Of a DNA stretch of 64,000 bases, positions 1-64,000 are shown piece by piece. This stretch comes from Phycisphaerales bacterium (lineage in GTDB: Bacteria; Planctomycetota; Phycisphaerae; Tepidisphaerales; Tepidisphaeraceae). The stretch spans positions 1-64,000 of the forward strand of contig JAQGHM010000104.1 in the NCBI GenBank assembly GCA_028291615.1. Direction: 5' to 3'. Numbering within the stretch: position 1 is the stretch's first letter; each line of letters starts with the position of its first letter. The translations under genes were made by a program, and so were the position numbers. The notes beneath the pieces were generated by a model, which did no database searches, was not told the DNA's origin, and was given only the letters and a program-made list of their open reading frames with translations.

Positions 1-621
1 CGCGTCATTAGAGGTTCGCAGTTGGATCGGATGGGCGACGACCGGCAGACCGCCCGCCTGCCTGATCCGCCTGATCGCGTCGCGCGGCGGGAGGCGTTCC
101 TTGTCGAAGTAGGCCTTGCCCCCCTGCCCGAGGTATTCGTCGAACGCCTGCTTGATGGTCTTGACCACGCCCTTCTTCACCAGCAGCGCCGCGATGTGTG
201 GCCGGCCTAGCACTCCGCCTTGCGCCTGCGCGAGCGCTTCGTCCATCGTGATGTCGATGCCAAGCTCGCGAAGGCGCGCGATGATGCGCGGATTGCGATT
301 GTCGCGGGCGTCGATGAGCTGCCGCGTCATTTCCGTCAGCACCGCGTTCTGCGGATCGATGCAATAGCCCAGGATGTGCAGCGTGCCATTCTCCGTCGGC
401 GGGATGGCGGAGATCTCAATTCCCGGAACGAACGTGAGCCCGAGACGTGTCGCCTCCGCCGACGCTTCGGCCAGGCCGGTGATCGTGTCGTGATCGGTCA
501 GCGCCAAGCCGACAAGGCCAGCTTCTTTGGCCAGGCGCACGACGTCCGTCGGGGCGAAGGTGCCGTCGGATGCGGTGGAGTGCGCGTGGAGATCGACAAA
601 TGCAGCACGTCCACTTGGCAT
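1..621 (-). CDS. PHP-domain phosphoesterase (3' end outside window)
   Basis: 207 codons are visible and the frame runs off the left edge. The N-terminus carries the PHP metal-binding signature DLHAHSTASDGT (residues 10-21), followed by LTDHDT and GIEIS, and VVAHP close to the cut end. PHP enzymes hydrolyse phosphoesters with a bound metal cluster; the arrangement fits the YciV/TrpH-like group, some members of which remove the 3'-phosphate from nucleoside 3',5'-bisphosphates. The ATG lies 6 nt after the cysH stop, so the two are almost certainly cotranscribed. CysH releases 3'-phosphoadenosine 5'-phosphate, so a bisphosphate phosphatase here would make metabolic sense, but that substrate is inferred only from position. 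Confidence 0.82.
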   Translation of the reverse strand, partial: MPSGRAAFVDLHAHSTASDGTFAPTDVVRLAKEAGLVGLALTDHDTITGLAEASAEATRLGLTFVPGIEISAIPPTENGTLHILGYCIDPQNAVLTEMTRQLIDARDNRNPRIIARLRELGIDITMDEALAQAQGGVLGRPHIAALLVKKGVVKTIKQAFDEYLGQGGKAYFDKERLPPRDAIRRIRQAGGLPVVAHPIQLRTSNDA

Positions 622-627
622 GGTCCC

Positions 628-1296
628 TCAACCTTTGCTGGCGACCGCCTGGGTGCCCCAGGAGACGTGCAGCCCGCACTCGCGCTTCTCGTCGGCCTTG
701 GCGGGATCGAAATAATCCCACTCCACAGGCAGGTCATACCGCTTGCAGTATTCGGCCACCTGCTGGTCGTTCCAGTTCAGCAGCGGGCTCACCTTCAGGG
801 TATTGAAGGCGCGGTCGTCGCTGACGATCTCCATGCCGGCGCGGTTCGGGTTCTGCACCTTGCGGAGTGCCGTTAACCAGACGCTGGGGGCAACTTCGCG
901 CATGCCGCGCTGGAACGGTTCGAGCTTCATCACGGTGCTGAAGGACTTGATGCGTTCCTCGTTCTCCTGCGTCGGCTCGGGGGCGCCGCCGTGGATCGCA
1001 TCGTAGTGGGCGGCCGTCATGCGCGGGACGTACAGCTTGACGTTGAGCTTGAACCGGTGGATCAGCTCTTCGGCGTGCCGGTAAGTGGCGGCGCGATTGT
1101 AACCGTGGTCAACCCAGAGGACGGGGATTTCTGGCTGCACTTGCGTTGCGAGGTGAAGGATGACCGCTTCATACGGACGAAAATTCGTGGAGACGACTGC
1201 GCGACTGCCGGACCGGGCGAGGGCCCAGCGGACGATGTCGAGCGGGTCGTTGTCGCGGAGGTCGACGTTGGCTTGGTGGATTTCTGGAAGAGTCAC
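628..1296 (-). CDS. cysH: phosphoadenosine phosphosulfate (PAPS) reductase
   Basis: 222 residues that align along their length with thioredoxin-dependent PAPS reductases. An N-terminal nucleotide-binding stretch (STNFRPYEAVILHL) is followed by VLWVDHGYN, a central WLTALRKVQNPNRA in place of the usual WFxGLRR segment, and the C-terminal active-site signature KRECGLH. The paired cysteines of iron-sulfur APS reductases are absent, so the enzyme should be the cluster-free type that uses PAPS and thioredoxin to give sulfite and PAP. It lies downstream of cysK on the same strand with an 84-bp gap that contains a palindromic repeat, and 6 nt before the PHP gene. Confidence 0.85.
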   Translation of the reverse strand: MTLPEIHQANVDLRDNDPLDIVRWALARSGSRAVVSTNFRPYEAVILHLATQVQPEIPVLWVDHGYNRAATYRHAEELIHRFKLNVKLYVPRMTAAHYDAIHGGAPEPTQENEERIKSFSTVMKLEPFQRGMREVAPSVWLTALRKVQNPNRAGMEIVSDDRAFNTLKVSPLLNWNDQQVAEYCKRYDLPVEWDYFDPAKADEKRECGLHVSWGTQAVASKG

Positions 1297-1351
1297 GGGG
1301 CGGGCCTTTCATTGTTTCGGTATTGTAGGGTGGGATCTGCCGACCGGGATT

Positions 1352-1370
1352 CGCGGGTGGGACGCCCGTG
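1352..1370. repeat. degenerate copy of the CACGGGCG palindrome
   Basis: Arms CGCGGGTG (1352-1359) and CGCCCGTG (1363-1370) flank the loop GGA. Two positions differ from the perfect copies at 29465 and 57722, but both form G-U pairs in RNA, so the hairpin is kept. It lies in the 84-bp gap between cysK and cysH. Confidence 0.5.
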
Positions 1371-1380
1371 CCATCAGTGG

Positions 1381-2346
1381 TTACGCTTCATCCTCAAACA
1401 ACGGCGTGCTCAGGTACCGCTCGCCGAAGCTGCACATGATCGTCACGATCAGCTTGCCCTTATTCTCCGGCCGCGCGGCGACCTTTGCCGCCGCTGCCAC
1501 GTTCCCGCCTGAACTGATCCCGCCGAAGATGCCCTCTTCCTTCGCCAGCCGGCGGGCCCACTCGAACGCCTCATCGTCGGTGATCTGAATGACCTCGTCC
1601 ACGATCGGAATGTGCAAATTACCCGGCACGAATCCCGCGCCGATCCCCTGCACCTTGTGGCGGCCGGGCTTGATCGGTTCGTGGTTCATCGTCTGCGTGA
1701 TGACCGGCGACGTCACTGGCTCGACGGCGATCGCCTTGAACGACGGCTTGCGCGGTTTAATGACCTCGGCGACGCCCGTGATCGTCCCGCCCGTGCCGAC
1801 GCCTGAAACCAGGATGTCGACCTGTCCGTTGGTGTCCGCCCAGATTTCTTCCGCCGTAGTCGTGCGGTGGATCTCCGGGTTGGCCGGGTTCTCAAACTGC
1901 TGCGGCATGAACGATTTCTTGTGTTCCTTGAGGATCTCGGTCGCCTTGTTGATCGCGCCGCGCATGCCGTCCGCCGCGGGCGTCAGCACGACCTGCGCCC
2001 CCAGCGCCTTGAGCAGTCGTCGTCGTTCGAGCGACATCGATTCGGGCATCGTCAGGATCAGCTTGTACCCCTTGGCGGCGCACACGAACGCCAGCGCGAT
2101 GCCGGTGTTGCCGCTGGTCGGCTCGACGATCACCGTCTCCTTGTCGATCTTCCCCGCGCGCTCGCCGGCCTCGATCATGGCGGCGCCGATGCGGTCCTTC
2201 ACGCTTGACAGCGGGTTGAAGAATTCGCACTTCACCGCCACCGTCGCGTGATCTTTGGGGATCAGGCGATTGAGTCGCACCAGCGGCGTGCCGCCGATCG
2301 TGTCGATGATGCTGTCGTAAATTCGGCCGTGGGGTTTCAGAGCCAT
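1381..2346 (-). CDS. cysK: cysteine synthase A (O-acetylserine sulfhydrylase)
   Basis: 321 residues, normal length for CysK. The PLP lysine sits in NPLSSVKDR, the substrate loop is EPTSGNTGI, and the phosphate-binding [10 protein letters not shown] and C-terminal ISSGGN motifs are present. It should condense O-acetylserine with sulfide to make cysteine in the cytoplasm. It lies 22 nt downstream of the JAMM protease gene and upstream of cysH, giving a minus-strand sulfur assimilation cluster. A second paralogue of the same fold (CysM type) lies two genes upstream; the two are clearly diverged rather than a recent duplication. Confidence 0.92.
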
Positions 2347-2368
2347 AAGGTCTCCAGGTAGTTTGCGT

Positions 2369-2815
2369 TCAGTCTTGTTCGATGTCCTGCCGCGAAAACG
2401 TTTCCGTCTGATCGTCCAACAGCCAACTCGTCATATCCACCGGCTCCCCCTGGGCGATTGACACGATTACGTAACTATAAAACGGCCACGCATGCTCGCG
2501 ATCAAATTCACTCGGGCGCGCCGGGTGATCCGGATGGCTGTGATAAAAACCGAGCACCAGCTTTCCGTCGGCTGAGGCGGATTTCTCCGCCTTCATCAGC
2601 GCCAGCGGATCGACGGCGAACCTGCGCTTCCGCTGCTGCGGATCGAAGACGTTTTCCATCGGCTCGAGCCGCTCGACGATCCGCCGCGTGCACGCGCCGT
2701 CCGACACATCGCGGCCGATCATGATACCGCAACACTCGTTCGGATAGGTCTGCGCACCTTCAGCTTCGATCTGCTGCACCTGCGCCGGCGTAAGCACCAG
2801 CTTGTTCACGGCCAA
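2369..2815 (-). CDS. JAMM/MPN+ zinc metalloprotease, Mec-like
   Basis: 148-residue single-domain protein. The glutamate in NECCG and the zinc motif [14 protein letters not shown] (H-x-H-P followed by S-x-x-D) form a complete JAMM active site. In mycobacteria the homologous Mec removes cysteine from the C-terminus of the sulfur carrier CysO after CysM has built it there. The start overlaps the end of the CysM-like gene by 10 bp, indicating translational coupling, and the E1-like enzyme lies upstream. The adjacency of all three strongly suggests a carrier-protein cysteine pathway, but the carrier itself is not encoded in the window. Confidence 0.85.
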
Positions 2816-3762
2816 TTCTCCGCTTCGCTGTCCATCTCCTGCCAGAAGCTCTCGGACAGATACTTTGCCGCCGAATCGCAGAAGATCGTCACGACCACGC
2901 CTTCCTTAGCCCGCTCCGCCGCCCGCAGCGCCGCCACCATGTTGGCGCCGCTCGACACGCCCACCAGCAAACCCTCCTCGCGCGCCAGCTTCAGGCACAT
3001 GCGGTGCGCGTCTTCGGTGCCGATCTCCATCTGCTCGTCAGCGACGCCGGGATCGTAAATCCCCGGGACCAGCGCTGTCGCCATGTGCTTCATCCCCTCC
3101 AAGCCGTGCAGCGGCGAGTCGGGTTGCATGCAGATGCACTGGATTGCGGGGTTCAGCTCCTTCAGCCGTCGCGTCACGCCCATGAACGTGCCGCTGGTGC
3201 CGACGCCGGCGACGAAGTGCGTCACCTGCCCCTCCGTCTGCCGCCAGATTTCCATCGCAGTCGTATCGTAGTGGGCCTGCCAGTTGGCGTCGTTGTTGTA
3301 CTGGTCGGGGTAGAAGTATCGATCGGGGTTGTGTTCGACCAGTTGCTTCACATACCGCTGTGCGCCGTCGGTCCCTTCGCCGGGGTCGGTCAGCACGAGT
3401 TCGGCACCGTACGCAAGTAGCGTTTGCTTTCGCTCGGGGCTTGCATTCTTCGGAAGCGCCAGCTTCACGCGATAACCGCGCTCCGCGCCGATCATGGCAT
3501 AGGCGATGCCGGTGTTGCCGCTGGTGGCGTCGATCAGCGTCTTGTTCTTTGTCAGCAGCCCCCGCCGTTCGCCGTCGAGAATCATCGCCAGCGCCGCGCG
3601 ATCTTTTACCGAACCGCCGGGGTTATACCATTCCGCCTTGGCCATAACCTGAACCGGCGCAACGCTTTGGCCAATGCGCTTGAACGACAGCAGCGGCGTG
3701 TTGCCGATCAGCTCCAACACCGATCGCGTGCCTGATACAGATTGTTCGGTAATCGGGCTCAA
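2806..3762 (-). CDS. cysM: cysteine synthase, CysM type
   Basis: 318 residues of the fold-type II PLP family. The PLP lysine lies in NPGGSVKDR, with DATSGNTGI as substrate loop and THFVAGVGTSGTFMG as phosphate loop. This last stretch is closer to the carrier-dependent CysM group than to CysK. Family knowledge suggests it may accept sulfur from a thiocarboxylated carrier protein instead of free sulfide. It overlaps the Mec-like gene by 10 bp and follows the E1-like gene by 50 nt. The preferred acceptor, O-acetylserine or O-phosphoserine, cannot be read from sequence by eye. Confidence 0.82.
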   Translation of the reverse strand: MSPITEQSVSGTRSVLELIGNTPLLSFKRIGQSVAPVQVMAKAEWYNPGGSVKDRAALAMILDGERRGLLTKNKTLIDATSGNTGIAYAMIGAERGYRVKLALPKNASPERKQTLLAYGAELVLTDPGEGTDGAQRYVKQLVEHNPDRYFYPDQYNNDANWQAHYDTTAMEIWRQTEGQVTHFVAGVGTSGTFMGVTRRLKELNPAIQCICMQPDSPLHGLEGMKHMATALVPGIYDPGVADEQMEIGTEDAHRMCLKLAREEGLLVGVSSGANMVAALRAAERAKEGVVVTIFCDSAAKYLSESFWQEMDSEAENWP

Positions 3763-3812
3763 GTCCGATGGATGCTAGAGGGAAGAATGGGATACTTCAA
3801 GAAGCCTCCGAC

Positions 3813-4853
3813 TCATGATCCGACGAATCGCGCATGCAGCGATTTCGCCCGGCCAAGATCGTTCACGCCATGGATCAAAGATCGCCCATCGGGAAAAACC
3901 GTCAGGCTGACGCCGATCGGATCGGTGAGCAGGCAGCGAAGGAAATAGGGGCTCCGCTGGATCGTGCCGACGCTCAGGAGTTTCTGCTCCAGGCGATCGA
4001 GGCTCAACTCGACATTCCCAGTCGGGCGAACCTGAACCGCGTTGCGCCCGCAAAGGGTGACGGCCGAATCCCCCGGCGGCGCGTCGAGGTATTCAAAGTT
4101 GCGCAAGCCGCAGCAGGCGCAATCCGACCGCTTTGCATCCAGCGTCGAGACGACGTGTGTCCGCGGCGTCCAAAAGTCGAGCCGCATGAGCGCGTTGCCG
4201 ACGCCGCTCCCGGTGAGGATCTTGATCGCCTCAATCGCCTGGTACGCTCCGACAATGCTCGCCGCCATCCCCAGCACGCCCGCCGTGTCGCAGGCGGGAA
4301 GTTCCTGCGGACTGGGCGGCGTTGGAAAAACGCACCGGAGACAAGGCGTGACCGATGGCACGATCGCCATCACCCGGCCCTCGACCCCCACCGCCGCGCC
4401 GTACACCCACGGAATGCCATGCTTGACCGATGCATCGTTCACCAGGTACCGCGTCTGCACATTGTCCGTACCATCGAGAATCACGTCGAACTTTGATTTA
4501 AGCAGTTCATGGACATTCCCCGCGTGAACGTCCGCGACAATCGGCACGATCTCCACCGCCGAGTTCACCGCCCGCAACCGCGCGGCGGCCGCGATTGCCT
4601 TGGGGGTTTCCCTCGATGCATCGGCCTCATCAAACAGCGTCTGCCGCTGGAGATTGGTAAGCTCGACGATGTCGCGATCAACTATTGTCAGGTGTCCCAC
4701 CCCCGCGCGGATGAGCTGATCCGCAATGGCCGTCCCCAGCGCGCCGCATCCGATCAGGATTACCCGCGACGCCGCGAGCCGATGCTGACCCGCTTCCCCG
4801 ATCTGCGGCAGCAGCATCTGGCGGTGATATCGTTGTAAACTCTGATCGGTCAA
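3813..4853 (-). CDS. MoeB/ThiF-type E1 adenylyltransferase with C-terminal extension
   Basis: 346 residues. The Rossmann ATP site GCGALGTAIADQLIRAG is followed by the acidic VDRDIVELTNLQRQ stretch, a zinc site made of CLRC and CACC, and a conserved cysteine in PACDTAGVLG. The last 80 or so residues (VTLCGRNAVQVRP to ARFVGS) are not a rhodanese domain but the ThiF-associated tail seen in many non-proteobacterial members. Such enzymes adenylate the C-terminus of ThiS/MoaD-like sulfur carriers. Its place at the head of the mec-cysM-cysK-cysH cluster suggests a cysteine role. The start at 4853 faces the divergent ylbF-like gene 67 bp away. Confidence 0.85.
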   Translation of the reverse strand: MTDQSLQRYHRQMLLPQIGEAGQHRLAASRVILIGCGALGTAIADQLIRAGVGHLTIVDRDIVELTNLQRQTLFDEADASRETPKAIAAAARLRAVNSAVEIVPIVADVHAGNVHELLKSKFDVILDGTDNVQTRYLVNDASVKHGIPWVYGAAVGVEGRVMAIVPSVTPCLRCVFPTPPSPQELPACDTAGVLGMAASIVGAYQAIEAIKILTGSGVGNALMRLDFWTPRTHVVSTLDAKRSDCACCGLRNFEYLDAPPGDSAVTLCGRNAVQVRPTGNVELSLDRLEQKLLSVGTIQRSPYFLRCLLTDPIGVSLTVFPDGRSLIHGVNDLGRAKSLHARFVGS

Positions 4854-4920
4854 TCATTCTCCACGTTGGACTGTCAGACCGCTGTGATTATAGTGGCGAC
4901 TTAACCGAGGAACGAACCAT

Positions 4921-5316
4921 ATGCCCACCGACACCCAATCCATACTCGACTCCGCTGAGAAAATCGGCGAGATGGTCAAAGATCACCCCGCCTTCGAACG
5001 TTACCGCGCCGCCGCCAAAACCGTCGGCGACGACCCCGAAGCCGGCCGCTTGGTTGCCGATTTCAACCGCCAACTCGAAACCCTGCTCCGCCAGGAACAA
5101 TCCGGCATGCCGGTGACGGACGCCCAGCACCAGCAGCTTGAAAGTCTGCAGCAGCGCATCGCATCGCACATCAAGATGAAGGCGCTGCATATGGCGCAAA
5201 CGGATTTTTACGATCTGATGCGCAAAATCACTCAGACCATCCAAAAGCCGCTCGCCGACGTGCCGACCGGTGGCGGTGGTGGCGGCGCGGGTGCCCGAGT
5301 TGCGCCGCGCATGTAG
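4921..5316 (+). CDS. YlbF/YmcA family protein
   Basis: 131 residues, mostly helical, with the pattern typical of the YlbF/YmcA family: an N-terminal helix with FERYRAAAKTVGDDPEAGRLVADF and a long central coiled helix. The C-terminus is a Gly/Ala-rich tail. In Bacillus these proteins form a complex that steers RNase Y; whether this holds in planctomycetes is not known. The start has GAGG about 8 nt upstream. It is followed 12 nt later by the EVE gene on the same strand. Confidence 0.75.
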   Translation: MPTDTQSILDSAEKIGEMVKDHPAFERYRAAAKTVGDDPEAGRLVADFNRQLETLLRQEQSGMPVTDAQHQQLESLQQRIASHIKMKALHMAQTDFYDLMRKITQTIQKPLADVPTGGGGGGAGARVAPRM

Positions 5317-5328
5317 GAGAACTTCGCA

Positions 5329-5742
5329 ATGGCCCGTTGGCTGCTCAAAACCGAACCCGGTTCCTACGCTTGGGATCAGCTCGTCAAGGACAAGCGCACC
5401 GTCTGGGACGGCGTCGCCAACGCCACGGCGCTCAAGCACATCCGCACGATGAAGAAGGGCGACCTCGCTCTGATCTATCACACCGGCGACGAGCGCGCGG
5501 CGGTCGGTGTGGCCGAGGTCGCGTCCGATCCGTATCCCGATCCGAAGGAAGAAAACGACAAGCTCGTCGTCGTGGACCTCAAGCCCAAGACGAAACTCAA
5601 GCAGCCGGTCACACTTTCCGACATCAAGGCCGATCCCGCCTTTGCGGGTTGGGACTTGCTGCGCATCGGCCGCCTCAGCGTCGTGCCCGTGCCCGACGCG
5701 ATGTGGACCCGAATCGAAGAACTCGCCAAAGCACCCGATTAA
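5329..5742 (+). CDS. EVE domain protein
   Basis: 137 residues forming one EVE domain: N-terminal WLLKTEPGSYAWDQL, then WDGVANATALKHIRTMKKGDLALIYHTG and the C-terminal WDLLRIGRLSVVPV. EVE domains share the PUA-like fold and are thought to bind modified nucleotides in RNA or DNA; many bacterial genomes carry one stand-alone copy like this. It follows the YlbF-like gene by 12 nt and precedes the PH-domain gene by 17 nt, so the three probably form an operon. Confidence 0.88.
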   Translation: MARWLLKTEPGSYAWDQLVKDKRTVWDGVANATALKHIRTMKKGDLALIYHTGDERAAVGVAEVASDPYPDPKEENDKLVVVDLKPKTKLKQPVTLSDIKADPAFAGWDLLRIGRLSVVPVPDAMWTRIEELAKAPD

Positions 5743-5759
5743 CCCGCCGGAGCCCCACC

Positions 5760-6362
5760 ATGAGCCAAATCCCCCCCACCTCCCCCAAGCCCAACAGCGC
5801 ATTCGAAGAAGCTGGCCCGCACCGCGAGGCCGACGATCACGAAGAGGTCTACTACGAAGGCTCGCCCATGGTGCGCGGGCAGCTCGGGCATGTCGTCCTC
5901 TGGACGCTGATCGGCCTGCTCCTGATCTTCGCTCCCTTCATCTATTCGCGACTGCAGAAAGACCACAACTGGCCGATCTGGTGGGTCACGCTCGCCTGTG
6001 TCATCATCGGACTTCTTTTCCTGGGAATTCCCATCCTGATCGTCAAATCCCTCCGCTATCGCATCACCAATTACCGGATCGACTACGAGAAAGGCATCTT
6101 CGGCAAGCGCATCGACACCCTCGAGCTCTGGCACGTTGAGGACATCCGTTTCGAGCAATCCTTCTTCGACCGCATCATGGGCGTCGGCGACATCACGGTC
6201 ATCTCCCACGACGACACGACCCCACAACTGAAGATCATCGCGGTACCCAACCCGCGACCGTTGTTCGAGACGCTTAAACAGCGCGTGATCGCAGTCAAAC
6301 GACAACGAGGGGTGGTCAAGATGGACGTCGGCGGTCACGCCGGCGACCTGACCAATACCTGA
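5760..6362 (+). CDS. PH-domain (bPH2/YdbT-like) membrane protein
   Basis: 200 residues. A charged N-terminus is followed by two membrane helices (about residues 42-62 and 75-97) and a bacterial PH domain running from the YRITNYRIDYEKGIFGKRIDTLEL stretch to about residue 185, a typical bPH2 layout. The function of such proteins is mostly unknown; some are secreted or membrane stress proteins. The ATG at 5760 was chosen because the membrane segments follow it; the frame is open upstream through the EVE gene, but that part is a shadow. Confidence 0.8.
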   Translation: MSQIPPTSPKPNSAFEEAGPHREADDHEEVYYEGSPMVRGQLGHVVLWTLIGLLLIFAPFIYSRLQKDHNWPIWWVTLACVIIGLLFLGIPILIVKSLRYRITNYRIDYEKGIFGKRIDTLELWHVEDIRFEQSFFDRIMGVGDITVISHDDTTPQLKIIAVPNPRPLFETLKQRVIAVKRQRGVVKMDVGGHAGDLTNT

Positions 6363-6430
6363 TCCGACTTTCAGCATTCACAGCCCGTCACCCATGCCGC
6401 TAAGATGGACTCCAGCCAAAGGAGATCGCC

Positions 6431-6862
6431 ATGGCCCAGGATAAACCCTCGCAGAATCGTCCCGCGTCGCCGCAACAATCGCCGGACCCCGCCACCAACT
6501 ACGAGCGCGCGAACCCGAAAAAGGAAGCCGGCGCAGGGCATCTCGATTCGCCGATCGGTCAATCCAGCCCCGTGGCCCGCCCCGACGACATGCAGCGGAC
6601 GGTCGATAACGCCCACCCCGGCGACCGCCAGCTCAACGCCCACGACGACCCAGGCGGCACCGGCGGCGCGGGCCAGCCGCTCAACCAGATCGACCTCAGC
6701 AAACCGGCTGCCAAGCAGTCCGATCACTCGATGCTCGACGAAGAAGCCGACGGCTGGGACCAGGCGCCGACTGACATCAAAGACCCGCGTCAACAACGCC
6801 ACCCCCGCACCGGCGGCAAAGGCGGCACGCCGGATGCGGGCGAGCCGGATTCGCGAGGATAG
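6431..6862 (+). CDS. hydrophilic, probably disordered protein of unknown function
   Basis: 143 residues rich in Pro, Gly, Asp, Gln and Lys, with no hydrophobic core, signal peptide or recognised motif. It looks intrinsically disordered, and repeats such as HPGDRQLNAHDDPGG suggest low complexity. The gene is supported by a strong ribosome binding site (AAAGGAG, 7 nt before the ATG) and normal codon use. It is 68 bp downstream of the PH-domain gene and converges with the metalloprotease gene, the stops being 5 bp apart. Confidence 0.65.
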   Translation: MAQDKPSQNRPASPQQSPDPATNYERANPKKEAGAGHLDSPIGQSSPVARPDDMQRTVDNAHPGDRQLNAHDDPGGTGGAGQPLNQIDLSKPAAKQSDHSMLDEEADGWDQAPTDIKDPRQQRHPRTGGKGGTPDAGEPDSRG

Positions 6863-6867
6863 ACCCA

Positions 6868-8052
6868 CTACCCCCGCGCCAGCTTCGTCAACCACCTGTC
6901 CGCCTCGTCATATTGCTCGAACCGTCGCTCGTCGGCGTAGAACTCGCGGGTGTGCGCGTGGCCGCACCCGTTCACCCATCGGATGCCGTGCCGCTTGTGC
7001 AGCAGTTCGTGGAACATCAGGTAATCGACCACGAACGGTGGCACGCGCTCCTGATCAAGGGTGCTGCTGACCATCACCCAATCTTTTACGTGGTCGTAGT
7101 GACCAAACTTGCGGCCGGTGAAGGACCGGCTCCAGGTCAGGCGCGGCAGCTGCATCGTTCCCCTGAAGTAATGGGCGTTCACGCGATCGAACGATTGGGC
7201 CAGATCGTGGAAGGCGCCACGCGTGCCTTCGACTACGCCGGCTAGCGCTTCCAATTCCTCGGCCAGATCCTGGTAGGCGTCCGTGCGCATTTGCTCGACG
7301 ACCGATCGTTTGGCCTCGCGACCGCGTCCGAAGATCAGTTGCGACAACATGGCGAACGCCGCGCCATCGAAGCGGATCATGGGCGTAGGCAGGATGATTC
7401 GGGTCGTACCGGCGCGAGTGAGCATCTTGTAGATGTGGCGGCTAGGGCGAAATTCGATGACGATCACGTCCGGCCTGCCCGCCGCCCGTGCCGCGCCGGC
7501 AACCGCCTCCCGCGCCCGCGCGACAGCAGCGACGTACTCGCGCAAGTTTTCCTGTTCCGACAGCCAGGCGAACCAGCCGCGCCATTCGCGCACCTGCGCG
7601 GTTAGATGTTCCGGGCCTACGCCCGCCTGCTCGATCGAGCGCTCGATCCGCCGGCTCATCTGCTCCAGCGCCCGGGCGATCTCCTCCAGTTCCTTTTCCG
7701 GGACCTCGCGCGCCAGTCGCGCCATGATCCGTTCCGCAAACCGTCCCAATCCGGTCCACCGGAGTTCGCGCGGCGGTGCTTTATCGGCTCCAGTTGATTC
7801 GGCGATCATCTCCCAGGGAATGCTCGCGAGGAACTGGTACGCCCGCCGCGACGGCGCCGCCAACTGCCCCGGCTTTGCCCCGCGCTGCCGAAGGATCGCA
7901 TCGACCTCGGCGATCGCGCGACCGGCTGATGCTTTTAGCACCTCCTTGTGTTCCCCGCTCATCCCCCGGCCGATCTCTCGCCGGACGTGCCCCGCTATCT
8001 TCACCAATCCCTGGATCCGCACGACCTGCTTTTTCACGCTGCCGGCCCTCAC
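6868..8052 (-). CDS. SprT/M48-like zinc metallopeptidase
   Basis: 394 residues. The C-terminal third has a zinc-protease signature FHELLHKRHGI (HExxH) and a downstream HTREFYADE that could give the third ligand, an arrangement like SprT/WLM-type domains. The first 250 residues are helical and charged with no recognised domain. No signal peptide is visible, so it is probably cytoplasmic. The GTG start directly abuts the kinase stop codon, so translation is probably coupled. A later ATG (MSGEHKE, residue 31) is possible. Its substrate is unknown; pairing with a kinase suggests a regulated proteolysis unit. Confidence 0.72.
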   Translation of the reverse strand: MRAGSVKKQVVRIQGLVKIAGHVRREIGRGMSGEHKEVLKASAGRAIAEVDAILRQRGAKPGQLAAPSRRAYQFLASIPWEMIAESTGADKAPPRELRWTGLGRFAERIMARLAREVPEKELEEIARALEQMSRRIERSIEQAGVGPEHLTAQVREWRGWFAWLSEQENLREYVAAVARAREAVAGAARAAGRPDVIVIEFRPSRHIYKMLTRAGTTRIILPTPMIRFDGAAFAMLSQLIFGRGREAKRSVVEQMRTDAYQDLAEELEALAGVVEGTRGAFHDLAQSFDRVNAHYFRGTMQLPRLTWSRSFTGRKFGHYDHVKDWVMVSSTLDQERVPPFVVDYLMFHELLHKRHGIRWVNGCGHAHTREFYADERRFEQYDEADRWLTKLARG

Positions 8053-8913
8053 TCAATCGCGCATGGCCGTCAGGCAGTCTTCCAGCCGCATCACCACCGA
8101 TCCCATGTCGGTCGGCCGCTCCCATGGGCGGTGGCGCAGGCAATGCATCACCATTTCCGACAATCGCGGCGGCACCTTCTCGTTCAGCTCGCGCGGCGAC
8201 GGATACCCCTGTTCCTTGACCATGTGCCGATCCGCCTTCTCGACCGTTAATATCGTTGGCACCCGTTTTCCGGTTAACGCCCAGTAAAGCGTCGCCCCGA
8301 AATTGTAGACATCGGTCTGTTCCGACAACGGCTTGCACCGCGCCTGCTCGGGGGCGATGAAGCTTGGCGTTCCCTGTACCCGCTCCTTCGCGGTGCCGAC
8401 CTTGCACGCCTGCCCGAGGTCGATCAGCCGCACCGTTCCGTCCCCCGTGAGCATGATGTTGCCGGGCTTGGTGTCGCAGTGAACGTAGCCGGCCTTGTTT
8501 ACTTCCCACAGCGCCTCGGCGACCTTGATGAAGCTTTTCAGGATCGTCTTGACGTCGGACATCGGCCGTTCGTCGTACGGGATACCGTCGATCAACTCCA
8601 TGACCAGCGCCACTTCGGTCACAGGCCCGAAAAACTTCTTCACCGTCTTTAAGTCCACCACCTTGCGCAACACCGGGTGATTGCACGCCTTGCTCACCTC
8701 GAATTCGTTCTGCACCTGCTCGATGAAGCGCTGTTCCTTCTCAGTTTTGCGCAGGACGTGCTTGAGCGCGTAGACCTGCCCTGACGCCGAGTCACTGACC
8801 GCATAAATCGTGCTCGCCGCCCCTTTCCCGATCTCCGAGATGACGTGATAGCCGAAGAGATCCCGCGGCGTCATCGCTGCTCCCATCGCACGGTTGTACG
8901 GCATCGTGGACAT
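8053..8913 (-). CDS. serine/threonine protein kinase, atypical catalytic loop
   Basis: About 287 residues, a single kinase domain. Recognisable motifs are the glycine-rich loop IGKGAASTIY, the lysine in YALKHV, catalytic loop YVHCDTKPGNIM, metal-binding LIDLGQA and GTPSFIAPEQ. The loop reads HCD-T-K-P-G-N instead of HRD-L-K-P-E-N, and DFG is DLG; catalytic Asp, Lys, Asn and the metal Asp are all kept, so activity is likely. There is no membrane segment or sensor domain. ATG 8913 is preferred over the upstream 8982 because a GGGAG site lies 6 nt before it. It abuts the metallopeptidase gene. Confidence 0.85.
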   Translation of the reverse strand: MSTMPYNRAMGAAMTPRDLFGYHVISEIGKGAASTIYAVSDSASGQVYALKHVLRKTEKEQRFIEQVQNEFEVSKACNHPVLRKVVDLKTVKKFFGPVTEVALVMELIDGIPYDERPMSDVKTILKSFIKVAEALWEVNKAGYVHCDTKPGNIMLTGDGTVRLIDLGQACKVGTAKERVQGTPSFIAPEQARCKPLSEQTDVYNFGATLYWALTGKRVPTILTVEKADRHMVKEQGYPSPRELNEKVPPRLSEMVMHCLRHRPWERPTDMGSVVMRLEDCLTAMRD

Positions 8914-9093
8914 AGAATCTCCCAAACCTCCAATGCCGCCTGCGACATCATACGCGCCGTCCACCGACTGGCCAGCGGCCAATTACATGTCAAAAACTGA
9001 ACCTCGGGCGCGACGTGGTCCACCACACCGGCCACCCATAGTTGAACGCCGAGATGCCTGTTTTGTTTAACGGGTACCGCTCGCCTGAATCGG

Positions 9094-10326
9094 CTACGCC
9101 GCGCGCTTCTGATTTTTCATCATCACGAACACCATCCCGCCCGCGAGCAGGCTGGTCGCCACGCCGATGGCGATGCCGATCAGCAGCATGGTCGCCCCGC
9201 TCGAACCCTCGTGCGACGGCGCTGGCGCGGCGACAACCGGTGGGGTGACGGCGGCGACTGCACCGGGCGCTGCCAACGGCGGGGCGGCGAGCTTGCCCCC
9301 CTGCTCGGCCAGCTTGGCCTCGATCGCCTGCTTCATCGCCTGAAATTCCGGCGTCGTCGTGTCCATACGCTTGAACGCATCGGTGATCTCCCGCTGCATC
9401 GCCTTGGTCTCCTCCACCTCTTCCTGCTCCGGCGTTCGTTTGTGCGGGTTCCAGGTGGCGCCTGGAAGCAGGACCGAATCGCCTTGCCACACCGGCGAAC
9501 CGGCGATCGTCTCGCTGGTGGTCTTGCTTCCGTCCTTGCTCCCAGCGACGGTGTAAATGTTATCCCGCCGCACGCCGCAGAACGGGTTTTGCTGGAACTC
9601 GACATGACCGTCGCCGAAGAGGACATTTTCACCATCGGCGCGGTGGTTCAAGCTATTCGCCTTCCGCATGAGTGCCGCCGGAGCCATTTCATTCTTCGGG
9701 CCCGTCGCGGGCGTCACGTCGGAGTCGCCGAACTTTCCGGGATTCATGTCCGCCGCGATCGCGACTTCCGCGCCGACCGTCGCGTTGACGCGATATCCTT
9801 GAGTGACCGCGGCGGCGTCAGGATACGGATTGATAAACGAGTAGCTCAGATTCTGATCGGACGGAAAATTCGAGACGTCCTGGGCCGTATGATCCCCGCC
9901 GCCGAACGTGTACACCTCGGCATCCGTCGACGGGCAGATGAAGTTCACCGCACTGATGTCCTGCGTGCGCACCAGCAGGAAGAGCGCCGCCGTCACGTCG
10001 TTGTTCTTCGGTCGACCGTCTCCTTCAAACGGGTTTTTACAGTCAACGCCTGTGTACTGAGTGACTGGCTCGCCCGCCTTATAGATCGTCCGCGGGTAAT
10101 TGCCCTTGTTCTCATTGGCGTACAGCATCATCGCCTGCCCGATCTGGCGCAGGTTCGAGCCGCATTTCACGCGGTAGGCGGTCTCCCGTGCATGGCCGAG
10201 AGGGCCCGAGATGACCACGCTACTGACCAGGCAGACAATCAGCAGGACGACCAGCAGATCAACGATGGTGAATGCGCGACTTCGACCGTTGAGATGCATC
10301 CGACCCGCAGCGCGTCGATTGGTCAT
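9094..10326 (-). CDS. type IV pilin-like protein with C-terminal membrane anchor
   Basis: 410 residues. The N-terminus has a prepilin-type methylation segment, FTIVDLLVVLLI, with T-I-V-D where F-T-L-V-E is usual. A soluble domain ends in an H-x10-DG motif (NHRADGENVLFGDGH). Such proteins are very numerous in planctomycetes. Unusually, a Gln/Glu-rich helix and an Ala/Pro-rich linker follow, then a second hydrophobic helix (GATMLLIGIAIGVATSLL) and a basic end, so it should span the membrane twice. It lies 40 bp downstream of pyrD and about 180 bp before the kinase start. Confidence 0.8.
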   Translation of the reverse strand: MTNRRAAGRMHLNGRSRAFTIVDLLVVLLIVCLVSSVVISGPLGHARETAYRVKCGSNLRQIGQAMMLYANENKGNYPRTIYKAGEPVTQYTGVDCKNPFEGDGRPKNNDVTAALFLLVRTQDISAVNFICPSTDAEVYTFGGGDHTAQDVSNFPSDQNLSYSFINPYPDAAAVTQGYRVNATVGAEVAIAADMNPGKFGDSDVTPATGPKNEMAPAALMRKANSLNHRADGENVLFGDGHVEFQQNPFCGVRRDNIYTVAGSKDGSKTTSETIAGSPVWQGDSVLLPGATWNPHKRTPEQEEVEETKAMQREITDAFKRMDTTTPEFQAMKQAIEAKLAEQGGKLAAPPLAAPGAVAAVTPPVVAAPAPSHEGSSGATMLLIGIAIGVATSLLAGGMVFVMMKNQKRAA

Positions 10327-10366
10327 GGTTCCTCTTTTTTTGCATGCCTCGATTGGTGAATCGGGA

Positions 10367-11323
10367 TCACGGATATGGGGCGGTCTTCGGCTGATCGCCC
10401 GGAAGTTCCAACGCCCCCACGATATCAGACAAGCGCGAGATCTTCATCTTTTCCAGATACTGCCGAAGCCCGTCGCAGATCTTGTTCGGCGTCGCCGGAT
10501 CGACGAAGAGCGCCGTCCCGATCGCCACCGCCGACGCGCCGGCCAGCATGAACTCCACCGCGTCCTGCCAGTACTGCACGCCCCCCATGCCGATGATCGG
10601 CACGCCCGCCGACTTGGCGACAGTGCGGTAGACGCGCGACACCAGGTGCAGCGCGATCGGCTTGATCGCCGGGCCGGAGAGACCACCCGTTACGTTCGCC
10701 AATCGCGGACGCCGCTTGTAAATGTCCACGGCCATGGCGGTAAACGTGTTGACCAGCGACAGCACGTCCGCTCCGCCTTCGATCGTCGCCCGCGCCGTCG
10801 CAGTTATGTCCTCGACATTAGGTGAGAGCTTCACGATCAGCGGCTTGTGCGGCAGCACCTTCTTCACCGCGCTGGTCAACTCCCGAAGCCGCCCCGGGTG
10901 CGTGCCGAAAGTCAACCCATCCTTCACATTCGGACACGAGACGTTCAGCTCAACCGCGGCGACGCAATCCAGGCCGTCCATCGCGCCGCACGTCTCGGTG
11001 TAGTCGTCAAACGAATGCCCTGCCACGTTCACGATCACCGGACAGGGCATCTTTTTCAGCAGCGGCACCTTCTCCGCCAGGAAGCGCTTCAGGCCGACGT
11101 TCGCCAGCCCGATCGCGTTGAGCATCCCCGCCCGCACTTCGACGATCCGGGCCGGCTCGTTGCCCGGGCGCTCCTCTGCTGTGATCGACTTGGTGACGAA
11201 GGCCCCCAACTGCGACAGATCCTTGAAGTCGGCGTACTCGAAGGCATATCCGCACGTGCCGGAACACGTCATGGTCGGATTGGTCAGTTTCAGCCCGGCA
11301 AGGTTCAGGGAAAGGTCGAGCAC
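10367..11323 (-). CDS. pyrD: dihydroorotate dehydrogenase, class 1B catalytic subunit
   Basis: 318 residues. It shows the class 1 signatures NPTMTCSGTCGYAFEY, VTKSIT, ELNVSCPN with the catalytic cysteine, and GMGGVQYWQDAVEFMLAGA for FMN phosphate binding. It oxidises dihydroorotate to orotate in pyrimidine synthesis. The presence of a PyrK-type subunit at 12277-13266 argues for the NAD-linked class 1B heterotetramer. The start is GTG at 11323. An inverted repeat (11328-11343) overlaps its ribosome binding site. marR is divergently transcribed 107 bp away. Confidence 0.88.
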   Translation of the reverse strand: MLDLSLNLAGLKLTNPTMTCSGTCGYAFEYADFKDLSQLGAFVTKSITAEERPGNEPARIVEVRAGMLNAIGLANVGLKRFLAEKVPLLKKMPCPVIVNVAGHSFDDYTETCGAMDGLDCVAAVELNVSCPNVKDGLTFGTHPGRLRELTSAVKKVLPHKPLIVKLSPNVEDITATARATIEGGADVLSLVNTFTAMAVDIYKRRPRLANVTGGLSGPAIKPIALHLVSRVYRTVAKSAGVPIIGMGGVQYWQDAVEFMLAGASAVAIGTALFVDPATPNKICDGLRQYLEKMKISRLSDIVGALELPGDQPKTAPYP

Positions 11324-11327
11324 GCGA

Positions 11328-11343
11328 CTCTTTTACGAAAGAG
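11328..11343. promoter_or_regulatory. inverted repeat over the pyrD ribosome binding site
   Basis: CTCTTT and AAAGAG arms flank TACG, a perfect 6-bp inverted repeat. On the minus strand the 3' arm is the AAAGAG that would serve as the pyrD Shine-Dalgarno, five bases before the GTG. It could be an operator for the divergent MarR regulator or a hairpin that hides the site; both are inferences. Confidence 0.4.
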
Positions 11344-11418
11344 ACCCCGAAACGCAAGTATCGCCGCACGCAGTGGGGTTTAGGAAATTCTCCCTCTCCG
11401 ATTGCAGATCGGGTCGGT

Positions 11419-11424
11419 TATACT
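11419..11424 (+). promoter_or_regulatory. possible -10 box for leaderless marR mRNA
   Basis: TATACT ends 6 nt before the marR ATG at 11431, a spacing that would place the transcription start at or near the start codon. No Shine-Dalgarno is seen, and no good -35 box is found at 16-18 bp. Weak evidence. Confidence 0.3.
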
Positions 11425-11430
11425 CAATTC

Positions 11431-11982
11431 ATGTTACTCCTCCGCGACTTGCCCAAATACGAGGCCATCCGGCAGCGTTCCGAGCGGTATCCGCAGATCG
11501 ACCCCCGCGCGGTCGAGGCGTTCCTGTGGCTGCTGCGCACCGCGACCGACACGCTCAGCGCGTTCGAATGCTTCCTGCAGCACTTCGGCATGTCGCAGGG
11601 CAAATTCACGGTGCTGATGCTGCTCAACCGAAACCCCGAGCAAGGCGTGAACCCTTCAGAGCTGGCCGAACGCGCCGGTGTGACGCGGGCGACGATGACC
11701 GGCCTGCTCGAGGGCCTCGAACGTGAAAAACTCATCAATCGTCATGGCGACCGCTCGGACCGCCGGCGCGCGGTCGTGCGCATGACTCCCGCAGCGCGCA
11801 CGTTCATGGATACGCTGTTACCGGATTACTACACCCGCATCCATGAACTTATGGCCGACCTCAGCGAAGCGGACAAGCGCGAGCTCACTCACCTGCTCAA
11901 TAAAATCGGCAGTCGCATCGCCCAGGTTCGAGATCCAGTAAAAAACGCAGTCTCAAAAACCCCAGCCGGGGCGGCTCACTGA
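11431..11982 (+). CDS. MarR family transcriptional regulator
   Basis: 183 residues. The winged helix is clear: a helix-turn-helix at residues about 78-100 (NPSELAERAGVTRATMTGLL) and a wing with the family signature GDRSDRRRAVVRMT. Flanking helices should form the dimer. The ligand is unknown. It lies between pyrD and pyrK on the opposite strand and divergent to pyrD, so it may control pyrD or the adjacent ABM-domain gene, whose end it overlaps by 7 bp. Confidence 0.88.
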   Translation: MLLLRDLPKYEAIRQRSERYPQIDPRAVEAFLWLLRTATDTLSAFECFLQHFGMSQGKFTVLMLLNRNPEQGVNPSELAERAGVTRATMTGLLEGLEREKLINRHGDRSDRRRAVVRMTPAARTFMDTLLPDYYTRIHELMADLSEADKRELTHLLNKIGSRIAQVRDPVKNAVSKTPAGAAH

Positions 11983-12263
11983 TTCAGGTAAACCTTGTGC
12001 CGCGGACGCCCGCGCAACATCTCCGCCTTACCCCAGGCGGTCACCTTTGCGAACTCCGGGCTGTGGATGAACTTCTCGAAGGACTCTTTAGTCTCCCACT
12101 GACTGAGAATAACATAAGAGCCGACCACGGCCACGTCCTCGTACAGGTGCGACTCGACATGCCCCGCAAGCGTGCGAAGGTGTTCGAGCACCTTAAGGAA
12201 TCCCTGCTCGAATTCCTCTTCCTTGCCCGGAACGACGTCGTAATGCATGCCGATGGTGGTCAT
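11976..12263 (-). CDS. antibiotic biosynthesis monooxygenase (ABM) domain protein
   Basis: 95 residues, a single dimeric alpha+beta-barrel ABM domain: TTIGMHYDVVPGKEEEFEQGF, then HLYEDVAVVGSYVILSQWETKESFEKFIHSPEF. These small proteins act as haem- or quinone-type oxygenases or simply bind ligands; no active-site assignment is possible here. The ATG at 12263 was chosen because the frame upstream overlaps pyrK. The gap to the pyrK stop is 13 bp, so it is probably cotranscribed with pyrK. Confidence 0.8.
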   Translation of the reverse strand: MTTIGMHYDVVPGKEEEFEQGFLKVLEHLRTLAGHVESHLYEDVAVVGSYVILSQWETKESFEKFIHSPEFAKVTAWGKAEMLRGRPRHKVYLNQ

Positions 12264-12276
12264 TGGAACTGACAGC

Positions 12277-13266
12277 TTACCACAACAGATCCTTCCCCAG
12301 AAACACCGGCCCATCGGTGCACGCGAGTTTATAAATCCAATCCTTCCCCTCAAACGCCCGCCCGTCCCGCGCCGGATCGCGCCGCAACCGAATGCAACAC
12401 GACTGACACGTCCCCATCCCGCAGGCCATCGCGCGTTCAACTGCCACCTGACATTCAATCCCGCGCATCCCCGCGATCTCCGCAACCCGCTTCATCATCC
12501 CTTCGGGCCCGCACGTGTAAATCACAGGCCGCCCCCCCTGCTGTTTGCCGGCGGGGAACGTTCGATCGAGGTAACGTTCCAGCGCCTGCGTGACGAACCC
12601 GCGGAAGCCGTAAGACCCATCATCGGTTGTGATCACAGCCGCGACGCCGTTACGGGCGAACTCGTCGATGTTGTTCAGCGGTTCGGTCGAGTCCTGCGAT
12701 GGCGCGGGCACGTCGCCGGTGATCGTGAGCGGCAGCAGGTCCCGCGTCAGCGCCCCGCAGAAGGCGATCCCTTTCTTCCCTTTGAGCTTCTGGGCCAGGT
12801 AAAGCATCGGCGGGATGCCGACACCCCCGCCGACAAGCAGGGGAATCTCATTGACGGCAGGCAGCCGAAACCGGTTCCCCAGCGGCCCGAGCACGTCCAG
12901 CGTGTCCCCTGCTTTCAACTCGCTCAACCATTGCGTCCCCACCCCCACGATCCGATGGATCAGTTCCAGTCGAACGCCATCCGGCCCGTCGCTCCGACCC
13001 GCCAGCGAAAACGGCCGGCGGAGAAACCCCAGCGGCTGCATCAGTTCAACCCCCGACGGGCCCAGCGGCTCCCCCTCGACCCAATCGATCTCGCGCTCGG
13101 GGCTATAAGAGATGCCAGTATCGCGGCAGGCGACTTGGATGAACTGTCCCGGCTCGGTCGGAGGGAATTGGGGAAGCCGAAGCACCAGCCGGTAATGTTC
13201 CCGGCAGAGAAAGGCATTCTCAATGACTTGCGAGGAATACTGATCGCGTGCCGCGGCAGTTTGCAT
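12277..13266 (-). CDS. pyrK: dihydroorotate dehydrogenase electron transfer subunit (PyrK-like)
   Basis: 329 residues, an FNR-like reductase. An N-terminal FAD domain has FLRRPFSLAG, an NAD-binding half has LLVGGGVGIPPMLYLA, and CGPEGMMK precedes the 2Fe-2S cluster site ACGMGTCQSCC with a final cysteine in LACTDGP. It passes electrons from the PyrD flavin to NAD+. At 329 residues it is longer than typical PyrK (about 260), with an insertion near residues 50-75. No clear ribosome binding site precedes the ATG. Upstream lie a strong promoter, a structured RNA and an intrinsic terminator, suggesting attenuation. Confidence 0.85.
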   Translation of the reverse strand: MQTAAARDQYSSQVIENAFLCREHYRLVLRLPQFPPTEPGQFIQVACRDTGISYSPEREIDWVEGEPLGPSGVELMQPLGFLRRPFSLAGRSDGPDGVRLELIHRIVGVGTQWLSELKAGDTLDVLGPLGNRFRLPAVNEIPLLVGGGVGIPPMLYLAQKLKGKKGIAFCGALTRDLLPLTITGDVPAPSQDSTEPLNNIDEFARNGVAAVITTDDGSYGFRGFVTQALERYLDRTFPAGKQQGGRPVIYTCGPEGMMKRVAEIAGMRGIECQVAVERAMACGMGTCQSCCIRLRRDPARDGRAFEGKDWIYKLACTDGPVFLGKDLLW

Positions 13267-13336
13267 GGGCGGCGGATTCTACGCACGAAGAGGACAAATA
13301 AAACCGCGGGAGGGGTAGGCCGGACAAGATATGCAC

Positions 13337-13381
13337 AAAAAAAGACTTCCGGAGGGGTGGCTCCATTCCACCTCCGGAAGT
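13337..13381 (-). terminator. intrinsic terminator upstream of pyrK
   Basis: Perfect 11-bp arms ACTTCCGGAGG (13345-13355) and CCTCCGGAAGT (13371-13381), with TGG/CCA inner pairs, are followed on the minus strand by C and seven T (13343-13337). This is a textbook factor-independent terminator pointing toward pyrK, whose start codon is 70 nt further on. It could end a stand-alone small RNA or act as an attenuator. Confidence 0.85.
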
Positions 13382-13446
13382 GCGCCACGGCTTATGCAGC
13401 CGCTTAGTCACAAATTCGGAGTCGCATTCGGCTACCGAAGCGACGG
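13337..13446 (-). ncRNA. candidate small RNA or pyrK attenuator leader, about 110 nt
   Basis: Bounded by a near-consensus promoter and a strong terminator. The RNA folds into three hairpins by eye: 13444-13421 (GUCGC/GCGAC plus UUCGG/CCGAA with one bulge), 13402-13388 (CGGCU/AGCCG) and the terminator. A segment between hairpins 1 and 2 (CUCCGAA) can partly pair with the left arm of the terminator, which would allow an antiterminator. A seven-codon reading frame (MRLRICD) starts within hairpin 1. No signature of SRP RNA, tmRNA, RNase P or a known riboswitch was recognised. Confidence 0.6.
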
Positions 13447-13451
13447 GCCTG

Positions 13452-13480
13452 ACTATACCGTTGCCCCCCAACACTGTCAA
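13452..13480 (-). promoter_or_regulatory. sigma-70 type promoter upstream of pyrK leader RNA
   Basis: TTGACA (13480-13475) and TATAGT (13457-13452) are separated by exactly 17 bp on the minus strand: a perfect -35 and five of six bases of the -10. Transcription should begin near 13446 and read into the structured RNA and pyrK. It is the best promoter match noticed in the window. Confidence 0.75.
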
Positions 13481-13660
13481 TTAAGTCCCCGAGCGATTTC
13501 AGAAAAACTTAGTAAGATATAACCATCTATCAACAAGAAGCTTATGGCGAGTGCAAAGAAGCCCTCGCACTACGCTTGGGGCCGGTGTTCTGGTGTACAT
13601 TCTGTCGCTGGTAACAGGCAAATTTTGCCGCTGCCCCAACCGCGTCTAACGTCCGCCGCC

Positions 13661-14110
13661 ATGACCGGCGCCCCAGAGCTAAAACAGGTTCGCGTGGGAC
13701 TGGCGATTGTCGTCGCCAAAGGTCGCATTTTGATCGCTAAACGGAAGAAAAGTGACAGTTTCGGAGGCTTCTGGGAGTTCCCGGGCGGAAAGTGCGAGGC
13801 GACCGAATCTCTGGAAGAGTGCGTAAGAAGAGAAGTTGCCGAAGAACTCGCCATCGAGGTCACGCCTGTACAAGCGCTCAAGCCGATCGAGTATCGGTAT
13901 CCGAACGCAGTCGTAACGCTATTTCCGTTTGTCTGTCGTCACGATTCGGGAGAGCCGGTGGCGTTGTGCGCGTCGGAGGTGCGGTGGGTTGAACCATCGG
14001 GGTTGGGAGAGTTTAAGTTTCCGCCGGCCAACGTGCCCCTGGTGGAGCTGTTGTCGGTGGCGCGGTTTGCGGATGGCGGGGCTATTGATTTGCCGGTTGG
14101 GGGAGCATAA
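13661..14110 (+). CDS. MutT-like Nudix hydrolase
   Basis: 149 residues. The Nudix box is GKCEATESLEECVRREVAEELAI: the glutamates that bind metal are all present, but the glycine near its end (EExG) is alanine. The PGGK lead-in and length fit the 8-oxo-dGTP diphosphatase group, which sanitises the nucleotide pool; substrate is not certain. ATG 13661 is preferred because family members start close to the QVRVGLAIVVAKGRILIAKR strand. An in-frame ATG at 13544 would add 39 residues of no known type. tRNA-Val follows after 13 bp. Confidence 0.82.
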   Translation: MTGAPELKQVRVGLAIVVAKGRILIAKRKKSDSFGGFWEFPGGKCEATESLEECVRREVAEELAIEVTPVQALKPIEYRYPNAVVTLFPFVCRHDSGEPVALCASEVRWVEPSGLGEFKFPPANVPLVELLSVARFADGGAIDLPVGGA

Positions 14111-14123
14111 ATTATCCCGCGAC

Positions 14124-14197
14124 GGGCGATTAGCTCAGTTGGCTAGAGCGCAGGTATCACACACCTGAGGTCACAGGTTCGACCCCTGTATCGCCCA
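14124..14197 (+). tRNA. tRNA-Val (anticodon CAC)
   Basis: A complete cloverleaf can be drawn. The acceptor stem is GGGCGAT/ATCGCCC, and the D arm has AGCTCAGTTGG. The anticodon stem is CAGGT/ACCTG with loop ATCACAC, reading CAC; the T arm is ACAGGTTCGACCCCTGT. The discriminator base is A and CCA is not encoded. It reads the valine codon GUG. Confidence 0.95.
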
Positions 14198-14217
14198 TTT
14201 TCACAGATCGCGTGCAC

Positions 14218-15564
14218 ATGAAGTGGACGACGGTTTTCCTGCTTATCGCGGCATCTGGGGCGTCGGCTCAAAGTAGCCGGCCCGCGACGCGGCCAGCGGG
14301 GCATGTCTGGGAACTGACCAAGTACCTCCACGGCACGACCACCGAAGTGCGCGACCAGTTGAACGGGGAACTCGAACGCCAGTTGGCCCGCAAGGCCGAG
14401 ACGCTCAAGCAAATCGATTCGATCACCAGGGAACTCAAGGCCCGGGAGGACGAGGCGGTCGAGTTCACCCGCACGCGGCCAGACTACCTGAAGCTGAAAC
14501 GGGAGCGCGACGACGCCGAACAGGCGCTCATGGCCGCGAGAGAATCGGGGACGGCCCAGCAGAAGCTCGATGCCAGCGCTAAATACAACCGCGCCAGGGT
14601 GGCCTTGGAGAAAATGGAAAAGGACGCCCCGGCGACGTACACGCAGGCGGCCGACCTCCGCGCGAAGCTGACGGAGGCGCAAGGGGCGCTCAAGCGATCC
14701 GAGGAAGTCGTTAAACAGTCGGGCCAGTGGCGCGACGAGCTGCTCGACGCGGTGCAGAACGGGTTCAAGCTGAGGGGTCCGCTGCGCACCGGCGACGAGG
14801 GCCTGCTGGCGCGGGTGACGTGCGAGAAGATCCTCGACGGAGAATCCGCGCTGCTGACGGCGGAAATGCAGTGGGGAAAGGGGGAAGTCGTGGGCGAAAA
14901 GGAAGGCATCGCAATCGTCGACATCAACTTGCGGCGGGTGAAGTTGAACGTCTCGGGGATCGACACGTCGAAGTTGAAGGAGGGGCAGGACGTGGTTCTC
15001 GATCGCAACGTTCGCATCCTGAAAGCCGGCGGCGGCGGCGACGCCGTCTACCTGGCGAAGCATCATGTCAACGACGTGGACGAACTCTTCGCAACGATCG
15101 TTCCTCTCCGCGCCCCGGCCGTCGTAGCGCCGGGACCGCCCAAGGCGGAGTCCGCGCCCCTCGGCGGCCTGCGCGGCTTGGCGGAGCTACTGCCGACCGA
15201 TCAGCTCGCCGCGCTCGGGAAGGGGCCGGCGCCCGTGCAGGAGCTCAGGGCGCAAAAGTGGCTGGATGAACACGCGGTTGGCCGCACGATCCGGCTCTCC
15301 GGGGTGCTTCGCGGGGCGGTGGCGTCGGGGGACGAATTTTCGGTCGCGATGTCGGCCGACAAGGTCAAGCTCACCGGCGGAGGCGCCGCGGATGCGGAGG
15401 AAATTCACGCCCGGTTTGCCAAGTCCCACGAACGGCTTTTGACTCGCGTCAAAAAGGGGGAACGGCTGGTGATCCAGGGGAGCATCCAGCGGCTGACGGT
15501 GATCGTCGAGAATGGGACGATCTCATTCGTGCTGCACCTGGGCGGATGCGAACCGGCGAAGTAA
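14218..15564 (+). CDS. secreted coiled-coil protein of unknown function
   Basis: 448 residues. A signal peptide (MKWTTVFLLIAASGASAQ) is followed by a long charged coiled coil (about residues 45-165) and a beta-rich middle part (VTCEKILDGESALLTAEMQW to VRILKAGGGG). The C-terminal domain (WLDEHAVGRTIRLSGVLRG to LHLGGCEPAK) resembles OB-fold tRNA_anti-like modules found in planctomycete exported proteins. It is probably periplasmic. GTG at 14212 would add two residues; ATG 14218 fits the signal peptide. It converges with the beta-propeller gene, the stops being 25 bp apart. Confidence 0.7.
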   Translation: MKWTTVFLLIAASGASAQSSRPATRPAGHVWELTKYLHGTTTEVRDQLNGELERQLARKAETLKQIDSITRELKAREDEAVEFTRTRPDYLKLKRERDDAEQALMAARESGTAQQKLDASAKYNRARVALEKMEKDAPATYTQAADLRAKLTEAQGALKRSEEVVKQSGQWRDELLDAVQNGFKLRGPLRTGDEGLLARVTCEKILDGESALLTAEMQWGKGEVVGEKEGIAIVDINLRRVKLNVSGIDTSKLKEGQDVVLDRNVRILKAGGGGDAVYLAKHHVNDVDELFATIVPLRAPAVVAPGPPKAESAPLGGLRGLAELLPTDQLAALGKGPAPVQELRAQKWLDEHAVGRTIRLSGVLRGAVASGDEFSVAMSADKVKLTGGGAADAEEIHARFAKSHERLLTRVKKGERLVIQGSIQRLTVIVENGTISFVLHLGGCEPAK

Positions 15565-15589
15565 TTCCCCGCCCGTCGCGCGCTGTCCC

Positions 15590-18500
15590 CTACTCGAACT
15601 TCCACAGGCCCCAGAGTCGCGGCGTCAGCTCGGCCTCGCTCGGCAGGTCGGAGACCAGGCCGCTGGCCTTGTTGCTCCAGTAGGCCCGGTGGAGCGTTTC
15701 GAACCCATTGCCGCGGAGGAGGCCCACGTCCCCGCGAATTGTTTGTCCCTTGGCTGGGCTGATGCCCAATGCTTTGAGCGGTAGGGACAACTCGTGGATT
15801 CCCGCAGTGACGTTCCCGCGATTGTCTTTCACGTCGCCCTCGGCCAGTTCTACCTGGTCGCTCACGTCAACGACGCTGTCGAATTTTACCGTTTTGATGG
15901 GCGAGGTGAACTCCGCAGGCCGACCCGCCGCATTGGTCGAAACCTGCCGGTACAGGACGGCGACGGTCTTACCCTTGACGCGGGTGACGAGCAGGCGCTG
16001 ATCGCCGGCAACCGGACGCTCGCGCGCAGCGTCTGCACCGGCGGCGCCGATCATCAGATCCAGGCACGCGCCAGTCTTGAACAGGTTCTGCATCGACTCG
16101 CCGCTGTTGTTCAGCATCTTCGGCTCATCAGTCTTGAAAGCCGCGTACAGGCGGCCATTGGCGATGCAAAGCGCCGCCTCGGTCGGCACCGTTCGATGTC
16201 CCCAGTCGCCGACCTGCGTGACCCGCTGGTCGATCGTGACCCAACGCGCGGCCGCCCAATCCTCCAGCTTGCCGTCCACCGTCGGCGGCTTGTCCATTAT
16301 CGCAACCGTCAGTTCCTTGTCCCCGGTTTTCGGCAGGTTCGCCTGGCGGACGGCTTCCTGCTGCAGAAAGAAACTCTGGGCAGCGACGAGCTGTTCGGGC
16401 GAGACGGCAATCTCCTGCGCCGGTAACCGCCGGGCCTTCTCGAGCCCTTCGATGCGCACCAGGCAACAATTGAGCACCGACAGGTAAACCGCGCCGTCCG
16501 CGGTCTGGCCGATCGACGGGAAGAAGTCTTCCTCCTTGATGCTCTGATCATTCACGAGCGTGCCGCGCGCACTGGCCGGCCCCCACGACGCGGTGCGGCT
16601 ATCGCGGAAGAGAGTGGCGACGAAGAGGCCGTCGGTCGTGAAGAGGTAAACGTTCCCCTTGTTGCCGTTGATCGCGAATATCTGGCCCACGTCAGAGCCC
16701 TTTGGCTTAACGGGCGGCCCGATCAGGCGCGTCGTGCCAATCAACTCGCCTGGCGCTTCAGGCATGGCGGCATTGTGGGAAGCGTGCAGCCCCGGCCAGA
16801 GACTCGGATACGACCACGTAGCCTTGCCATTGATTCCACCGCCAATGCCATGGGCGCTGAAGGGCTTGGGCGCATTGGTCAGGACGAAGCGGCCGTCATC
16901 GCCGACGATCGCCTGACCGCCGCCGCTGGAAACGGGACGCTGGGTGTCGGCGGCGAAGGGCGCGATGTCCTTTTGTTCATACACGGGCGCCCCACCCGGC
17001 GTGAAGCGCGACGGGCGCAGGAGGAGTCCGCTGCCGGTGGCCGCTGAGAGGTCATTGCCGAAGTTGACGCTGAGCGTGTCGCCCCTGATGCAGGTGACTT
17101 CGTCGCCCTGCACCTGTCCGTCGTCGTTGACGTCGGACCAGATAAACATGACCCGGTCGCGACGCAGATCAGTTCGCGGCGGAAGATGTGCGGCCAGCGG
17201 GGGTGCACCAACGGGGAGAGCGATCTTGGCATTCTTCGCCGGCGCTACGGTATCGAACGCCTTCGAACCGTTGCACTGTCCAATGACCGCCACCGGCTTC
17301 GCGATGCCGTCGCGCAATAGCCACAGCGACGCGGTCGCCGTTCCGCCGGTTGGGTTGGTGTTGTACGAATCGGTCAGATAGGTTCGATCGCCGACATGGA
17401 GCGGCGTCTCGGGGGCCGCCGTCCGGTCGGTTCGAAAATAGTCATGGAGCGGATCCAGTTCGGGCCGCAGATAGACGGCGACCGGGCGACTGGTGCCGCT
17501 GTCCCAGTCTATTTTCAGTTCCATACCGCCGCCTGAATCGGCGTAGAAGAAACGCGTCTTGTCGAGCGGATCGATGCAACCGCCACCGCCGTAGTGGGGC
17601 GGGCCGTAGAAGGCGTTGACGAATTTGCCGTCGAGCGTCCAGACGCTCAGGCGCTTGGGAAGGTTGTCGGTCTCGGCGACCCACAACCGGCCGGCGCCGT
17701 CGATCGTCAAGCCATTTGGATTGCTCATGTGGGCCGGGTCGTACGCGCCCAGGCGAGACTTGCCCGGCGTCCCGATCGTGCGCAGCGCATGGCCGTCCGC
17801 GCTGAACACTTTCACTTGCTGGCTGTCACCGCGGTCGCTGACGTAGAGATTGCCCTGAGCGTCGATCGCAACCTGTTGCGGATCATCCAGACCGCTTGCG
17901 ACCAGCACCTCCGGCGCGGCGAGCGTGGTCGCCTGAGTGGTCGCGGCCGAGGCGTCGAATTTCGGCATCGCGACACGGACGACCTGCTTCCCGGAAATAG
18001 CGACGAGCCGGCCTTCGTGATCGAACGCCAACCCGTGCGGCTTGGCAAGCGTGGCCGTAGCAACCGCACGATGGGCGGCGACGTTGATGAAGACCAGTTG
18101 ATCCAGCGGCGTAACCGCGGCGACAAGAATGCCATTTCGAACCGCCAAGCCGCCCAGCGCCGGCACTGCGGAGTGTTCCGGATCGCCCACGTCTGCGGGC
18201 AGTTGATAGGTCGGCGTGAGGACGGGCGGGTCTTCGCCGGTGCCCATGCGGGCGTCGCCGGGCGACTTGAGCTTGCCGCTGCCGTTCACGAGCATGTGAA
18301 GGCGAAGCTCCGGGTGGAAGTTGTTGTACTTATCGCCGCGCCAGGCCGAGCCGGTGTAGGCGTAGACGCCCGGCACCGGCCGCTCGCCCTCGTCGCGGCA
18401 GAGCTGCGTCGCGCCCGTCCAGACTCCCCCTACCCATTCCTGCCCGTGTATCTTTTTGCCGTCCAGGTCGAGCCACGCCAGCCCGCTGCCCCCTTCGCTG

Positions 18501-19033
18501 ACGAAACTGCCGACGAGCACCTGCCCCTGCGCCGCCGGATGTCCGGAGCGATCCGGCGCCGCGCCAGGCGGGACGAAGAGGATCGCCGATGGCGGCGTGT
18601 GGTTCGCCAGCCAACCACTGCTCCGATCCTTGGTTAGCCAGGGCGGATTGCCCGGATGATACGCGGTCATCTCATAGCGCAAGTCCACCTGCGGCCGCAC
18701 CAAACCGCGAACGCGATAATTTCCCGCGGCCACGAGCTTGCCCGGGATGTGATAAACGGCGTGTTTGGCGGCGTCGGTGTCGCGCCCGAGATCGTCGAGC
18801 GCGTCCCACCATACCGTGTTGTCGCCGCGCGGAAACTCGGTCTCGCTCACCAGGTTCCGCACGCGATTACCCGCAGCATCTTCGATCACCAGCGTGACGA
18901 AGCCCGGCTCGGCGAGCGTGAAGCGAATGGGGATTGGTGGGTGCAGTTCATCGTTCGCGGATTTCGCAGAGGCCGTCAGCGAGACGGCGAAACCCGCGAC
19001 AAACGTGAACGCCGTCAAAAACGAATTGCGCAT
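15590..19033 (-). CDS. large secreted beta-propeller protein with C-terminal CBM9-like domain
   Basis: 1147 residues with a signal peptide (MRNSFLTAFTFVAGFAVSLTASAK). An N-terminal Ig-like domain (LVIEDAAGNRVRNLVSETEFPRGDNTVWWDALDD, FlgD-like) is followed by NHL-type propeller repeats in the centre (VASGLDDPQQVAIDAQGNLYVSDRGD; SNPNGLTIDGAGRLWVAETD). The C-terminal 240 residues start with PTVDGKLEDWAAARWV, typical of DOMON/CBM9-like carbohydrate-binding domains. It is probably a cell-surface polysaccharide-binding or degrading protein. It lies 16 bp downstream of a pilin-like gene, likely in one transcript. Confidence 0.75.
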   Translation of the reverse strand: MRNSFLTAFTFVAGFAVSLTASAKSANDELHPPIPIRFTLAEPGFVTLVIEDAAGNRVRNLVSETEFPRGDNTVWWDALDDLGRDTDAAKHAVYHIPGKLVAAGNYRVRGLVRPQVDLRYEMTAYHPGNPPWLTKDRSSGWLANHTPPSAILFVPPGAAPDRSGHPAAQGQVLVGSFVSEGGSGLAWLDLDGKKIHGQEWVGGVWTGATQLCRDEGERPVPGVYAYTGSAWRGDKYNNFHPELRLHMLVNGSGKLKSPGDARMGTGEDPPVLTPTYQLPADVGDPEHSAVPALGGLAVRNGILVAAVTPLDQLVFINVAAHRAVATATLAKPHGLAFDHEGRLVAISGKQVVRVAMPKFDASAATTQATTLAAPEVLVASGLDDPQQVAIDAQGNLYVSDRGDSQQVKVFSADGHALRTIGTPGKSRLGAYDPAHMSNPNGLTIDGAGRLWVAETDNLPKRLSVWTLDGKFVNAFYGPPHYGGGGCIDPLDKTRFFYADSGGGMELKIDWDSGTSRPVAVYLRPELDPLHDYFRTDRTAAPETPLHVGDRTYLTDSYNTNPTGGTATASLWLLRDGIAKPVAVIGQCNGSKAFDTVAPAKNAKIALPVGAPPLAAHLPPRTDLRRDRVMFIWSDVNDDGQVQGDEVTCIRGDTLSVNFGNDLSAATGSGLLLRPSRFTPGGAPVYEQKDIAPFAADTQRPVSSGGGQAIVGDDGRFVLTNAPKPFSAHGIGGGINGKATWSYPSLWPGLHASHNAAMPEAPGELIGTTRLIGPPVKPKGSDVGQIFAINGNKGNVYLFTTDGLFVATLFRDSRTASWGPASARGTLVNDQSIKEEDFFPSIGQTADGAVYLSVLNCCLVRIEGLEKARRLPAQEIAVSPEQLVAAQSFFLQQEAVRQANLPKTGDKELTVAIMDKPPTVDGKLEDWAAARWVTIDQRVTQVGDWGHRTVPTEAALCIANGRLYAAFKTDEPKMLNNSGESMQNLFKTGACLDLMIGAAGADAARERPVAGDQRLLVTRVKGKTVAVLYRQVSTNAAGRPAEFTSPIKTVKFDSVVDVSDQVELAEGDVKDNRGNVTAGIHELSLPLKALGISPAKGQTIRGDVGLLRGNGFETLHRAYWSNKASGLVSDLPSEAELTPRLWGLWKFE

Positions 19034-19049
19034 GTTTAGGGAAGGTCGC

Positions 19050-19829
19050 TCACGGAGTCGCCGGCGGAGGGATCACGACGCCGCCCGTGGGATCCCAGGA
19101 GTCGAGGCCGTCGAGGATCACCTTCGGGGGAACGATGTCGACGTGCCCATCCTTGTAAAGATAATTCGAGCCGAGCTTGATCCCATGCTTGTAGGGATCG
19201 ACGACGCGATCAAATTCTGTGGCGGGGTCTGCTTCCATGTAGTAGTCCGGCTCGCTCACGCGTTTTTCGCCCATCAGCACGACGTCGGAATCACTACGGG
19301 GATTGCCGACCTTGTCGCGAACCCGACCGCTCAGCTTGACTGAATTCAGCGTGTTAACCGCGAGATATTTATTGAGGATGTAGGTGTGATTTTCCGTCGG
19401 CTCGACGTCGTTCGGACAGATCAGCACCGGGGGATTGGTGACGGGCAAGGACGTGATCGGCTTGGTCTTGTCGTAGGTGCCATCGGTGTACTCATCCTGG
19501 ATGTGAAAAGCGGGTACTGGCCAGCGTTTGCTGCGACCAAGGTCCGGCATCGCAGGCTCGTAGCCGAGCGTCTGCCATTCGATTTGATTACCCTTTTTCG
19601 GATTAGGAAACTCCGGACCGATGGGAAACACGACGCCACGAAATTCATCGCTGTAGATGCGCAGGGTGAGCCCCACATCGCGCATCTGCGATTTGCACTT
19701 GAGGCTTAGCGCCTGCTGCCGCACTCGAGTCAATGCCGGCATCAACATCGCGATCAACAACGCGATGATGCCGATGACCACCAGCAGTTCCACCAGTGTG
19801 AATCCCCCGCGCTTCCTTGCATCAGTCAT
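19050..19829 (-). CDS. type IV pilin-like (DUF1559-related) protein
   Basis: 259 residues. The prepilin cleavage and methylation segment is canonical: RGGFTLVELLVVIGIIALLIAML after a short basic leader. The globular part ends with an H-x11-DG variant of the HxnDG motif (HGIKLGSNYLYKDGHVD). These proteins are exported by type II/IV machinery; most are of unknown function. The start is supported by AGAAAGG 8 nt before the ATG. The downstream propeller gene begins 16 bp after its stop. Confidence 0.85.
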   Translation of the reverse strand: MTDARKRGGFTLVELLVVIGIIALLIAMLMPALTRVRQQALSLKCKSQMRDVGLTLRIYSDEFRGVVFPIGPEFPNPKKGNQIEWQTLGYEPAMPDLGRSKRWPVPAFHIQDEYTDGTYDKTKPITSLPVTNPPVLICPNDVEPTENHTYILNKYLAVNTLNSVKLSGRVRDKVGNPRSDSDVVLMGEKRVSEPDYYMEADPATEFDRVVDPYKHGIKLGSNYLYKDGHVDIVPPKVILDGLDSWDPTGGVVIPPPATP

Positions 19830-20246
19830 GACGAACCTTTCTCAAATACCACCCAACGCGACATGTCCTTCGCTGCTCATTACTCTGTCGGCCGAAAGGG
19901 CGTTGTATGCAACAACGTTTTTTTCCATCCGTTATTCCTTTGGAGCAGACAGGGTTTTGTTAATAATCGCAAGTGTCGAGGACCGCCTGCGGCGAGAACG
20001 CTTCGCCACCGCCACCCATCCTAGAAAACGGTTGCGTAGCCCGGCAGCAGCGGTTTGCCCCGACGACGCCGGTTCGGACGGAGCGCAAGATCTGCCCGTT
20101 CTGACGACCACCGAGCCGCTGTGCAACCACCTACGCCAATGGCGGGTCATTGAAGATATCAAGACGGACCTGCAGAATCTGAAGGTCGATCCGGACGTTG
20201 CCCTCTTTTACGAGCCGCGCCCGCAGACGCAGATTGGAGACATGCC
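19830..20246. other. 417-bp region without a recognised gene
   Basis: This separates the divergent pilin-like and channel genes and should contain both promoters, neither of which is clear. At 19901-19924, CGTTGT/ACAACG arms flank ATGCA and are followed by seven T on the plus strand, a weak terminator-like hairpin running antisense to the pilin leader. Short open frames in 19930-20240 lack ribosome sites and look spurious. Confidence 0.5.
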
Positions 20247-21395
20247 TTGCCGCTGCTTGTCGCGTTACTTGGGCTTGCCTTGATCGTCGTCGTGTTGATC
20301 GACTGTTTCGAATCGATCCTGCAACCGCGGCGCGTCACCCGGCTTTATCGATTTGCCCGGCTTTACTACATCGGCCTGTGGGCGCTGTGGCGTGCTGTCG
20401 CGGCGCGGATCTCGAACCCGCGGCGGCAGGCGGCGTTCTTCAGCGTCTTCGGACCGCTGTCGCTGCTGGGGATCTTCGCGATGTGGGTGCTCGGATTGAT
20501 CGTGGGCTTCGCGCTGCTGAACTGGGCGTTGCGGACGGCCGTCCATTCGCCCGAGGGGGGGACGACGTTTGCGACCTACCTGTACATGAGTGGGACGACG
20601 TTCTTCACGCTGGGGTACGGCGATGTCACGCCCATCACGGCGCTGGGGCGGGCGATGGCGGTGGGAGAATCGGGGTTGGGCTTTGGATTTCTCGCGGCGG
20701 TGCTGAGTTACCTGCCGGTGCTTTTCCAAGCGTACTCGCGGCGCGAGGTGAGTATCGCGACGCTGGACGCTCGCGCGGGTTCGCCGGCTAGCGCGGCACA
20801 GCTTCTTCTGCGGATGGCGCGCGGGGGGAACATGGGGGCTATGGATTCCTTCCTGCGCGAATGGGAAGTGTGGTCGGCGAACCTGCTGGAGAGTCACCTG
20901 TCATTTCCGGTGCTGGGTTATTACCGCTCGCAGCATGACAACCAATCTTGGCTGGCGGCGCTGACCGTGGTGCTGGACGCTTGTGCGGTATTGATGACGC
21001 AGGTGAAGGGGTCGAACCTGTATCAGGCGGAGGTGACGTTCGCGATCGCGCGGCACGCGGCGGTGGATTTGACGTTGGTATTCCGCACGCCCGCAGAGCC
21101 GCCGGAACGGGAGCGGTTGACGGGCGCGGAACTGGCGCGGCTTCGCGAGATGCTGGCGGCGGCGGGGGTCGAGCTGCACCAAGGGGCGGCGGCGGAGGCG
21201 CGGCTTCGGGAGTTGCGGGGGATGTACGAGCCGTTCGTGCGGGCGCTGTCGGGGCGGTTGCTGTTGTCGCTGCCGGAGGTGGTGCCTGCGACGGACGGGG
21301 CACCGGACAACTGGCAGCGCAGTGCCTGGATGCGGCCGGTGCCGGGGATTGGGAGCCTTCCGTCGGGAACCGGGAACGACGAGCATTTCGGGTGA
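20247..21395 (+). CDS. two-helix potassium channel-like membrane protein
   Basis: 382 residues. The N-terminal third has a membrane helix at residues 3-20, another near 70-95, then pore helix and selectivity filter TLGYGDVTP (Ion_trans_2 type) followed by an inner helix (GLGFGFLAAVLSYLPVLF). The C-terminal 200 residues are cytoplasmic, helical and charged, with no TrkA-N/RCK Rossmann signature seen. The start is TTG at 20247 with GGAG 7 nt upstream; no in-frame ATG precedes the first helix. It probably conducts K+. Confidence 0.78.
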   Translation: MPLLVALLGLALIVVVLIDCFESILQPRRVTRLYRFARLYYIGLWALWRAVAARISNPRRQAAFFSVFGPLSLLGIFAMWVLGLIVGFALLNWALRTAVHSPEGGTTFATYLYMSGTTFFTLGYGDVTPITALGRAMAVGESGLGFGFLAAVLSYLPVLFQAYSRREVSIATLDARAGSPASAAQLLLRMARGGNMGAMDSFLREWEVWSANLLESHLSFPVLGYYRSQHDNQSWLAALTVVLDACAVLMTQVKGSNLYQAEVTFAIARHAAVDLTLVFRTPAEPPERERLTGAELARLREMLAAAGVELHQGAAAEARLRELRGMYEPFVRALSGRLLLSLPEVVPATDGAPDNWQRSAWMRPVPGIGSLPSGTGNDEHFG

Positions 21396-21467
21396 CTGCC
21401 GCGAAAGGCAAAGGGCGGTTATGCTGTATGTGGTTAGTGAACGATCGCGAGAAAGGACGTTGTGCGT

Positions 21468-21743
21468 ATGGCGGGTGCGAAGAAACAGACGAATGCGGAT
21501 GTCGGACTGGATGCGAAGACGCTCAACGCGCGGTTGCTGGGCGGACACCGGCTGCTGGTGACGCTGGACAAGGGGCGGGTGGTGGCGTGCACGATCGAGT
21601 ATTTTGGGGAGGTGGTGCCGCTGGCATTGTTCAATGCCTATCTGGCGGACGGGATCATCGAGGTGCCCAAGGACGGGTTGGGTTATAAGCTCAGTTCGGC
21701 GGGGAAGAAGCGCCTTCCCAAGCCCCGGGGGCGGTCTTACTGA
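21468..21743 (+). CDS. small conserved-looking protein of unknown function
   Basis: 91 residues, basic, no signal peptide. The middle (GGHRLLVTLDKGRVVACTIEYFGEVVPLALFNAYLADGIIEVPKDGLGYKLSSAGKK) has a beta-then-helix pattern like a small nucleic-acid-binding or winged domain. GTG 21462 gives better spacing to the AAAGGA site, while ATG 21468 is the first methionine; the ends differ by two residues. It follows the channel gene by 72 bp. Confidence 0.55.
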   Translation: MAGAKKQTNADVGLDAKTLNARLLGGHRLLVTLDKGRVVACTIEYFGEVVPLALFNAYLADGIIEVPKDGLGYKLSSAGKKRLPKPRGRSY

Positions 21744-21850
21744 CAGTTATGGGGGACTCACTCATACGATGTTTTGCGGGGCACGGGATTAATTCCACAT
21801 TGGTATTCGCCGATAAACGAGTTAGTCAAATCGTTTCTCGGGAGAAGTCG

Positions 21851-22039
21851 ATGAAGGTCATTCACTTGCGTTGCGCTTCGTTGGGATGTCGGGAACTGCT
21901 TGCGGTCGCCACGGATTCGCGGGGGAAACTGGTCACCTGCAAGTTTTGCAAGCGCGTAATGCGCGTGCCGCTCGAGAAGGATAAGGGGCCCGCGAGCGCC
22001 TCGACGTCGGCGGCGACGGCTGACACTACCAAGGAATGA
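21851..22039 (+). CDS. small zinc-ribbon protein
   Basis: 62 residues. Four cysteines in two pairs (C-x4-C in LRCASLGC and C-x2-C in CKFC) make a probable zinc ribbon, followed by an Ala/Ser/Thr-rich tail. The ATG has GGGAG at 9-10 nt. It converges with the GH3 gene, the stops being 10 bp apart. Function unknown. Confidence 0.6.
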   Translation: MKVIHLRCASLGCRELLAVATDSRGKLVTCKFCKRVMRVPLEKDKGPASASTSAATADTTKE

Positions 22040-22049
22040 CCTGATCGGA

Positions 22050-24767
22050 TCAGTGATCACCTGCTTTCACTTCAATTTGCGCTTTTGCGCGAATGTCGGC
22101 TGACGAACTTCCAATCATGATGTCGAACGCGCCGGGGTTCACGATGAAGCCGTGCGTCTTCACGTCGTAGAACGCGAGCTTTTCGGCGGGCAGCGCGAAG
22201 GTCAGGGTGCGGGTTTCGCCTGGCTTGAGCGTGGTGCGGCGAAAGCCGCGGAGTTCTTTTGTGGGGCGCTTGACGCTGCTGGTTTGCTGATGGACGTAGA
22301 GCTGGACGACCTCGTCGCCGGTGGTTGGGCCGGTGTTTTTGATGTCGATGGAGACGCTGAGATTTCCGGTCGGGTCTACGGTGGTTGCGGAGAGCTTTAG
22401 GTTGGCATATTCGAAGGCGGTGTAGCTCAGGCCGTGACCGAAGGGGAAGAGGGGCTGGCCGTTAACGTACATATAAGTGAAGCCTTTGGTGATGTCGTAC
22501 TCGTCCTGGGGCGGGACCTGGTCGGCGGAGGCGTAGACGGTGTAGGGGAGACGGCCGGCGGGGTTGACGTTTCCGAAGAGGACGTCGGCGATGGCATTGC
22601 CGCCCTCTTCGCCGCCCCACCAGGCTTCGACGACCGCTGCGGCGTTTTCCTTGATCCATGGGATGGTGAGGGGGCCGGCGTTCATCAGGACGACGATGGT
22701 GCGCGGGTTGGCGGCGACGACGGCTTTGACGAGATCTTCCTGGTTGCCGGGGAGCGCGAGCGAGGTGCGGTCGCGGCCTTCGGCTTCGATGTCGCGCGTG
22801 GTGCCGACGAAGATGATCGCGACGTCGGCGTTCTTCGCGGCGTCTACGGCTTTTTGGAGTTCTTCTTCCTTGTTGAATGGGGGCGGGGGTTGTTGGCCGC
22901 GCGCGGTGCGCGGTGGGGCGATCTCACCGCCTATGGCGTAGAGAATTTGAGTTTCCGGCGCGGCGCGGTTTTTCAGGCCTTTCAGCGGAGTGACGGGATC
23001 TTTGGCCCTGCCGCTGTAGCCGCCGGTGATGAACTGGTCGGCTTGCGGGCCGATGACTGCGATCGATTTTAGTTTTGATTTATCGAGCGGCAGGATGTGG
23101 TCTTTGTTGGTGAGCAGGACGATCGATTCCTGGGCGGCCTTGAGGGCGAGTTGGCGATGGGCGGGGCTGCAGATTACGTCGGGGGAGATCTTGCTGTATG
23201 GCACGTTTTCGGGCGGGTCGAATTCGCCGAGGCGGAAGCGGTCGCGCATGACGCTATAGAGGGCATCATCGAGGCGCGACTGGGTCAGGAGGCCCTGCTT
23301 CACGGCGGCGGGGATGTAGGTCATGAACTCTTTGTCGGAGAAGTCGCAGCCGGCGTTGATGGAGCGGGCGACGGCTTCTTCGTAGGTCATCTTTCCCTTT
23401 TCGTGCCCTTTGACCATGGTGTCGACGCCGCCGAGGTCGGAGACGACGAAGCCGTCGAATCCCCACTGTTTTTTGAGGATGTCGGTGAGCATGAGCGGGT
23501 TCATGTTGTTGGGGACGCCGTTGATCGCGTTGTAGGAGGCCATGACGGATTGGGCGTGGCCTTCGACGATGCAGTCGCGGAAGTGGGGGAGCCAGTATTC
23601 GTGGAGCATGCGCTCATCGACGGTGGCGCTTAGGCTCTGGCGATTCTTCTCGACGTTGTTGACGGCGTAATGCTTGAGGGTGGAGGCGAGCTTGAGGTAT
23701 TTGGGGTCATCGCCTTGCAGGCCGGTGACGTAGGCGACACCGAGGCGGCCGGTGAGGAAGGGGTCTTCGCCGTAGCATTCTTCGATGCGGCCCCAGTAGG
23801 GATTGCGGCTGATGTTGATGACGGGGGCGCGGTAGATGAGGCCCTTGTGCTGCGCTTTGAGGTCGGGCTGCTGGTGCCAGAGGTTGTAGATGGCGCGGGC
23901 TTCGTCGGAGATGGCGACGGCTTCCTGGTGGAGGAGATCGGTGTCCCAAGTGGCGGCCATGGCGATGGAGACGGGGAACATGGTGGTGGGTCGGTCCCAG
24001 ACGACGCCGTGGAGGCATTGGTTCCACTTGTCAGAGCGGATGTGGAAGCGTTCGACGTCGGGGCCGTTGTGGTTGAGGAGGGTGGCTTTTTCTTCGAGGG
24101 TGAGGCGGGAGATAAGATCGTGAACGCGCGCGTCGAGGGGTTGGGCGGGGTTGAGGTAGAGGGGATTGTCGTCGGCCCTGGCGGAAAACGCGGCGACGAG
24201 GGCGCAGAGGAGGAGGAGCGGGACGCACGGAATTTTGGTGTGGTTTGGCATGGTTCGCGTCTTCAGAAATGTAGCGCCGGCGGGAGGCGTCGCTGCGTCG
24301 AGTGCCATTCTGGCACCTGGGCTTGTTTTTGCAAATTCAGCGATGGAGGGCATTGAGTTGGCTTCGTTTTGCACCGGCGCGCCGTGGTTGTGGCGCGGTG
24401 TGGGTTTTTGTGGCGCGTCGAGGGTGGAATGGAGATCGGTCTGGTAGCGGAGCTCGGATTGGAAGCGGGGGTCTTTTTTCCACCGCGTGACGGTGTAGGG
24501 GTCGACGTGCAAGACGGAGGCGACGTCTTTGACGCGATGGCCGGCGAGGAGGAGACGGGCGGCGGAGAGCTGGTTGGGGTGAAGGGGTTTATTCGATGGT
24601 GGTCGCGGTGGGTTCGATTTGCGCAATTGGCGTTGAAGTTGTGGCGCGGTGTGGGTTTTTGTGGCGCGCTCCGGCGCTTGAAGGTGGGTGAGGAGGTCGT
24701 GCGGGAGGGCGGCGGAGATTGCGCGGGCGAGGGCGGGATGGCCCTTTGGATTAGAATTCGGGTGCAT
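22050..24767 (-). CDS. glycoside hydrolase family 3 (beta-glucosidase-like) with open N-terminal extension
   Basis: The GH3 enzyme proper starts at 24251: signal peptide (MPNHTKIPCVPLLLLCALVAA), TIM-barrel domain with the catalytic-nucleophile segment GFVVSDLGG, a second domain with ATINFV-like NADVAIIFVGTTRDIEAEGRDR, and a C-terminal fibronectin III-like domain ending near VNPGAFDIMIGSS. It should cleave beta-linked glucosides or xylosides outside the cytoplasm. The frame has no stop upstream to 24767, where an ATG has a strong AAGGAGGG site 7 nt before it, so the predicted product may be 905 residues. The extension would bury the signal peptide. Either start is possible; 24251 lacks a good ribosome site. 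Confidence 0.72.
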   Translation of the reverse strand: MHPNSNPKGHPALARAISAALPHDLLTHLQAPERATKTHTAPQLQRQLRKSNPPRPPSNKPLHPNQLSAARLLLAGHRVKDVASVLHVDPYTVTRWKKDPRFQSELRYQTDLHSTLDAPQKPTPRHNHGAPVQNEANSMPSIAEFAKTSPGARMALDAATPPAGATFLKTRTMPNHTKIPCVPLLLLCALVAAFSARADDNPLYLNPAQPLDARVHDLISRLTLEEKATLLNHNGPDVERFHIRSDKWNQCLHGVVWDRPTTMFPVSIAMAATWDTDLLHQEAVAISDEARAIYNLWHQQPDLKAQHKGLIYRAPVINISRNPYWGRIEECYGEDPFLTGRLGVAYVTGLQGDDPKYLKLASTLKHYAVNNVEKNRQSLSATVDERMLHEYWLPHFRDCIVEGHAQSVMASYNAINGVPNNMNPLMLTDILKKQWGFDGFVVSDLGGVDTMVKGHEKGKMTYEEAVARSINAGCDFSDKEFMTYIPAAVKQGLLTQSRLDDALYSVMRDRFRLGEFDPPENVPYSKISPDVICSPAHRQLALKAAQESIVLLTNKDHILPLDKSKLKSIAVIGPQADQFITGGYSGRAKDPVTPLKGLKNRAAPETQILYAIGGEIAPPRTARGQQPPPPFNKEEELQKAVDAAKNADVAIIFVGTTRDIEAEGRDRTSLALPGNQEDLVKAVVAANPRTIVVLMNAGPLTIPWIKENAAAVVEAWWGGEEGGNAIADVLFGNVNPAGRLPYTVYASADQVPPQDEYDITKGFTYMYVNGQPLFPFGHGLSYTAFEYANLKLSATTVDPTGNLSVSIDIKNTGPTTGDEVVQLYVHQQTSSVKRPTKELRGFRRTTLKPGETRTLTFALPAEKLAFYDVKTHGFIVNPGAFDIMIGSSSADIRAKAQIEVKAGDH
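24387..24417. repeat. 31-bp direct repeat, copy 1
   Basis: Identical over 31 bases to 24638-24668; each copy contains two GTGGCGCG blocks flanking TGTGGGTTTTT. The distance of 251 bp is not a multiple of three. Confidence 0.8.
24638..24668. repeat. 31-bp direct repeat, copy 2
   Basis: Second copy of the 24387-24417 repeat. The two copies flank the helix-turn-helix coding part. Confidence 0.8.
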
Positions 24768-25124
24768 GGAACTTCCCTCCTTTTTTCTCTGCGATCTGCT
24801 TGAGAATTTCGAGCGGATCGACTTGTGTATGGTACCGAACATTGCCCTAAATAGCAAGATGGTTGTGATATCTTTTTTGCTACATCGGTCGGGGAAGAGG
24901 AGGACGCTGCGCGGCGGAAAGGGAGAATTCCGCTCGCTGAAGCGAGCCCTACTTGGAGGGAAATCGTACCCGTCCCGATTTGCTTCGATTTTCGGTTTCG
25001 GGCGTGTGTCGGTGTACCGCCGCTTGGGTGGTGCGTTTACTTTTTCAGTGCGTCATCGGTAGCGCGCGGATTGTTATCGATGTGGCGCTTGATCGACATG
25101 TCCGCGTGGCGAAGGGAACTTTTC
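24768..25124. other. 357-bp intergenic region between the HTH/GH3 and EF-hand genes
   Basis: It holds the ribosome site AAGGAGGG (24782-24775, minus) for the start at 24767, a weak promoter-like pair TTGCTA/TACCAT with 17 bp spacing on the minus strand near 24857-24829, and the palindrome GCTCGC-TGAA-GCGAGC (24932-24947). No other gene is seen. Confidence 0.5.
24932..24947. repeat. intergenic palindrome GCTCGC-TGAA-GCGAGC
   Basis: Perfect 6-bp arms with a 4-base loop, followed by CCTAC. It has the look of a REP-type element; no second copy was noticed. Confidence 0.4.
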
Positions 25125-25718
25125 ATGAAGCGCATTACGTTTTGCACGTTGCTGGTCATTTCGTGTGGGTTGCTGTCGGGTCCGGCTTGGTCGGATCAGC
25201 CTAAGCCGCCACAGGATGGCCAGGGGGCGCGGCCGCGCGATGGCGATCGTCCTCGCGAAGGAGTGGCTCGGGATGGTGACCGGCCGCGTGAGGGCGCGCG
25301 GCCACGGGATGGGGCGGGACCGGGGGGTGAGGGTCGGCCGGGCGCGGGAAACGATGCGGTTCGTCGACCGATTCCGCCGCTATTTTTGGCGCTGGATACG
25401 GATGGTGATAGGGAGCTCTCGGCGGCGGAGATCGCTAATGCCGCGAAGTCGTTGAGGAAGTTGGATCGGAACGGGGATGGGAAGATTACTGCTGATGAAT
25501 TGCGACCGCCGCGGCCCGAGGGAGGCAACCCGCCGCCGGGCGATCGTCCGCGCGGTGAGGGGGATCGTCCACGGCCTGAGGGCGACCGTCCCGGGGCGGG
25601 TGGTCCTCCGGATGCCAATCTTCCGCCGCGCGAGGGCGGGACGCCGCGCGCGGGTGAAGGGGATCGGCCGCGCGGGGAGCGCGATTATCCGCGCTCGCGA
25701 CCTGCGCCAGAGCAATAA
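25125..25718 (+). CDS. secreted EF-hand calcium-binding protein
   Basis: 197 residues. A signal peptide (MKRITFCTLLVISCGLLSGPAWS) precedes an Arg/Pro/Gly/Asp-rich low-complexity region with repeats of GDRPREG type. Two EF-hand loops follow (DTDGDRELSAAE and DRNGDGKITADE), then another RP/G-rich tail. It probably binds calcium in the periplasm or outside. ATG 25125 is chosen for the signal peptide; the frame is open a little upstream. The EF-hand segment is nearly repeated at the C-terminus of the next gene's product, 32 bp downstream. Confidence 0.78.
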   Translation: MKRITFCTLLVISCGLLSGPAWSDQPKPPQDGQGARPRDGDRPREGVARDGDRPREGARPRDGAGPGGEGRPGAGNDAVRRPIPPLFLALDTDGDRELSAAEIANAAKSLRKLDRNGDGKITADELRPPRPEGGNPPPGDRPRGEGDRPRPEGDRPGAGGPPDANLPPREGGTPRAGEGDRPRGERDYPRSRPAPEQ

Positions 25719-25750
25719 CGCTGGTCGGTCAGTTCATTCAGGAGAACCTC

Positions 25751-26839
25751 ATGCGTCACCGCATTCTTACGGGCGTCGCGGGTGTCGTTGTCACGACCAT
25801 TACGGCATTCGCGGCCGATGTCGCGTCGAAGGGCGTCAAGCCTGCGTTTGCCGGCGAGGTGAGCATCAGCGTTGACGGCGACGTGCGCGTCATTCGGTCG
25901 AATGGGATTCCGGCGCATGAGACGGGGCAGTTTCCTAATCGGGGGAATCCGAACACGATCGCGCCGCAGCGATATGAGTTTCGCGTGCCGGCTGAGCCGA
26001 AGGCAGCGGAGCGGACTACGCCGCTGCGGATGCAGCCGTTTGGGGTGGCGGTGAACGGCGTGGTGTTCGATCCGGGTGCGGCGGAGTGGTGGAATCGGGA
26101 TCGCAGTTCGGGGTGGCAGTATGAGCCGCTGGCGGGTGGGAGGATGCTGGGGGTGGATCAGAGTCATGCGCATGTGCAGCCGAACGGTGCCTATCACTAT
26201 CACGGGATTCCGGTGGGGCTCGTTTTTGCGTTGACGGATGGGAAGGAGCGGATGGCGCTGGTGGGGTGGGCGGCGGATGGATTTCCGATTTATAACCCGG
26301 TGGGGTACAGCGATCCCAAGGATGCGACGAGCGCGGTGAAGGGCTTGAAGTCTGGGTATCGGGTGAAGAAGGGGACGCGGCCTGGCGGGCCGGGCGGGGC
26401 TTATGACGGGACGTTTGTGGCGGATTATGAGTATGTCGTGGGGGCGGGGGACCTCGATGAGTGCAACGGGGTGGTGGGGGTGACGCCTGAGTATCCGAAG
26501 GGGATTTATCATTACGTGTTGACGGAGGAGTTTCCGTTCGTGCCTCGGATGTATCGTGGGACGCCGGATGGGAGTTTTAGTACGCATGGGCCGCCGGGTG
26601 GTGGACCCGGTGGTGGTGGGCCTGGGGGTGGCGGGCCGGGGCAGCGGCCTGTGCCGGCGATTATTCGCGCGCTGGATCTGGATGGGGATGGTATCTTGAG
26701 CGCAGAGGAGATTGCGAATGCGCCGGCGGCGTTGAAGAAGCTGGATCGGAATGGGGATGGGCGGTTGACGGCGGATGAGTATTTGGGCGCGCGGCCTGGT
26801 GGTGGGGGACCGCGGGGCGGCGGAGGTCCGGCGCAGTAA
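25751..26839 (+). CDS. YHYH-domain secreted protein with C-terminal EF hands
   Basis: 362 residues with a signal peptide. The YHYH domain is marked by GAYHYHGIP, by the HAHVQPNG stretch before it, and by YPKGIYHYVLTEEFPFVPR near its end. After a Gly/Pro-rich linker comes an EF-hand pair (DLDGDGILSAEE, DRNGDGRLTADE). The function of YHYH proteins is not established; the histidine clusters suggest metal binding. The three consecutive genes 25125-29372 share low-complexity Gly/Pro/Arg linkers and probably form an operon. Confidence 0.82.
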   Translation: MRHRILTGVAGVVVTTITAFAADVASKGVKPAFAGEVSISVDGDVRVIRSNGIPAHETGQFPNRGNPNTIAPQRYEFRVPAEPKAAERTTPLRMQPFGVAVNGVVFDPGAAEWWNRDRSSGWQYEPLAGGRMLGVDQSHAHVQPNGAYHYHGIPVGLVFALTDGKERMALVGWAADGFPIYNPVGYSDPKDATSAVKGLKSGYRVKKGTRPGGPGGAYDGTFVADYEYVVGAGDLDECNGVVGVTPEYPKGIYHYVLTEEFPFVPRMYRGTPDGSFSTHGPPGGGPGGGGPGGGGPGQRPVPAIIRALDLDGDGILSAEEIANAPAALKKLDRNGDGRLTADEYLGARPGGGGPRGGGGPAQ

Positions 26840-26870
26840 CGGTTCGATGGTGGCGCGAATCTGCCTTTGG

Positions 26871-26899
26871 ACACGGCCCGCAAGCGGGCCGGCTAAACG
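26871..26899. repeat. palindromic intergenic element, GGCCCGC-AA-GCGGGCC
   Basis: Arms 26875-26881 and 26884-26890 pair perfectly over seven bases with loop AA, followed by GGCTAAACG. A shorter relative (GCCGC-AA-GCGGC, then GGGCTA) lies at 55974-55990. Both lie outside genes. Confidence 0.55.
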
Positions 26900-26924
26900 T
26901 GGATCTTCGAACATAGAGCAGTAC

Positions 26925-29372
26925 ATGGCGAGACTTACCTGGACGGCGGCGGTTGCGATTGTTTTGTTGGGGCAGGCGTCTGGGGTGATGGGGCAGGAGC
27001 GGCGGCGGCCGATGCGGCCGGAGCAGCCGGTGGAGGAGCGGCGGGCGGCGAGTGCGCCGGCTACGGCGGGGGAGGTGGAGGGGGCGATTGCGCGGGCGAA
27101 GCAGTTTTTGTATGCGCAACAGCGGAATGGGAACTGGGAGGAGTCGCCTCGGAAGCAGATGGATGACCGGGGGCGGGAGGGGCCGATGGGCGGGCGGGGG
27201 CGCGATCCGGTGACGGGGTCGCAGTGGGGCGGGCTGACTTCGATCGCTACGTTTGCGCTGTTGGCGGCGGGGGAGAACGATCAGGATGAGCGGCTGGTGA
27301 AGGCGCTGACGTTTTTGAAGAACGGGGATATCACGGGGACTTATGCGCTAGGGTTGCACGCGCAGGTGTGGAACGTGCTGCCGGCGGCTAAGCAGAAGGA
27401 ATACAAGATCAGCATGCGGAAGGACGGGGCGCTGCTGCAGAAGGGATTGCGGGGCAGTGGTGACGCCAAGGGGCTTTACCATTACACGCTGGACGACGGC
27501 GGGTGGGACAATAGCTGCGCACAGTTCGGGGTGCTGGGGATGTGGGCGTGCGCGCAGATGGGATATGAGACGCCGACGCGGTATTGGAAGGAAGTGGAGG
27601 AGGCGTGGATCCGGCATCAGGATCAAGGGGGCGGGTGGCGGTACATGAGCGTCGCGGGTATGGCGGGCGGGCCTCCGGGCCGCGGACCGGCGGGTGGTGG
27701 GCCTCCCGGGGGCGGCGGATTTGGGCGCGGGATGAATTTCGATCAGGTCACGTTGTCGATGACGGCGGCGGGGGTGGCGACCCTGTTCATCACGCAGGAT
27801 TATCTGCACAGCGACGCGGGCGTCGCGTGCAAGGGAAACTATCGCAACCCGGCGATCGATTCGGGGATGAAGTGGGTGGGCGATCACTTCGACGAGCTGC
27901 TGACGGATCGGCATTATTTCTACACGTTGTTCGGGATCTCGCGGATCGGGCTGGCGAGCGGGTACAAGTACCTGGGCGCGCACGACTGGTACAAGGAGGG
28001 GGCGGCGCAGCTCGTTGAGTATCAGCGGGCGGACGGGTCGTGGGGGGAATCGCCGGTTTCGGATACGGCGTTCGCGCTGCTGTTTTTGGTGCGCGGGCGG
28101 GCGCCGGTGGTGATGAACAAGCTGGAGTATTCTCTCGATCAACACGGGGATACGCTCAAGGCGGGGAACTGGAACCAGCGGCCTCGGGATGCGGCGAGCG
28201 TGACGAACTGGTTGTCGCGGGCGCTGGAGCGGAACCTGAACTGGCAGGTAGTGAATTTGTCGGGAGCGGCAGACGCGGCGGCGGAGCTGCACGATTCGCC
28301 GATCTTGTATCTGGCGGGGAACCAGACGCTGAGCTTCAGCGAGGCGGAGGAACGGCGGCTGCGGGAGTTTGTGGAAGAGGGCGGATTGATTTTGGGAAAC
28401 GCGGATTGCGCGAGCAAGGCGTTTGGCGATTCGTTCAAATTGCTGGGGCGGAAGCTTTTTGGGCGGTATGAGTTTCGCGATTTGCCGGCGGGCCATGTGA
28501 TCTACAGTGAGTTTGCGCAGCCGGTGGCGGGGAAAGCGCCGGTGCAGTTGCAGGGGCTTAGCAACGGGTGCCGGGAGTTGATGATCCTGATCCCCAATGC
28601 CGATCCAGCTCGGCTTTGGCAGCAGCGGGCGTACGCAGGGCGGGAAGAGCTGCACCAGGTGCTGGCGAACATTTATTTATACGCGGTGGATAAGGCGAAC
28701 GCGCGGTTCAAGGGGGAGAGTTACGTCGTCAAGGCGGATGCGAAGATCGTGACGAAGCGGACGGTGCGCGTGGCGCGAATTGAGTGCGGCGATAACTGGA
28801 ATCCGGAGCCGGGCGGTTGGCGGCGGCTGGGGGCGGTGATGCACAACCGGGATGGGACGGAGCTGGTCGTGGAGGCGGTGCCTCTCGAGAAGGATCGGTT
28901 GAATGGGTTTGCGGTGGCGCATTGGACGGGGACTACGGCGGTGCGGTTGAAAGAGGGACAGCGGAGCGAGTTGAAGCGGTTTGTGGAAGCGGGCGGGACG
29001 CTGGTGATCGATGCGGCGGGCGGGGCGAGTGAGTTTGCGGATTCGGTGGAGGATGAGTTGCGGGTGATGTTTGGCGAGGCGGCGAAATCGGTGCGGGAGC
29101 CGCTAGGCGTGGATAGTGCGATTTATTCTGCGGCGGGGGAGCGGGTGGCGGAGGTGGGGTATCGGCGGCATGCGCGCAAGACGTTCATCGGTCAGTTGAA
29201 GACGCCTCGGTTGCGGGGGATTGAGGTTGGGGGACGGGTGGCGGTGATTTTCAGTCCGGAGGATTTGAGCGTGGGGCTGGTGGGGGAGGCGGTGGATGGG
29301 ATTTACGGGTATGAGCCGGAATCGGCGGTGAATTTGATGCGGTGCGTGGTGGGGTATGCGGGGAAAAAGTGA
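26925..29372 (+). CDS. DUF4159 protein with terpene-cyclase-like repeats
   Basis: 815 residues. A signal peptide (MARLTWTAAVAIVLLGQASGVMG) is followed by about 400 residues of alpha/alpha-barrel repeats as in squalene cyclases and prenyltransferases (GNWEESP, GGWDNSCAQFGVLG, GGGWRYMS, DGSWGESPVSDTAFALLFL). The C-terminal DUF4159 (LARLNWQVVNLSG-like ELHDSPILYLAGNQTLSFSEAEERRLREFVEEGGLILGNADC) is GATase-like. The protein is typical of planctomycetes. Function is unknown; the GxW repeats lack a clear DDTAD-type catalytic motif. ATG 26925 is chosen for the signal peptide. Confidence 0.8.
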   Translation: MARLTWTAAVAIVLLGQASGVMGQERRRPMRPEQPVEERRAASAPATAGEVEGAIARAKQFLYAQQRNGNWEESPRKQMDDRGREGPMGGRGRDPVTGSQWGGLTSIATFALLAAGENDQDERLVKALTFLKNGDITGTYALGLHAQVWNVLPAAKQKEYKISMRKDGALLQKGLRGSGDAKGLYHYTLDDGGWDNSCAQFGVLGMWACAQMGYETPTRYWKEVEEAWIRHQDQGGGWRYMSVAGMAGGPPGRGPAGGGPPGGGGFGRGMNFDQVTLSMTAAGVATLFITQDYLHSDAGVACKGNYRNPAIDSGMKWVGDHFDELLTDRHYFYTLFGISRIGLASGYKYLGAHDWYKEGAAQLVEYQRADGSWGESPVSDTAFALLFLVRGRAPVVMNKLEYSLDQHGDTLKAGNWNQRPRDAASVTNWLSRALERNLNWQVVNLSGAADAAAELHDSPILYLAGNQTLSFSEAEERRLREFVEEGGLILGNADCASKAFGDSFKLLGRKLFGRYEFRDLPAGHVIYSEFAQPVAGKAPVQLQGLSNGCRELMILIPNADPARLWQQRAYAGREELHQVLANIYLYAVDKANARFKGESYVVKADAKIVTKRTVRVARIECGDNWNPEPGGWRRLGAVMHNRDGTELVVEAVPLEKDRLNGFAVAHWTGTTAVRLKEGQRSELKRFVEAGGTLVIDAAGGASEFADSVEDELRVMFGEAAKSVREPLGVDSAIYSAAGERVAEVGYRRHARKTFIGQLKTPRLRGIEVGGRVAVIFSPEDLSVGLVGEAVDGIYGYEPESAVNLMRCVVGYAGKK

Positions 29373-29388
29373 GGACCGCCTGGCATAT

Positions 29389-29407
29389 CAAGGGCGTCTC
29401 GCCCGTG
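29389..29407 (-). repeat. CACGGGCG palindrome, minus-oriented copy
   Basis: On the minus strand CACGGGCG-AGA-CGCCCTTG then ATA. One arm base differs from the perfect copies. It lies in the 117-bp gap between converging genes, 57 bp from the plus-oriented copy. Confidence 0.6.
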
Positions 29408-29464
29408 CATGATGCGCTGGAAGATTGCGCTGATTGCGGTGCTTGGAAGGAACGGCGCATTTCG

Positions 29465-29483
29465 CACGGGCGGGACGCCCGTG
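29465..29483 (+). repeat. CACGGGCG palindrome, perfect copy
   Basis: CACGGGCG-GGA-CGCCCGTG followed by ATACG. The 8-bp arms are perfect. The stop of the converging PSD1 gene lies 7 bp away, so it may serve as a bidirectional terminator or RNA-stabilising hairpin. Confidence 0.65.
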
Positions 29484-29489
29484 ATACGA

Positions 29490-32400
29490 CTAGTTCACGT
29501 AGGCGATTTCGTTGGTGAACAGTAGGGCCTGGGCGTATTCTTCCCAGACGGTGAGGGGGCGACGTTCTACGAATTCGCCTTCGTTTTGGATGGTTTGTTT
29601 GCCGCCGCGCTTGCCTTGGGGCTTGGGTTGCGGCTTGTTTAGTTTGCGCTGCATTTGCTTTTCGGCGGGGGTGGCGGGGCCGGTGCGGGCGCTGGCGAGT
29701 TGGGGGTTGGCTGTGACTTTGGCGTTGTAGAACTCGGCGGCGTAGCGGACCTCTTCGGGGCGGGGGGCGCGCTGGAAGAGGACCTGGTAGATGGCGCGGA
29801 CTCGGCCGGCGTCATCCGTCGCGGCGAGGAATTCGGGGCGCGAGGTGACTTTTCTGGCGACGTCCACGCTCATGGGGCTGTTCATGAAGAAGAGGGCTTG
29901 CTGGGGGACGATGGTCGTCGTGCGCTTGCTGTTGGCCATGTCGGGGTCGGCGAAGTCGAACTGCTGCATGAGCTCGGGGACGTTGCCGCGATCGATGTAG
30001 CCGTAGACGCTGCGGCGATTGCTGTAGGGTTCGTCGGTGAGGTTGACGGGCTTGCCGCCGATGGCGGGGTCGAGCTTGCCGGTGAACTGGAGCATGGTGT
30101 CGCGGATGGCTTCGAAATCCAGGCGGCGGAGGTTGGCGCGCCAGAGGAGGCGGTTGCCGGGATCTTTCAGGGCGAAGGCGGGGTTGGTGTCGCTGCTCTG
30201 CTGATATGCGGCGGAGAGCATAATCAGCTTGTGGATCTTCTTGATCGACCAGCCTTCGTTCATGAAGCGGGAGGCGAGGTAGTCGATCAGCTCGGGGTGG
30301 CTGGGGGGTTCGGATTGCACGCCCATGTCGTCGGCGGTGCGGACGAAGCCTTCGCCGAAGTGGTGCATCCAGATGCGGTTGATCATGACGCGGGCGGTGA
30401 GGGGGTTGTCCTTGGAGGCGATGGCGTTGGCGAGGTCGAGGCGACCGCTACCGCCTTTGAAGGGTTGGCGGTTGGGGCCGGCGAGGATTTCGAGGAACCG
30501 GTGGGGGACGATGGGGCCGCGGTTCTGGGCTTCGCCGCGGATGAAGATCGGAGAGTTTCGCGAGGGGCCGTCGGTGACGACCATGGCGCGAGCGGGTGCG
30601 CCGGGGTGGGTGAGCTGGAGTTCGTTGATGTCGGCGAAGAGGAAGCGCTGGTAAGCGTTGTTGTTCTGCTGGGGGAGGAGGGCGGCGGCGGTTTTCAGGC
30701 GCTCGCTGTCGAGGAGGGGCGCGGGGATGGCTTCGGCGGGGCAGTTGATCAGCTCGACGAGGTTGGGATCGAAGCCTTCGATCTTCTCGGTTGTGGCGGT
30801 GCGGCAGGCGCGTTGGTATTCCCTGGCTTTGGGCTCGATGCTGGCGAAGAGCTTGCCGTATATTTCGGCGACGTCCTGCATTGAGTGGAGGGAATCGGGG
30901 GAGACGTCTTTGAAGGCGGCGACGACGAGGGGGTTGATCGGACGGCGGATGATCTTGCCAGTCGCGATCTGATCTAGGACGGATTTTGCCTGCTCGGCGA
31001 ACTTGCCGTCGGGCAGCTCGTTGAAGCGCATCAGGGGGCCGAAGAGGTTGTCTTCCTTGCGGACGATGCGGAGGTTTTGATAGAGGTCGCGATCGAGCTT
31101 GCTGGAGGCGATCAGCTCGTTGCGCTTCTTGATGGCTTCGGTGTTGTTCTTGCGGTAGTAGAGGGAGGTGAGGAGATAGGTGCTGGCCTTGGCGCGGAAC
31201 TCGGCGGACTTGGTCTCCACGTAGTTGCAGTAGATGTCGCGGTTTTTTTGTTCGAGCTGGGTGAGCTTTTGGAGGAAGTCCGAGTATGCCGCGGGGGGCT
31301 GGCCGATCATGGGCTTGTCGGCGGGTTCGACGGTGCTGGCAAAGATGCCGTGGAGGGAGTAGTAGTCGGCGGTGGGGATGGGGTCGAACTTGTGGTCGTG
31401 GCAGCGGGCGCAGGCGACGGTGAGCGCCATGGTGGACTTGCCGAGGGCATCGATGCGCTCGTCGATGGTGTCGTTGGGATTGGGGAAGCGCTTGCCGACG
31501 GTCATGAAGCCGAGGGCGGCGAGGCGGGCGGGGTCTTTATCGACACCGGGGAGTTGGTCGGCGGCGATCTGTTCCTTGAGGAACTGGTCGTAGGGCTTGT
31601 CCTGGTTGAAGGATTGGATGACGTAATCACGGTAGGTCCAGGCGTGGGCGTAGCGGTAGTCTTCCTTGCTGTTGTTCTTCTCGTTGCCGCTGGTGTCGCT
31701 GTAGCGGGCGCTGTCGAGCCAGTAGCGGCCCCAGCGCTCGCCGTAGTGGGGGGAGGCTAGGAGGCGGTCGATGACTTTTTCGAAGGCGGTGGGGGAGAGG
31801 TCCTGGACGAAAGCACGGAGTTCTTCGGGGGTGGGGGCGAGGCCGATGAGGTCGAAGGTGGCGCGGCGGAGGAGCGCCTCTTTGTTGGCTTGGGGCGAGG
31901 GCTTCATGCCGGATTCTTCGAGCTTGGCGAGAACGAAGGCGTCAACCGGGGTGCGCGCCCAGGCTTTGTTTTGTACGGCGGGGACTTCAGGATTTTTGAC
32001 AGGTTGATAGGCCCAGTGAGCGCGGGCCTTGTCGGTAAGCCCGGTCAACTTCGGCCCTCCAGCCGAAGTGATCCGGGGGTCCGGGGCGCCCATCTTGACC
32101 CACGCTGTGAGGTCGGCGATTTCCTTTTCTCCGAGTTTTTCGCCCTTGGGGGGCATCTGGAGATCGGCATCGGCGTAACTGACGGCGGTGATCAATTTGC
32201 TCTTGGCGGGGTCGCCGGGAACGAAGATGGAGCCGTTGTCGCCGCCCTTCAAAAGCCCTTCGCGCGTGTCCAGAGTCAGCCCTCCCTTGGCCTTACCCTG
32301 TTCGGCGCTGTGGCATTTGTAGCAATTGGCGGTGAGAAGCGGACGAATTTTGCCTTCGAAGAATTGGGTTTGTTCTGTGGTGAGCTGTGGCGCGGCGGCG

Positions 32401-32516
32401 GCAACCGCGAGCGCAGGCGCTTCGGGGGCCTTGGTCGGGGTGACCGGCGCGGCGGCCCAGTTGATTCCGCAGGCGGCGGCGATGATCGCGGCGGTGGCAA
32501 GGAAGCGGTTATTCAT
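29490..32516 (-). CDS. cytochrome-bearing DUF1549/DUF1553 (PSD1) protein
   Basis: 1008 residues. A signal peptide is followed by a planctomycete cytochrome c domain with haem motif CYKCH (residues 65-69) and a methionine candidate in LQMPPKGEKL. DUF1549 spans roughly residues 190-400, with a second CxxCH (CARCHDHKFDPI), and DUF1553 fills the C-terminal 270 residues. Such proteins are abundant in planctomycetes and proposed to act in envelope redox or polysaccharide breakdown; the reaction is unknown. It lies 36 nt downstream of its DUF1501 partner. Confidence 0.9.
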   Translation of the reverse strand: MNNRFLATAAIIAAACGINWAAAPVTPTKAPEAPALAVAAAAPQLTTEQTQFFEGKIRPLLTANCYKCHSAEQGKAKGGLTLDTREGLLKGGDNGSIFVPGDPAKSKLITAVSYADADLQMPPKGEKLGEKEIADLTAWVKMGAPDPRITSAGGPKLTGLTDKARAHWAYQPVKNPEVPAVQNKAWARTPVDAFVLAKLEESGMKPSPQANKEALLRRATFDLIGLAPTPEELRAFVQDLSPTAFEKVIDRLLASPHYGERWGRYWLDSARYSDTSGNEKNNSKEDYRYAHAWTYRDYVIQSFNQDKPYDQFLKEQIAADQLPGVDKDPARLAALGFMTVGKRFPNPNDTIDERIDALGKSTMALTVACARCHDHKFDPIPTADYYSLHGIFASTVEPADKPMIGQPPAAYSDFLQKLTQLEQKNRDIYCNYVETKSAEFRAKASTYLLTSLYYRKNNTEAIKKRNELIASSKLDRDLYQNLRIVRKEDNLFGPLMRFNELPDGKFAEQAKSVLDQIATGKIIRRPINPLVVAAFKDVSPDSLHSMQDVAEIYGKLFASIEPKAREYQRACRTATTEKIEGFDPNLVELINCPAEAIPAPLLDSERLKTAAALLPQQNNNAYQRFLFADINELQLTHPGAPARAMVVTDGPSRNSPIFIRGEAQNRGPIVPHRFLEILAGPNRQPFKGGSGRLDLANAIASKDNPLTARVMINRIWMHHFGEGFVRTADDMGVQSEPPSHPELIDYLASRFMNEGWSIKKIHKLIMLSAAYQQSSDTNPAFALKDPGNRLLWRANLRRLDFEAIRDTMLQFTGKLDPAIGGKPVNLTDEPYSNRRSVYGYIDRGNVPELMQQFDFADPDMANSKRTTTIVPQQALFFMNSPMSVDVARKVTSRPEFLAATDDAGRVRAIYQVLFQRAPRPEEVRYAAEFYNAKVTANPQLASARTGPATPAEKQMQRKLNKPQPKPQGKRGGKQTIQNEGEFVERRPLTVWEEYAQALLFTNEIAYVN

Positions 32517-32552
32517 GGCGGGTCGTTCCGTCGAAGATCAGTGGAGCAGTGT

Positions 32553-33974
32553 TCAGGCGATCACGTCACGGACTACGTTTCCGAAGTTGTCGGTGAGGCG
32601 GAAGTCGCGGCCGTTGTAGCGGTAGGTGAGCTTGGTGTGGTCGAAGCCCATGAGCTGCATGATGGTGGCGTGAAGGTCGTGGACGTGGACCTTGTTTTCG
32701 GCGGCGCGGGCGCCGAACTCGTCGGTTGCGCCGTAGGTGGTGCCGCCCTTGACGCCGCCACCGGCCATCCAGGTGCAGAAGCCGCGGCCGTTGTGGTCGC
32801 GGCCGGGATTGGCGTTGCCGCCGCGGTCGCGGGTGACGGTGCGGCCGAACTCACCGCCCCAGATGACGAGGGTGTCGTCGAGGAGGCCGCGCTTCTTGAG
32901 GTCCTTGATGAGGGCGGCGGCGGGTTGGTCGATCTCGGTGGACTTTTTACGGAGGCTGGTTTCGAGATTCGCATGGTGATCCCAGCCGCCGGCGAAGACC
33001 TGCACGAATCGGACGCCGCGCTCGACGAGGCGGCGGGCGACGAGGAGTTTTGCGCCGAACTCGCTGGAGCCGTAGGCCTCGCGGATTTCGGGTGATTCTT
33101 TGTTGATGTCGAAGGCGTCGGTGGCTTCGGTCTGCATGCGGAAGGCCATCTCGAACGATTCGATGCGGGCTTCGAGCTGCTCTTCCTTGTGGAGCTTCTC
33201 GGCGTGCATGGTGTTGAGGCGGCGGGCGAGATCGAGCTGGCGGCGCTGATCTTCGGACGGGGTAAACGAGTTGTGGATGTTCAGCAGCACCTGGTTGAGC
33301 GGGAGCTTGGTGCTGTAGTTGACGTTGACGCCCTGGTAGAGGCTGGGGAGGAAGGAGGCTTGGCGGTACTCGGGCTTGCCGCCGAGTGAGATGAAGCCGG
33401 GCATGTTCTGGTTTTCGGTGCCGAGGCCGTAGACGAGCCAGGAGCCGAGGCTGGGCTTGGGGATCTGGAGCGAGCCGGTGTGCATGAACTTGGAGGCGGG
33501 CTCGTGAGCGGGGACATCGGTCCACATGGAGCGGATGACGCACATGTCGTCGATGCAGGTGCCGAGCTGGGGGAACAGCTCGCTGACCTCTACGCCGGAG
33601 TTGCCCATCTTTTTGAATTCGAAGGGGGAGGGGTAGGCGAGGCCGTTGAGCCCGGGGAGGGTTTGGTCGGCGTACTTGGAGAGGGCTGGTTTGGGATCCC
33701 AGGTATCGACGTGGGAGGGGCCACCACCGGCGAAGATGTGGATGACGTGCTTGGCTTTGGTCTTGAACTGGGGTTGCTTGGGGGCGAGGGGCGAGCGGAT
33801 GGGGATGGCTGCGGCGGAGGCTTTACTGGCGGTCATGCTTTCGCCCAGAAGCATCGCCAGGGAGAGCGCGCCCATGCCCATGCCGGTGCGCTGCAGGGCT
33901 TCGCGGCGAGTCATGAAGGCGTCTTCGGGACGGAGGGTGTGTTCGGCCGGATCGTAGTTGGGGAGCTTTTGCAT
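32553..33974 (-). CDS. DUF1501 sulfatase-like exported protein
   Basis: 473 residues. A twin-arginine-like leader (MTRREALQRTGMGMGALSLAMLL, from residue 21) precedes the DUF1501 domain: HVIHIFAGGGPSHVDTWDPKP, DTLVIWGGEFGRT, and GRDHNGRGFCTWMAGGGVKGG near the end. The fold is related to alkaline phosphatase and sulfatases. It is first in the two-gene unit with the PSD1 protein, as is usual for the pair. The annotated start gives a 20-residue extension before the Tat motif; a start at residue 21 is possible. Confidence 0.88.
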   Translation of the reverse strand: MQKLPNYDPAEHTLRPEDAFMTRREALQRTGMGMGALSLAMLLGESMTASKASAAAIPIRSPLAPKQPQFKTKAKHVIHIFAGGGPSHVDTWDPKPALSKYADQTLPGLNGLAYPSPFEFKKMGNSGVEVSELFPQLGTCIDDMCVIRSMWTDVPAHEPASKFMHTGSLQIPKPSLGSWLVYGLGTENQNMPGFISLGGKPEYRQASFLPSLYQGVNVNYSTKLPLNQVLLNIHNSFTPSEDQRRQLDLARRLNTMHAEKLHKEEQLEARIESFEMAFRMQTEATDAFDINKESPEIREAYGSSEFGAKLLVARRLVERGVRFVQVFAGGWDHHANLETSLRKKSTEIDQPAAALIKDLKKRGLLDDTLVIWGGEFGRTVTRDRGGNANPGRDHNGRGFCTWMAGGGVKGGTTYGATDEFGARAAENKVHVHDLHATIMQLMGFDHTKLTYRYNGRDFRLTDNFGNVVRDVIA

Positions 33975-34122
33975 GGCGGAGGTCCTTTTTGAAACGGAGC
34001 GAACCGTTGTCAGGAGCTTAGAGGGCAGTGGCGGTTACGACAATAATACCGATGGGTGATACGGGCGTTGGACATTCACCGACGTCTGCGACGCCGTTTT
34101 TGTTCATTTATCTCAATTTCGC

Positions 34123-34198
34123 ATCAAATATGATACAATTTTATTGAAAATAATATCATGTATGATATCGTTTTAATCGATATGGCATCATATATGAT
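34123..34198. promoter_or_regulatory. three palindromic operators at 32-bp intervals
   Basis: ATCAAATATGAT (34123-34134), ATCATGTATGAT (34155-34166) and ATCATATATGAT (34187-34198) start exactly 32 bp apart, about three helical turns. The first has one arm mismatch, the second a central mismatch, and the third is a perfect palindrome. Each ends in TATGAT, which could also be a -10 box. They lie in an unusually A/T-rich stretch at the start of the XRE antitoxin gene and are the likely autorepression sites. Confidence 0.75.
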
Positions 34199-34577
34199 CA
34201 ATACAATCTTTCGAAACCTCGAACGCCGGCGTCGCGACTTGGGCATGACTTATGGCGCGGTTGCGGTGCGCAGCGGTGTCTCGCTGCCGACGGTACAGCG
34301 GATCTTGTCGCGCGATCACCCGAATCCCACGTTTGCGAATGTGAACGCGATTGCCCGAGCATTGGACATGACGTTGGGCTCGGAGCCCCAGTCGCCGGCT
34401 GACATATTACGTGAACGCCAAGCCACCAAACGCGCTCGGGAACTGGTCGGTTTGGTACAGGCGACCTCCGCCCTCGAAGGACAAGCCCTGGACGCGGACT
34501 CGGTCGAGCGAATGGTCCGTCAAACCATTCACGAATTGCTTGCCGGCTCACCGAGAAAGCTCTGGGCCGAAGAATGA
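34158..34577 (+). CDS. XRE-family antitoxin with Fic-inhibitory motif
   Basis: 139 residues from ATG 34158, or 127 from 34194 (MINTIFRNLERRRRDLG). The second is more likely, since the first 12 codons are operator DNA. No ribosome site is visible, so a leaderless start is possible. Residues about 17-75 form an XRE helix-turn-helix (GAVAVRSGVSLPTVQRIL). The C-terminal part contains TSALEG (residues 103-108), matching the [S/T]xxxE[G/N] motif by which class I antitoxins block the Fic active site. The stop overlaps the fic start (ATGA). It is probably both autorepressor and inhibitor. Confidence 0.8.
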   Translation: MYDIVLIDMASYMINTIFRNLERRRRDLGMTYGAVAVRSGVSLPTVQRILSRDHPNPTFANVNAIARALDMTLGSEPQSPADILRERQATKRARELVGLVQATSALEGQALDADSVERMVRQTIHELLAGSPRKLWAEE

Positions 34578-35170
34578 ACGGCTGGCCCACGGTCCCTGGA
34601 GAAACGCCCATCGACGACGTCTCGGGGCTGAAGATCCGAAGCGTCACCAACCGCGCGGAATTGAACCAAGCCGAAGCCGAGAACATTCGCCGCGCGGTCG
34701 TGAAGTATTTGCTCGCAAAACCCAATCCGCGCTCCGCCCGTTTCGATCTCGCCTGGTCCAAGCGCCTGCACCGCGAAATGTTCGGCAGAGTCTGGCGGTG
34801 GGCGGGCGAGATCCGCCGTACCAACCTCAACATCGGCATCGAACATTACCAGGTAGAAACCAGCCTCCAGGTGCTGTTCGATGATCTGAGGTTTTGGGGT
34901 CAACACGCGACCGTTGGCATCCTCGAACAAACGGTCCTGCTACATCACCGGGCGGTTCAGATTCATCCGTTTCTCAACGGCAATGGCCGCTGGGCCCGCA
35001 TGCTCGCCAACGTTTGGTGCAAGCTCCGGGATGGCCGCGTGATCAATTGGCCCGAAGACGTGATCGGAACTCAAAGTTCCATTCGTGCGGACTATCTAAC
35101 CGCAATCAAAGCGGCCGACCGGGGTGACTTCGCGGCGCTGACCGAGATGCACAATAGATACATGAAATGA
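34574..35170 (+). CDS. Fic/DOC family toxin, mobile mystery protein B type
   Basis: 198 residues. The Fic motif reads HPFLNGNGRWAR: both arginines and the histidine are present, but the acidic residue of HxFx(D/E)GNGR is asparagine, a change that may weaken metal binding. The N-terminal part (WPTVPGETPIDDVSGLKIRSVTNRAELNQAEAENI) and size match the family often called mobile mystery protein B. Active Fic proteins transfer AMP to target hydroxyls. It overlaps the antitoxin by 4 bp. Its stop lies 6 bp from that of the response regulator on the opposite strand. Confidence 0.85.
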   Translation: MNGWPTVPGETPIDDVSGLKIRSVTNRAELNQAEAENIRRAVVKYLLAKPNPRSARFDLAWSKRLHREMFGRVWRWAGEIRRTNLNIGIEHYQVETSLQVLFDDLRFWGQHATVGILEQTVLLHHRAVQIHPFLNGNGRWARMLANVWCKLRDGRVINWPEDVIGTQSSIRADYLTAIKAADRGDFAALTEMHNRYMK

Positions 35171-35176
35171 CCGAGG

Positions 35177-35821
35177 TCATTGCAGGTGGACGATGCCGCG
35201 CTGGATGGCGGCGGTGGCGGCTTCAAGGCGGTCGGCGACGTTCAATTTCTCAAAAACCTTTGTGGCGTGAACCTTTACGGTGTTTTCGCTGATGCCCAAG
35301 GCGGCGGCGATTTCCTTGTTGCTGCGACCTCGCACGATCATTACGAGCACTTCCTGCTCGCGTTCGGAGAGTTTTCCGCGGGCTTGGCGCTGGGTGAGGG
35401 CGGCGGCGATGGCGGCAGGGAAGTAACGGCCGCCGTTGTGGATGGAGCGGATGGCTTCGACCAATTCGCGGGGCTCGGCGGATTTGGGGAGGTAGCCGGA
35501 TGCGCCGGCTTGGACGGCGCGGTGGACGTCTTCTTCGCCTTTGTAGACGGAGAGGACGATGACGCGGGCGTCGGGGGATTGGGCGCGGATGGCGGCGGTG
35601 GCTTCTGCGCCGTTTAATTCGGGCAATTGGTAGTCCATGACGACGACGTCGGGGCGGTGCTTTTGGAAGAGGGTGACGGCTTCCTTGCCGTTGCGGGCTT
35701 CGGCGATGACTTGCATGTCAGGTTCGAGGTTGAGGGCGCTGGTGAGGCCGATGCGGACGACGAAGTGGTCGTCGACGATGAGGAGGCGGATCGGATTGGC
35801 GGGGGTGGGGAGGGCGGTCAT
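35177..35821 (-). CDS. NarL/LuxR-type response regulator
   Basis: 214 residues. The receiver domain has the acidic pair VDDH, phosphoacceptor Asp in VVMDYQLPELNG, the conserved Ser in VIVLSVY and Lys in YLPKSAEP. A LuxR-type helix-turn-helix closes the protein (LSEREQEVLVMIVRGRSNKEIAAALGISENTVKVHATKVFEKL). It lies 39 nt downstream of a histidine kinase and is clearly its partner. Targets unknown. Confidence 0.93.
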   Translation of the reverse strand: MTALPTPANPIRLLIVDDHFVVRIGLTSALNLEPDMQVIAEARNGKEAVTLFQKHRPDVVVMDYQLPELNGAEATAAIRAQSPDARVIVLSVYKGEEDVHRAVQAGASGYLPKSAEPRELVEAIRSIHNGGRYFPAAIAAALTQRQARGKLSEREQEVLVMIVRGRSNKEIAAALGISENTVKVHATKVFEKLNVADRLEAATAAIQRGIVHLQ

Positions 35822-35860
35822 CTAATAGATTCACAGCGCGGGACAGGATTTGTTGTTTGA

Positions 35861-37975
35861 CTATTCGGTCAGGGGGACGATGAGTTGGATTTGGGTGCCT
35901 TGTCCGGGAGTGCTTTGGATGGTGAGATGTCCGTGGAGTTTGTCGGCGCGTTCGCGCATGCCGAAGAGACCGAAGTGACCGCTGGTGGGCGGGGGGAGGC
36001 GCTGGTCATCGAAACCTCGGCCGTCGTCGCGGACTTTCAGGGTGACTTGGTTGTCTTCAAAGTCGAGTTGGACTTCGATGCGGGTGGGGGCGGCGTGCTT
36101 CAGCGCGTTGGTGACGGCTTCGAGGGCTACGCGCAGGATGTGGTTTTGGGCGGCGGCGGGGAGGTCGCGGGGGGCGCCGCGGACGTCGAATTCTACGTGC
36201 GTGGCGGTGACGGGATCTAGCGCGGCGACGGCTTGGCGGAGGGTGGAGACGAGGCCGTCGGAGTTGGTGCGGAGATCCCAGACAGCGCGGTGGGTTTCGG
36301 CCTGGCTTCTGCGGACCATGGCAGCGGCGAGGAGGAGGGATTCGCGGGCGCGGTCGGGCTGGGTCAGGAGCTTGTCGGTGGCGTTGAGCTGCATCGAGAT
36401 GCCCAGGAGATCCTGCTCGAGCGAATCGTGCAGCTCGCGAGCGATGCGGACGCGCTCTTCGTAAAGCGTCTCGCGGGCGAGGTGATTGCGGATGAGGGAG
36501 GTCTGGCGGGCGACGCGGAGGCGGAGGAGGGCAACCCACGCGAAGGCGGTGATGGTGATGACGGCGAGGACGCTGCAGACCAGCAGAATGCGTCCGAGCG
36601 TCCACCAGCCGGGGGCGCGGATGACGTCGATGGCTTCGGGGGAATTGAGGAGAAGGTGGAAGGAGAACGGGTTGGCGGCGACGGGGGTGGTGGGTGAATC
36701 GGCGTCAGGGAGACGGTTGTGGACGCAGACGCCGGTGAGGCGGACCCAACTGTCCTGGCGGAAGGGATCGAGCGTGGCGCTGCTGACGGGGCCGGCAATG
36801 CGAGCGAGGAAGACGCGCTCGCCGGATTGCAGGACGAGGGTTGGGCCTTCGGAGAGGCGGGAAACTTCGAGGACGAGGGCTTCCATGCGGACGAGGCGGG
36901 CGTCGAAGTCGCCGCGGAGCGCTTGTTCGGGGGTGATGAGCGGGGCATCGGGGAGGCCGGGGTGTTGATCGGATTTGGAGATGACGTCTTCGAGGGCGAC
37001 GGTGTTGCCGCGGCGTGCGGGGAAGCCGACGACGTCGGCATGGTCGCCGGCGCGGAGCGTGTCGGCGGGGGCGTCGATCCAGAGCGCGCCGGAGTCTCCC
37101 TGGAGGAAGAGACCCTTGCGGGGAACGGCGAGGGTGACGATGCCGCTGACACGGGCGCGGATCGGGAGGGATTCATCGGGGGTGGCGGACTTGAGGGCGG
37201 AGATCGGGAGAACGGGCAGGTCGAAGGGAGGCGTGGCGGGCTCCTGCGTGCGGAGGTCTTTGATGCCGAAGAAGAGAAGGCGCATGGCGGCGGCTTGTTG
37301 TTTCTCGGGAGAGGCGGTGTTGAAGACGCCGCGGATTTTGACGGTTGCACCGACGAGGTTGGGGGGGAAGTTGACACCGCCGTGCCAGGCGAGGAAGGCG
37401 GCTTCGAGGCGGTCGCGACCGGAGGCGAGCGTGATGACGAGGGCTTCGGCGGCGGGCGCGCCGGTGCTTTCATTTCGGACTGAGCGGACGACGGCTTCGA
37501 CTTCGACGAGGTCGCCGTGGAAATCGCGGTGGGCGAGTTGGGCGACGGTGACGGGCTTGGCGGCGGGGAGCGCGGTTCCTTCGCCAATAATCGTGATCTT
37601 GACGGGCTCTTTGAGACGACCCACGACGGCGGGGACGAGGCGGCCGGGAGTCGTGACGCCTTCGATCTCGACGGAGGTGCCGGGACGGAGGGGGCGGACG
37701 TCGCGATCGCGCGGGCCGGCGACGCAGACACCGCCGGTTGCATCTTGGACAAAGAAGAGCTGGGGGACGGAGCTGAGGTAGGTGACGACGCCGCGGATGC
37801 GGACGGGGTGTTTGAGGGCGGCTTGTTCGGGCGTGAGTTGGCGGACGGCGGCGGCGGTGGTGAGCTCGGCGGGGTCGGGGGCTGAAGCCGGCTGGCTTGA
37901 CTGCGGCGCCGCCTGGGCAAACCAGGCAAAAATGAGCGGCAGGCAGATAAGCGATGAAGAGGCCTTCATTTGCAT
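35861..37975 (-). CDS. sensor histidine kinase (HisKA_3 type) with OB-like periplasmic repeats
   Basis: 704 residues. A signal-peptide-like segment is followed by about 430 periplasmic residues with several similar beta-barrel stretches (VRIRGVVTYLSSVPQLFFVQDATGGVCV; RARVSGIVTLAVPRKGLFLQGDSGALWI; MEALVLEVSRLSEGPTLVLQSGERVFL). These look like tandem OB-fold modules. A membrane helix lies at about 470-492. The kinase core has ERVRIARELHDSLEQDLLG with the phosphohistidine and an HATPase with NALKHA, DDGRGF and FGLFGMRERA. It resembles NarX-type kinases. The ligand is unknown; the module is common in planctomycetes and verrucomicrobia. Confidence 0.88.
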   Translation of the reverse strand: MQMKASSSLICLPLIFAWFAQAAPQSSQPASAPDPAELTTAAAVRQLTPEQAALKHPVRIRGVVTYLSSVPQLFFVQDATGGVCVAGPRDRDVRPLRPGTSVEIEGVTTPGRLVPAVVGRLKEPVKITIIGEGTALPAAKPVTVAQLAHRDFHGDLVEVEAVVRSVRNESTGAPAAEALVITLASGRDRLEAAFLAWHGGVNFPPNLVGATVKIRGVFNTASPEKQQAAAMRLLFFGIKDLRTQEPATPPFDLPVLPISALKSATPDESLPIRARVSGIVTLAVPRKGLFLQGDSGALWIDAPADTLRAGDHADVVGFPARRGNTVALEDVISKSDQHPGLPDAPLITPEQALRGDFDARLVRMEALVLEVSRLSEGPTLVLQSGERVFLARIAGPVSSATLDPFRQDSWVRLTGVCVHNRLPDADSPTTPVAANPFSFHLLLNSPEAIDVIRAPGWWTLGRILLVCSVLAVITITAFAWVALLRLRVARQTSLIRNHLARETLYEERVRIARELHDSLEQDLLGISMQLNATDKLLTQPDRARESLLLAAAMVRRSQAETHRAVWDLRTNSDGLVSTLRQAVAALDPVTATHVEFDVRGAPRDLPAAAQNHILRVALEAVTNALKHAAPTRIEVQLDFEDNQVTLKVRDDGRGFDDQRLPPPTSGHFGLFGMRERADKLHGHLTIQSTPGQGTQIQLIVPLTE

Positions 37976-38166
37976 TTATCGACGATTATGGGACGAAATT
38001 GCCGGGTTGTTGAACAATTGGACGGTTGGCCCGTAGGAAGAAAACCGTTGCGTTCCGCCTGAGCCATAGTACCTTATCCGCCGTGAGGACGCCCGCCCAG
38101 GCGGCGGGTGAACGCGTGTCATCCCAACGATATTTCACCCGAGGGACCGGGCATTACCGGTAGAGA

Positions 38167-40380
38167 ATGCGCAGACGTTATTCCCGCTCAAATCGCCGCA
38201 GTGGTTCTAGGGTCGTATCAGCCGGATCGGGGCTGGAGCTGTTTGAACCGCGCGTGCTGTTTGCCGCGCCGACCTTTGCGACGTTGCCGGCGGTGACATT
38301 GCTGGGGGGGGCGCCGTTGCAGATTCCGATCAATGGGTCGGATGCAGATGGGGATACGCTGACCTACACCGTGTCCACCTCCGCGCCGCAGATCACGGCA
38401 ACCTTCTCCCCGGCCACGAATCGAAGCTTGAAGATCTCGGTGGCGCATACGTCATCAGGCGCCAGTGATCCGGCGTTTACCGGCGATATGGTGCTCAGCC
38501 TGTTCGAAGATCGCGCGCCCAGGACGACGGCGCGGATCATTCAGCTTGCTCAGTCGGGGTTCTACAACAACCTGACCTTCCATCGCGTGACCATGGATTC
38601 CACCCTTTCGGTCATCCAAGGCGGCGATCCCCTGGGAAACGGCACCGGCGGCTCGGGAGTTCAGTTTGATGATGAGTTCGACCCCAACCTGCAGTTCACC
38701 GGCCCGGGTTTGCTGGCGATGGCGAAGAGTTATGACGATACCAATGACTCGCAGTTCTTCATCAACGCTGGGACACCTCGGTTTCTCGATTTTAATCATA
38801 CGATATTCGGGCAACTGGTCGAAGGGGATACGGTCCGCCAAAAGATCAACAACGTACCCCGTGACGCCAGTGATAAGCCGCTAGGCGCGGTAAAGATGAC
38901 GTCGGTCAGCGTTTTTTCGGACAAGCAGAACCGGGTGTTGTCGTTGTCGGTACCGCCAAACTTGGCCGGCGGCGCGACTGTAACGGTGACGGTGAACGAC
39001 GGTCATGGCGGGACCTACTCGCAAACGTTTAACGTGACCGTTACGCCGGATACGTTTAACGATCCGCCCTACCTGCTGCCGATCCCCGACATCATCACCC
39101 GCGCCAATACGCCCGTCTCGCTGCAACTGAATGCCGTTGACGTGGAGGGCGATGGCATTGCGTATCTGAAGGGGACCGACCCGGCCAACGTGGCGGTCGC
39201 GCTCGATCCCAACACGGGCTACACGACAATCACGCCTTCGAATAACGTCGCTGGCGTTTTCCCGCTGCTGGTCGGGGTTATCTATAACCAGGCCCCTGAC
39301 ACGAGCGTGATCGATACGCAATACACGCCGATCTTTATTTCGCCGGCAGCGCCTTCGAGCATCGATCTCGTCAGCGCTTCGGATACGGGGGTGAGCGACA
39401 CGGATAATGTCACGCGGCTTAACAATTCAACGGCGGCTGGGAAGCTTTCGTTCCAGGTCAATGGGGTTGTGGCCGGCGCGGTGGTGCAGCTTTTCGACGG
39501 CGCGACATCGCTGGGGCAGGCGACCGTACCGACCGGCGCGACGAGCGTGACGATCACCACGAACGGCGCGCTGACGCTTTCGAATGGGCAGCACAATCTG
39601 ACGGCGACGCAGACGCTGCAAAACCTCGCGTGGGTGGTGGGCAATCGGTCGGGAACCGTCACGCTGGCGAGCCTTGTATCGGCGAGCCAGGCGATCACGA
39701 TTGACACGGTTGCGCCGACCTCGACCGCGCCGGCGGCGTTCAGTTATCTGACGGCGACGCAGAATTTGGTTTACGCATTTTCAGAAAGCGTGGCGGCGAG
39801 CCTGGTTTCGGGCGATTTGTCGCTGAAGAATCTCACGACCAACAGCTTCATTCCGGCTGCGTCGATCCTGGTGACTTACTCGGCGGCGAACAACAAGGCG
39901 ACGCTGACGTTCCCGGGGTATGCGGGCGGTGCGCTGCCGGATGGGAATTACCACGCGGTATTGACCGGTGCGGCGGTGACGGACGTGGCGGGAAATCCGC
40001 TGCCCGCGGACGTGTCGCTGGATTTCTTTGTCCTGGCGGGCGATACGAACCACAATCGCACGGTCGATTTCACCGACCTCGCCGCGATGGCGCAGAATTA
40101 CAACACGTCGGGCAAGACGTTCGTGCAGGGGGACTTCAATTACGACGGCAGCGTGGATTTTCTGGATCTGGCCCTGCTGGCCCAGCGATATAACACGACG
40201 CTGGCGGTGCCCGCAGCGCCGGTCGTCGAGGCAGCGCCGGTGCTGGCGGCGGCGGTTGCGGCCCCGACCGTGGAAGACAAAACGAAGCGTGATAAGCCGG
40301 TCTTCTCGACGGTTCCGGTGGTCAAGCCCATCGCGCCCACAGCAAGACCCAAGCCGGCGGTGCGACCGCCGCATCGGTAA
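38167..40380 (+). CDS. LEPR-XLL exported protein with cyclophilin and dockerin-like domains
   Basis: 737 residues. The N-terminus has a basic leader and LELFEPRVLFAA, a form of the LEPR-XLL export signal of planctomycetes. Residues about 100-255 are a cyclophilin-type peptidyl-prolyl isomerase (NLTFHRV, IQGGDPLGNGTGGSG, GLLAMAKSYDDTNDSQFFI, HTIFGQLVEG). The catalytic Arg, Gln and Phe are kept, while the tryptophan position reads F or L. Cadherin/Ig-like domains follow, then two dockerin-like EF-hand repeats (GDTNHNRTVDFTDLAAMAQ; GDFNYDGSVDFLDLALLAQ) and a Pro/Ala/Lys tail. Confidence 0.82.
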   Translation: MRRRYSRSNRRSGSRVVSAGSGLELFEPRVLFAAPTFATLPAVTLLGGAPLQIPINGSDADGDTLTYTVSTSAPQITATFSPATNRSLKISVAHTSSGASDPAFTGDMVLSLFEDRAPRTTARIIQLAQSGFYNNLTFHRVTMDSTLSVIQGGDPLGNGTGGSGVQFDDEFDPNLQFTGPGLLAMAKSYDDTNDSQFFINAGTPRFLDFNHTIFGQLVEGDTVRQKINNVPRDASDKPLGAVKMTSVSVFSDKQNRVLSLSVPPNLAGGATVTVTVNDGHGGTYSQTFNVTVTPDTFNDPPYLLPIPDIITRANTPVSLQLNAVDVEGDGIAYLKGTDPANVAVALDPNTGYTTITPSNNVAGVFPLLVGVIYNQAPDTSVIDTQYTPIFISPAAPSSIDLVSASDTGVSDTDNVTRLNNSTAAGKLSFQVNGVVAGAVVQLFDGATSLGQATVPTGATSVTITTNGALTLSNGQHNLTATQTLQNLAWVVGNRSGTVTLASLVSASQAITIDTVAPTSTAPAAFSYLTATQNLVYAFSESVAASLVSGDLSLKNLTTNSFIPAASILVTYSAANNKATLTFPGYAGGALPDGNYHAVLTGAAVTDVAGNPLPADVSLDFFVLAGDTNHNRTVDFTDLAAMAQNYNTSGKTFVQGDFNYDGSVDFLDLALLAQRYNTTLAVPAAPVVEAAPVLAAAVAAPTVEDKTKRDKPVFSTVPVVKPIAPTARPKPAVRPPHR

Positions 40381-40387
40381 AGACGCC

Positions 40388-41260
40388 TTAATGCTCCCGG
40401 AAAAACGTCGTCGCGTCGCGCAGCACGGGGGCCAGCCATCGGAATGGGCGCGCGAGGGCGAGCACCACGCTGGCGTGGCCTAGCCTGGGATAAAAGATTG
40501 CGCGGGCGTCGCCACCCGACTGTTGGATTCGATCGGCGAGGCGCGACGAGTTTGCCGCTTCGATGGTTTCGTCGCGTGCGCCGTGCAGGAGCAACAGGGG
40601 CGGGGCGTGGGAGCCGGCAAAGTGGATGGGCTCGATATTGGGATCGGCGGCGGTGTCGGCGGGGGTCATGTTGAAGACGGGGCGCGACATGGCGCCGGGT
40701 AGAAAATCGTAGGGGCCGGAAATGCCGACGGTGGCGCGGATGGCGTTGCGATCGAGGCCGGCGTCTTTCAGATAATGTCCGTCGAGCGTCAGGAGCGCGA
40801 CGATGTGTGCGCCGGCGGAGTGGCCCATGAGGTAGACGTGCTGCGGGTCGCCGCCGAAGCGCTCGATGTTGTCGTGGGTCCAGCGGACGGCGCGTGCGCC
40901 ATCTTCGACGAAGGCGGGAAACTTGACGGCGGGATAGAGGCGGTAGTCGGCCAGCACGGCGACAAAGCCGCGGGATGTGATCGCCTCGGCGACGAAGCGG
41001 TAGTCGTCCTTGCTGCCGTATTGCCAGTAACCGCCGTAGAAGAAGATGACGACCGGCGCGCCGGGCGCGGCGTTGTGCGGGCGGTAAACGTCGAGGCGCT
41101 GGCGGGGGAGGTCGCCGTAGGTGAGGTCGGCGGTGCGGGTGTAGCCGCAGGCGGGGACGAGTGCGTTGAGTGCGTTGAACTTCGTGCAGCCTTGGAGCGG
41201 CAGGAGCAGGATCAGGCATGCAATCGAGGGGAGTGGGATCGAACGGAGAGGACGGATCAT
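40388..41260 (-). CDS. alpha/beta-hydrolase lipoprotein (esterase)
   Basis: About 290 residues. A lipoprotein signal peptide ends in LPLQGC (lipobox), so it should be anchored to a membrane. The hydrolase has an oxyanion loop VVIFFYGGYW, nucleophile GHSAGAH, acid in GARDETIEA and histidine in LGHASVV, similar to the BD-FAE/carboxylesterase group. Start 41260 is chosen for the signal peptide; the frame is open for 54 codons upstream. Substrate unknown. It converges with the LEPR-XLL gene, stops 7 bp apart. Confidence 0.82.
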   Translation of the reverse strand: MIRPLRSIPLPSIACLILLLPLQGCTKFNALNALVPACGYTRTADLTYGDLPRQRLDVYRPHNAAPGAPVVIFFYGGYWQYGSKDDYRFVAEAITSRGFVAVLADYRLYPAVKFPAFVEDGARAVRWTHDNIERFGGDPQHVYLMGHSAGAHIVALLTLDGHYLKDAGLDRNAIRATVGISGPYDFLPGAMSRPVFNMTPADTAADPNIEPIHFAGSHAPPLLLLHGARDETIEAANSSRLADRIQQSGGDARAIFYPRLGHASVVLALARPFRWLAPVLRDATTFFREH

Positions 41261-41319
41261 GCGGACGATCTTACTGGAAAGCTTGGCAACGACAGAGGCG
41301 GTTCGCTTAAGATCATGGG

Positions 41320-41550
41320 ATGGCATTGACCTGCAACATCGACGCGAGGGGGAAGCGTTTTCGGCTGATCGTTGGCGTCCTTCTATTGGCCGCGGGGATG
41401 GCGCTGATGTTCTTTTGGGCATGGGCGGCGGCGACCCCCCTGCCGTGGATCGTGGCGGTGTGCTGTGTGGTGGGCGGCGTGTTTGTGGTCTTCGAAGCGC
41501 GTGCCGGCTGGTGCGCGATTCGTGCGATGGGGATCAGGACGCCGCTATAG
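41320..41550 (+). CDS. small two-helix membrane protein, DUF2892-like
   Basis: 76 residues. CNIDARGKRFRLIVGVLLLAAGMALMFFW and LPWIVAVCCVVGGVFVVFEARAGWCAIRAMG are two membrane helices; the CNI start and the WC-x-IRAMG end recall the DUF2892 (YgaP-like inner membrane) family. It is divergent from the esterase and overlaps the end of apbE by 6 bp. Confidence 0.65.
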   Translation: MALTCNIDARGKRFRLIVGVLLLAAGMALMFFWAWAAATPLPWIVAVCCVVGGVFVVFEARAGWCAIRAMGIRTPL

Positions 41551-42636
41551 CCGCGAGGGGGACGTCGTCGGGGCATCGACGATCATTCGTTCAAACTCCG
41601 GGGTCGCTCGTACTTCAAAGCCCGCTTGGCTGCGCGTCACGAATAGTGCCGGCAGTTTTAGGCGGCGGGCCAGGGCTTCTCCTTCGATTGGGCCCAGGAC
41701 CATGAGGGCCGTCGCCATGGCGTCGGCGTAGGCGGGGTCGGGGTGGATGACGCTTACGGAGGCGGGGGCGTTGGCGGCGGGGCGGCCGGTGCGCGGGTCG
41801 ATCTCGTGGCTGAAGCGCTGGCCGGCGACGTCGAAGAAATTGCGGTAGTCGCCGGATGTGGAAACTGAGGCGTCGCGCAGTTCGATCTGGCGGAGGATGC
41901 GGCGAGTGTCGGGCGTTGGGACTTCGATGCCCACGCGCCATGGGCGGCCAAGGTTCGAGACGCCTTTTGCGCGGACCTCGCCGCCGATGGTGATCAGGTA
42001 GTCGGTGACGCCTTGGGCGTCGAGCGCGCTGGCGATGCGGCCGGCGGCGTAACCCTTGGCGATGGCGGAGAGGTCGATGTGCACGTCGGCATCGTCCTTT
42101 CGCAGGGCCGGCGGGGCGAGGCGCACGTGCAGATGCTGATAGCCTACGTGTTGCCGGGCGGCTGTGATTGCATCGTCGGTGGGGATGTTTCCGATTCGAA
42201 GGCCGGTGGGCTCGGGGCCGAATCCCCACAGGTCGACGAGCGGCGCGACGGTGACGTCGAATGCGCCGCCGGTTTCTTCGCTGACGCGCTGCGCCGTCCA
42301 GACGACGTTCGCCAGGTCTTGTGGGACTTCGAACCAGTCGGTGTCGTGCATGCGGTTGAAGCGCGAGAGGTCGGACGTGGGACAATAGGTGGACATCTCG
42401 TTTTCGAGGCGATCGAGCGTGGCCTGGCAGGCGGTCTGGAGCGCCTCGGGCGTTTGCGACGCTGGCAGGTGACGGAGCGTGAGCGACCAGTCGCCGCCCA
42501 TCGTGCGGCCGCCGATCGCGATCGAGGGCGGGTCGGGTGCGCGCGTGGTTTCGCGCGGCTGGAAGATGACCCAGGCGACCGCGCCGGCGATGAGGGCGAC
42601 GAACGACAGGATCGGTGCGAAGCGGCGGCCGTTCAT
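41545..42636 (-). CDS. apbE: FAD:protein FMN transferase
   Basis: 363 residues. A membrane anchor (FAPILSFVALIAGAVAWVIF) is followed by the ApbE domain: GGRTMGGDWSLTL, ETGGAFDVTVAPLVDLWGFG, DLSAIAKGYAAGRIASAL, and the metal/FAD site SGDYRNFF with SHEIDPRTGRPA and a later DAMATALMVLG. ApbE attaches FMN covalently to Thr or Ser in [S/T]GA[S/T] motifs of exported proteins. The upstream gene, overlapped by 4 bp, encodes exactly such a substrate. Start 42636; the frame continues upstream only as a shadow of that gene. Confidence 0.92.
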   Translation of the reverse strand: MNGRRFAPILSFVALIAGAVAWVIFQPRETTRAPDPPSIAIGGRTMGGDWSLTLRHLPASQTPEALQTACQATLDRLENEMSTYCPTSDLSRFNRMHDTDWFEVPQDLANVVWTAQRVSEETGGAFDVTVAPLVDLWGFGPEPTGLRIGNIPTDDAITAARQHVGYQHLHVRLAPPALRKDDADVHIDLSAIAKGYAAGRIASALDAQGVTDYLITIGGEVRAKGVSNLGRPWRVGIEVPTPDTRRILRQIELRDASVSTSGDYRNFFDVAGQRFSHEIDPRTGRPAANAPASVSVIHPDPAYADAMATALMVLGPIEGEALARRLKLPALFVTRSQAGFEVRATPEFERMIVDAPTTSPSRL

Positions 42637-43979
42637 CGGACGATCCAGTGGTGAACGGGGCCGTAGCCCATGTAGAGGGCGACCACCAGCAGGACCATGA
42701 CGCCGGCGGCGATGTCGCGGCGGCCGAAGACGTCGGCCTTGCCGTGCGAGCGGAGGAAGGAGAGCACCATGCCGGTGGGGCAGCCGTACTTGCAGTAGGC
42801 CATGGGGACGAAGGCGGCGGCGACGAGGCCGGCGACTGCGATCACGATGGTGGCGACGCTGGCGGTGCGGATCAGGTAGGCGTCGAAGGGTTCGACGTCG
42901 GCGAGGTCGATCGGGAGTTGCCACATCGTGACCGTGAGCACGAGGGCGATCAGCAGCGCGGGGAGCCAGCGCAGGCCGCGCTCGAGGCCTTTGGGTAGAT
43001 GGAGATTCCATCGGGTGAGGCGGCCGATCCACTCCTGGGCTGCGCCGTGCGGGCAGATCTGCGAGCAATAGAGCGCGCGGCGGCTGGTCCAGGGGACGAT
43101 CAGCGCGGCGGCCATGAGCAGCGCCAGCGCCGGGGCGTTGCGCCAGGCGACGCCGCCGGCGGACCAACCGCTCATCAGCGACTGGGCGAGGATCTGACCG
43201 TTCCAAAAGCCGACGTAGCCGATCAGCACGACCTGAAACGCGCGGCGGGCCCAGACGCGGCTTCGCAGGTGCGGGACGAACGTGAACGCGAGCGCCAGGG
43301 CGATGACGGCGATCAGGCCCCAGTCACGCGCGCGAAGGTGGGGCGGCGGCGGCTTGGCGTTGGCGGCCTCGGTGGCGGCTTTGAAACGGTGCTGGATGCC
43401 GTTGGCGATGGCGAGGCTGGTCAGCGATGCGCCCGAGACGCCTTCGATGTGGGCGGCACGCGGGTCGAGGCCGGCGACCTCGTCCCAGGTTCTTCCGGTC
43501 CAGAGGTTCATGAAGTATTGGTCGGCGGCGACGTCCTTCACGTGGACTTTGGTATCCCAACTGCTGCGGATCTTGATGCCGAGCACCTTCATGCCTGGGT
43601 AGTCGAGGGCGAGGAGCGTGTCGGTGGGGCCGGCGTACCCTTTAACCTCATCCGAGACGGGGCTGGTGCGGAGGACGTAACCGATGGGGTTGGCGGCTTT
43701 GTCGAGAACGAAGAGGCCGCGGCGCTCGGAGGTGTCGGGGTCGAGTTTTGATGCGGCGGGGAAGAAGGGGCGGACCTCGTCGAGCGTGATCTCCGCGCCG
43801 GCATCGATGCGTAGGCGAGCGTAGTGGCGGTGGACGATGATGACGATGGCGCAGACGACGGCGAGGCGGTAAAGGCGAAGAGCCAGAGATCTCATGCGCC
43901 AGCCACCGCCATCGCGCGGGGGCGTTTGGAGCACCGTCAGCGGCACTGGGGTCGTTGCTGGCGGCGGCGGGGACGACAT
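42633..43979 (-). CDS. FMN-binding membrane electron-transfer protein (NosR/RdhC-like)
   Basis: 448 residues. A membrane helix (about 32-50) leads to an extracytoplasmic FMN-binding domain with flavinylation motif GVSGASLTS near residue 185. Five further membrane helices follow, with two CxxxCP motifs, YCSQICPHGAAQEW and YCKYGCPTGMVL. The layout matches RdhC/PceC and the membrane part of NosR rather than full polyferredoxins, as no CxxCxxCxxxCP ferredoxin is present. It should carry electrons across or along the membrane. A start at 43895 (MRSLALRLYR) is possible. It lies 21 nt after the FAD oxidoreductase gene. Confidence 0.85.
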   Translation of the reverse strand: MSSPPPPATTPVPLTVLQTPPRDGGGWRMRSLALRLYRLAVVCAIVIIVHRHYARLRIDAGAEITLDEVRPFFPAASKLDPDTSERRGLFVLDKAANPIGYVLRTSPVSDEVKGYAGPTDTLLALDYPGMKVLGIKIRSSWDTKVHVKDVAADQYFMNLWTGRTWDEVAGLDPRAAHIEGVSGASLTSLAIANGIQHRFKAATEAANAKPPPPHLRARDWGLIAVIALALAFTFVPHLRSRVWARRAFQVVLIGYVGFWNGQILAQSLMSGWSAGGVAWRNAPALALLMAAALIVPWTSRRALYCSQICPHGAAQEWIGRLTRWNLHLPKGLERGLRWLPALLIALVLTVTMWQLPIDLADVEPFDAYLIRTASVATIVIAVAGLVAAAFVPMAYCKYGCPTGMVLSFLRSHGKADVFGRRDIAAGVMVLLVVALYMGYGPVHHWIVR

Positions 43980-44000
43980 TGGATCAGCATCATAGCGGGC

Positions 44001-46331
44001 TTACTTCGCGGGGACGACCTGCACCGCGTCGACCGACACGTGGCCCTTGGTGCTCTTGTTGGTCACCACCACGGCGGCGGGCTTCGCGGGGTCGAAGCGG
44101 AAGACGCCCAGTGAGGCGAAGCCTTCGAGCTTGGGCGCTTGCTGCTCGTTGACGGTTACGGTCTTGTCGCCATCGGCGGTTTGGATCGTGACCGGCACAT
44201 TGGTCGCGCGATTTTCGTGGGCGGCGTAGGCGAATCGCACTTCGTACGCGCCGGCAGCGGGGACGGTGAACTCGAAGCGCGCAGTGCAATCGCCCTTGCC
44301 GGTGCTGGTGTCGTAGAGGTAGTGCTGGCCGATGAACCCTTTGATGCCTTCGCCGCTGGCCCAGGCGCCGGTGAGCTTGGCCTTGCTGTCGTCGATGACG
44401 ATGCCGGGGAGCTTGGCGGGGTCGATGCCGCCTTCGCCGACGGTCGTTGTCGTCACGTCGGGCTTGCCGCGCCCCTGGCGTGGCGGTGCGGGGTGCTGGC
44501 CGACTTCGGGCAGCGGCGCGTTGGGGTCGATCGCGTCATTGGGGGTTGCGCGGCGGGCGCGGCCGGGGAGGTTCATCAGTTCCTTCAGCTCGTCAAGGTG
44601 ATACTGGTAGACGTCGCGCGGGCTGCAGTTCTCCTTGATGCAGATCGATGCGGCCTTGCCGACGACCTCGCCCATCATGCCGCAGGTGCGCATCACGCGA
44701 ACTGTGCCCAGCGCACCGCGATCGACGCTGATGTCGCGGCCGGCCATGAATAGGTTCGGGACGTTCTTGGAATAGAAGCAGCGGTACGGGACGGGATAAC
44801 CTTGCTTCTTATCGACGCGGCCGTCGAAGATGGCCTTGGAGATGAACGGCGCTTCGGGGAACTTGATCGCGTACTGCTCCTTGGGCACGTGCAGGTCGAT
44901 CGACCAGGTTGTCGGCACGCAGCCGTCGGGGTAATCGACCTTGTTGATGATGTCCTCGCGGGTCAGCACGATGTCGCCGCGGAGCAGGCGCGACTCGCGG
45001 TTGCCGCCGATGTAGGCGAGCCATTCCATTTTGGCGTTGGCGTGCTTGTCCTTGCCGTCTACGTTCTTCATGGCGTTGAACGCGCCATAGGCGGCGCGGA
45101 AATTCCAGTCGCGGATGTATTCGAGATCGTTGATCGGATGCATGTTGAACCCCCCTTCCCAGAACCACTCGGCCTTGCCGCGGTTGGGGTACGGGAAGTC
45201 CTTCATCTCCAGCGGCAGCGCCCAGGGCGTCTGCGGGAAGGTCTGCGGTTTTTCCGCGTCGGCCCAGCGCCACATGTTGCTCATCCCCATGTGGCCCTGC
45301 TCGGCCATGTCGAATTCTGCGCCGGCGAGGGAGCCGATCGTGCCGTGGCCGGTGGTGTCGGCGAAGAATTTGCCGGTGAAGCGGGTCTCGGCGCCGGTGG
45401 ACATGTCGCGGCCGATGATCGCTGTGATTTTGCCGGCCTTGGTCTCGGCGGCGAAGGCTTGGGTGTTGAGGAAGAGAGCGATGTTCTTTTCGGAGCGGAC
45501 GATCGCTTCTTTCTTCTCGTCGCCGAATTCCTTCTCAACTCCCGGCGATGACTTGGCGTCATCGGCGAATTCTTCGACGATCTCGCCGAGCTTGGGGTAC
45601 TTGCCGAGGGTCGTGAAACCCTGGGACCAGACGCGGATCTCGGAGCTGCCGTTGCCGCCGAGCACGGGGCGGTCCTGGATCAGTGCGACTTTGCATCCGA
45701 GTCGCGCGCCGGAGATGGCAGCGCCCATACCGGCGTAGCCGCCGCCGACTACGACTAAATCAAAGTTGCCGGCATCGACCGGCTCGGCGGGGAGGCCTAG
45801 GACCTGTTTCCGCCATGGGGTCATCGTTTTGAGATCGTTGGGCGGCGTGAAGCTTGGATCTTTGCTGAAGAGGATCGCGTCGCAGCGCCCTTCGAAGCCG
45901 GTGAGATCGTGCAAGGCGAGGGTGACCTGCGGCTTGGTGATGTCGATCGTGCCGCCGTCCTGCCAGAACCATTCGGGGCTTTGCGTGCCGAAGGTGGGTT
46001 TGAGCGGTTGGCCGTCGATCAGCACCTGGAACTTGCCGGGTTGTCCGAGGGCCTTCCAGTGGGCCACCCAATCCTTGGTGCGGACGTAAACTTTGTACGC
46101 GCCGGTTGAGGGAAAGGTGACGGTGGTGGTCGCGTCCTTAACGGGTTGTCCGAGGCCGTGGGCGAGGAGGTAGGGCGAGCCCATGATGTGGACGAATTGG
46201 GTATCGAGCACCCAACCGCCGGGGTCTTTGAAGCTTTCCGCTTCAACCAATAGCAGGTTCGCATCCGCCGCTTTTGCCGCGCCTGTCCAAGTCGCTATCG
46301 CGAGCACCGCCGCCAAGATCACCTTTTTCAT
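44001..46331 (-). CDS. secreted FAD-dependent oxidoreductase with golvesin-like domain
   Basis: 776 residues from ATG 46331 (GGAG about 10 nt upstream). A signal peptide (MKKVILAAVLAIATWTGAAKA) and a beta-rich CBM-like domain (residues 25-170) precede a Rossmann FAD domain (FDLVVVGGGYAGMGAAISGARLG; FADTTGHGTIGSLAGAEF; NLFMAGRDISVDRGALGTVRVM). The C-terminal 130 residues resemble golvesin/xanthan-lyase-associated domains. It is similar to the FAD_oxidored family common in planctomycetes. A role in oxidising a polysaccharide-derived substrate is plausible but unproven. It is downstream of the WD40/cytochrome gene by 55 nt. Confidence 0.82.
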   Translation of the reverse strand: MKKVILAAVLAIATWTGAAKAADANLLLVEAESFKDPGGWVLDTQFVHIMGSPYLLAHGLGQPVKDATTTVTFPSTGAYKVYVRTKDWVAHWKALGQPGKFQVLIDGQPLKPTFGTQSPEWFWQDGGTIDITKPQVTLALHDLTGFEGRCDAILFSKDPSFTPPNDLKTMTPWRKQVLGLPAEPVDAGNFDLVVVGGGYAGMGAAISGARLGCKVALIQDRPVLGGNGSSEIRVWSQGFTTLGKYPKLGEIVEEFADDAKSSPGVEKEFGDEKKEAIVRSEKNIALFLNTQAFAAETKAGKITAIIGRDMSTGAETRFTGKFFADTTGHGTIGSLAGAEFDMAEQGHMGMSNMWRWADAEKPQTFPQTPWALPLEMKDFPYPNRGKAEWFWEGGFNMHPINDLEYIRDWNFRAAYGAFNAMKNVDGKDKHANAKMEWLAYIGGNRESRLLRGDIVLTREDIINKVDYPDGCVPTTWSIDLHVPKEQYAIKFPEAPFISKAIFDGRVDKKQGYPVPYRCFYSKNVPNLFMAGRDISVDRGALGTVRVMRTCGMMGEVVGKAASICIKENCSPRDVYQYHLDELKELMNLPGRARRATPNDAIDPNAPLPEVGQHPAPPRQGRGKPDVTTTTVGEGGIDPAKLPGIVIDDSKAKLTGAWASGEGIKGFIGQHYLYDTSTGKGDCTARFEFTVPAAGAYEVRFAYAAHENRATNVPVTIQTADGDKTVTVNEQQAPKLEGFASLGVFRFDPAKPAAVVVTNKSTKGHVSVDAVQVVPAK

Positions 46332-46386
46332 CGTAATACTCCTACCGACAGTCCGAATGTTTGTTGCGATTATAGCTACAAAAGTG

Positions 46387-49300
46387 CTAATTGGCCTGAC
46401 CGACGATCCTCTCGCCGACAATCAGCATCACGGGCGGCGACGTCGGGTTGTCCCCCTGCAGCGCTCGGGCATGGCACGGGCGGGTTTGGTTACTCACCCA
46501 AGGCGCACACTGGATGAAGATCTGCCGCTCGTCCTGGCCGTCGGGAATTAGCACGCCGCTTAGACCGATGTCCGATACGAGGACACCGTGCGGGAGGTTC
46601 TCCACTTCGAAGCTTACGAGGCCTTTGTAGGTGCCGCGCTTTACGCGGAGCATGGCAGGGACGCGCTGGCCGGGTTGGACGGTGATGGCCGATTGCTTCG
46701 GATCGATCGGGGTGAGCGAGACGGTGAGCAGCGGTTTTCCGCCTACGGTCAGTTTCGGCAGATCGGCCAGCGGCTTGGTCACGCTTTTGCCTTCGACGGT
46801 GGCCGACGCGGTGACCTTGATCGCGGCTGATTCGACCGGTCGCGTGGTCGCCGGAATCTCAGAAGGCGTCGCGAAGATTGTCCCCTGCGCCTCGACGTGA
46901 CCGGCCTCGATCACGATGGGCGTCGAGATGGTGAACGGCGCCGCCACGCCGGTGAGATCAACCTTCACCGCACCGTCGAAGCCGTCGATCCGATTAACGC
47001 GCACGACGAAGTTTCGGCCGCTGCCGGAGGGGATGCTCGGATTCAACCCCTCGACACTCGCGAGGAAATCCGGCCGCGCGTCTCTGACCAGCAGGCGATA
47101 CGTGAAGCGCGGCCCGCCGAAACTGCGCGTGTCCGTCACGCGCACCAGGTATGAGCCGTCGGCCGGGGCGGTGAACAGCAACCGCGAATCCGCGCCGAGC
47201 TGCCGCAGTGAATCGTCGTCGTTCACGTAGTTGAGCTTGAAGACGGGCAGGCCGTTCGCCGACAGCATTTCGCCCGGTTTGTGCGGCTGGACGATGTAGC
47301 ATTTCTCTTCCAAAGCGTGGGCGGTGGGACTGGTGTCGAAATAGGTGCGCCGCCGGCCGCCCATAGGGTAGAAGTTAAATTCCGAATCCGGCCCGCGCGG
47401 ATAGAGGTGCAGTTTGACGACTTCGCCCTGCAGGTAGAGGTACTGGTTGAGCTCCATTTCCTCCCAACTGTTCAGGCGCGCGCCGACGACGTTGGCGTCG
47501 ATCGGGCGGAAGGTGATCCAGGAATCGCGAACGGCTTGAAGCTGCACGCGCTCGACCGGCCGGCCGTCGGACCAGAGCACTTCGACTTTTGTGTCCGCCG
47601 CCGAACCGCGCTGGGCGGCCTGGGTCTCGACGACGATCGATTGGCCGGCCTTGGCGGCGAAGCGGTAGAGATCGACGTCGCCACCGGGCTTTTCGTCGAA
47701 GCGGCCACTGACGCCCGAGCCGAGGGTGATTTTGGTTGCCTGGGCGGGGGCATCGTTGGGCTCGACCTCGACCGTCTCCGCTGCGCCGCCGACCATTACA
47801 TTGATCGCGCGGCGCGTGCGATAAGTTGCCGAGTCGAGTGACAGCGGCACTTCGCCACTCGCGGGCGCTTTGACCTTCGCGCTTGCGCCGTCGGACAGGT
47901 TGTATCCGATCAGGCGCACGTCGCTTTCACGACTGGGCGCAACCGCAAGCGGGAAGCAGCCGGTTGCGTATGCGAAAGCGCCGACCGACATGCGATAATA
48001 ATGCAGCGGAGTGGTTGCACCGAGCAGGTCGTTGACTCGGATCGTGTAGCGCCCGTCGGCGGGCAGCGTACGCACCAGGAGTGGGTCGGCGTCGGCGTAA
48101 TCGTCGGCGGACATACCGAGCGGTCGACCGGCGGGGTCGAAGAGCGTCATGACTGGATCGGCCTTGGAGGCGAAGCGCTTGGCGGCTACGTCGATCACGA
48201 TCGTCTGGCCGGCCTTGCCTTCGAACGCGAACGTGTCCACGTCGCCGCGCGCGCCGAAGCTGCCGCCGAACGTGACGGGCAGCGTAGCGGCTGTGGAATA
48301 TTCGCCTGATGCTGACTTACCGCCCTTTTCGGTCTCCTCAACCTGCGGCAGGTCGTCCACCACAAATTTCGCCGCCGCGCTTGCCCCGCCCGGGCCGACG
48401 GCGACCAGATCGAATGCCCCCAGCGGCGCGTCGGCGGCTGCTTCGATCTGCGCCCACGCGATGTTGGCCATGCCGCGCTCGCCGGTCACGATCTTCGCGC
48501 TCAGCTTGTCGTTTCCCGCGATCTTCAGCGACGTTGCGGCCAAAACGTCCTTGCCGCTCAGTTTCACTTTCACACTATGTCCGCGCTGTACGCCGCGCGG
48601 CTCGAGGTTCGTCAGTTCAGGCTTGGGCGGCGGAATTGCTTTGCCGGTGGACGAATCGTAATAGCCAACCGTGCCGTCGAGGCGGCCGACCGAGACGACC
48701 TTCGAATTCAGCGCGAACGCCACCGCCGCCGGCCAATCGCTTTGCGGCTCCAGCGCCACTTTCAGTTCGAGTTTCTCTGCATCCCAGAGTTTAACGGTCT
48801 TATCGTCCGCCGCGGTCGCCAGCGTCTTGCCGTCCTGCGAAATCGCGAGGCGCAGGACCGTTCCTTCAGCCGCGAACTGCGAGAGCAGTAGCGGATTGCT
48901 CCCCTCGATCGCCTGCGGACCGATCCGCCAGACGCGAACACGATTATCTGCCCCGGCGGCGTACAACTTGCCGCCGTCGGGGCTGAAGACCAGCGTCTGC
49001 TGCTCCTTCGTTGGTTCGCTGCGCGTGTCGAGGCGTTTACCGGTCGCGACGTCCCAGAGCTTCACCGTGCGATCCGCACTGGCGCTGGCGAGGACCTTGC
49101 CGTCGGGGCGGAAGGCGACGTCGAAGACTGCGCCGTTGTGGCCTTCTAGGGTTCGCAGCGCGGTGCCGTCGGCTTCGTTCCAGAGGATGATCTTTTGATC
49201 GTAGCTGCCGGTCGCGAGCGTCTTGCCATCCGCGGAGATGGCCACGGCGTAGATCGCGTCCTTGTGTCCGGTGAAGCGCTTGAGTTGCTTGCCGTCGGCG

Positions 49301-49974
49301 ACGTTCCAGATTGTCACCTCGCCGGCGACGCCGGGCGCGCCAGACGCGGCGATCAGCTTCGTGCCGTCTGCGGTGAAGGCGAGCGAATTGACGTGGCCGG
49401 TGTGCGGGCCAAGCTTGGTGACGGTCGCCTGGTTTTCGGGGAGACGCAGTTCGATCTCGTTCAGCACCGCCAGCGCGAGCAGCTTCGACTTGGCGTCGTA
49501 TGCCATCGCATTGACGGCGCGGCGCGGCGCGGTTTTGGGATCGACCTTGGGCAAAGCCCGCGCAACCGCGACGTCTTCGCCCGCGACCGGCCCTTGCGCA
49601 CCCAAATTGATCCACCGCCGCAGGAGCGCGATCTCTTCCGGGGACAATTGGTCGCCCTTCTTTGGCGGCGGCATGAAGGGCTTTTCTTTGTGCTCGACCT
49701 GCTGGATCAGCGGGCTTTCGTTCGCCTTGCCGGGGATGATCGCTGGGCCGTCTTCGCCGCCTTTCATCAGGGAGGCGTAGGTCTCCATGACCAGCTTGCC
49801 TTCGGCCTCCTTCGCATCGTGACAATTCAGGCAGTGTTTCGCGAAGATCGGTTGGACCTGCTTGTACGTCACCGGCGATTTCTCATCCGCCAACGCCGGA
49901 TGAAGCGCCAGCAGCAGTGCCAGGAAACCAATCACGCGCCCCGCACGAAAGCTAGTGGTTGAACAGGAAGCCAT
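46387..49974 (-). CDS. cytochrome c / WD40 / pre-peptidase-like exported protein
   Basis: 1195 residues. A signal peptide is followed by a cytochrome c domain with haem motif CLNCH (48-52) and a ligand candidate in FMPPPKKGD. A WD40 propeller covers about residues 185-480 (GHVNSLAFTADGTKLIAAS; GHKDAIYAVAISADGKTLATGSYDQKIILW; GHNGAVFDVAFRPDGKVLASASADRTVKLWD). Then come beta-sandwich domains of the PPC type (GDVDTFAFEGKAGQTIVIDV; GDVDLYRFAAKAGQSIVVET). It starts 23 bp inside the end of the PSD1 gene, so translation is coupled. Confidence 0.85.
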   Translation of the reverse strand: MASCSTTSFRAGRVIGFLALLLALHPALADEKSPVTYKQVQPIFAKHCLNCHDAKEAEGKLVMETYASLMKGGEDGPAIIPGKANESPLIQQVEHKEKPFMPPPKKGDQLSPEEIALLRRWINLGAQGPVAGEDVAVARALPKVDPKTAPRRAVNAMAYDAKSKLLALAVLNEIELRLPENQATVTKLGPHTGHVNSLAFTADGTKLIAASGAPGVAGEVTIWNVADGKQLKRFTGHKDAIYAVAISADGKTLATGSYDQKIILWNEADGTALRTLEGHNGAVFDVAFRPDGKVLASASADRTVKLWDVATGKRLDTRSEPTKEQQTLVFSPDGGKLYAAGADNRVRVWRIGPQAIEGSNPLLLSQFAAEGTVLRLAISQDGKTLATAADDKTVKLWDAEKLELKVALEPQSDWPAAVAFALNSKVVSVGRLDGTVGYYDSSTGKAIPPPKPELTNLEPRGVQRGHSVKVKLSGKDVLAATSLKIAGNDKLSAKIVTGERGMANIAWAQIEAAADAPLGAFDLVAVGPGGASAAAKFVVDDLPQVEETEKGGKSASGEYSTAATLPVTFGGSFGARGDVDTFAFEGKAGQTIVIDVAAKRFASKADPVMTLFDPAGRPLGMSADDYADADPLLVRTLPADGRYTIRVNDLLGATTPLHYYRMSVGAFAYATGCFPLAVAPSRESDVRLIGYNLSDGASAKVKAPASGEVPLSLDSATYRTRRAINVMVGGAAETVEVEPNDAPAQATKITLGSGVSGRFDEKPGGDVDLYRFAAKAGQSIVVETQAAQRGSAADTKVEVLWSDGRPVERVQLQAVRDSWITFRPIDANVVGARLNSWEEMELNQYLYLQGEVVKLHLYPRGPDSEFNFYPMGGRRRTYFDTSPTAHALEEKCYIVQPHKPGEMLSANGLPVFKLNYVNDDDSLRQLGADSRLLFTAPADGSYLVRVTDTRSFGGPRFTYRLLVRDARPDFLASVEGLNPSIPSGSGRNFVVRVNRIDGFDGAVKVDLTGVAAPFTISTPIVIEAGHVEAQGTIFATPSEIPATTRPVESAAIKVTASATVEGKSVTKPLADLPKLTVGGKPLLTVSLTPIDPKQSAITVQPGQRVPAMLRVKRGTYKGLVSFEVENLPHGVLVSDIGLSGVLIPDGQDERQIFIQCAPWVSNQTRPCHARALQGDNPTSPPVMLIVGERIVGQAN

Positions 49975-52105
49975 TGCTGCTCAGAATCCCCCAGTAAAGG
50001 TCTTCAATCACTTCCCGCTTCGACTCGGGCTTGACCTCGGCCAGCGCCGCCAGCAGCTTCGATTTCTCATCGGCCGTCGGGTGGCGCGAGAGCGCGCTGA
50101 GGTAGGCGTCCTCTACAATCTGGTCGTCGCCCGCCTTTTCCGCCAGGAGTTGATCGATGCGATTTCCCTTGGCCTGTAGCTTCTGGTTGACCGTGTCGCC
50201 GTTGCTGATGTGCAGCGCCTGCGCCATGCTCGGCAGGCTGGTGCGTTCGCACTCGCAGGTGATCATGCGGTCGGGGCGGCCGAAGGTCTTGAGGAAGTAC
50301 GAATCGACCTTGGTATCGGGGAGTTGCATCGCGCGGGTGCCGGGGGCGTAGTCCTTGAAGGGCGTCGGCGCCGCCGTGACTTGGCTGACCGCGTCGAGCA
50401 TCACCTCGGCGATCAGGCGCTTGGGATAGTAGTGGCTGTAGAATCGCCGGTCGGCGGCGTTCCCCTCCAGCTTCTGACTTGACCGCTGATAAGTCTCGGA
50501 TTGCAGGATCGTTCGCATCAGCGACTTGAGATCGAACCGCTGATCGGCAAGGTAAGCCGCCAGCGCGTCGAGCAGTTTCTCGTTGCTGGCGGGGTTGGTC
50601 TTGCGCATGTCATCGACCGACTCGACCAATCCCACGCCCATGAAATTAGCCCAGACGCGATTTACGATCGCCCGCGAGAAATATGGGTTGTCGCGCGACA
50701 CCAGCCAGTCTGCCAGCGCCGCGCGCCGATCGCCCTTCCAGTCCAGCGGCAGCGGCTTGCCGTCCAGCGGTTGCGGCGGGCGCGGCTTGCCGCTGAGCGG
50801 TTGCACCAGGTCGCCTTCGGTGGCGCTGAAGATCACCTGATGGCCATTGGCGGCGCTCTTCGCATGGACGCGCGCGAAGAGATTGGCCATGCCGAAATAC
50901 TGGTCGTTCGTCCACTTCTCCATCGGGTGGTTGTGGCACTTGGCGCAGTTGATCGACATGCCGAGGAACGTGACGCTGACCGTTTCCGACACTTTGGTCG
51001 GGTCGTCGTTCAGCAGGTAGAAATTGCCGGCGCCGTTCTCCAGCGTGTTGCCGGTGGCGGTCACCACCTGCCGGGCGAGATCGTCCCAGTGTGTGTTGAG
51101 CGCGACCTGCTGGCGGATCCAGTTTGAATACGCCCACATCGACGGCGGCTTGAGTCGCGGGTTGCTGACCAGCAGCAGATCCGACCACTTGTAGCACCAG
51201 TAGTCGATGAACTCCGGCCGCTCGAGGAGGGCGTCGATCAGGCGGTCGCGCTTTGCTTCGGAATGATCGTCTAGAAACGCGCGGACTTCCGCCGCTGTCG
51301 GCAGGATGCCGATCGTGTCGAGGAAGGCTCGCCGGACGAGCTCTTCATCAGTCGATCGCGGCGAAGGGGGCAGATTCAGGCTCGCCAGTTTCTCCAGCAC
51401 TAGTCCATCGATGAAGTTCCGCCGTGGTGCGCTGGCGAACGTCTCCGGCGGCACGGCGTTGTCGAAGGGCGCCGTCACCGTCGCCGCCGCGATCGTGCTG
51501 AGATACCACGCGGTGATCGCGCCTTCGCCGTAGCCCGCGGCTTTGACACGGCCGTCTTCGCCGATCGTCGCGACCGACGTATCAGCCGACGTGTACTTCG
51601 CCCAGCGTGTCACGTCCTCGACCCGGCCGTCGCTGAAGTAGGCTTTCACCTGCAGCGGGCGTTCGGCGCCCGGTTTCATCACGACTTGCTTCGGCAGCAA
51701 CTCGATCCGCACGATTCGCGGGTCGTCCGCCTTGGGCCCCGGCGCGCCTTGGGCCACCCAATCGAGCAGCAGGCGACACTCTGGCGAATCCGGCTTGATT
51801 CGCTCGCCGCCCTTGTGGGGCACGAGGTTCAGCGGCTTGAGCACGAACAGGCTCTTGGCCGGATCAGCGAGGTCGATGCGCCGGCCTTGCGCGGCTCGGG
51901 TGATGGCGCGATAGTCTCCCTCGTCATCGTAGCCGCGCAGCGAGAGTTTTAAACCGTTTTTTCCGGCCGCCGCCCCGTGGCACGCCCCAGCGCTGCAGCC
52001 GAACTTCGCGAGGATCGGTTGAACGGTGTTGCGGAAGCTGACGTCGTCTGCGCGCGTCGTGCCAGCGACGATCAGCAGCAGGATGACAGCATACGCCCAC
52101 CGCAT
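49952..52105 (-). CDS. DUF1549/DUF1553 (PSD1) protein with Ig-like domain
   Basis: 717 residues with a signal peptide. The haem-like segment is CSAGACHG (residues 37-44, a CX4CH spacing typical of this subgroup). A BIG2-type domain follows (FSDGRVEDVTRWAKYTSADTSVATI), then DUF1549 with CAKCHNHPMEKW, and DUF1553 to the end (SRAIVNRVWANFMGVGLV, MITCECERTSLPSMAQALHISNGDTVN). Its ATG shares one base with the DUF1501 stop (TGATG). Exact reaction unknown. Confidence 0.88.
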   Translation of the reverse strand: MRWAYAVILLLIVAGTTRADDVSFRNTVQPILAKFGCSAGACHGAAAGKNGLKLSLRGYDDEGDYRAITRAAQGRRIDLADPAKSLFVLKPLNLVPHKGGERIKPDSPECRLLLDWVAQGAPGPKADDPRIVRIELLPKQVVMKPGAERPLQVKAYFSDGRVEDVTRWAKYTSADTSVATIGEDGRVKAAGYGEGAITAWYLSTIAAATVTAPFDNAVPPETFASAPRRNFIDGLVLEKLASLNLPPSPRSTDEELVRRAFLDTIGILPTAAEVRAFLDDHSEAKRDRLIDALLERPEFIDYWCYKWSDLLLVSNPRLKPPSMWAYSNWIRQQVALNTHWDDLARQVVTATGNTLENGAGNFYLLNDDPTKVSETVSVTFLGMSINCAKCHNHPMEKWTNDQYFGMANLFARVHAKSAANGHQVIFSATEGDLVQPLSGKPRPPQPLDGKPLPLDWKGDRRAALADWLVSRDNPYFSRAIVNRVWANFMGVGLVESVDDMRKTNPASNEKLLDALAAYLADQRFDLKSLMRTILQSETYQRSSQKLEGNAADRRFYSHYYPKRLIAEVMLDAVSQVTAAPTPFKDYAPGTRAMQLPDTKVDSYFLKTFGRPDRMITCECERTSLPSMAQALHISNGDTVNQKLQAKGNRIDQLLAEKAGDDQIVEDAYLSALSRHPTADEKSKLLAALAEVKPESKREVIEDLYWGILSSNGFLFNH

Positions 52106-53481
52106 CAGAACAACTCCATGATCGGCTTGGTCCCGGAATCCACCACCGTAAACGGCCGTCCCTGCGGGCCGGGCAGTACCGTCTCAAGGTCGATGCCGAG
52201 GCTGTGATAAATCGTCGCTACGATTTCCGACGGCGTGACCGGGCGCTCTGCGGGATAACCCCCAATCTCATCGCTCTTGCCGACGACGCGTCCGCCCTGC
52301 ACGCCGCCGCCGGCGAAGTACATCGTCCAGCAGGCCGGCCAATGGTCGCGCCCGCCCGCCGGGTTAATGCGAGGCGTGCGCCCAAATTCGGCCAGGTTGC
52401 AGACCATCGTGTTGGCGAGCATCCCCCGATCGCTCAGGTCTTCGATCAATGCGCTATACCCCTGGTCGTACATTGGCGCGACGGCTTCCTTCATTCCCTG
52501 GATCGACGTGAACGGGCTTGAGCCGTGGATGTCCCAGGTGATCTCGTTGAAGACGGTGAGGAAGGTGTTGATCGTGACGAATCGCACGCCCGCTTCCACC
52601 AGGCGGCGCGACAGCAGGCAGCTTTGGCCAAAGCGGTTCATGCCGTAGCGCTCGCGCACTTTCGTGGGTTCCTTGGAGAGATCGAAGGCGTCGCGGGCCT
52701 TGGTGCTGCTCATCAGCTTGAACGCGGTGGCGAAGTTGGCGTCCATCAGGGCGGCGTTTTCGCTTGATTCGAAGTCCCGGACCGTGCCGTCGACGATGTC
52801 GCGCATCTTCTGGCGGCGGTTGGCGCGGGCTTCGCCGATGTAGCCGGGCGGGAGCAGATCTGGGACCTTAAAGTCTTTCTTTGATGGATCAGCACCGAGC
52901 ACGAAGGGGTCGAAGCCTTTGCCGAGGAAGCCGGCGTCCTGGCCGTGCGGCATGCTTCCGCCGGTGTTTCCCATCGGCTCGGGCACCAGCACGTGCGCTG
53001 GCAGCTCATTGCGCGATCCCTTGAGGTACTGCATTGCACAGCCGACGTGCGGGGTGTTGATGCCGGCGGCGAAGAGGCGGCCGGTCTGCATCATCTGGTG
53101 GCCGGTGTCGTGGACCGCGGCGGCGGTGTGATTGCAGCTTCTGACGAGGCTGAATTTGTCGGCGATCTTCGCGTGTAGCGGGAGCAGCTCGGTGAGTTGG
53201 ATGTCCTTGGATTTGGTGGAGATCGGTTTGAACGGCCCGCGAATTTCAGCGGCGGCATCAGGCTTGGGGTCGAAGAGGTCGATCTGGCTCGGCGCGCCCA
53301 GGTTGAAGATCATGATGCAGGAGCGCTCGTCATGATCTTTTTTGACTGCGCCCATGGCGCGCAGCGCGCTGAGGTGACCCATCGTCAGGCCGAGCGCGCC
53401 CAGCGCCCCGGCGTGGAGGAAGTCGCGGCGGGTCAGGCCGTCGCAGGTTTGGGTGGAAGCCCTTGAGGTCCATCGGATCAT
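52105..53481 (-). CDS. DUF1501 exported protein (Tat leader)
   Basis: 458 residues. The Tat motif LTRRDFLHAGALGALGLTMG is at residues 16-35. The DUF1501 domain has CIMIFNLGAPSQIDLFDPKP, HTAAAVHDTGHQMMQTGR, AEFGRTPRINPAGGRDHWP and MYFAGGGVQGG. It is the first gene of the six-gene minus-strand unit ending with apbE. The two-residue contacts typical for metal binding in the alkaline-phosphatase fold are not all evident, so activity is open. Confidence 0.88.
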   Translation of the reverse strand: MIRWTSRASTQTCDGLTRRDFLHAGALGALGLTMGHLSALRAMGAVKKDHDERSCIMIFNLGAPSQIDLFDPKPDAAAEIRGPFKPISTKSKDIQLTELLPLHAKIADKFSLVRSCNHTAAAVHDTGHQMMQTGRLFAAGINTPHVGCAMQYLKGSRNELPAHVLVPEPMGNTGGSMPHGQDAGFLGKGFDPFVLGADPSKKDFKVPDLLPPGYIGEARANRRQKMRDIVDGTVRDFESSENAALMDANFATAFKLMSSTKARDAFDLSKEPTKVRERYGMNRFGQSCLLSRRLVEAGVRFVTINTFLTVFNEITWDIHGSSPFTSIQGMKEAVAPMYDQGYSALIEDLSDRGMLANTMVCNLAEFGRTPRINPAGGRDHWPACWTMYFAGGGVQGGRVVGKSDEIGGYPAERPVTPSEIVATIYHSLGIDLETVLPGPQGRPFTVVDSGTKPIMELF

Positions 53482-53590
53482 CGGCCGGCCCTCCGCACGA
53501 GAGAAATGCCAGCGCCAACTGTACTTGGCGCGAGGGGCGGAAACAACCGGGTTTATTGCCGGATGTTGCGTCTTCGCGTGGGTTTAGGGG

Positions 53591-54442
53591 CTAGATCCGG
53601 GGGATGAGGGCGGCGATGAACTTGTTGATGTCTTTGAATTCGCCCTGGTGGGATTCGCCACCGCTACCGGCGCCGGTCAGCGTGTCGTTGCCTGCGCCGC
53701 CCCAGAGGGTGTCGCGGCTGTTGCCGCCGTCGATGACGTCGTCGCCGGCCATGCCGAAAAGCTCGTCGTGGTCGGTGCCGCCGCTGATCGTGTCGTTACC
53801 GTCCTGGCCGAAGATGACGTCTTTGGAGCCTTCGCCGCTGATGGAGTCATTGCCGCGGCCGCCGAAGATGAGGTCGGAGCCGTCGGTGTCGGCGTCGTTG
53901 CCGGTGCCGCCGAAGATGGTGTCGTCACCGTTGTCGCCCTGGAGCTGGTCGCGGTCGGCACCGCCGTGGATGAGGTCATTGCCCGCGCCGCCGGAGATGA
54001 AGTCGCGCTGGGCGCCGCCGTCGATGAGATCATTGCCGGCGCCGCCGAAGCCGAAGTTTCGTCCGTTGCCCAGGGAGATGCGGTCGTCGCCGTCGTTGCC
54101 TTCGACGTAGTCGCGCTCGTTGCCGCAGCGGATGCGGTCGTTGCCAGCGCCGCCGAAGATCTCCGTCCGGATATTGAAGACTGCCTGGCTGCTGTCGATG
54201 CTGATCGTGTCGTTACCTGAATCACCGAAGATTCGGACGCGGCCAAGCCCTCCGCGGGCGACGGATTGCGTCACGCCGTTGACGGTGACGATGACGTTCG
54301 CCTTGGCGGCATCGAGGCCGACGGTGATGACGTTGTCCACGCCGACGTCGCCGAAGACGCGCAGGGTGCTGCCGGTCTTGGCGACCGAGGAGAGGAGGAG
54401 GCGGGATTCGAGTTGCTCGGCCAGGCCCAAAGCTTCATCCAT
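53591..54442 (-). CDS. RTX-repeat calcium-binding exported protein
   Basis: 283 residues. LEQLESRLLLSS-like start (AEQLESRLLLSS, residues about 8-19) is the LEPR-XLL export signal. The rest is largely nonapeptide repeats of GGxGxDxxx type (GGAGNDRIR, GGAGNDLIDGGA, GGTGNDADTDG, GGAGNDTLTG), forming a calcium-bound beta roll. ATG 54442 has AAGGA about 6 nt upstream. It is probably at the cell surface or released. It is upstream of the DUF1501 gene by 109 bp. Confidence 0.85.
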   Translation of the reverse strand: MDEALGLAEQLESRLLLSSVAKTGSTLRVFGDVGVDNVITVGLDAAKANVIVTVNGVTQSVARGGLGRVRIFGDSGNDTISIDSSQAVFNIRTEIFGGAGNDRIRCGNERDYVEGNDGDDRISLGNGRNFGFGGAGNDLIDGGAQRDFISGGAGNDLIHGGADRDQLQGDNGDDTIFGGTGNDADTDGSDLIFGGRGNDSISGEGSKDVIFGQDGNDTISGGTDHDELFGMAGDDVIDGGNSRDTLWGGAGNDTLTGAGSGGESHQGEFKDINKFIAALIPRI

Positions 54443-54623
54443 GATATTCCTTCGTTGGTTCCGCGACGCCCGCGTGGCGATGCCGTTCGCGTGCCGCCTC
54501 ATCCGTTGTGGTCGGGTACTGTATCGGGGTGTTTCAATGCACGCAAACTACGGAAAATGTGTTAGATGAACGACCTTGCGCGGGAAATCTTTTCGGTGGC
54601 GGGATATCCTATGTTGCATAGCC

Positions 54624-55634
54624 ATGAACCCTGACTCCTTCCTCAGCCATATGTTGTTTGCCTCGTTGGCGCTGACCTTTTCAGGCGCGCTGCTCTTCGC
54701 CGATCCGACCCCGCCGCCTGCCGATGCGACGGGGAACGGCTGGGACCCGGCGGCCTTCAGTTACAAGATGAGCTTGCCGCTGGCGGTGGAGGAGACGACG
54801 CCGAACCGGGCACAGGTGGACTGGCAACACCAACCGCCCAAGCTGATCGCCGGCACGGCTGCGCCGGTAGCGACCGCGGGACGGGTCGAACCGTTCCAGA
54901 CGGACGGGCTGAACATCACGCGCTTGCGTTTCCGCGACCTGGATGGTGAGGATGTTCCAGCGCTTTTGGTCACGCCCAAGGGTCGCAAGGGACCCTTCCC
55001 CGTCGTGATCGCCCTTCACGGCTTGCGCTCCAACAAGGCGCAGGTGGTGGCCCAAGTAGCGCCGACGCTGGTCAAGCAGGGCTTCGCGGTACTCGCGCCC
55101 GACTTACCCTCACACGGCGAGCGCCCCGGCGAAGCCGCCAAAATGTTCGATCAGAAGGATTTGAAGGCGTTCGTGCATCGTTGCCGGCAGGCGGTGCTGG
55201 ACGTTCGGCTTTGCATCGACGTGGCGGAGTCGCGGCCGGAGCTGGATACGAAGAATGGCGTGATCATGGTGGGGTACTCGATGGGGGCGATCTTCGAATC
55301 GATCGTCGGCCCGGCGGACGCGCGGGTGAAGGCGATGTGCCTGATGGTGGGGGGCACGGTGGATTTTCCGCCGGTGTTTACGATGGTGCCGCAGATCGCG
55401 GCGCTGCAGCCGCAATTGGCGATCGCGCACTTCGCCGGACGCCCCCTGCTGATGCTGAACGCGACGGCGGATCACGTGATCACCAAGGAGATGTCGGATC
55501 GCCTCTACGCCGCGGCGCCGGACCCGAAGGAACAGGTCTGGTACGACTCGGGGCACCGGTTGCCAGATACGGCGTATCAGCGGTGCGCGGATTGGGTGGC
55601 TAGCACTTGGAAGACGGTGGGCGGGCGGCCGTAG
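54624..55634 (+). CDS. secreted alpha/beta hydrolase (dienelactone-hydrolase-like)
   Basis: 336 residues. A signal peptide (MLFASLALTFSGALLFAD) starts at the tenth residue from ATG 54624. The hydrolase fold shows VVIALHGLRSNKAQV, a nucleophile elbow VGYSMGAIFES, Asp in NATADHVI and His in DSGHRLP. Family members hydrolyse acyl or lactone esters; substrate unknown. The frame is open 16 codons further upstream, which are rejected because they lie before the signal peptide. A 7-bp inverted repeat (GTGCAGG/CCTGCAC) follows the stop. Confidence 0.8.
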   Translation: MNPDSFLSHMLFASLALTFSGALLFADPTPPPADATGNGWDPAAFSYKMSLPLAVEETTPNRAQVDWQHQPPKLIAGTAAPVATAGRVEPFQTDGLNITRLRFRDLDGEDVPALLVTPKGRKGPFPVVIALHGLRSNKAQVVAQVAPTLVKQGFAVLAPDLPSHGERPGEAAKMFDQKDLKAFVHRCRQAVLDVRLCIDVAESRPELDTKNGVIMVGYSMGAIFESIVGPADARVKAMCLMVGGTVDFPPVFTMVPQIAALQPQLAIAHFAGRPLLMLNATADHVITKEMSDRLYAAAPDPKEQVWYDSGHRLPDTAYQRCADWVASTWKTVGGRP

Positions 55635-55707
55635 GGAAAACAAGTGCAGGCAAACTCGTAAGCGACTAATCCTGCACGTGTTATGAATCCATATGCTTTT
55701 TAAAGCG

Positions 55708-55812
55708 GGACCTTTGCGGGTCCGGAGGGGGTCCAAAGCGGGTCCTGAACCGGGTCCTTTTTGGGTCCCGGGGAGGTCCCTTCGCGGTCCTTCGGAGGTC
55801 CTTTTTGGGTCC
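55708..55812. repeat. tandem array of ten 11-bp units with GGWCC core
   Basis: GGWCC begins at 55708 (GGACC), then GGTCC at 55719, 55730, 55741, 55753, 55764, 55775, 55786, 55797 and 55808. Spacing is 11 bp throughout except one of 12. The core is invariant while the six bases between vary (TTTGCG, GGAGGG, AAAGCG, TTTTTG twice, and so on). The period is not a multiple of three and no protein repeat results. Confidence 0.85.
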
Positions 55813-55973
55813 GGGGTCGGCTTTAAGTCGTTGCTGCTATTCGGTTTTCAAAGAATCTTTCACTTGATGAAGTGTACCGTGGGTGGGGGGTAGGGTCAAT
55901 CGAAAAGTTAGGGTTTTGTAAACCCATCTTGATGTTGACTGTTGAGGTTGATTGGCAGGGCGATGAAAGACCG

Positions 55974-55985
55974 GCCGCAAGCGGC
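55974..55985. repeat. palindrome GCCGC-AA-GCGGC, related to 26875
   Basis: Five-base arms with loop AA and following GGGCTA resemble the longer element at 26875-26890 with its GGCTA. It may be a degenerate member of the same repeat family. Confidence 0.4.
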
Positions 55986-56085
55986 GGGCTATGTGGGAAG
56001 TTACTTTGCAAATGGCGGTGGGCGGAATGGGATGACGATTATTCGGTTATGATTCCGTGGGTCGTCTGACCTCGGGAGTGATCTG

Positions 56086-56417
56086 ATGGTGCTCGATTAT
56101 GCTTCGAAGCGTGGGCGGGATTTGTTGACTTGGAAGGCCCGGTGCAAGATCGCCGGGTTGACCGTTTTTCATTGGTGGGGCTGTGGTTGAGCGTGGGGTT
56201 CTTGTGGGAAGCGGGCAGGGATTTTTTTGCTGTCGATGACGGTTGCATGGTGGAGGTCCCGCGGTTGGGTGAGCCTCCGATGCGCAGCATCGCAGAGGCG
56301 CGGAGGCGGACGGCGCTGCTGATGTCTGCGTTGTCGCTGGGTGGGTCGCTGGTTTGCTGGGTGACGATCGTGCGAACGCGGAACATGCCGGAGTCGCACC
56401 GATGGAGTCTGGGGTGA
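56086..56417 (+). pseudogene. possible frameshifted small membrane protein
   Basis: ATG 56086 has GGGAG 8-9 nt upstream and gives 34 residues (MVLDYASKRGRDLLTWKARC) before a stop at 56190. From about 56160 another frame is open to 56417 and encodes a hydrophobic stretch (FSLVGLWLSVGFLW) and a second membrane-like segment (ALLMSALSLGGSLVCWVTIV). A single frameshift near 56155 would join them. No family was recognised, so decay is only a suggestion. Confidence 0.25.
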
Positions 56418-56695
56418 TCGGCAACGAAGTGCGAACTGGTTTGGTTTTGCTGGTTTGGGCTGTGCCGGCTTTAGCAGCCGATCGCGCGGGGCCGTTGTTG
56501 GTTCCGCCGGCTTTTGCGGTGGTGTTTATCGATGCGGAAACGGAGAAGGCGCTGGGGCCGTTTCCTTATGATCGCGCGGTTTATGCGAAGGGGATCGAAG
56601 AGAATGAGACGCCTATCGGCAAGGTGAAGGGGCATCGGTTGTTCTGCTATCAATTGTTTTCACTGTATGGAGAGTTGGCGGGTGGGCAGCGGTAG
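56402..56695 (+). CDS. small secreted protein of unknown function
   Basis: 97 residues. The N-terminus looks like a signal peptide (VRTGLVLLVWAVPALAADRA); the mature part is short, with VVFIDAETEKALGPFPYDRAVYAKG. GGAG lies 9 nt before the ATG. It overlaps the end of the preceding broken frame. No family recognised. Confidence 0.45.
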   Translation: MESGVIGNEVRTGLVLLVWAVPALAADRAGPLLVPPAFAVVFIDAETEKALGPFPYDRAVYAKGIEENETPIGKVKGHRLFCYQLFSLYGELAGGQR

Positions 56696-56727
56696 AACGT
56701 CCACCTGATTGGCGGGCATGGGTCGAA

Positions 56728-57291
56728 ATGGGACGGCGCATCTTCTACATTATCGCCTGTCTTTCGATGCTGCTTTGTGCACTCAGTGTCGCCATGCTGG
56801 TCAGAACTTACCGGGCTAACGATCACATCACGTGGTCAACTGCGCGCGGAAACTTTTATTGCATCGAATCGAGAGATGGGTGCGTCTGGGTCAGCCGGAC
56901 CCAGAGCGACTCCACTCACAGACTGACCTGGCAGCGAAGCCTACCGGGTTGGATGACGACCTACTTCCCCAATGCGCACATTTATGGGGGCCCGACTTAT
57001 CACTCGCAGGATCTATGCTTTTTACAGGTCAATTGGAGCGACGATGGCACCGTGTTTCGGGACCGCTGGAACCATTCAGCATTGCATCCAATGTGGACGG
57101 CGACATCGCATTGGGGATTGCTGGCAATTGGTTGGATCATTATTCCGGCGATGTGGGGATCTAGCCGTCTGATCCAGAGCGTTGGGCGGCGCGTACGTAG
57201 TAAGAGGGGATTGTGCACTATCTGCAGCTACGATTTGCGGGCGAGCAGTGGGCGATGTCCGGAATGCGGGACGGTGATTCCGGCGCGTTGA
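56728..57291 (+). CDS. membrane protein with C-terminal zinc ribbon
   Basis: 187 residues. Membrane helices at residues 5-25 and about 128-148 flank an extracytoplasmic domain. The C-terminal CTICSYDLRASSGRCPECGT is a four-cysteine zinc ribbon frequent at the end of planctomycete membrane proteins. Function unknown. The start lies 32 bp after the preceding small gene. Confidence 0.7.
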   Translation: MGRRIFYIIACLSMLLCALSVAMLVRTYRANDHITWSTARGNFYCIESRDGCVWVSRTQSDSTHRLTWQRSLPGWMTTYFPNAHIYGGPTYHSQDLCFLQVNWSDDGTVFRDRWNHSALHPMWTATSHWGLLAIGWIIIPAMWGSSRLIQSVGRRVRSKRGLCTICSYDLRASSGRCPECGTVIPAR

Positions 57292-57355
57292 AAGGGTACA
57301 ACGCACAAACCATGTGATCGTCGGTTCAGCGCCGATTTTTGCCGAGGCATACTCC

Positions 57356-57634
57356 ATGTCTGACGAAGAATCAGGGCGCAAGCGCCCGCATTATCCCGGC
57401 CCTGCGGACTGGTTCACCGTTCCCGGCCGCCTGCTGCTTATCTTCACCCTGATCGGGTGTATGGGCTTGTTTTACTGGTATTTCATGAGCACGGCGGAGA
57501 GTTTGCCGGGGGGTTCGTATCCGATTTTGATGTGGATTGTTCCGGTGGCGTTGGCTGGGCTCGCGTTCTTTGTGGCGGCGGCGTTTGTCTTTGAGCGGGT
57601 GGGCGTTCGCATTTACCGCAGGGGCGGGGATTAA
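57356..57634 (+). CDS. small two-helix membrane protein
   Basis: 92 residues from ATG 57356; a GTG at 57314 would add 14. A charged start is followed by LLLIFTLIGCMGLFYWYF and ILMWIVPVALAGLAFFVAAAFVF. No family recognised. It converges with 57756-58406 across a palindromic repeat. Confidence 0.55.
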   Translation: MSDEESGRKRPHYPGPADWFTVPGRLLLIFTLIGCMGLFYWYFMSTAESLPGGSYPILMWIVPVALAGLAFFVAAAFVFERVGVRIYRRGGD

Positions 57635-57721
57635 ATTTAGAAGGTGTTTGATGGGCCCCGCCCCCGCTTAGCGTGTGAGGACTTTCGAAAAGGCGAGGTT
57701 GGTCATCTCTCGCGCTGCCAG

Positions 57722-57740
57722 CACGGGCGAGACGCCCGTG
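57722..57740 (+). repeat. CACGGGCG palindrome, perfect copy
   Basis: CACGGGCG-AGA-CGCCCGTG then ATACGGG. Arms are identical to the 29465 copy, with AGA instead of GGA in the loop and the same ATACG-like flank. It again lies between converging genes (stops at 57634 and 57756). Confidence 0.65.
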
Positions 57741-57755
57741 ATACGGGCGACCGGC

Positions 57756-58406
57756 TTAGGGGTGCTTTGGCATCTTTGACGATTGGTAAAAGAAGGGGCG
57801 ACTTGCGAGGAAGCGGAGGGCCGGTGGGACGCGCAATCGCTTCATTAGCCACAGGCAGATCACGCCGGCGAGGAGTACGGCGGTTGAGACGGCCGTCATC
57901 ATGTACCACTCGTTCCGCTCCGAAGCCTTTTTCAGGTCAAAGTAGAAGACGCCGGCCCAGCAGGTTGAGGCGGCGACGCCCGCGACGATGACGGAAAACA
58001 GGCCGATGAAATTCAGTACGTCCGCGATCCATCGGCGATTGCGGAGGCGCTTGCCGCAGCTTTCGCACAGCGGGTGGGTGGTGTTGAAGCCGATGATTTC
58101 CTTTTTGATCGTCACGCCGACGTGACCCAGAGCAAGCTTGAGCGCGTCCAGCGGGCCGAAACCGAAGCCGTCAAAGAAGACGGCGTTCCAGCGGTAGACG
58201 ATCAAGCGCGTGACTGGGCGCTGGCTGCAGGCGGCGCAGAGGTCGGCGGCGGCATCGGGGTGGAAGCGGGCGGCGTTGGCGCTGGCGAGGTAGCTTGCGG
58301 CTTCGCGCTTGCTGGCGAAGAAGGGGAGGAATTCGGCGGTGGGCGCGCCGCGTTCTACGAGCGCGTTGAGTTGGGATGTGGCGTCGTTTGATGTGGCGAT
58401 TGGCAT
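57756..58406 (-). CDS. membrane protein with two CxxC pairs
   Basis: 216 residues. CAAC and CESC (C-x2-C each, about residues 57-60 and 113-116) probably bind one zinc. Two membrane helices follow (LNFIGLFSVIVAGVAASTCWAGVFYF; MTAVSTAVLLAGVICLWLM). The zinc part has an N-terminal region with FFASKREAASYLASA. Function unknown. Confidence 0.65.
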   Translation of the reverse strand: MPIATSNDATSQLNALVERGAPTAEFLPFFASKREAASYLASANAARFHPDAAADLCAACSQRPVTRLIVYRWNAVFFDGFGFGPLDALKLALGHVGVTIKKEIIGFNTTHPLCESCGKRLRNRRWIADVLNFIGLFSVIVAGVAASTCWAGVFYFDLKKASERNEWYMMTAVSTAVLLAGVICLWLMKRLRVPPALRFLASRPFFYQSSKMPKHP

Positions 58407-58438
58407 TTTAAATCCAAAGATAAATGGTCTAAGACCAC

Positions 58439-58460
58439 GGGCAAGCGAGTACGCTTGCCC
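58439..58460. repeat. 9-bp palindrome GGGCAAGCG-AGTA-CGCTTGCCC
   Basis: Perfect 9-bp arms with a 4-base loop in the 177-bp gap between two minus-strand genes. It is preceded by CAC and followed by ATGCCACC. The outer CACGGGC...GCCCATG resembles the shorter CACGGGCG family. Confidence 0.6.
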
Positions 58461-58583
58461 ATGCCACCCAGCATGGCACCAGGGGAAAACCGAACACTGC
58501 GCGTGGACTGCGGATCCGGGGCGGCGCTTGGGCGCTGGCGCTTCCGGCGCTATGCCCCGGCGTGGTTTGGGGGTTGACGTGGG

Positions 58584-59951
58584 TTAGACCGTCAATCCCG
58601 CGAGGCGGCCAGTGCTGTCGGCGAAGCGGTCTTGTTTTACGCCTATGCCGTCGAGCATATTCAGGTAGAGGTTGCAGAGGGGGGTATTGCGGTCGTACTT
58701 GAGGTGGCGGCCTGGGGTGAGGATGCCGTTGCCTTTGCCTACCGTGAGGATGGGGAGGTCGTCGTGGTTGTGACGGTCGCCGTCGCCTATGCCGCTGCCC
58801 ATCATAATGAGGGTGTGGTCGAGCATGTTGCCGTTGCCTTCGGGGGTGCTTTTCAGCTTCTCGACGAAGTAGGCGAACATCTGCATGTGGAAGTGGTCGA
58901 TCTTCTGGATGGCGGCAATCTTGTCGGCGTCCTTGCCGTGGTGGGAGACGGAGTGGTGGCCTTCCTTGACGCCCAGCCAGGGGTAGCTGCGGTTGCTGCC
59001 GTCGCGGGCGACCATGACGGTGCTGACGCGGGTCATGTCGGTGCGCCAGGCGAGCCAGAGGAGGTCGCACATGAGCTTCATGTGGTCGGACATGTCGGTG
59101 GGGACGCCTTCGGGGCGGGCCATGTCGGGCTTGGGGATGTTTTGTTCATCGAGGCGGGCGCGCTCGACGCGCTGTTCGATCTCGCGGATGGAGGTTTGGT
59201 ATTCGTCGAGCTTTTGCTGGTCGCTTTTGCCGAGCTGGGTGCTGAGGCGCTTGGAGTCGTCGGCGACGAAGTCGAGGATGCTCTTGCGGTACTTGAGGTG
59301 GCGCTTGCGCGATTCGGCGTCGCCGGCGCCGAACATGCGGTCGAAGAGGGCGGAGGGGTTCATCTCCTTGGGCATCGGGGTGGTCTCGGAGCGCCAGGAG
59401 ATGTTGGAGACGTAGGCGCAGGCGTAGCCGGAATCGCAATTGCCGGCGCGGTCGCCGCGGTCGAGGCCGAGTTCGAGGGAGGGGAAGCGGGTTGTCTGGC
59501 CCATCTTCTGCGCGATGGCCTGGTCGACGGAGACGCCTAGCTTGATGTTGGAGCCGGAGGTTTTGAAGGGGTGCGCGCCGGTGAGGAAGGAGGCGGCGGA
59601 GCGGGCGTGGTCACCGGGGCCGTCGCCGTGGGCGCGGCCGGCGTCCTGGGTGAGACCGGTGAAGACGGTCATGTAGTCTTTGACGTTCTTGAGGGGCTGG
59701 AGCGTGGGGGGGAGTTCGAAGTTAGCGCCGGTGGCGGTGGGCTGCCAGTTGGGCATGTTGACGCCGTTGGGGATGAAGAACCAGGCGAGGCGGGTGGGGG
59801 AGGCGGCGGAGGCTGCGCCACCGAGGGCTTTGCCGGCGGCGGTGGTGGCGGCGCTGGCGGTGCCGGCCATGGCGTCGAGGAAGGGGAGGGCGACGGCTGC
59901 GCCGAGACCGCGGAGGACGCTGCGACGGGAGAGGGGGGATCGGGTGCTCAT
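58584..59951 (-). CDS. DUF1552 exported protein (Tat leader)
   Basis: 455 residues. Tat leader LSRRSVLRGLGAAVALPFLDA at residues 7-27. The DUF1552 domain follows: RLAWFFIPNGVNMPNW, GDHARSAASFLTGAHPFKT, GYACAYVSNISWRS, and NMLDHTLIMMGSGIGDGDRHNHDDLPILTVG. The fold is sulfatase-like as in DUF1501. It is downstream of its DUF1592 partner by 67 nt, the usual pairing in planctomycetes. Confidence 0.9.
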   Translation of the reverse strand: MSTRSPLSRRSVLRGLGAAVALPFLDAMAGTASAATTAAGKALGGAASAASPTRLAWFFIPNGVNMPNWQPTATGANFELPPTLQPLKNVKDYMTVFTGLTQDAGRAHGDGPGDHARSAASFLTGAHPFKTSGSNIKLGVSVDQAIAQKMGQTTRFPSLELGLDRGDRAGNCDSGYACAYVSNISWRSETTPMPKEMNPSALFDRMFGAGDAESRKRHLKYRKSILDFVADDSKRLSTQLGKSDQQKLDEYQTSIREIEQRVERARLDEQNIPKPDMARPEGVPTDMSDHMKLMCDLLWLAWRTDMTRVSTVMVARDGSNRSYPWLGVKEGHHSVSHHGKDADKIAAIQKIDHFHMQMFAYFVEKLKSTPEGNGNMLDHTLIMMGSGIGDGDRHNHDDLPILTVGKGNGILTPGRHLKYDRNTPLCNLYLNMLDGIGVKQDRFADSTGRLAGLTV

Positions 59952-60018
59952 GCGGGTCCTTTGTGGCGTGCGTCGGGGATTAAAGACGTAAAGACATAAA
60001 ACATAAGGAGACGCTGAA

Positions 60019-62421
60019 TTACTCGTCTGCGCGTTTGCTGCGGCGTTTTAAGAACGCGTCGCTTTTCACTATGCCGGAGATCAGCGTTGAGAACTTGTAG
60101 TTGTTTTTCTCCAGCGACTGGGTGATGTCCTTGAGCGTGCAGCGATCATAGTCCTGCATACCGCGGCCAAGGGCATAAGTTAGCATCTTTTCGGTAAGGC
60201 ATCTTACGAAATCTGCTTTTCGGGAGGCGAGGAGGTCACGTAAGCCTTCGGGGCCGTTGATCTTGCGGCCGCCTACTAACTCGCCGGTTGAGTCTACGGG
60301 GAACTGGCCTTCCTTGTCGCGCCAAGCGCCCAGGGGGCCGAAATTTTCGAGGGAGAAGCCGATGCCGTCCATGCGCATGTGGCATACGGAGCAGTTGGGG
60401 TCGGAGCGGTGCTGGGCGAGGCGTTCGCGGAGCGGGGCGCTGGCTTCATCTTTGGGTTTGTCGGAGAGGGAGGGGACGGCGGGTGGGGGCGGGGGTGGTG
60501 GGGTGCCGAGGATGTTTTCGAGGACGTAGACGCCGCGTTTGACGGGGCTGGTGCGGGTGGGCATGGCGGTGATCGTGAGGACGCTGGCCATGGTCATGAC
60601 ACCGCCGCGGTGGGTGCCGGCCAGGCTGACCTTTTGGAATTCGTCGCCCTTGATGTCCTTGATGCCGTAGAGTTTGGCGAGGCGCTCGTTGACGAAGGTG
60701 TAATCGCCGTTGAGGAGGTCGAGGAGGCTGCGGTCTTCCTTGATGACGTTCTCGAAGAAGATCTCGGTCTCGCGCTTCATCGATTCGCGGAGTTTGTCGT
60801 CGAACTCGGGGAAGCGCTGGGCGTCGGCCATGTGGCTGTCGAGGTTGCGGAGCTCGAGCCATTGGCCGGCGAAGTTGCGGACGAATTCCTTGCTCCTGGG
60901 GTCGGCGAGCATGCGCTTGACCTGGGCGTCGAGCGTGATCGGGACATGCAGGCGGTTCTGCTGGGCGAGGGTGAGCAGCTCCTCGTCGGGCGTGCTGGTC
61001 CAGAGGAAGTAGCTGAGGCGGGAGGCGAGCTCGTAATCGGTAATTGGGTGGACGGCGCCGGGGACGGCTTTGGGATCGAGCTCGATGCGGTACATGAACT
61101 GGGGGGAGACAAGCACGGCGGTGAGGGCGACACGGACGGATTGGACGAACGATTCGCCGTCGGTCTTGGCGGCGAAGTAGAGCTTCATCAGGCGGTCGAT
61201 CTCATCAACGCGGGCGGGGCGGCGGAAGGCGCGGCCGGCGAACTGGTTGACGATCTGACGGGCGGCGTTGTCGGGGGTGACGCCGTTGCCGGGTGCGATG
61301 AAGAAAAGTTTCTTGTGGTTTTCGGACGGCGTGGGGGGCTTGGGGTTGGCAGGGCCTTCGATCTCGATGCGATCGATGATGAGGTTGCGGTCGCCTCGCT
61401 TCTTGGGGTCGGGGTTGTTGTTATCGACGCGGTTGTTGATGTAGGCGGTGGCGATCTTGTGGCTGCCGGCGGTGAAGGTTTGGCGGAGGGTGTAGACGCC
61501 GGGCTTTTCGCGCAGGGCGGGGACTTCGACGGTCTTGATGTCCTTGTTGTCGAAGCGGACGGTCATCTTCGCGGGTTCGTCACCGAAGGCTTCCTGCCAG
61601 GCGCGGATGCGGATCTCGTAATCGCCATCAGCGGGGAACTCGTGGCGGCGGGAGATCTGGCCGTTGGTGCCGATCATCCAGGCGGAACTGGAGCCGTCGA
61701 AGGGTTCGCCGGTCTCGCCTTTGAATTGCTGGCCGGTGTATTTGACGATCTCGGACTTGAGGGGCTTTGTGCCAGTGACGGCGCGGTCGAGGATCTCGTC
61801 GGCCGCGGCGAGGTATTTCTCGGCGAGGAGCGGGGACATCGTTAACACGTCGGCGATGTTGTCGAAACCGTAGCCGGTGTCGTCGGCGGGGAAGTCGGAG
61901 GCGGGTTTGAAGTCGATGCCGACGAGGTCGCGGATGGTGTTGTTGTACTCGTTGCGGTTGAGGCGGTGGATGCCGACGTAGCCGGGATCGCGCGGGCCGG
62001 AGCAATCGACCTGGTTGACGGCTTCGTCGATCCAGGCGGTCATCAGCTTGTACTGCTCTTCGGTGGGTTGGGGTTTGCTGTCGGGGGGCATCGTGCGCTG
62101 TTCGAGGAGATCGGCGAGGTTGGTCCAGATCTTGCGCTCGGCCTGGATGGTCTGGAGGGAAGTGAAGCGTTCGAGGGAGAGATCGCCCTTGTGCTTGCCG
62201 TTGCCGTGGCAGTTGGAGCAGTATTGGTTGAGGAGCGGGAGGATTTGGGTGGTGAAGCGCTGGTTGAGGGCTTGGTTGCGCGCGACTTGGGCGGTGGGGG
62301 CAGGCGACGCGGGCGGGGTGGCGGGGGTTTGGGCGCGGACTAGTAGCGCAAGGGTGAGGCTCAGGGCGATGACGCTGCCTGAGAGGGTTGCCAGCCGAAA
62401 TGTGTTCTTGCCGTGGGGCAC
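60019..62421 (-). CDS. cytochrome-bearing DUF1587/1595/1592/1588/1585 protein
   Basis: 800 residues with a signal peptide. The haem motif CSNCH is at 68-72 and TMPPDSKPQP near 112. Then come DUF1587 (GIHRLNRNEYNNTIRDLVG), a CBM-like insert (YEIRIRAWQEAFGDEPAKM), DUF1595, DUF1592 (YELASRLSYFLWTSTPDEEL), DUF1588 with a second CSVCHMRMDGIGF, and DUF1585 (KMLTYALGRGMQDYDRC). The number of redox motifs suggests an envelope oxidoreductase; substrate unknown. It is divergent from the 62555 gene. Confidence 0.9.
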   Translation of the reverse strand: MPHGKNTFRLATLSGSVIALSLTLALLVRAQTPATPPASPAPTAQVARNQALNQRFTTQILPLLNQYCSNCHGNGKHKGDLSLERFTSLQTIQAERKIWTNLADLLEQRTMPPDSKPQPTEEQYKLMTAWIDEAVNQVDCSGPRDPGYVGIHRLNRNEYNNTIRDLVGIDFKPASDFPADDTGYGFDNIADVLTMSPLLAEKYLAAADEILDRAVTGTKPLKSEIVKYTGQQFKGETGEPFDGSSSAWMIGTNGQISRRHEFPADGDYEIRIRAWQEAFGDEPAKMTVRFDNKDIKTVEVPALREKPGVYTLRQTFTAGSHKIATAYINNRVDNNNPDPKKRGDRNLIIDRIEIEGPANPKPPTPSENHKKLFFIAPGNGVTPDNAARQIVNQFAGRAFRRPARVDEIDRLMKLYFAAKTDGESFVQSVRVALTAVLVSPQFMYRIELDPKAVPGAVHPITDYELASRLSYFLWTSTPDEELLTLAQQNRLHVPITLDAQVKRMLADPRSKEFVRNFAGQWLELRNLDSHMADAQRFPEFDDKLRESMKRETEIFFENVIKEDRSLLDLLNGDYTFVNERLAKLYGIKDIKGDEFQKVSLAGTHRGGVMTMASVLTITAMPTRTSPVKRGVYVLENILGTPPPPPPPAVPSLSDKPKDEASAPLRERLAQHRSDPNCSVCHMRMDGIGFSLENFGPLGAWRDKEGQFPVDSTGELVGGRKINGPEGLRDLLASRKADFVRCLTEKMLTYALGRGMQDYDRCTLKDITQSLEKNNYKFSTLISGIVKSDAFLKRRSKRADE

Positions 62422-62554
62422 TGGTTGGCTCGTTGGTGTTGGTCTTGGCGATTCTATAACGTTAAAATGCGCAAGGGGTATGGATATTGTCCAGCAGACC
62501 GTACTTCAGCTATAGCCGTGCGGTTCGATCCCGTTGAGATTTCCGGAAAAAACC

Positions 62555-64000
62555 ATGAGCGCCAAAACCTTCTTCGTCGGTTTATCGTTGAGCCTGATCT
62601 TCTCGTCAATCGCGCTGGGGGCGGGGGAGAATCCGACGCCTGGCTGGATTTGGGCGCCTGGAAAGGTCGTCGACGATCAGGTGGTGTTCTTCCGCAAGAC
62701 GTTTGAGCTGCCGGCTGACATCAAGGGGACGACGGTGCAGTTCTGGGGGTCGTGCGACAACGTGCTGGCGGCTAGCGTGAACGGGCAGTTTCTCGGGTTC
62801 AGCACCGAGTGGGCGATGCCGATGTCGCATGATGTGACGCAGTGGGTTAAGCCGGGACGGAACACGATCGCGCTGCGCGGGACCAACCAGGGCGGGACGG
62901 CGGCGCTGATCGCGCGGGTGACGATCACGGGGGCGGACGGGAAGAAACAATATGTGGTTACGGATGATTCGTGGAAGATGATCGACGGGACGGCGCTGGC
63001 GAAGGATGACCCGCGGCATAAGGAATATGTGGCGGCGCAGTTTAATGATTCTGCTTGGAAGAATGCGCGGGTGATTGGGAAGCTGGGCGTGGGTCCGTGG
63101 GGGAATCTCGCGGGCGGGGACGGGCGGCCGATTGGAGCTACGCCAGTCGATAGCCTGGAGCTGTTGCCGGGGTTCAAGGCGGAGTTGGTGTACACGGTTC
63201 CGAAGACGACGCAGGGGTCTTGGGTGGCGATGTGCGTGGATCCGAAGGGGCGGTTGATTACTTCGGATCAGAATGGGTATCTGTATCGGGTGACGGTGGG
63301 GAAGACGCCGGCGGAGACGAAGGTGGAGAAGATCGATCTGCCGATCGGGCATGCGCAGGGACTGCTGTATGCGTTTGATGCGCTGTACGTGGTGGTGAAT
63401 GGCGGGGGGATTGCGGGGCATGGGTCGGGGCTTTATCGGTTGACGGATACGGACGGGGATGACCATTACGACAAGCTGGAGACGCTGGCGAAGATCGATG
63501 GGGCGGGGGAGCATGGGCCGCACGCGATTCGGTTGTCGCCGGATAAGAAGTCGCTTTACCTGGTGGCGGGGAATTTCACGAAGCCGCCCAAGCCGATGAA
63601 TGCGAACTCGCCGCATCGGAACTTCGCTGAGGATCACTTGCTGATGCGAAACCCGGACGGCGGCGGGCACGATCCACACATTTTTGCGCCGGGCGGATGG
63701 CTGGCGAAGACGGATAAGGATGCGAAGGAGTGGACGCTGGTTTGCGCGGGGATGCGGAATACGTATGACTTTGATTTCAACGCGGATGGGGAGATTCTTA
63801 ATTATGACTCGGATATGGAGTGGGACACGGGGTCGCCGTGGTATCGACCGATTCGGGTGAATTTGCTGGTGAGCGGCGGGGAGTATGGGTGGCGGAACGG
63901 GACGGGGAAGTGGCCGGAGTATTATCCGGATTCGCTGGGGGCGGTGGTGAACACGGGGATGGGGTCGCCGGTGGGGGTGACGTTTGGATATGGGGCGCGG
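62555..64000 (+). CDS. secreted dehydrogenase-like propeller protein (3' end outside window)
   Basis: 482 codons visible. A signal peptide (MSAKTFFVGLSLSLIFSSIALGAG) and a galactose-binding-like domain (TPGWIWAPGKVVDDQVVFFRKTFELP to GTAALIARVTI) precede a propeller starting at LELLPGFKAELVYTVPKTTQGSWVAM. It matches the PVC-group membrane-bound dehydrogenase domain (sorbosone-dehydrogenase-like), in which a C-terminal haem domain is common; that part would lie beyond the edge. It is divergent from the DUF1592 gene by 133 bp. Confidence 0.8.
   Translation, partial: MSAKTFFVGLSLSLIFSSIALGAGENPTPGWIWAPGKVVDDQVVFFRKTFELPADIKGTTVQFWGSCDNVLAASVNGQFLGFSTEWAMPMSHDVTQWVKPGRNTIALRGTNQGGTAALIARVTITGADGKKQYVVTDDSWKMIDGTALAKDDPRHKEYVAAQFNDSAWKNARVIGKLGVGPWGNLAGGDGRPIGATPVDSLELLPGFKAELVYTVPKTTQGSWVAMCVDPKGRLITSDQNGYLYRVTVGKTPAETKVEKIDLPIGHAQGLLYAFDALYVVVNGGGIAGHGSGLYRLTDTDGDDHYDKLETLAKIDGAGEHGPHAIRLSPDKKSLYLVAGNFTKPPKPMNANSPHRNFAEDHLLMRNPDGGGHDPHIFAPGGWLAKTDKDAKEWTLVCAGMRNTYDFDFNADGEILNYDSDMEWDTGSPWYRPIRVNLLVSGGEYGWRNGTGKWPEYYPDSLGAVVNTGMGSPVGVTFGYGAR

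Follow-up and report, generated by a model that had tools for sequence, protein, structure and literature searches.

Gene pair and operator-like repeats

The window, which is the whole analysed stretch of 64,000 nucleotides, carries two overlapping genes on its plus strand. They are called A and B here. Their features are as follows.

34123..34134, no strand: operator-like palindrome O1, ATCAAATATGAT, starting 32 bp before the start of O2
34144..34171, plus strand: weak sigma-70-like promoter match TTGAAA-16-TATCGT, overlapping O2 (consensus match only)
34155..34166, no strand: operator-like palindrome O2, ATCATGTATGAT, overlapping the first possible ATG of A, 32 bp to O3
34158..34577, plus strand: gene A, putative HTH repressor/antitoxin, mobile mystery protein A-like, 139 aa from the first ATG
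34187..34198, no strand: operator-like palindrome O3, ATCATATATGAT, overlapping the favoured ATG of A at 34194
34218..34376, plus strand: HTH domain of A, residues 21-73 (Pfam, model and Foldseek)
34464..34481, plus strand: TSALEG of A, residues 103-108, at the end of the long helix 81-106
34563..34565, plus strand: Trp136 of A, in the C-terminal LW (W in 99% by weight)
34574..34577, plus strand: overlap of A and B, 4 bp, ATGA
34574..35170, plus strand: gene B, Fic-domain protein, mobile mystery protein B, 198 aa
34964..34999, plus strand: Fic motif of B, HPFLNGNGRWAR, residues 131-142, with Asn135 in place of Asp/Glu

The initial annotation described an HTH gene with TSALEG upstream of fic and a 4-bp overlap of the two genes. 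Both descriptions were confirmed. The ORFs and the motif lie as given, with TSALEG at residues 103-108 when counted from the ATG at 34158, and the overlap is the ATGA at 34574-34577. On the other hand, position 34123, which had been given as the left edge of the module, is not a gene start; it is the left end of the first palindrome. Three starts are possible for A (34158, 34182 or 34194). Alignment with relatives indicates that A is probably translated from 34194 (MINTIF...) rather than from 34158, in which case TSALEG becomes residues 91-96; the numbering from 34158 is kept below. The G+C content of window positions 34000-34499 is 0.53, compared with 0.60-0.68 around them, and the dip is mainly due to the AT-rich operator region. 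No Rfam match was found in the A/B region. Further downstream, window positions 38167-40380 encode a large protein that looks exported. Judged from the translation, it contains a cyclophilin-type peptidyl-prolyl isomerase segment and also dockerin-like repeats near its C terminus.

The three palindromes are near-identical and are spaced by exactly 32 bp, which is about three helical turns. Of the seven matches in the 64 kb, six belong to O1, O2 and O3, and a total of seven was reached by 0 of 100 shuffles of the window. An extended form of the palindrome, TATCATATATGATA, was searched for with a threshold of at least 12 of 14 positions. Near A genes it occurred 14 times, three of these at the window locus, whereas dinucleotide shuffles of those regions gave 0.6. 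Palindromes near A recur in other phyla, with Sulfurovum, Sulfuricurvum and Sulfurospirillaceae loci among them, often as pairs 30-33 bp apart. At a looser threshold, they were about 20-fold denser near A than in the remainder of the loci. Scanning upstream of A for palindromes of any kind gave a modest signal (17 of 88 with p<=0.05), in contrast to the strong result with the specific operator. The recurrence of the operators supports the prediction that the HTH of A binds them, and the support is clearest in the shorter branch of the family to which the window belongs. Operator-like repeats at the start of the putative antitoxin gene, a feature of autoregulated type II toxin-antitoxin operons, are present at this locus.

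Family of the pair and conservation of the motif glutamate

B scored 159.9 bits against TIGR02613, above the curated cut-off of 124.4. A scored 40.6 bits against TIGR02612, below the cut-off of 122.6, in an alignment running to the profile end (150/150). By its sequence, A appears to be a divergent relative of TIGR02612 and not a strict member. Unlike TIGR02612 itself, it falls in a branch that is shorter, has another kind of HTH region and occurs in planctomycetes and Campylobacterota. The LExQ...LW tail is common to mobile mystery A and the window protein. A lies directly upstream of the TIGR02613 gene, an arrangement that is general in the relatives, and the gene order and the overlap are as in mobile mystery A/B pairs such as that of the Ti plasmid pTiC58.

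Plasmids on which the pair carries the mobile mystery annotation include pTiC58 and rhizobial ones, and relatives of B were found in 262 plasmid records. Loci were collected by scanning genome contigs with the B alignment; a single-sequence scan of the genome contigs with A retrieved no relative. The A/B loci from genomes come from Planctomycetota, Campylobacterota, Alpha- and Gammaproteobacteria, Spirochaetes, Chlamydiae, Elusimicrobia, Omnitrophota and others. Within the phylum of the window, B scored above the TIGR02613 cut-off in 7 of the 392 genomes sampled. In a search for an empty site, the response regulator encoded downstream had its nearest relative in other surroundings. Two loci of the collection have neighbours of their own. 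In L007 (contig G164:C368), a class II Fic protein with DUF4172 is encoded about 2 kb downstream of the A/B pair on the same strand, so that two kinds of Fic control stand side by side. In L033 (685-2222, Sulfurimonas plasmid pSULFM1), a hipBA-type pair adjoins the A/B pair in divergent orientation. The work of Engel et al. 2012, which reportedly defined the Fic classes, lies outside the literature searched; the portions of that literature that were accessible give no mechanism for mobile mystery A/B.

TSALEG is the sole [S/T]xxxE[G/N] in protein A. This pattern arises in 9% of shuffles of the protein, and therefore the motif alone is weak evidence. Its significance comes from its conservation across relatives. 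Homologues of B were gathered without reference to A, and their upstream ORFs were then scored against an HMM of A whose motif columns had been masked. All 90 of the 90 partners obtained in this way have Glu at position 107, a result that is not fully independent of the motif because the masked HMM was built from partners first chosen by a motif-like pattern. The HMM also recovered one partner that the motif-like pattern had missed. By weight, E107 is conserved to 100%, W136 to 99%, and L106 and Q109 to 95% each, which places all four among the most conserved columns of A.

The flanking positions behave differently. Position 103 is T in 54%, S in 26%, H in 11% and N in 7% by weight. Position 108 varies among A, D, N, G, S and others, and thus [G/N] after the Glu is not conserved. 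The match to [S/T]xxxE[G/N] claimed in the initial annotation stands for A of the window, but the strict class I form was found in only 13 of 89 relatives and Glu alone is invariant. The A family thus holds on to the Glu but tolerates other residues at the [S/T] and [G/N] positions, and the branch of the window (TSALEGQ) is close to the canonical form. Trp136 and the Gln two residues past the motif Glu are about as conserved as the Glu, and neither belongs to the class I Fic motif. They may form an additional contact, either with B or within a dimer.

The tail of A was compared with known inhibitory helices. Its profile aligns in register with DUF4172, placing TSALEGQALDADSV on SSAIEGEMLNPEEV (TSALEGQ on SSAIEGE). 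The score was reached by 0 of 100 column shuffles, with an hhalign probability of just 10%. In the class II protein CbFic2, the inhibitory helix TSAIEG lies within DUF4172 (PMC10628234). The tail of one relative weakly matches Pfam VbhA at the motif (E 0.08), and Pfam scans of 35 A tails gave scattered weak matches only. Therefore, homology to VbhA or DUF4172 by standard cut-offs is not claimed, and the match is one of register. When PDB sequences were searched with the A tail, either as a single sequence or in profile form, nothing relevant was returned. The similarity is short, and the argument for the tail as a putative Fic inhibitory helix is made from the register, the invariance of the Glu and the context.

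These results bear on the simplest alternative, in which A only represses, binds B elsewhere and carries TSALEG by chance. The frequency of the pattern in shuffles would agree with it. However, a chance match does not explain a Glu that was retained in every partner found with the motif masked, that lies in register with a known inhibitory helix and that always stands beside a Fic protein lacking its own motif. This alternative is therefore considered highly improbable.

Predicted structures and the Fic motif of B

The model of A, obtained with 51 sequences, has a pLDDT of 94.5. It consists of an HTH bundle and a following long helix, 81-106, which ends at L106/E107, with further helices at 113-129 and 132-136. 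The HTH domain was matched by Pfam HTH_31 (1.1e-7) and HTH_3 (3.2e-7). The confident Foldseek matches of the model are XRE/HTH repressor domains, none with an E value below 0.001. The model of B has a pLDDT of 93 and the Fic fold. It matches VbhT, taken from the complex with VbhA, best of all, and EcFicT and Fic-1 from their antitoxin complexes are also high matches. An inhibitory motif, [S/T]xx[I/L/M]E[G/N], was found in 0 of 89 among B and its relatives, and the model of B has no helix before alpha1 (27-46). In these respects B is as expected of class I. Further class I features at the locus are the Fic fold with the catalytic His and Arg in B, and an adjacent protein which bears (S/T)xxxE(G/N) on a helix. 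In the coevolution analysis, the top pairs among the columns of the A tail join residues 99-104 with the Fic-motif helix, but columns of the HTH score equally high. When pairings were shuffled inside clades, T103-M143 came out on top (M143 adjoins R142), a signal that comes largely from one clade with His103/Ile143. The proposed contact surface of A and B does not stand out in this analysis.

The Fic motif of B does not conform to HxFx(D/E)GNGRxxR of AMPylating Fic proteins, since HPFLNGNGRWAR has Asn for D/E. The fifth position is Asn (HPFxNGNGRxxR) in every mobile mystery B checked, with one Gly (L055). Some of the members were retrieved with a pattern that itself demands Asn; the residue is also present in loci from the family search (L002-L007) and from tblastn (L032, L033). 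The family shows no variation in the catalytic His, in GNG or in either Arg. Because Asn is found where AMPylating Fic enzymes have Asp/Glu, AMPylation by B is not assured, and the Asn of the whole family raises a separate question on the chemistry of B.

Two alternatives follow from this residue. First, B may not be an AMPylating toxin. The Asn at the metal site would then mean another donor or reaction, or an inactive protein, and the pair would be a regulatory module. This agrees with the Asn at the acidic position throughout the members checked, apart from the Gly of L055. The equivalent acid of Fic-1, Glu139, is needed specifically for AMPylation (PMC13327609), and it has been proposed that some Doc-clade proteins are inactive owing to an Asp-to-Asn change at this metal-binding site (PMC4454073). 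However, Asn is able to ligate metal, the catalytic His, GNG and both Arg have been retained, and a conserved inhibitory Glu facing the catalytic residues suggests an activity worth inhibiting. This alternative is rather unlikely. Second, the complex of A and B could be a demodifying enzyme (deAMPylase) which works through E107, as Glu28 of AntF does for Fic-1. The acid of Fic-1 that is required for AMPylation is just the one replaced by Asn in the B family, and the Glu of A is invariant while its flanks drift. On the other hand, an invariant Glu is equally expected from inhibition alone, and the activity of the family is a predicted one. The deAMPylase alternative is likewise rather unlikely; if it is correct, A would be repressor, inhibitor and catalytic subunit. 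A broader version of these ideas appears less probable still. In it, A is repressor, plug and catalytic subunit, and B does not AMPylate but removes AMP with the Glu of A or carries out other nucleotide chemistry. In that case, a widespread pair regarded as a Fic toxin system would be a demodifying or otherwise new enzyme.

Proposed mechanism and comparison with known Fic systems

The preferred interpretation, which we consider quite likely, is that the two genes form a class I Fic module of toxin-antitoxin type within the mobile mystery A/B family, with an antitoxin to which a repressor domain has been added. The toxicity of B, assumed in the initial annotation, and the reaction catalysed by B are inferred. 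Dual-function antitoxins are usual in type II systems, Phd-Doc being an example. The proposal of the initial annotation that a single protein could repress the operon and plug the active site is supported by four indirect lines, namely the invariant Glu (n=90), the register with the inhibitory helix, the motif-less B and the conserved spaced operators. It was put forward for this one locus, but it would be a family-wide property of a named and widespread gene pair, mobile mystery A/B.

Accepting this, A probably both represses its own operon and plugs the Fic active site. Protein A would combine an N-terminal XRE HTH with a C-terminal Fic inhibitory helix. In the complex, the end of helix 81-106 of A would cover the ATP pocket of B. 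There, E107 is expected to pair with R142, the second Arg of the Fic motif, and productive ATP binding would be prevented. Through its HTH, A, alone or together with B, may bind the three palindromes at its own start and thereby turn the operon off. A drop in A would remove both brakes, releasing B and derepressing the operon. A single protein would thus link control of the operon to inhibition of the enzyme, and class I Fic control would be extended to antitoxins that double as repressors. What is new, within the accessible parts of the literature searched, is that the inhibitory Glu of Fic systems occurs in a family of HTH antitoxins to which no mechanism has been assigned there. This suggests a job for a gene pair of many phyla and of Ti and rhizobial plasmids which has been a 'mystery' since its naming.

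The close known systems include the class I pairs VbhTA, EcFicTA and Fic-1-AntF. Their inhibitory motif is in a separate protein, usually encoded just upstream as here, and their Fic proteins, the top fold matches of B, have no motif of their own, as B. In contrast, the known class I antitoxins are small and have no HTH, whereas the motif of A in the window comes after an HTH domain. The class I pairs also differ in the Asp/Glu of the Fic motif, which is replaced by Asn in B. CbFic2 of Coxiella, a class II protein with DUF4172 and HTH, has TSAIEG, nearly identical to TSALEG, and an HTH is present in both systems. Its (de)AMPylation is affected by DNA binding (PMC10628234). In CbFic2 the inhibitory helix, the Fic domain and the HTH are in one chain, while in the window the helix and the HTH are in the separate partner A. 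Phd-Doc is a further system for comparison. Doc is of a family distinct from B (DOC_P1 gave 17.9 bits for B, under the cut-off of 38.65), and Phd, unlike A, lies outside the XRE proteins and serves to complete the fold of Doc.
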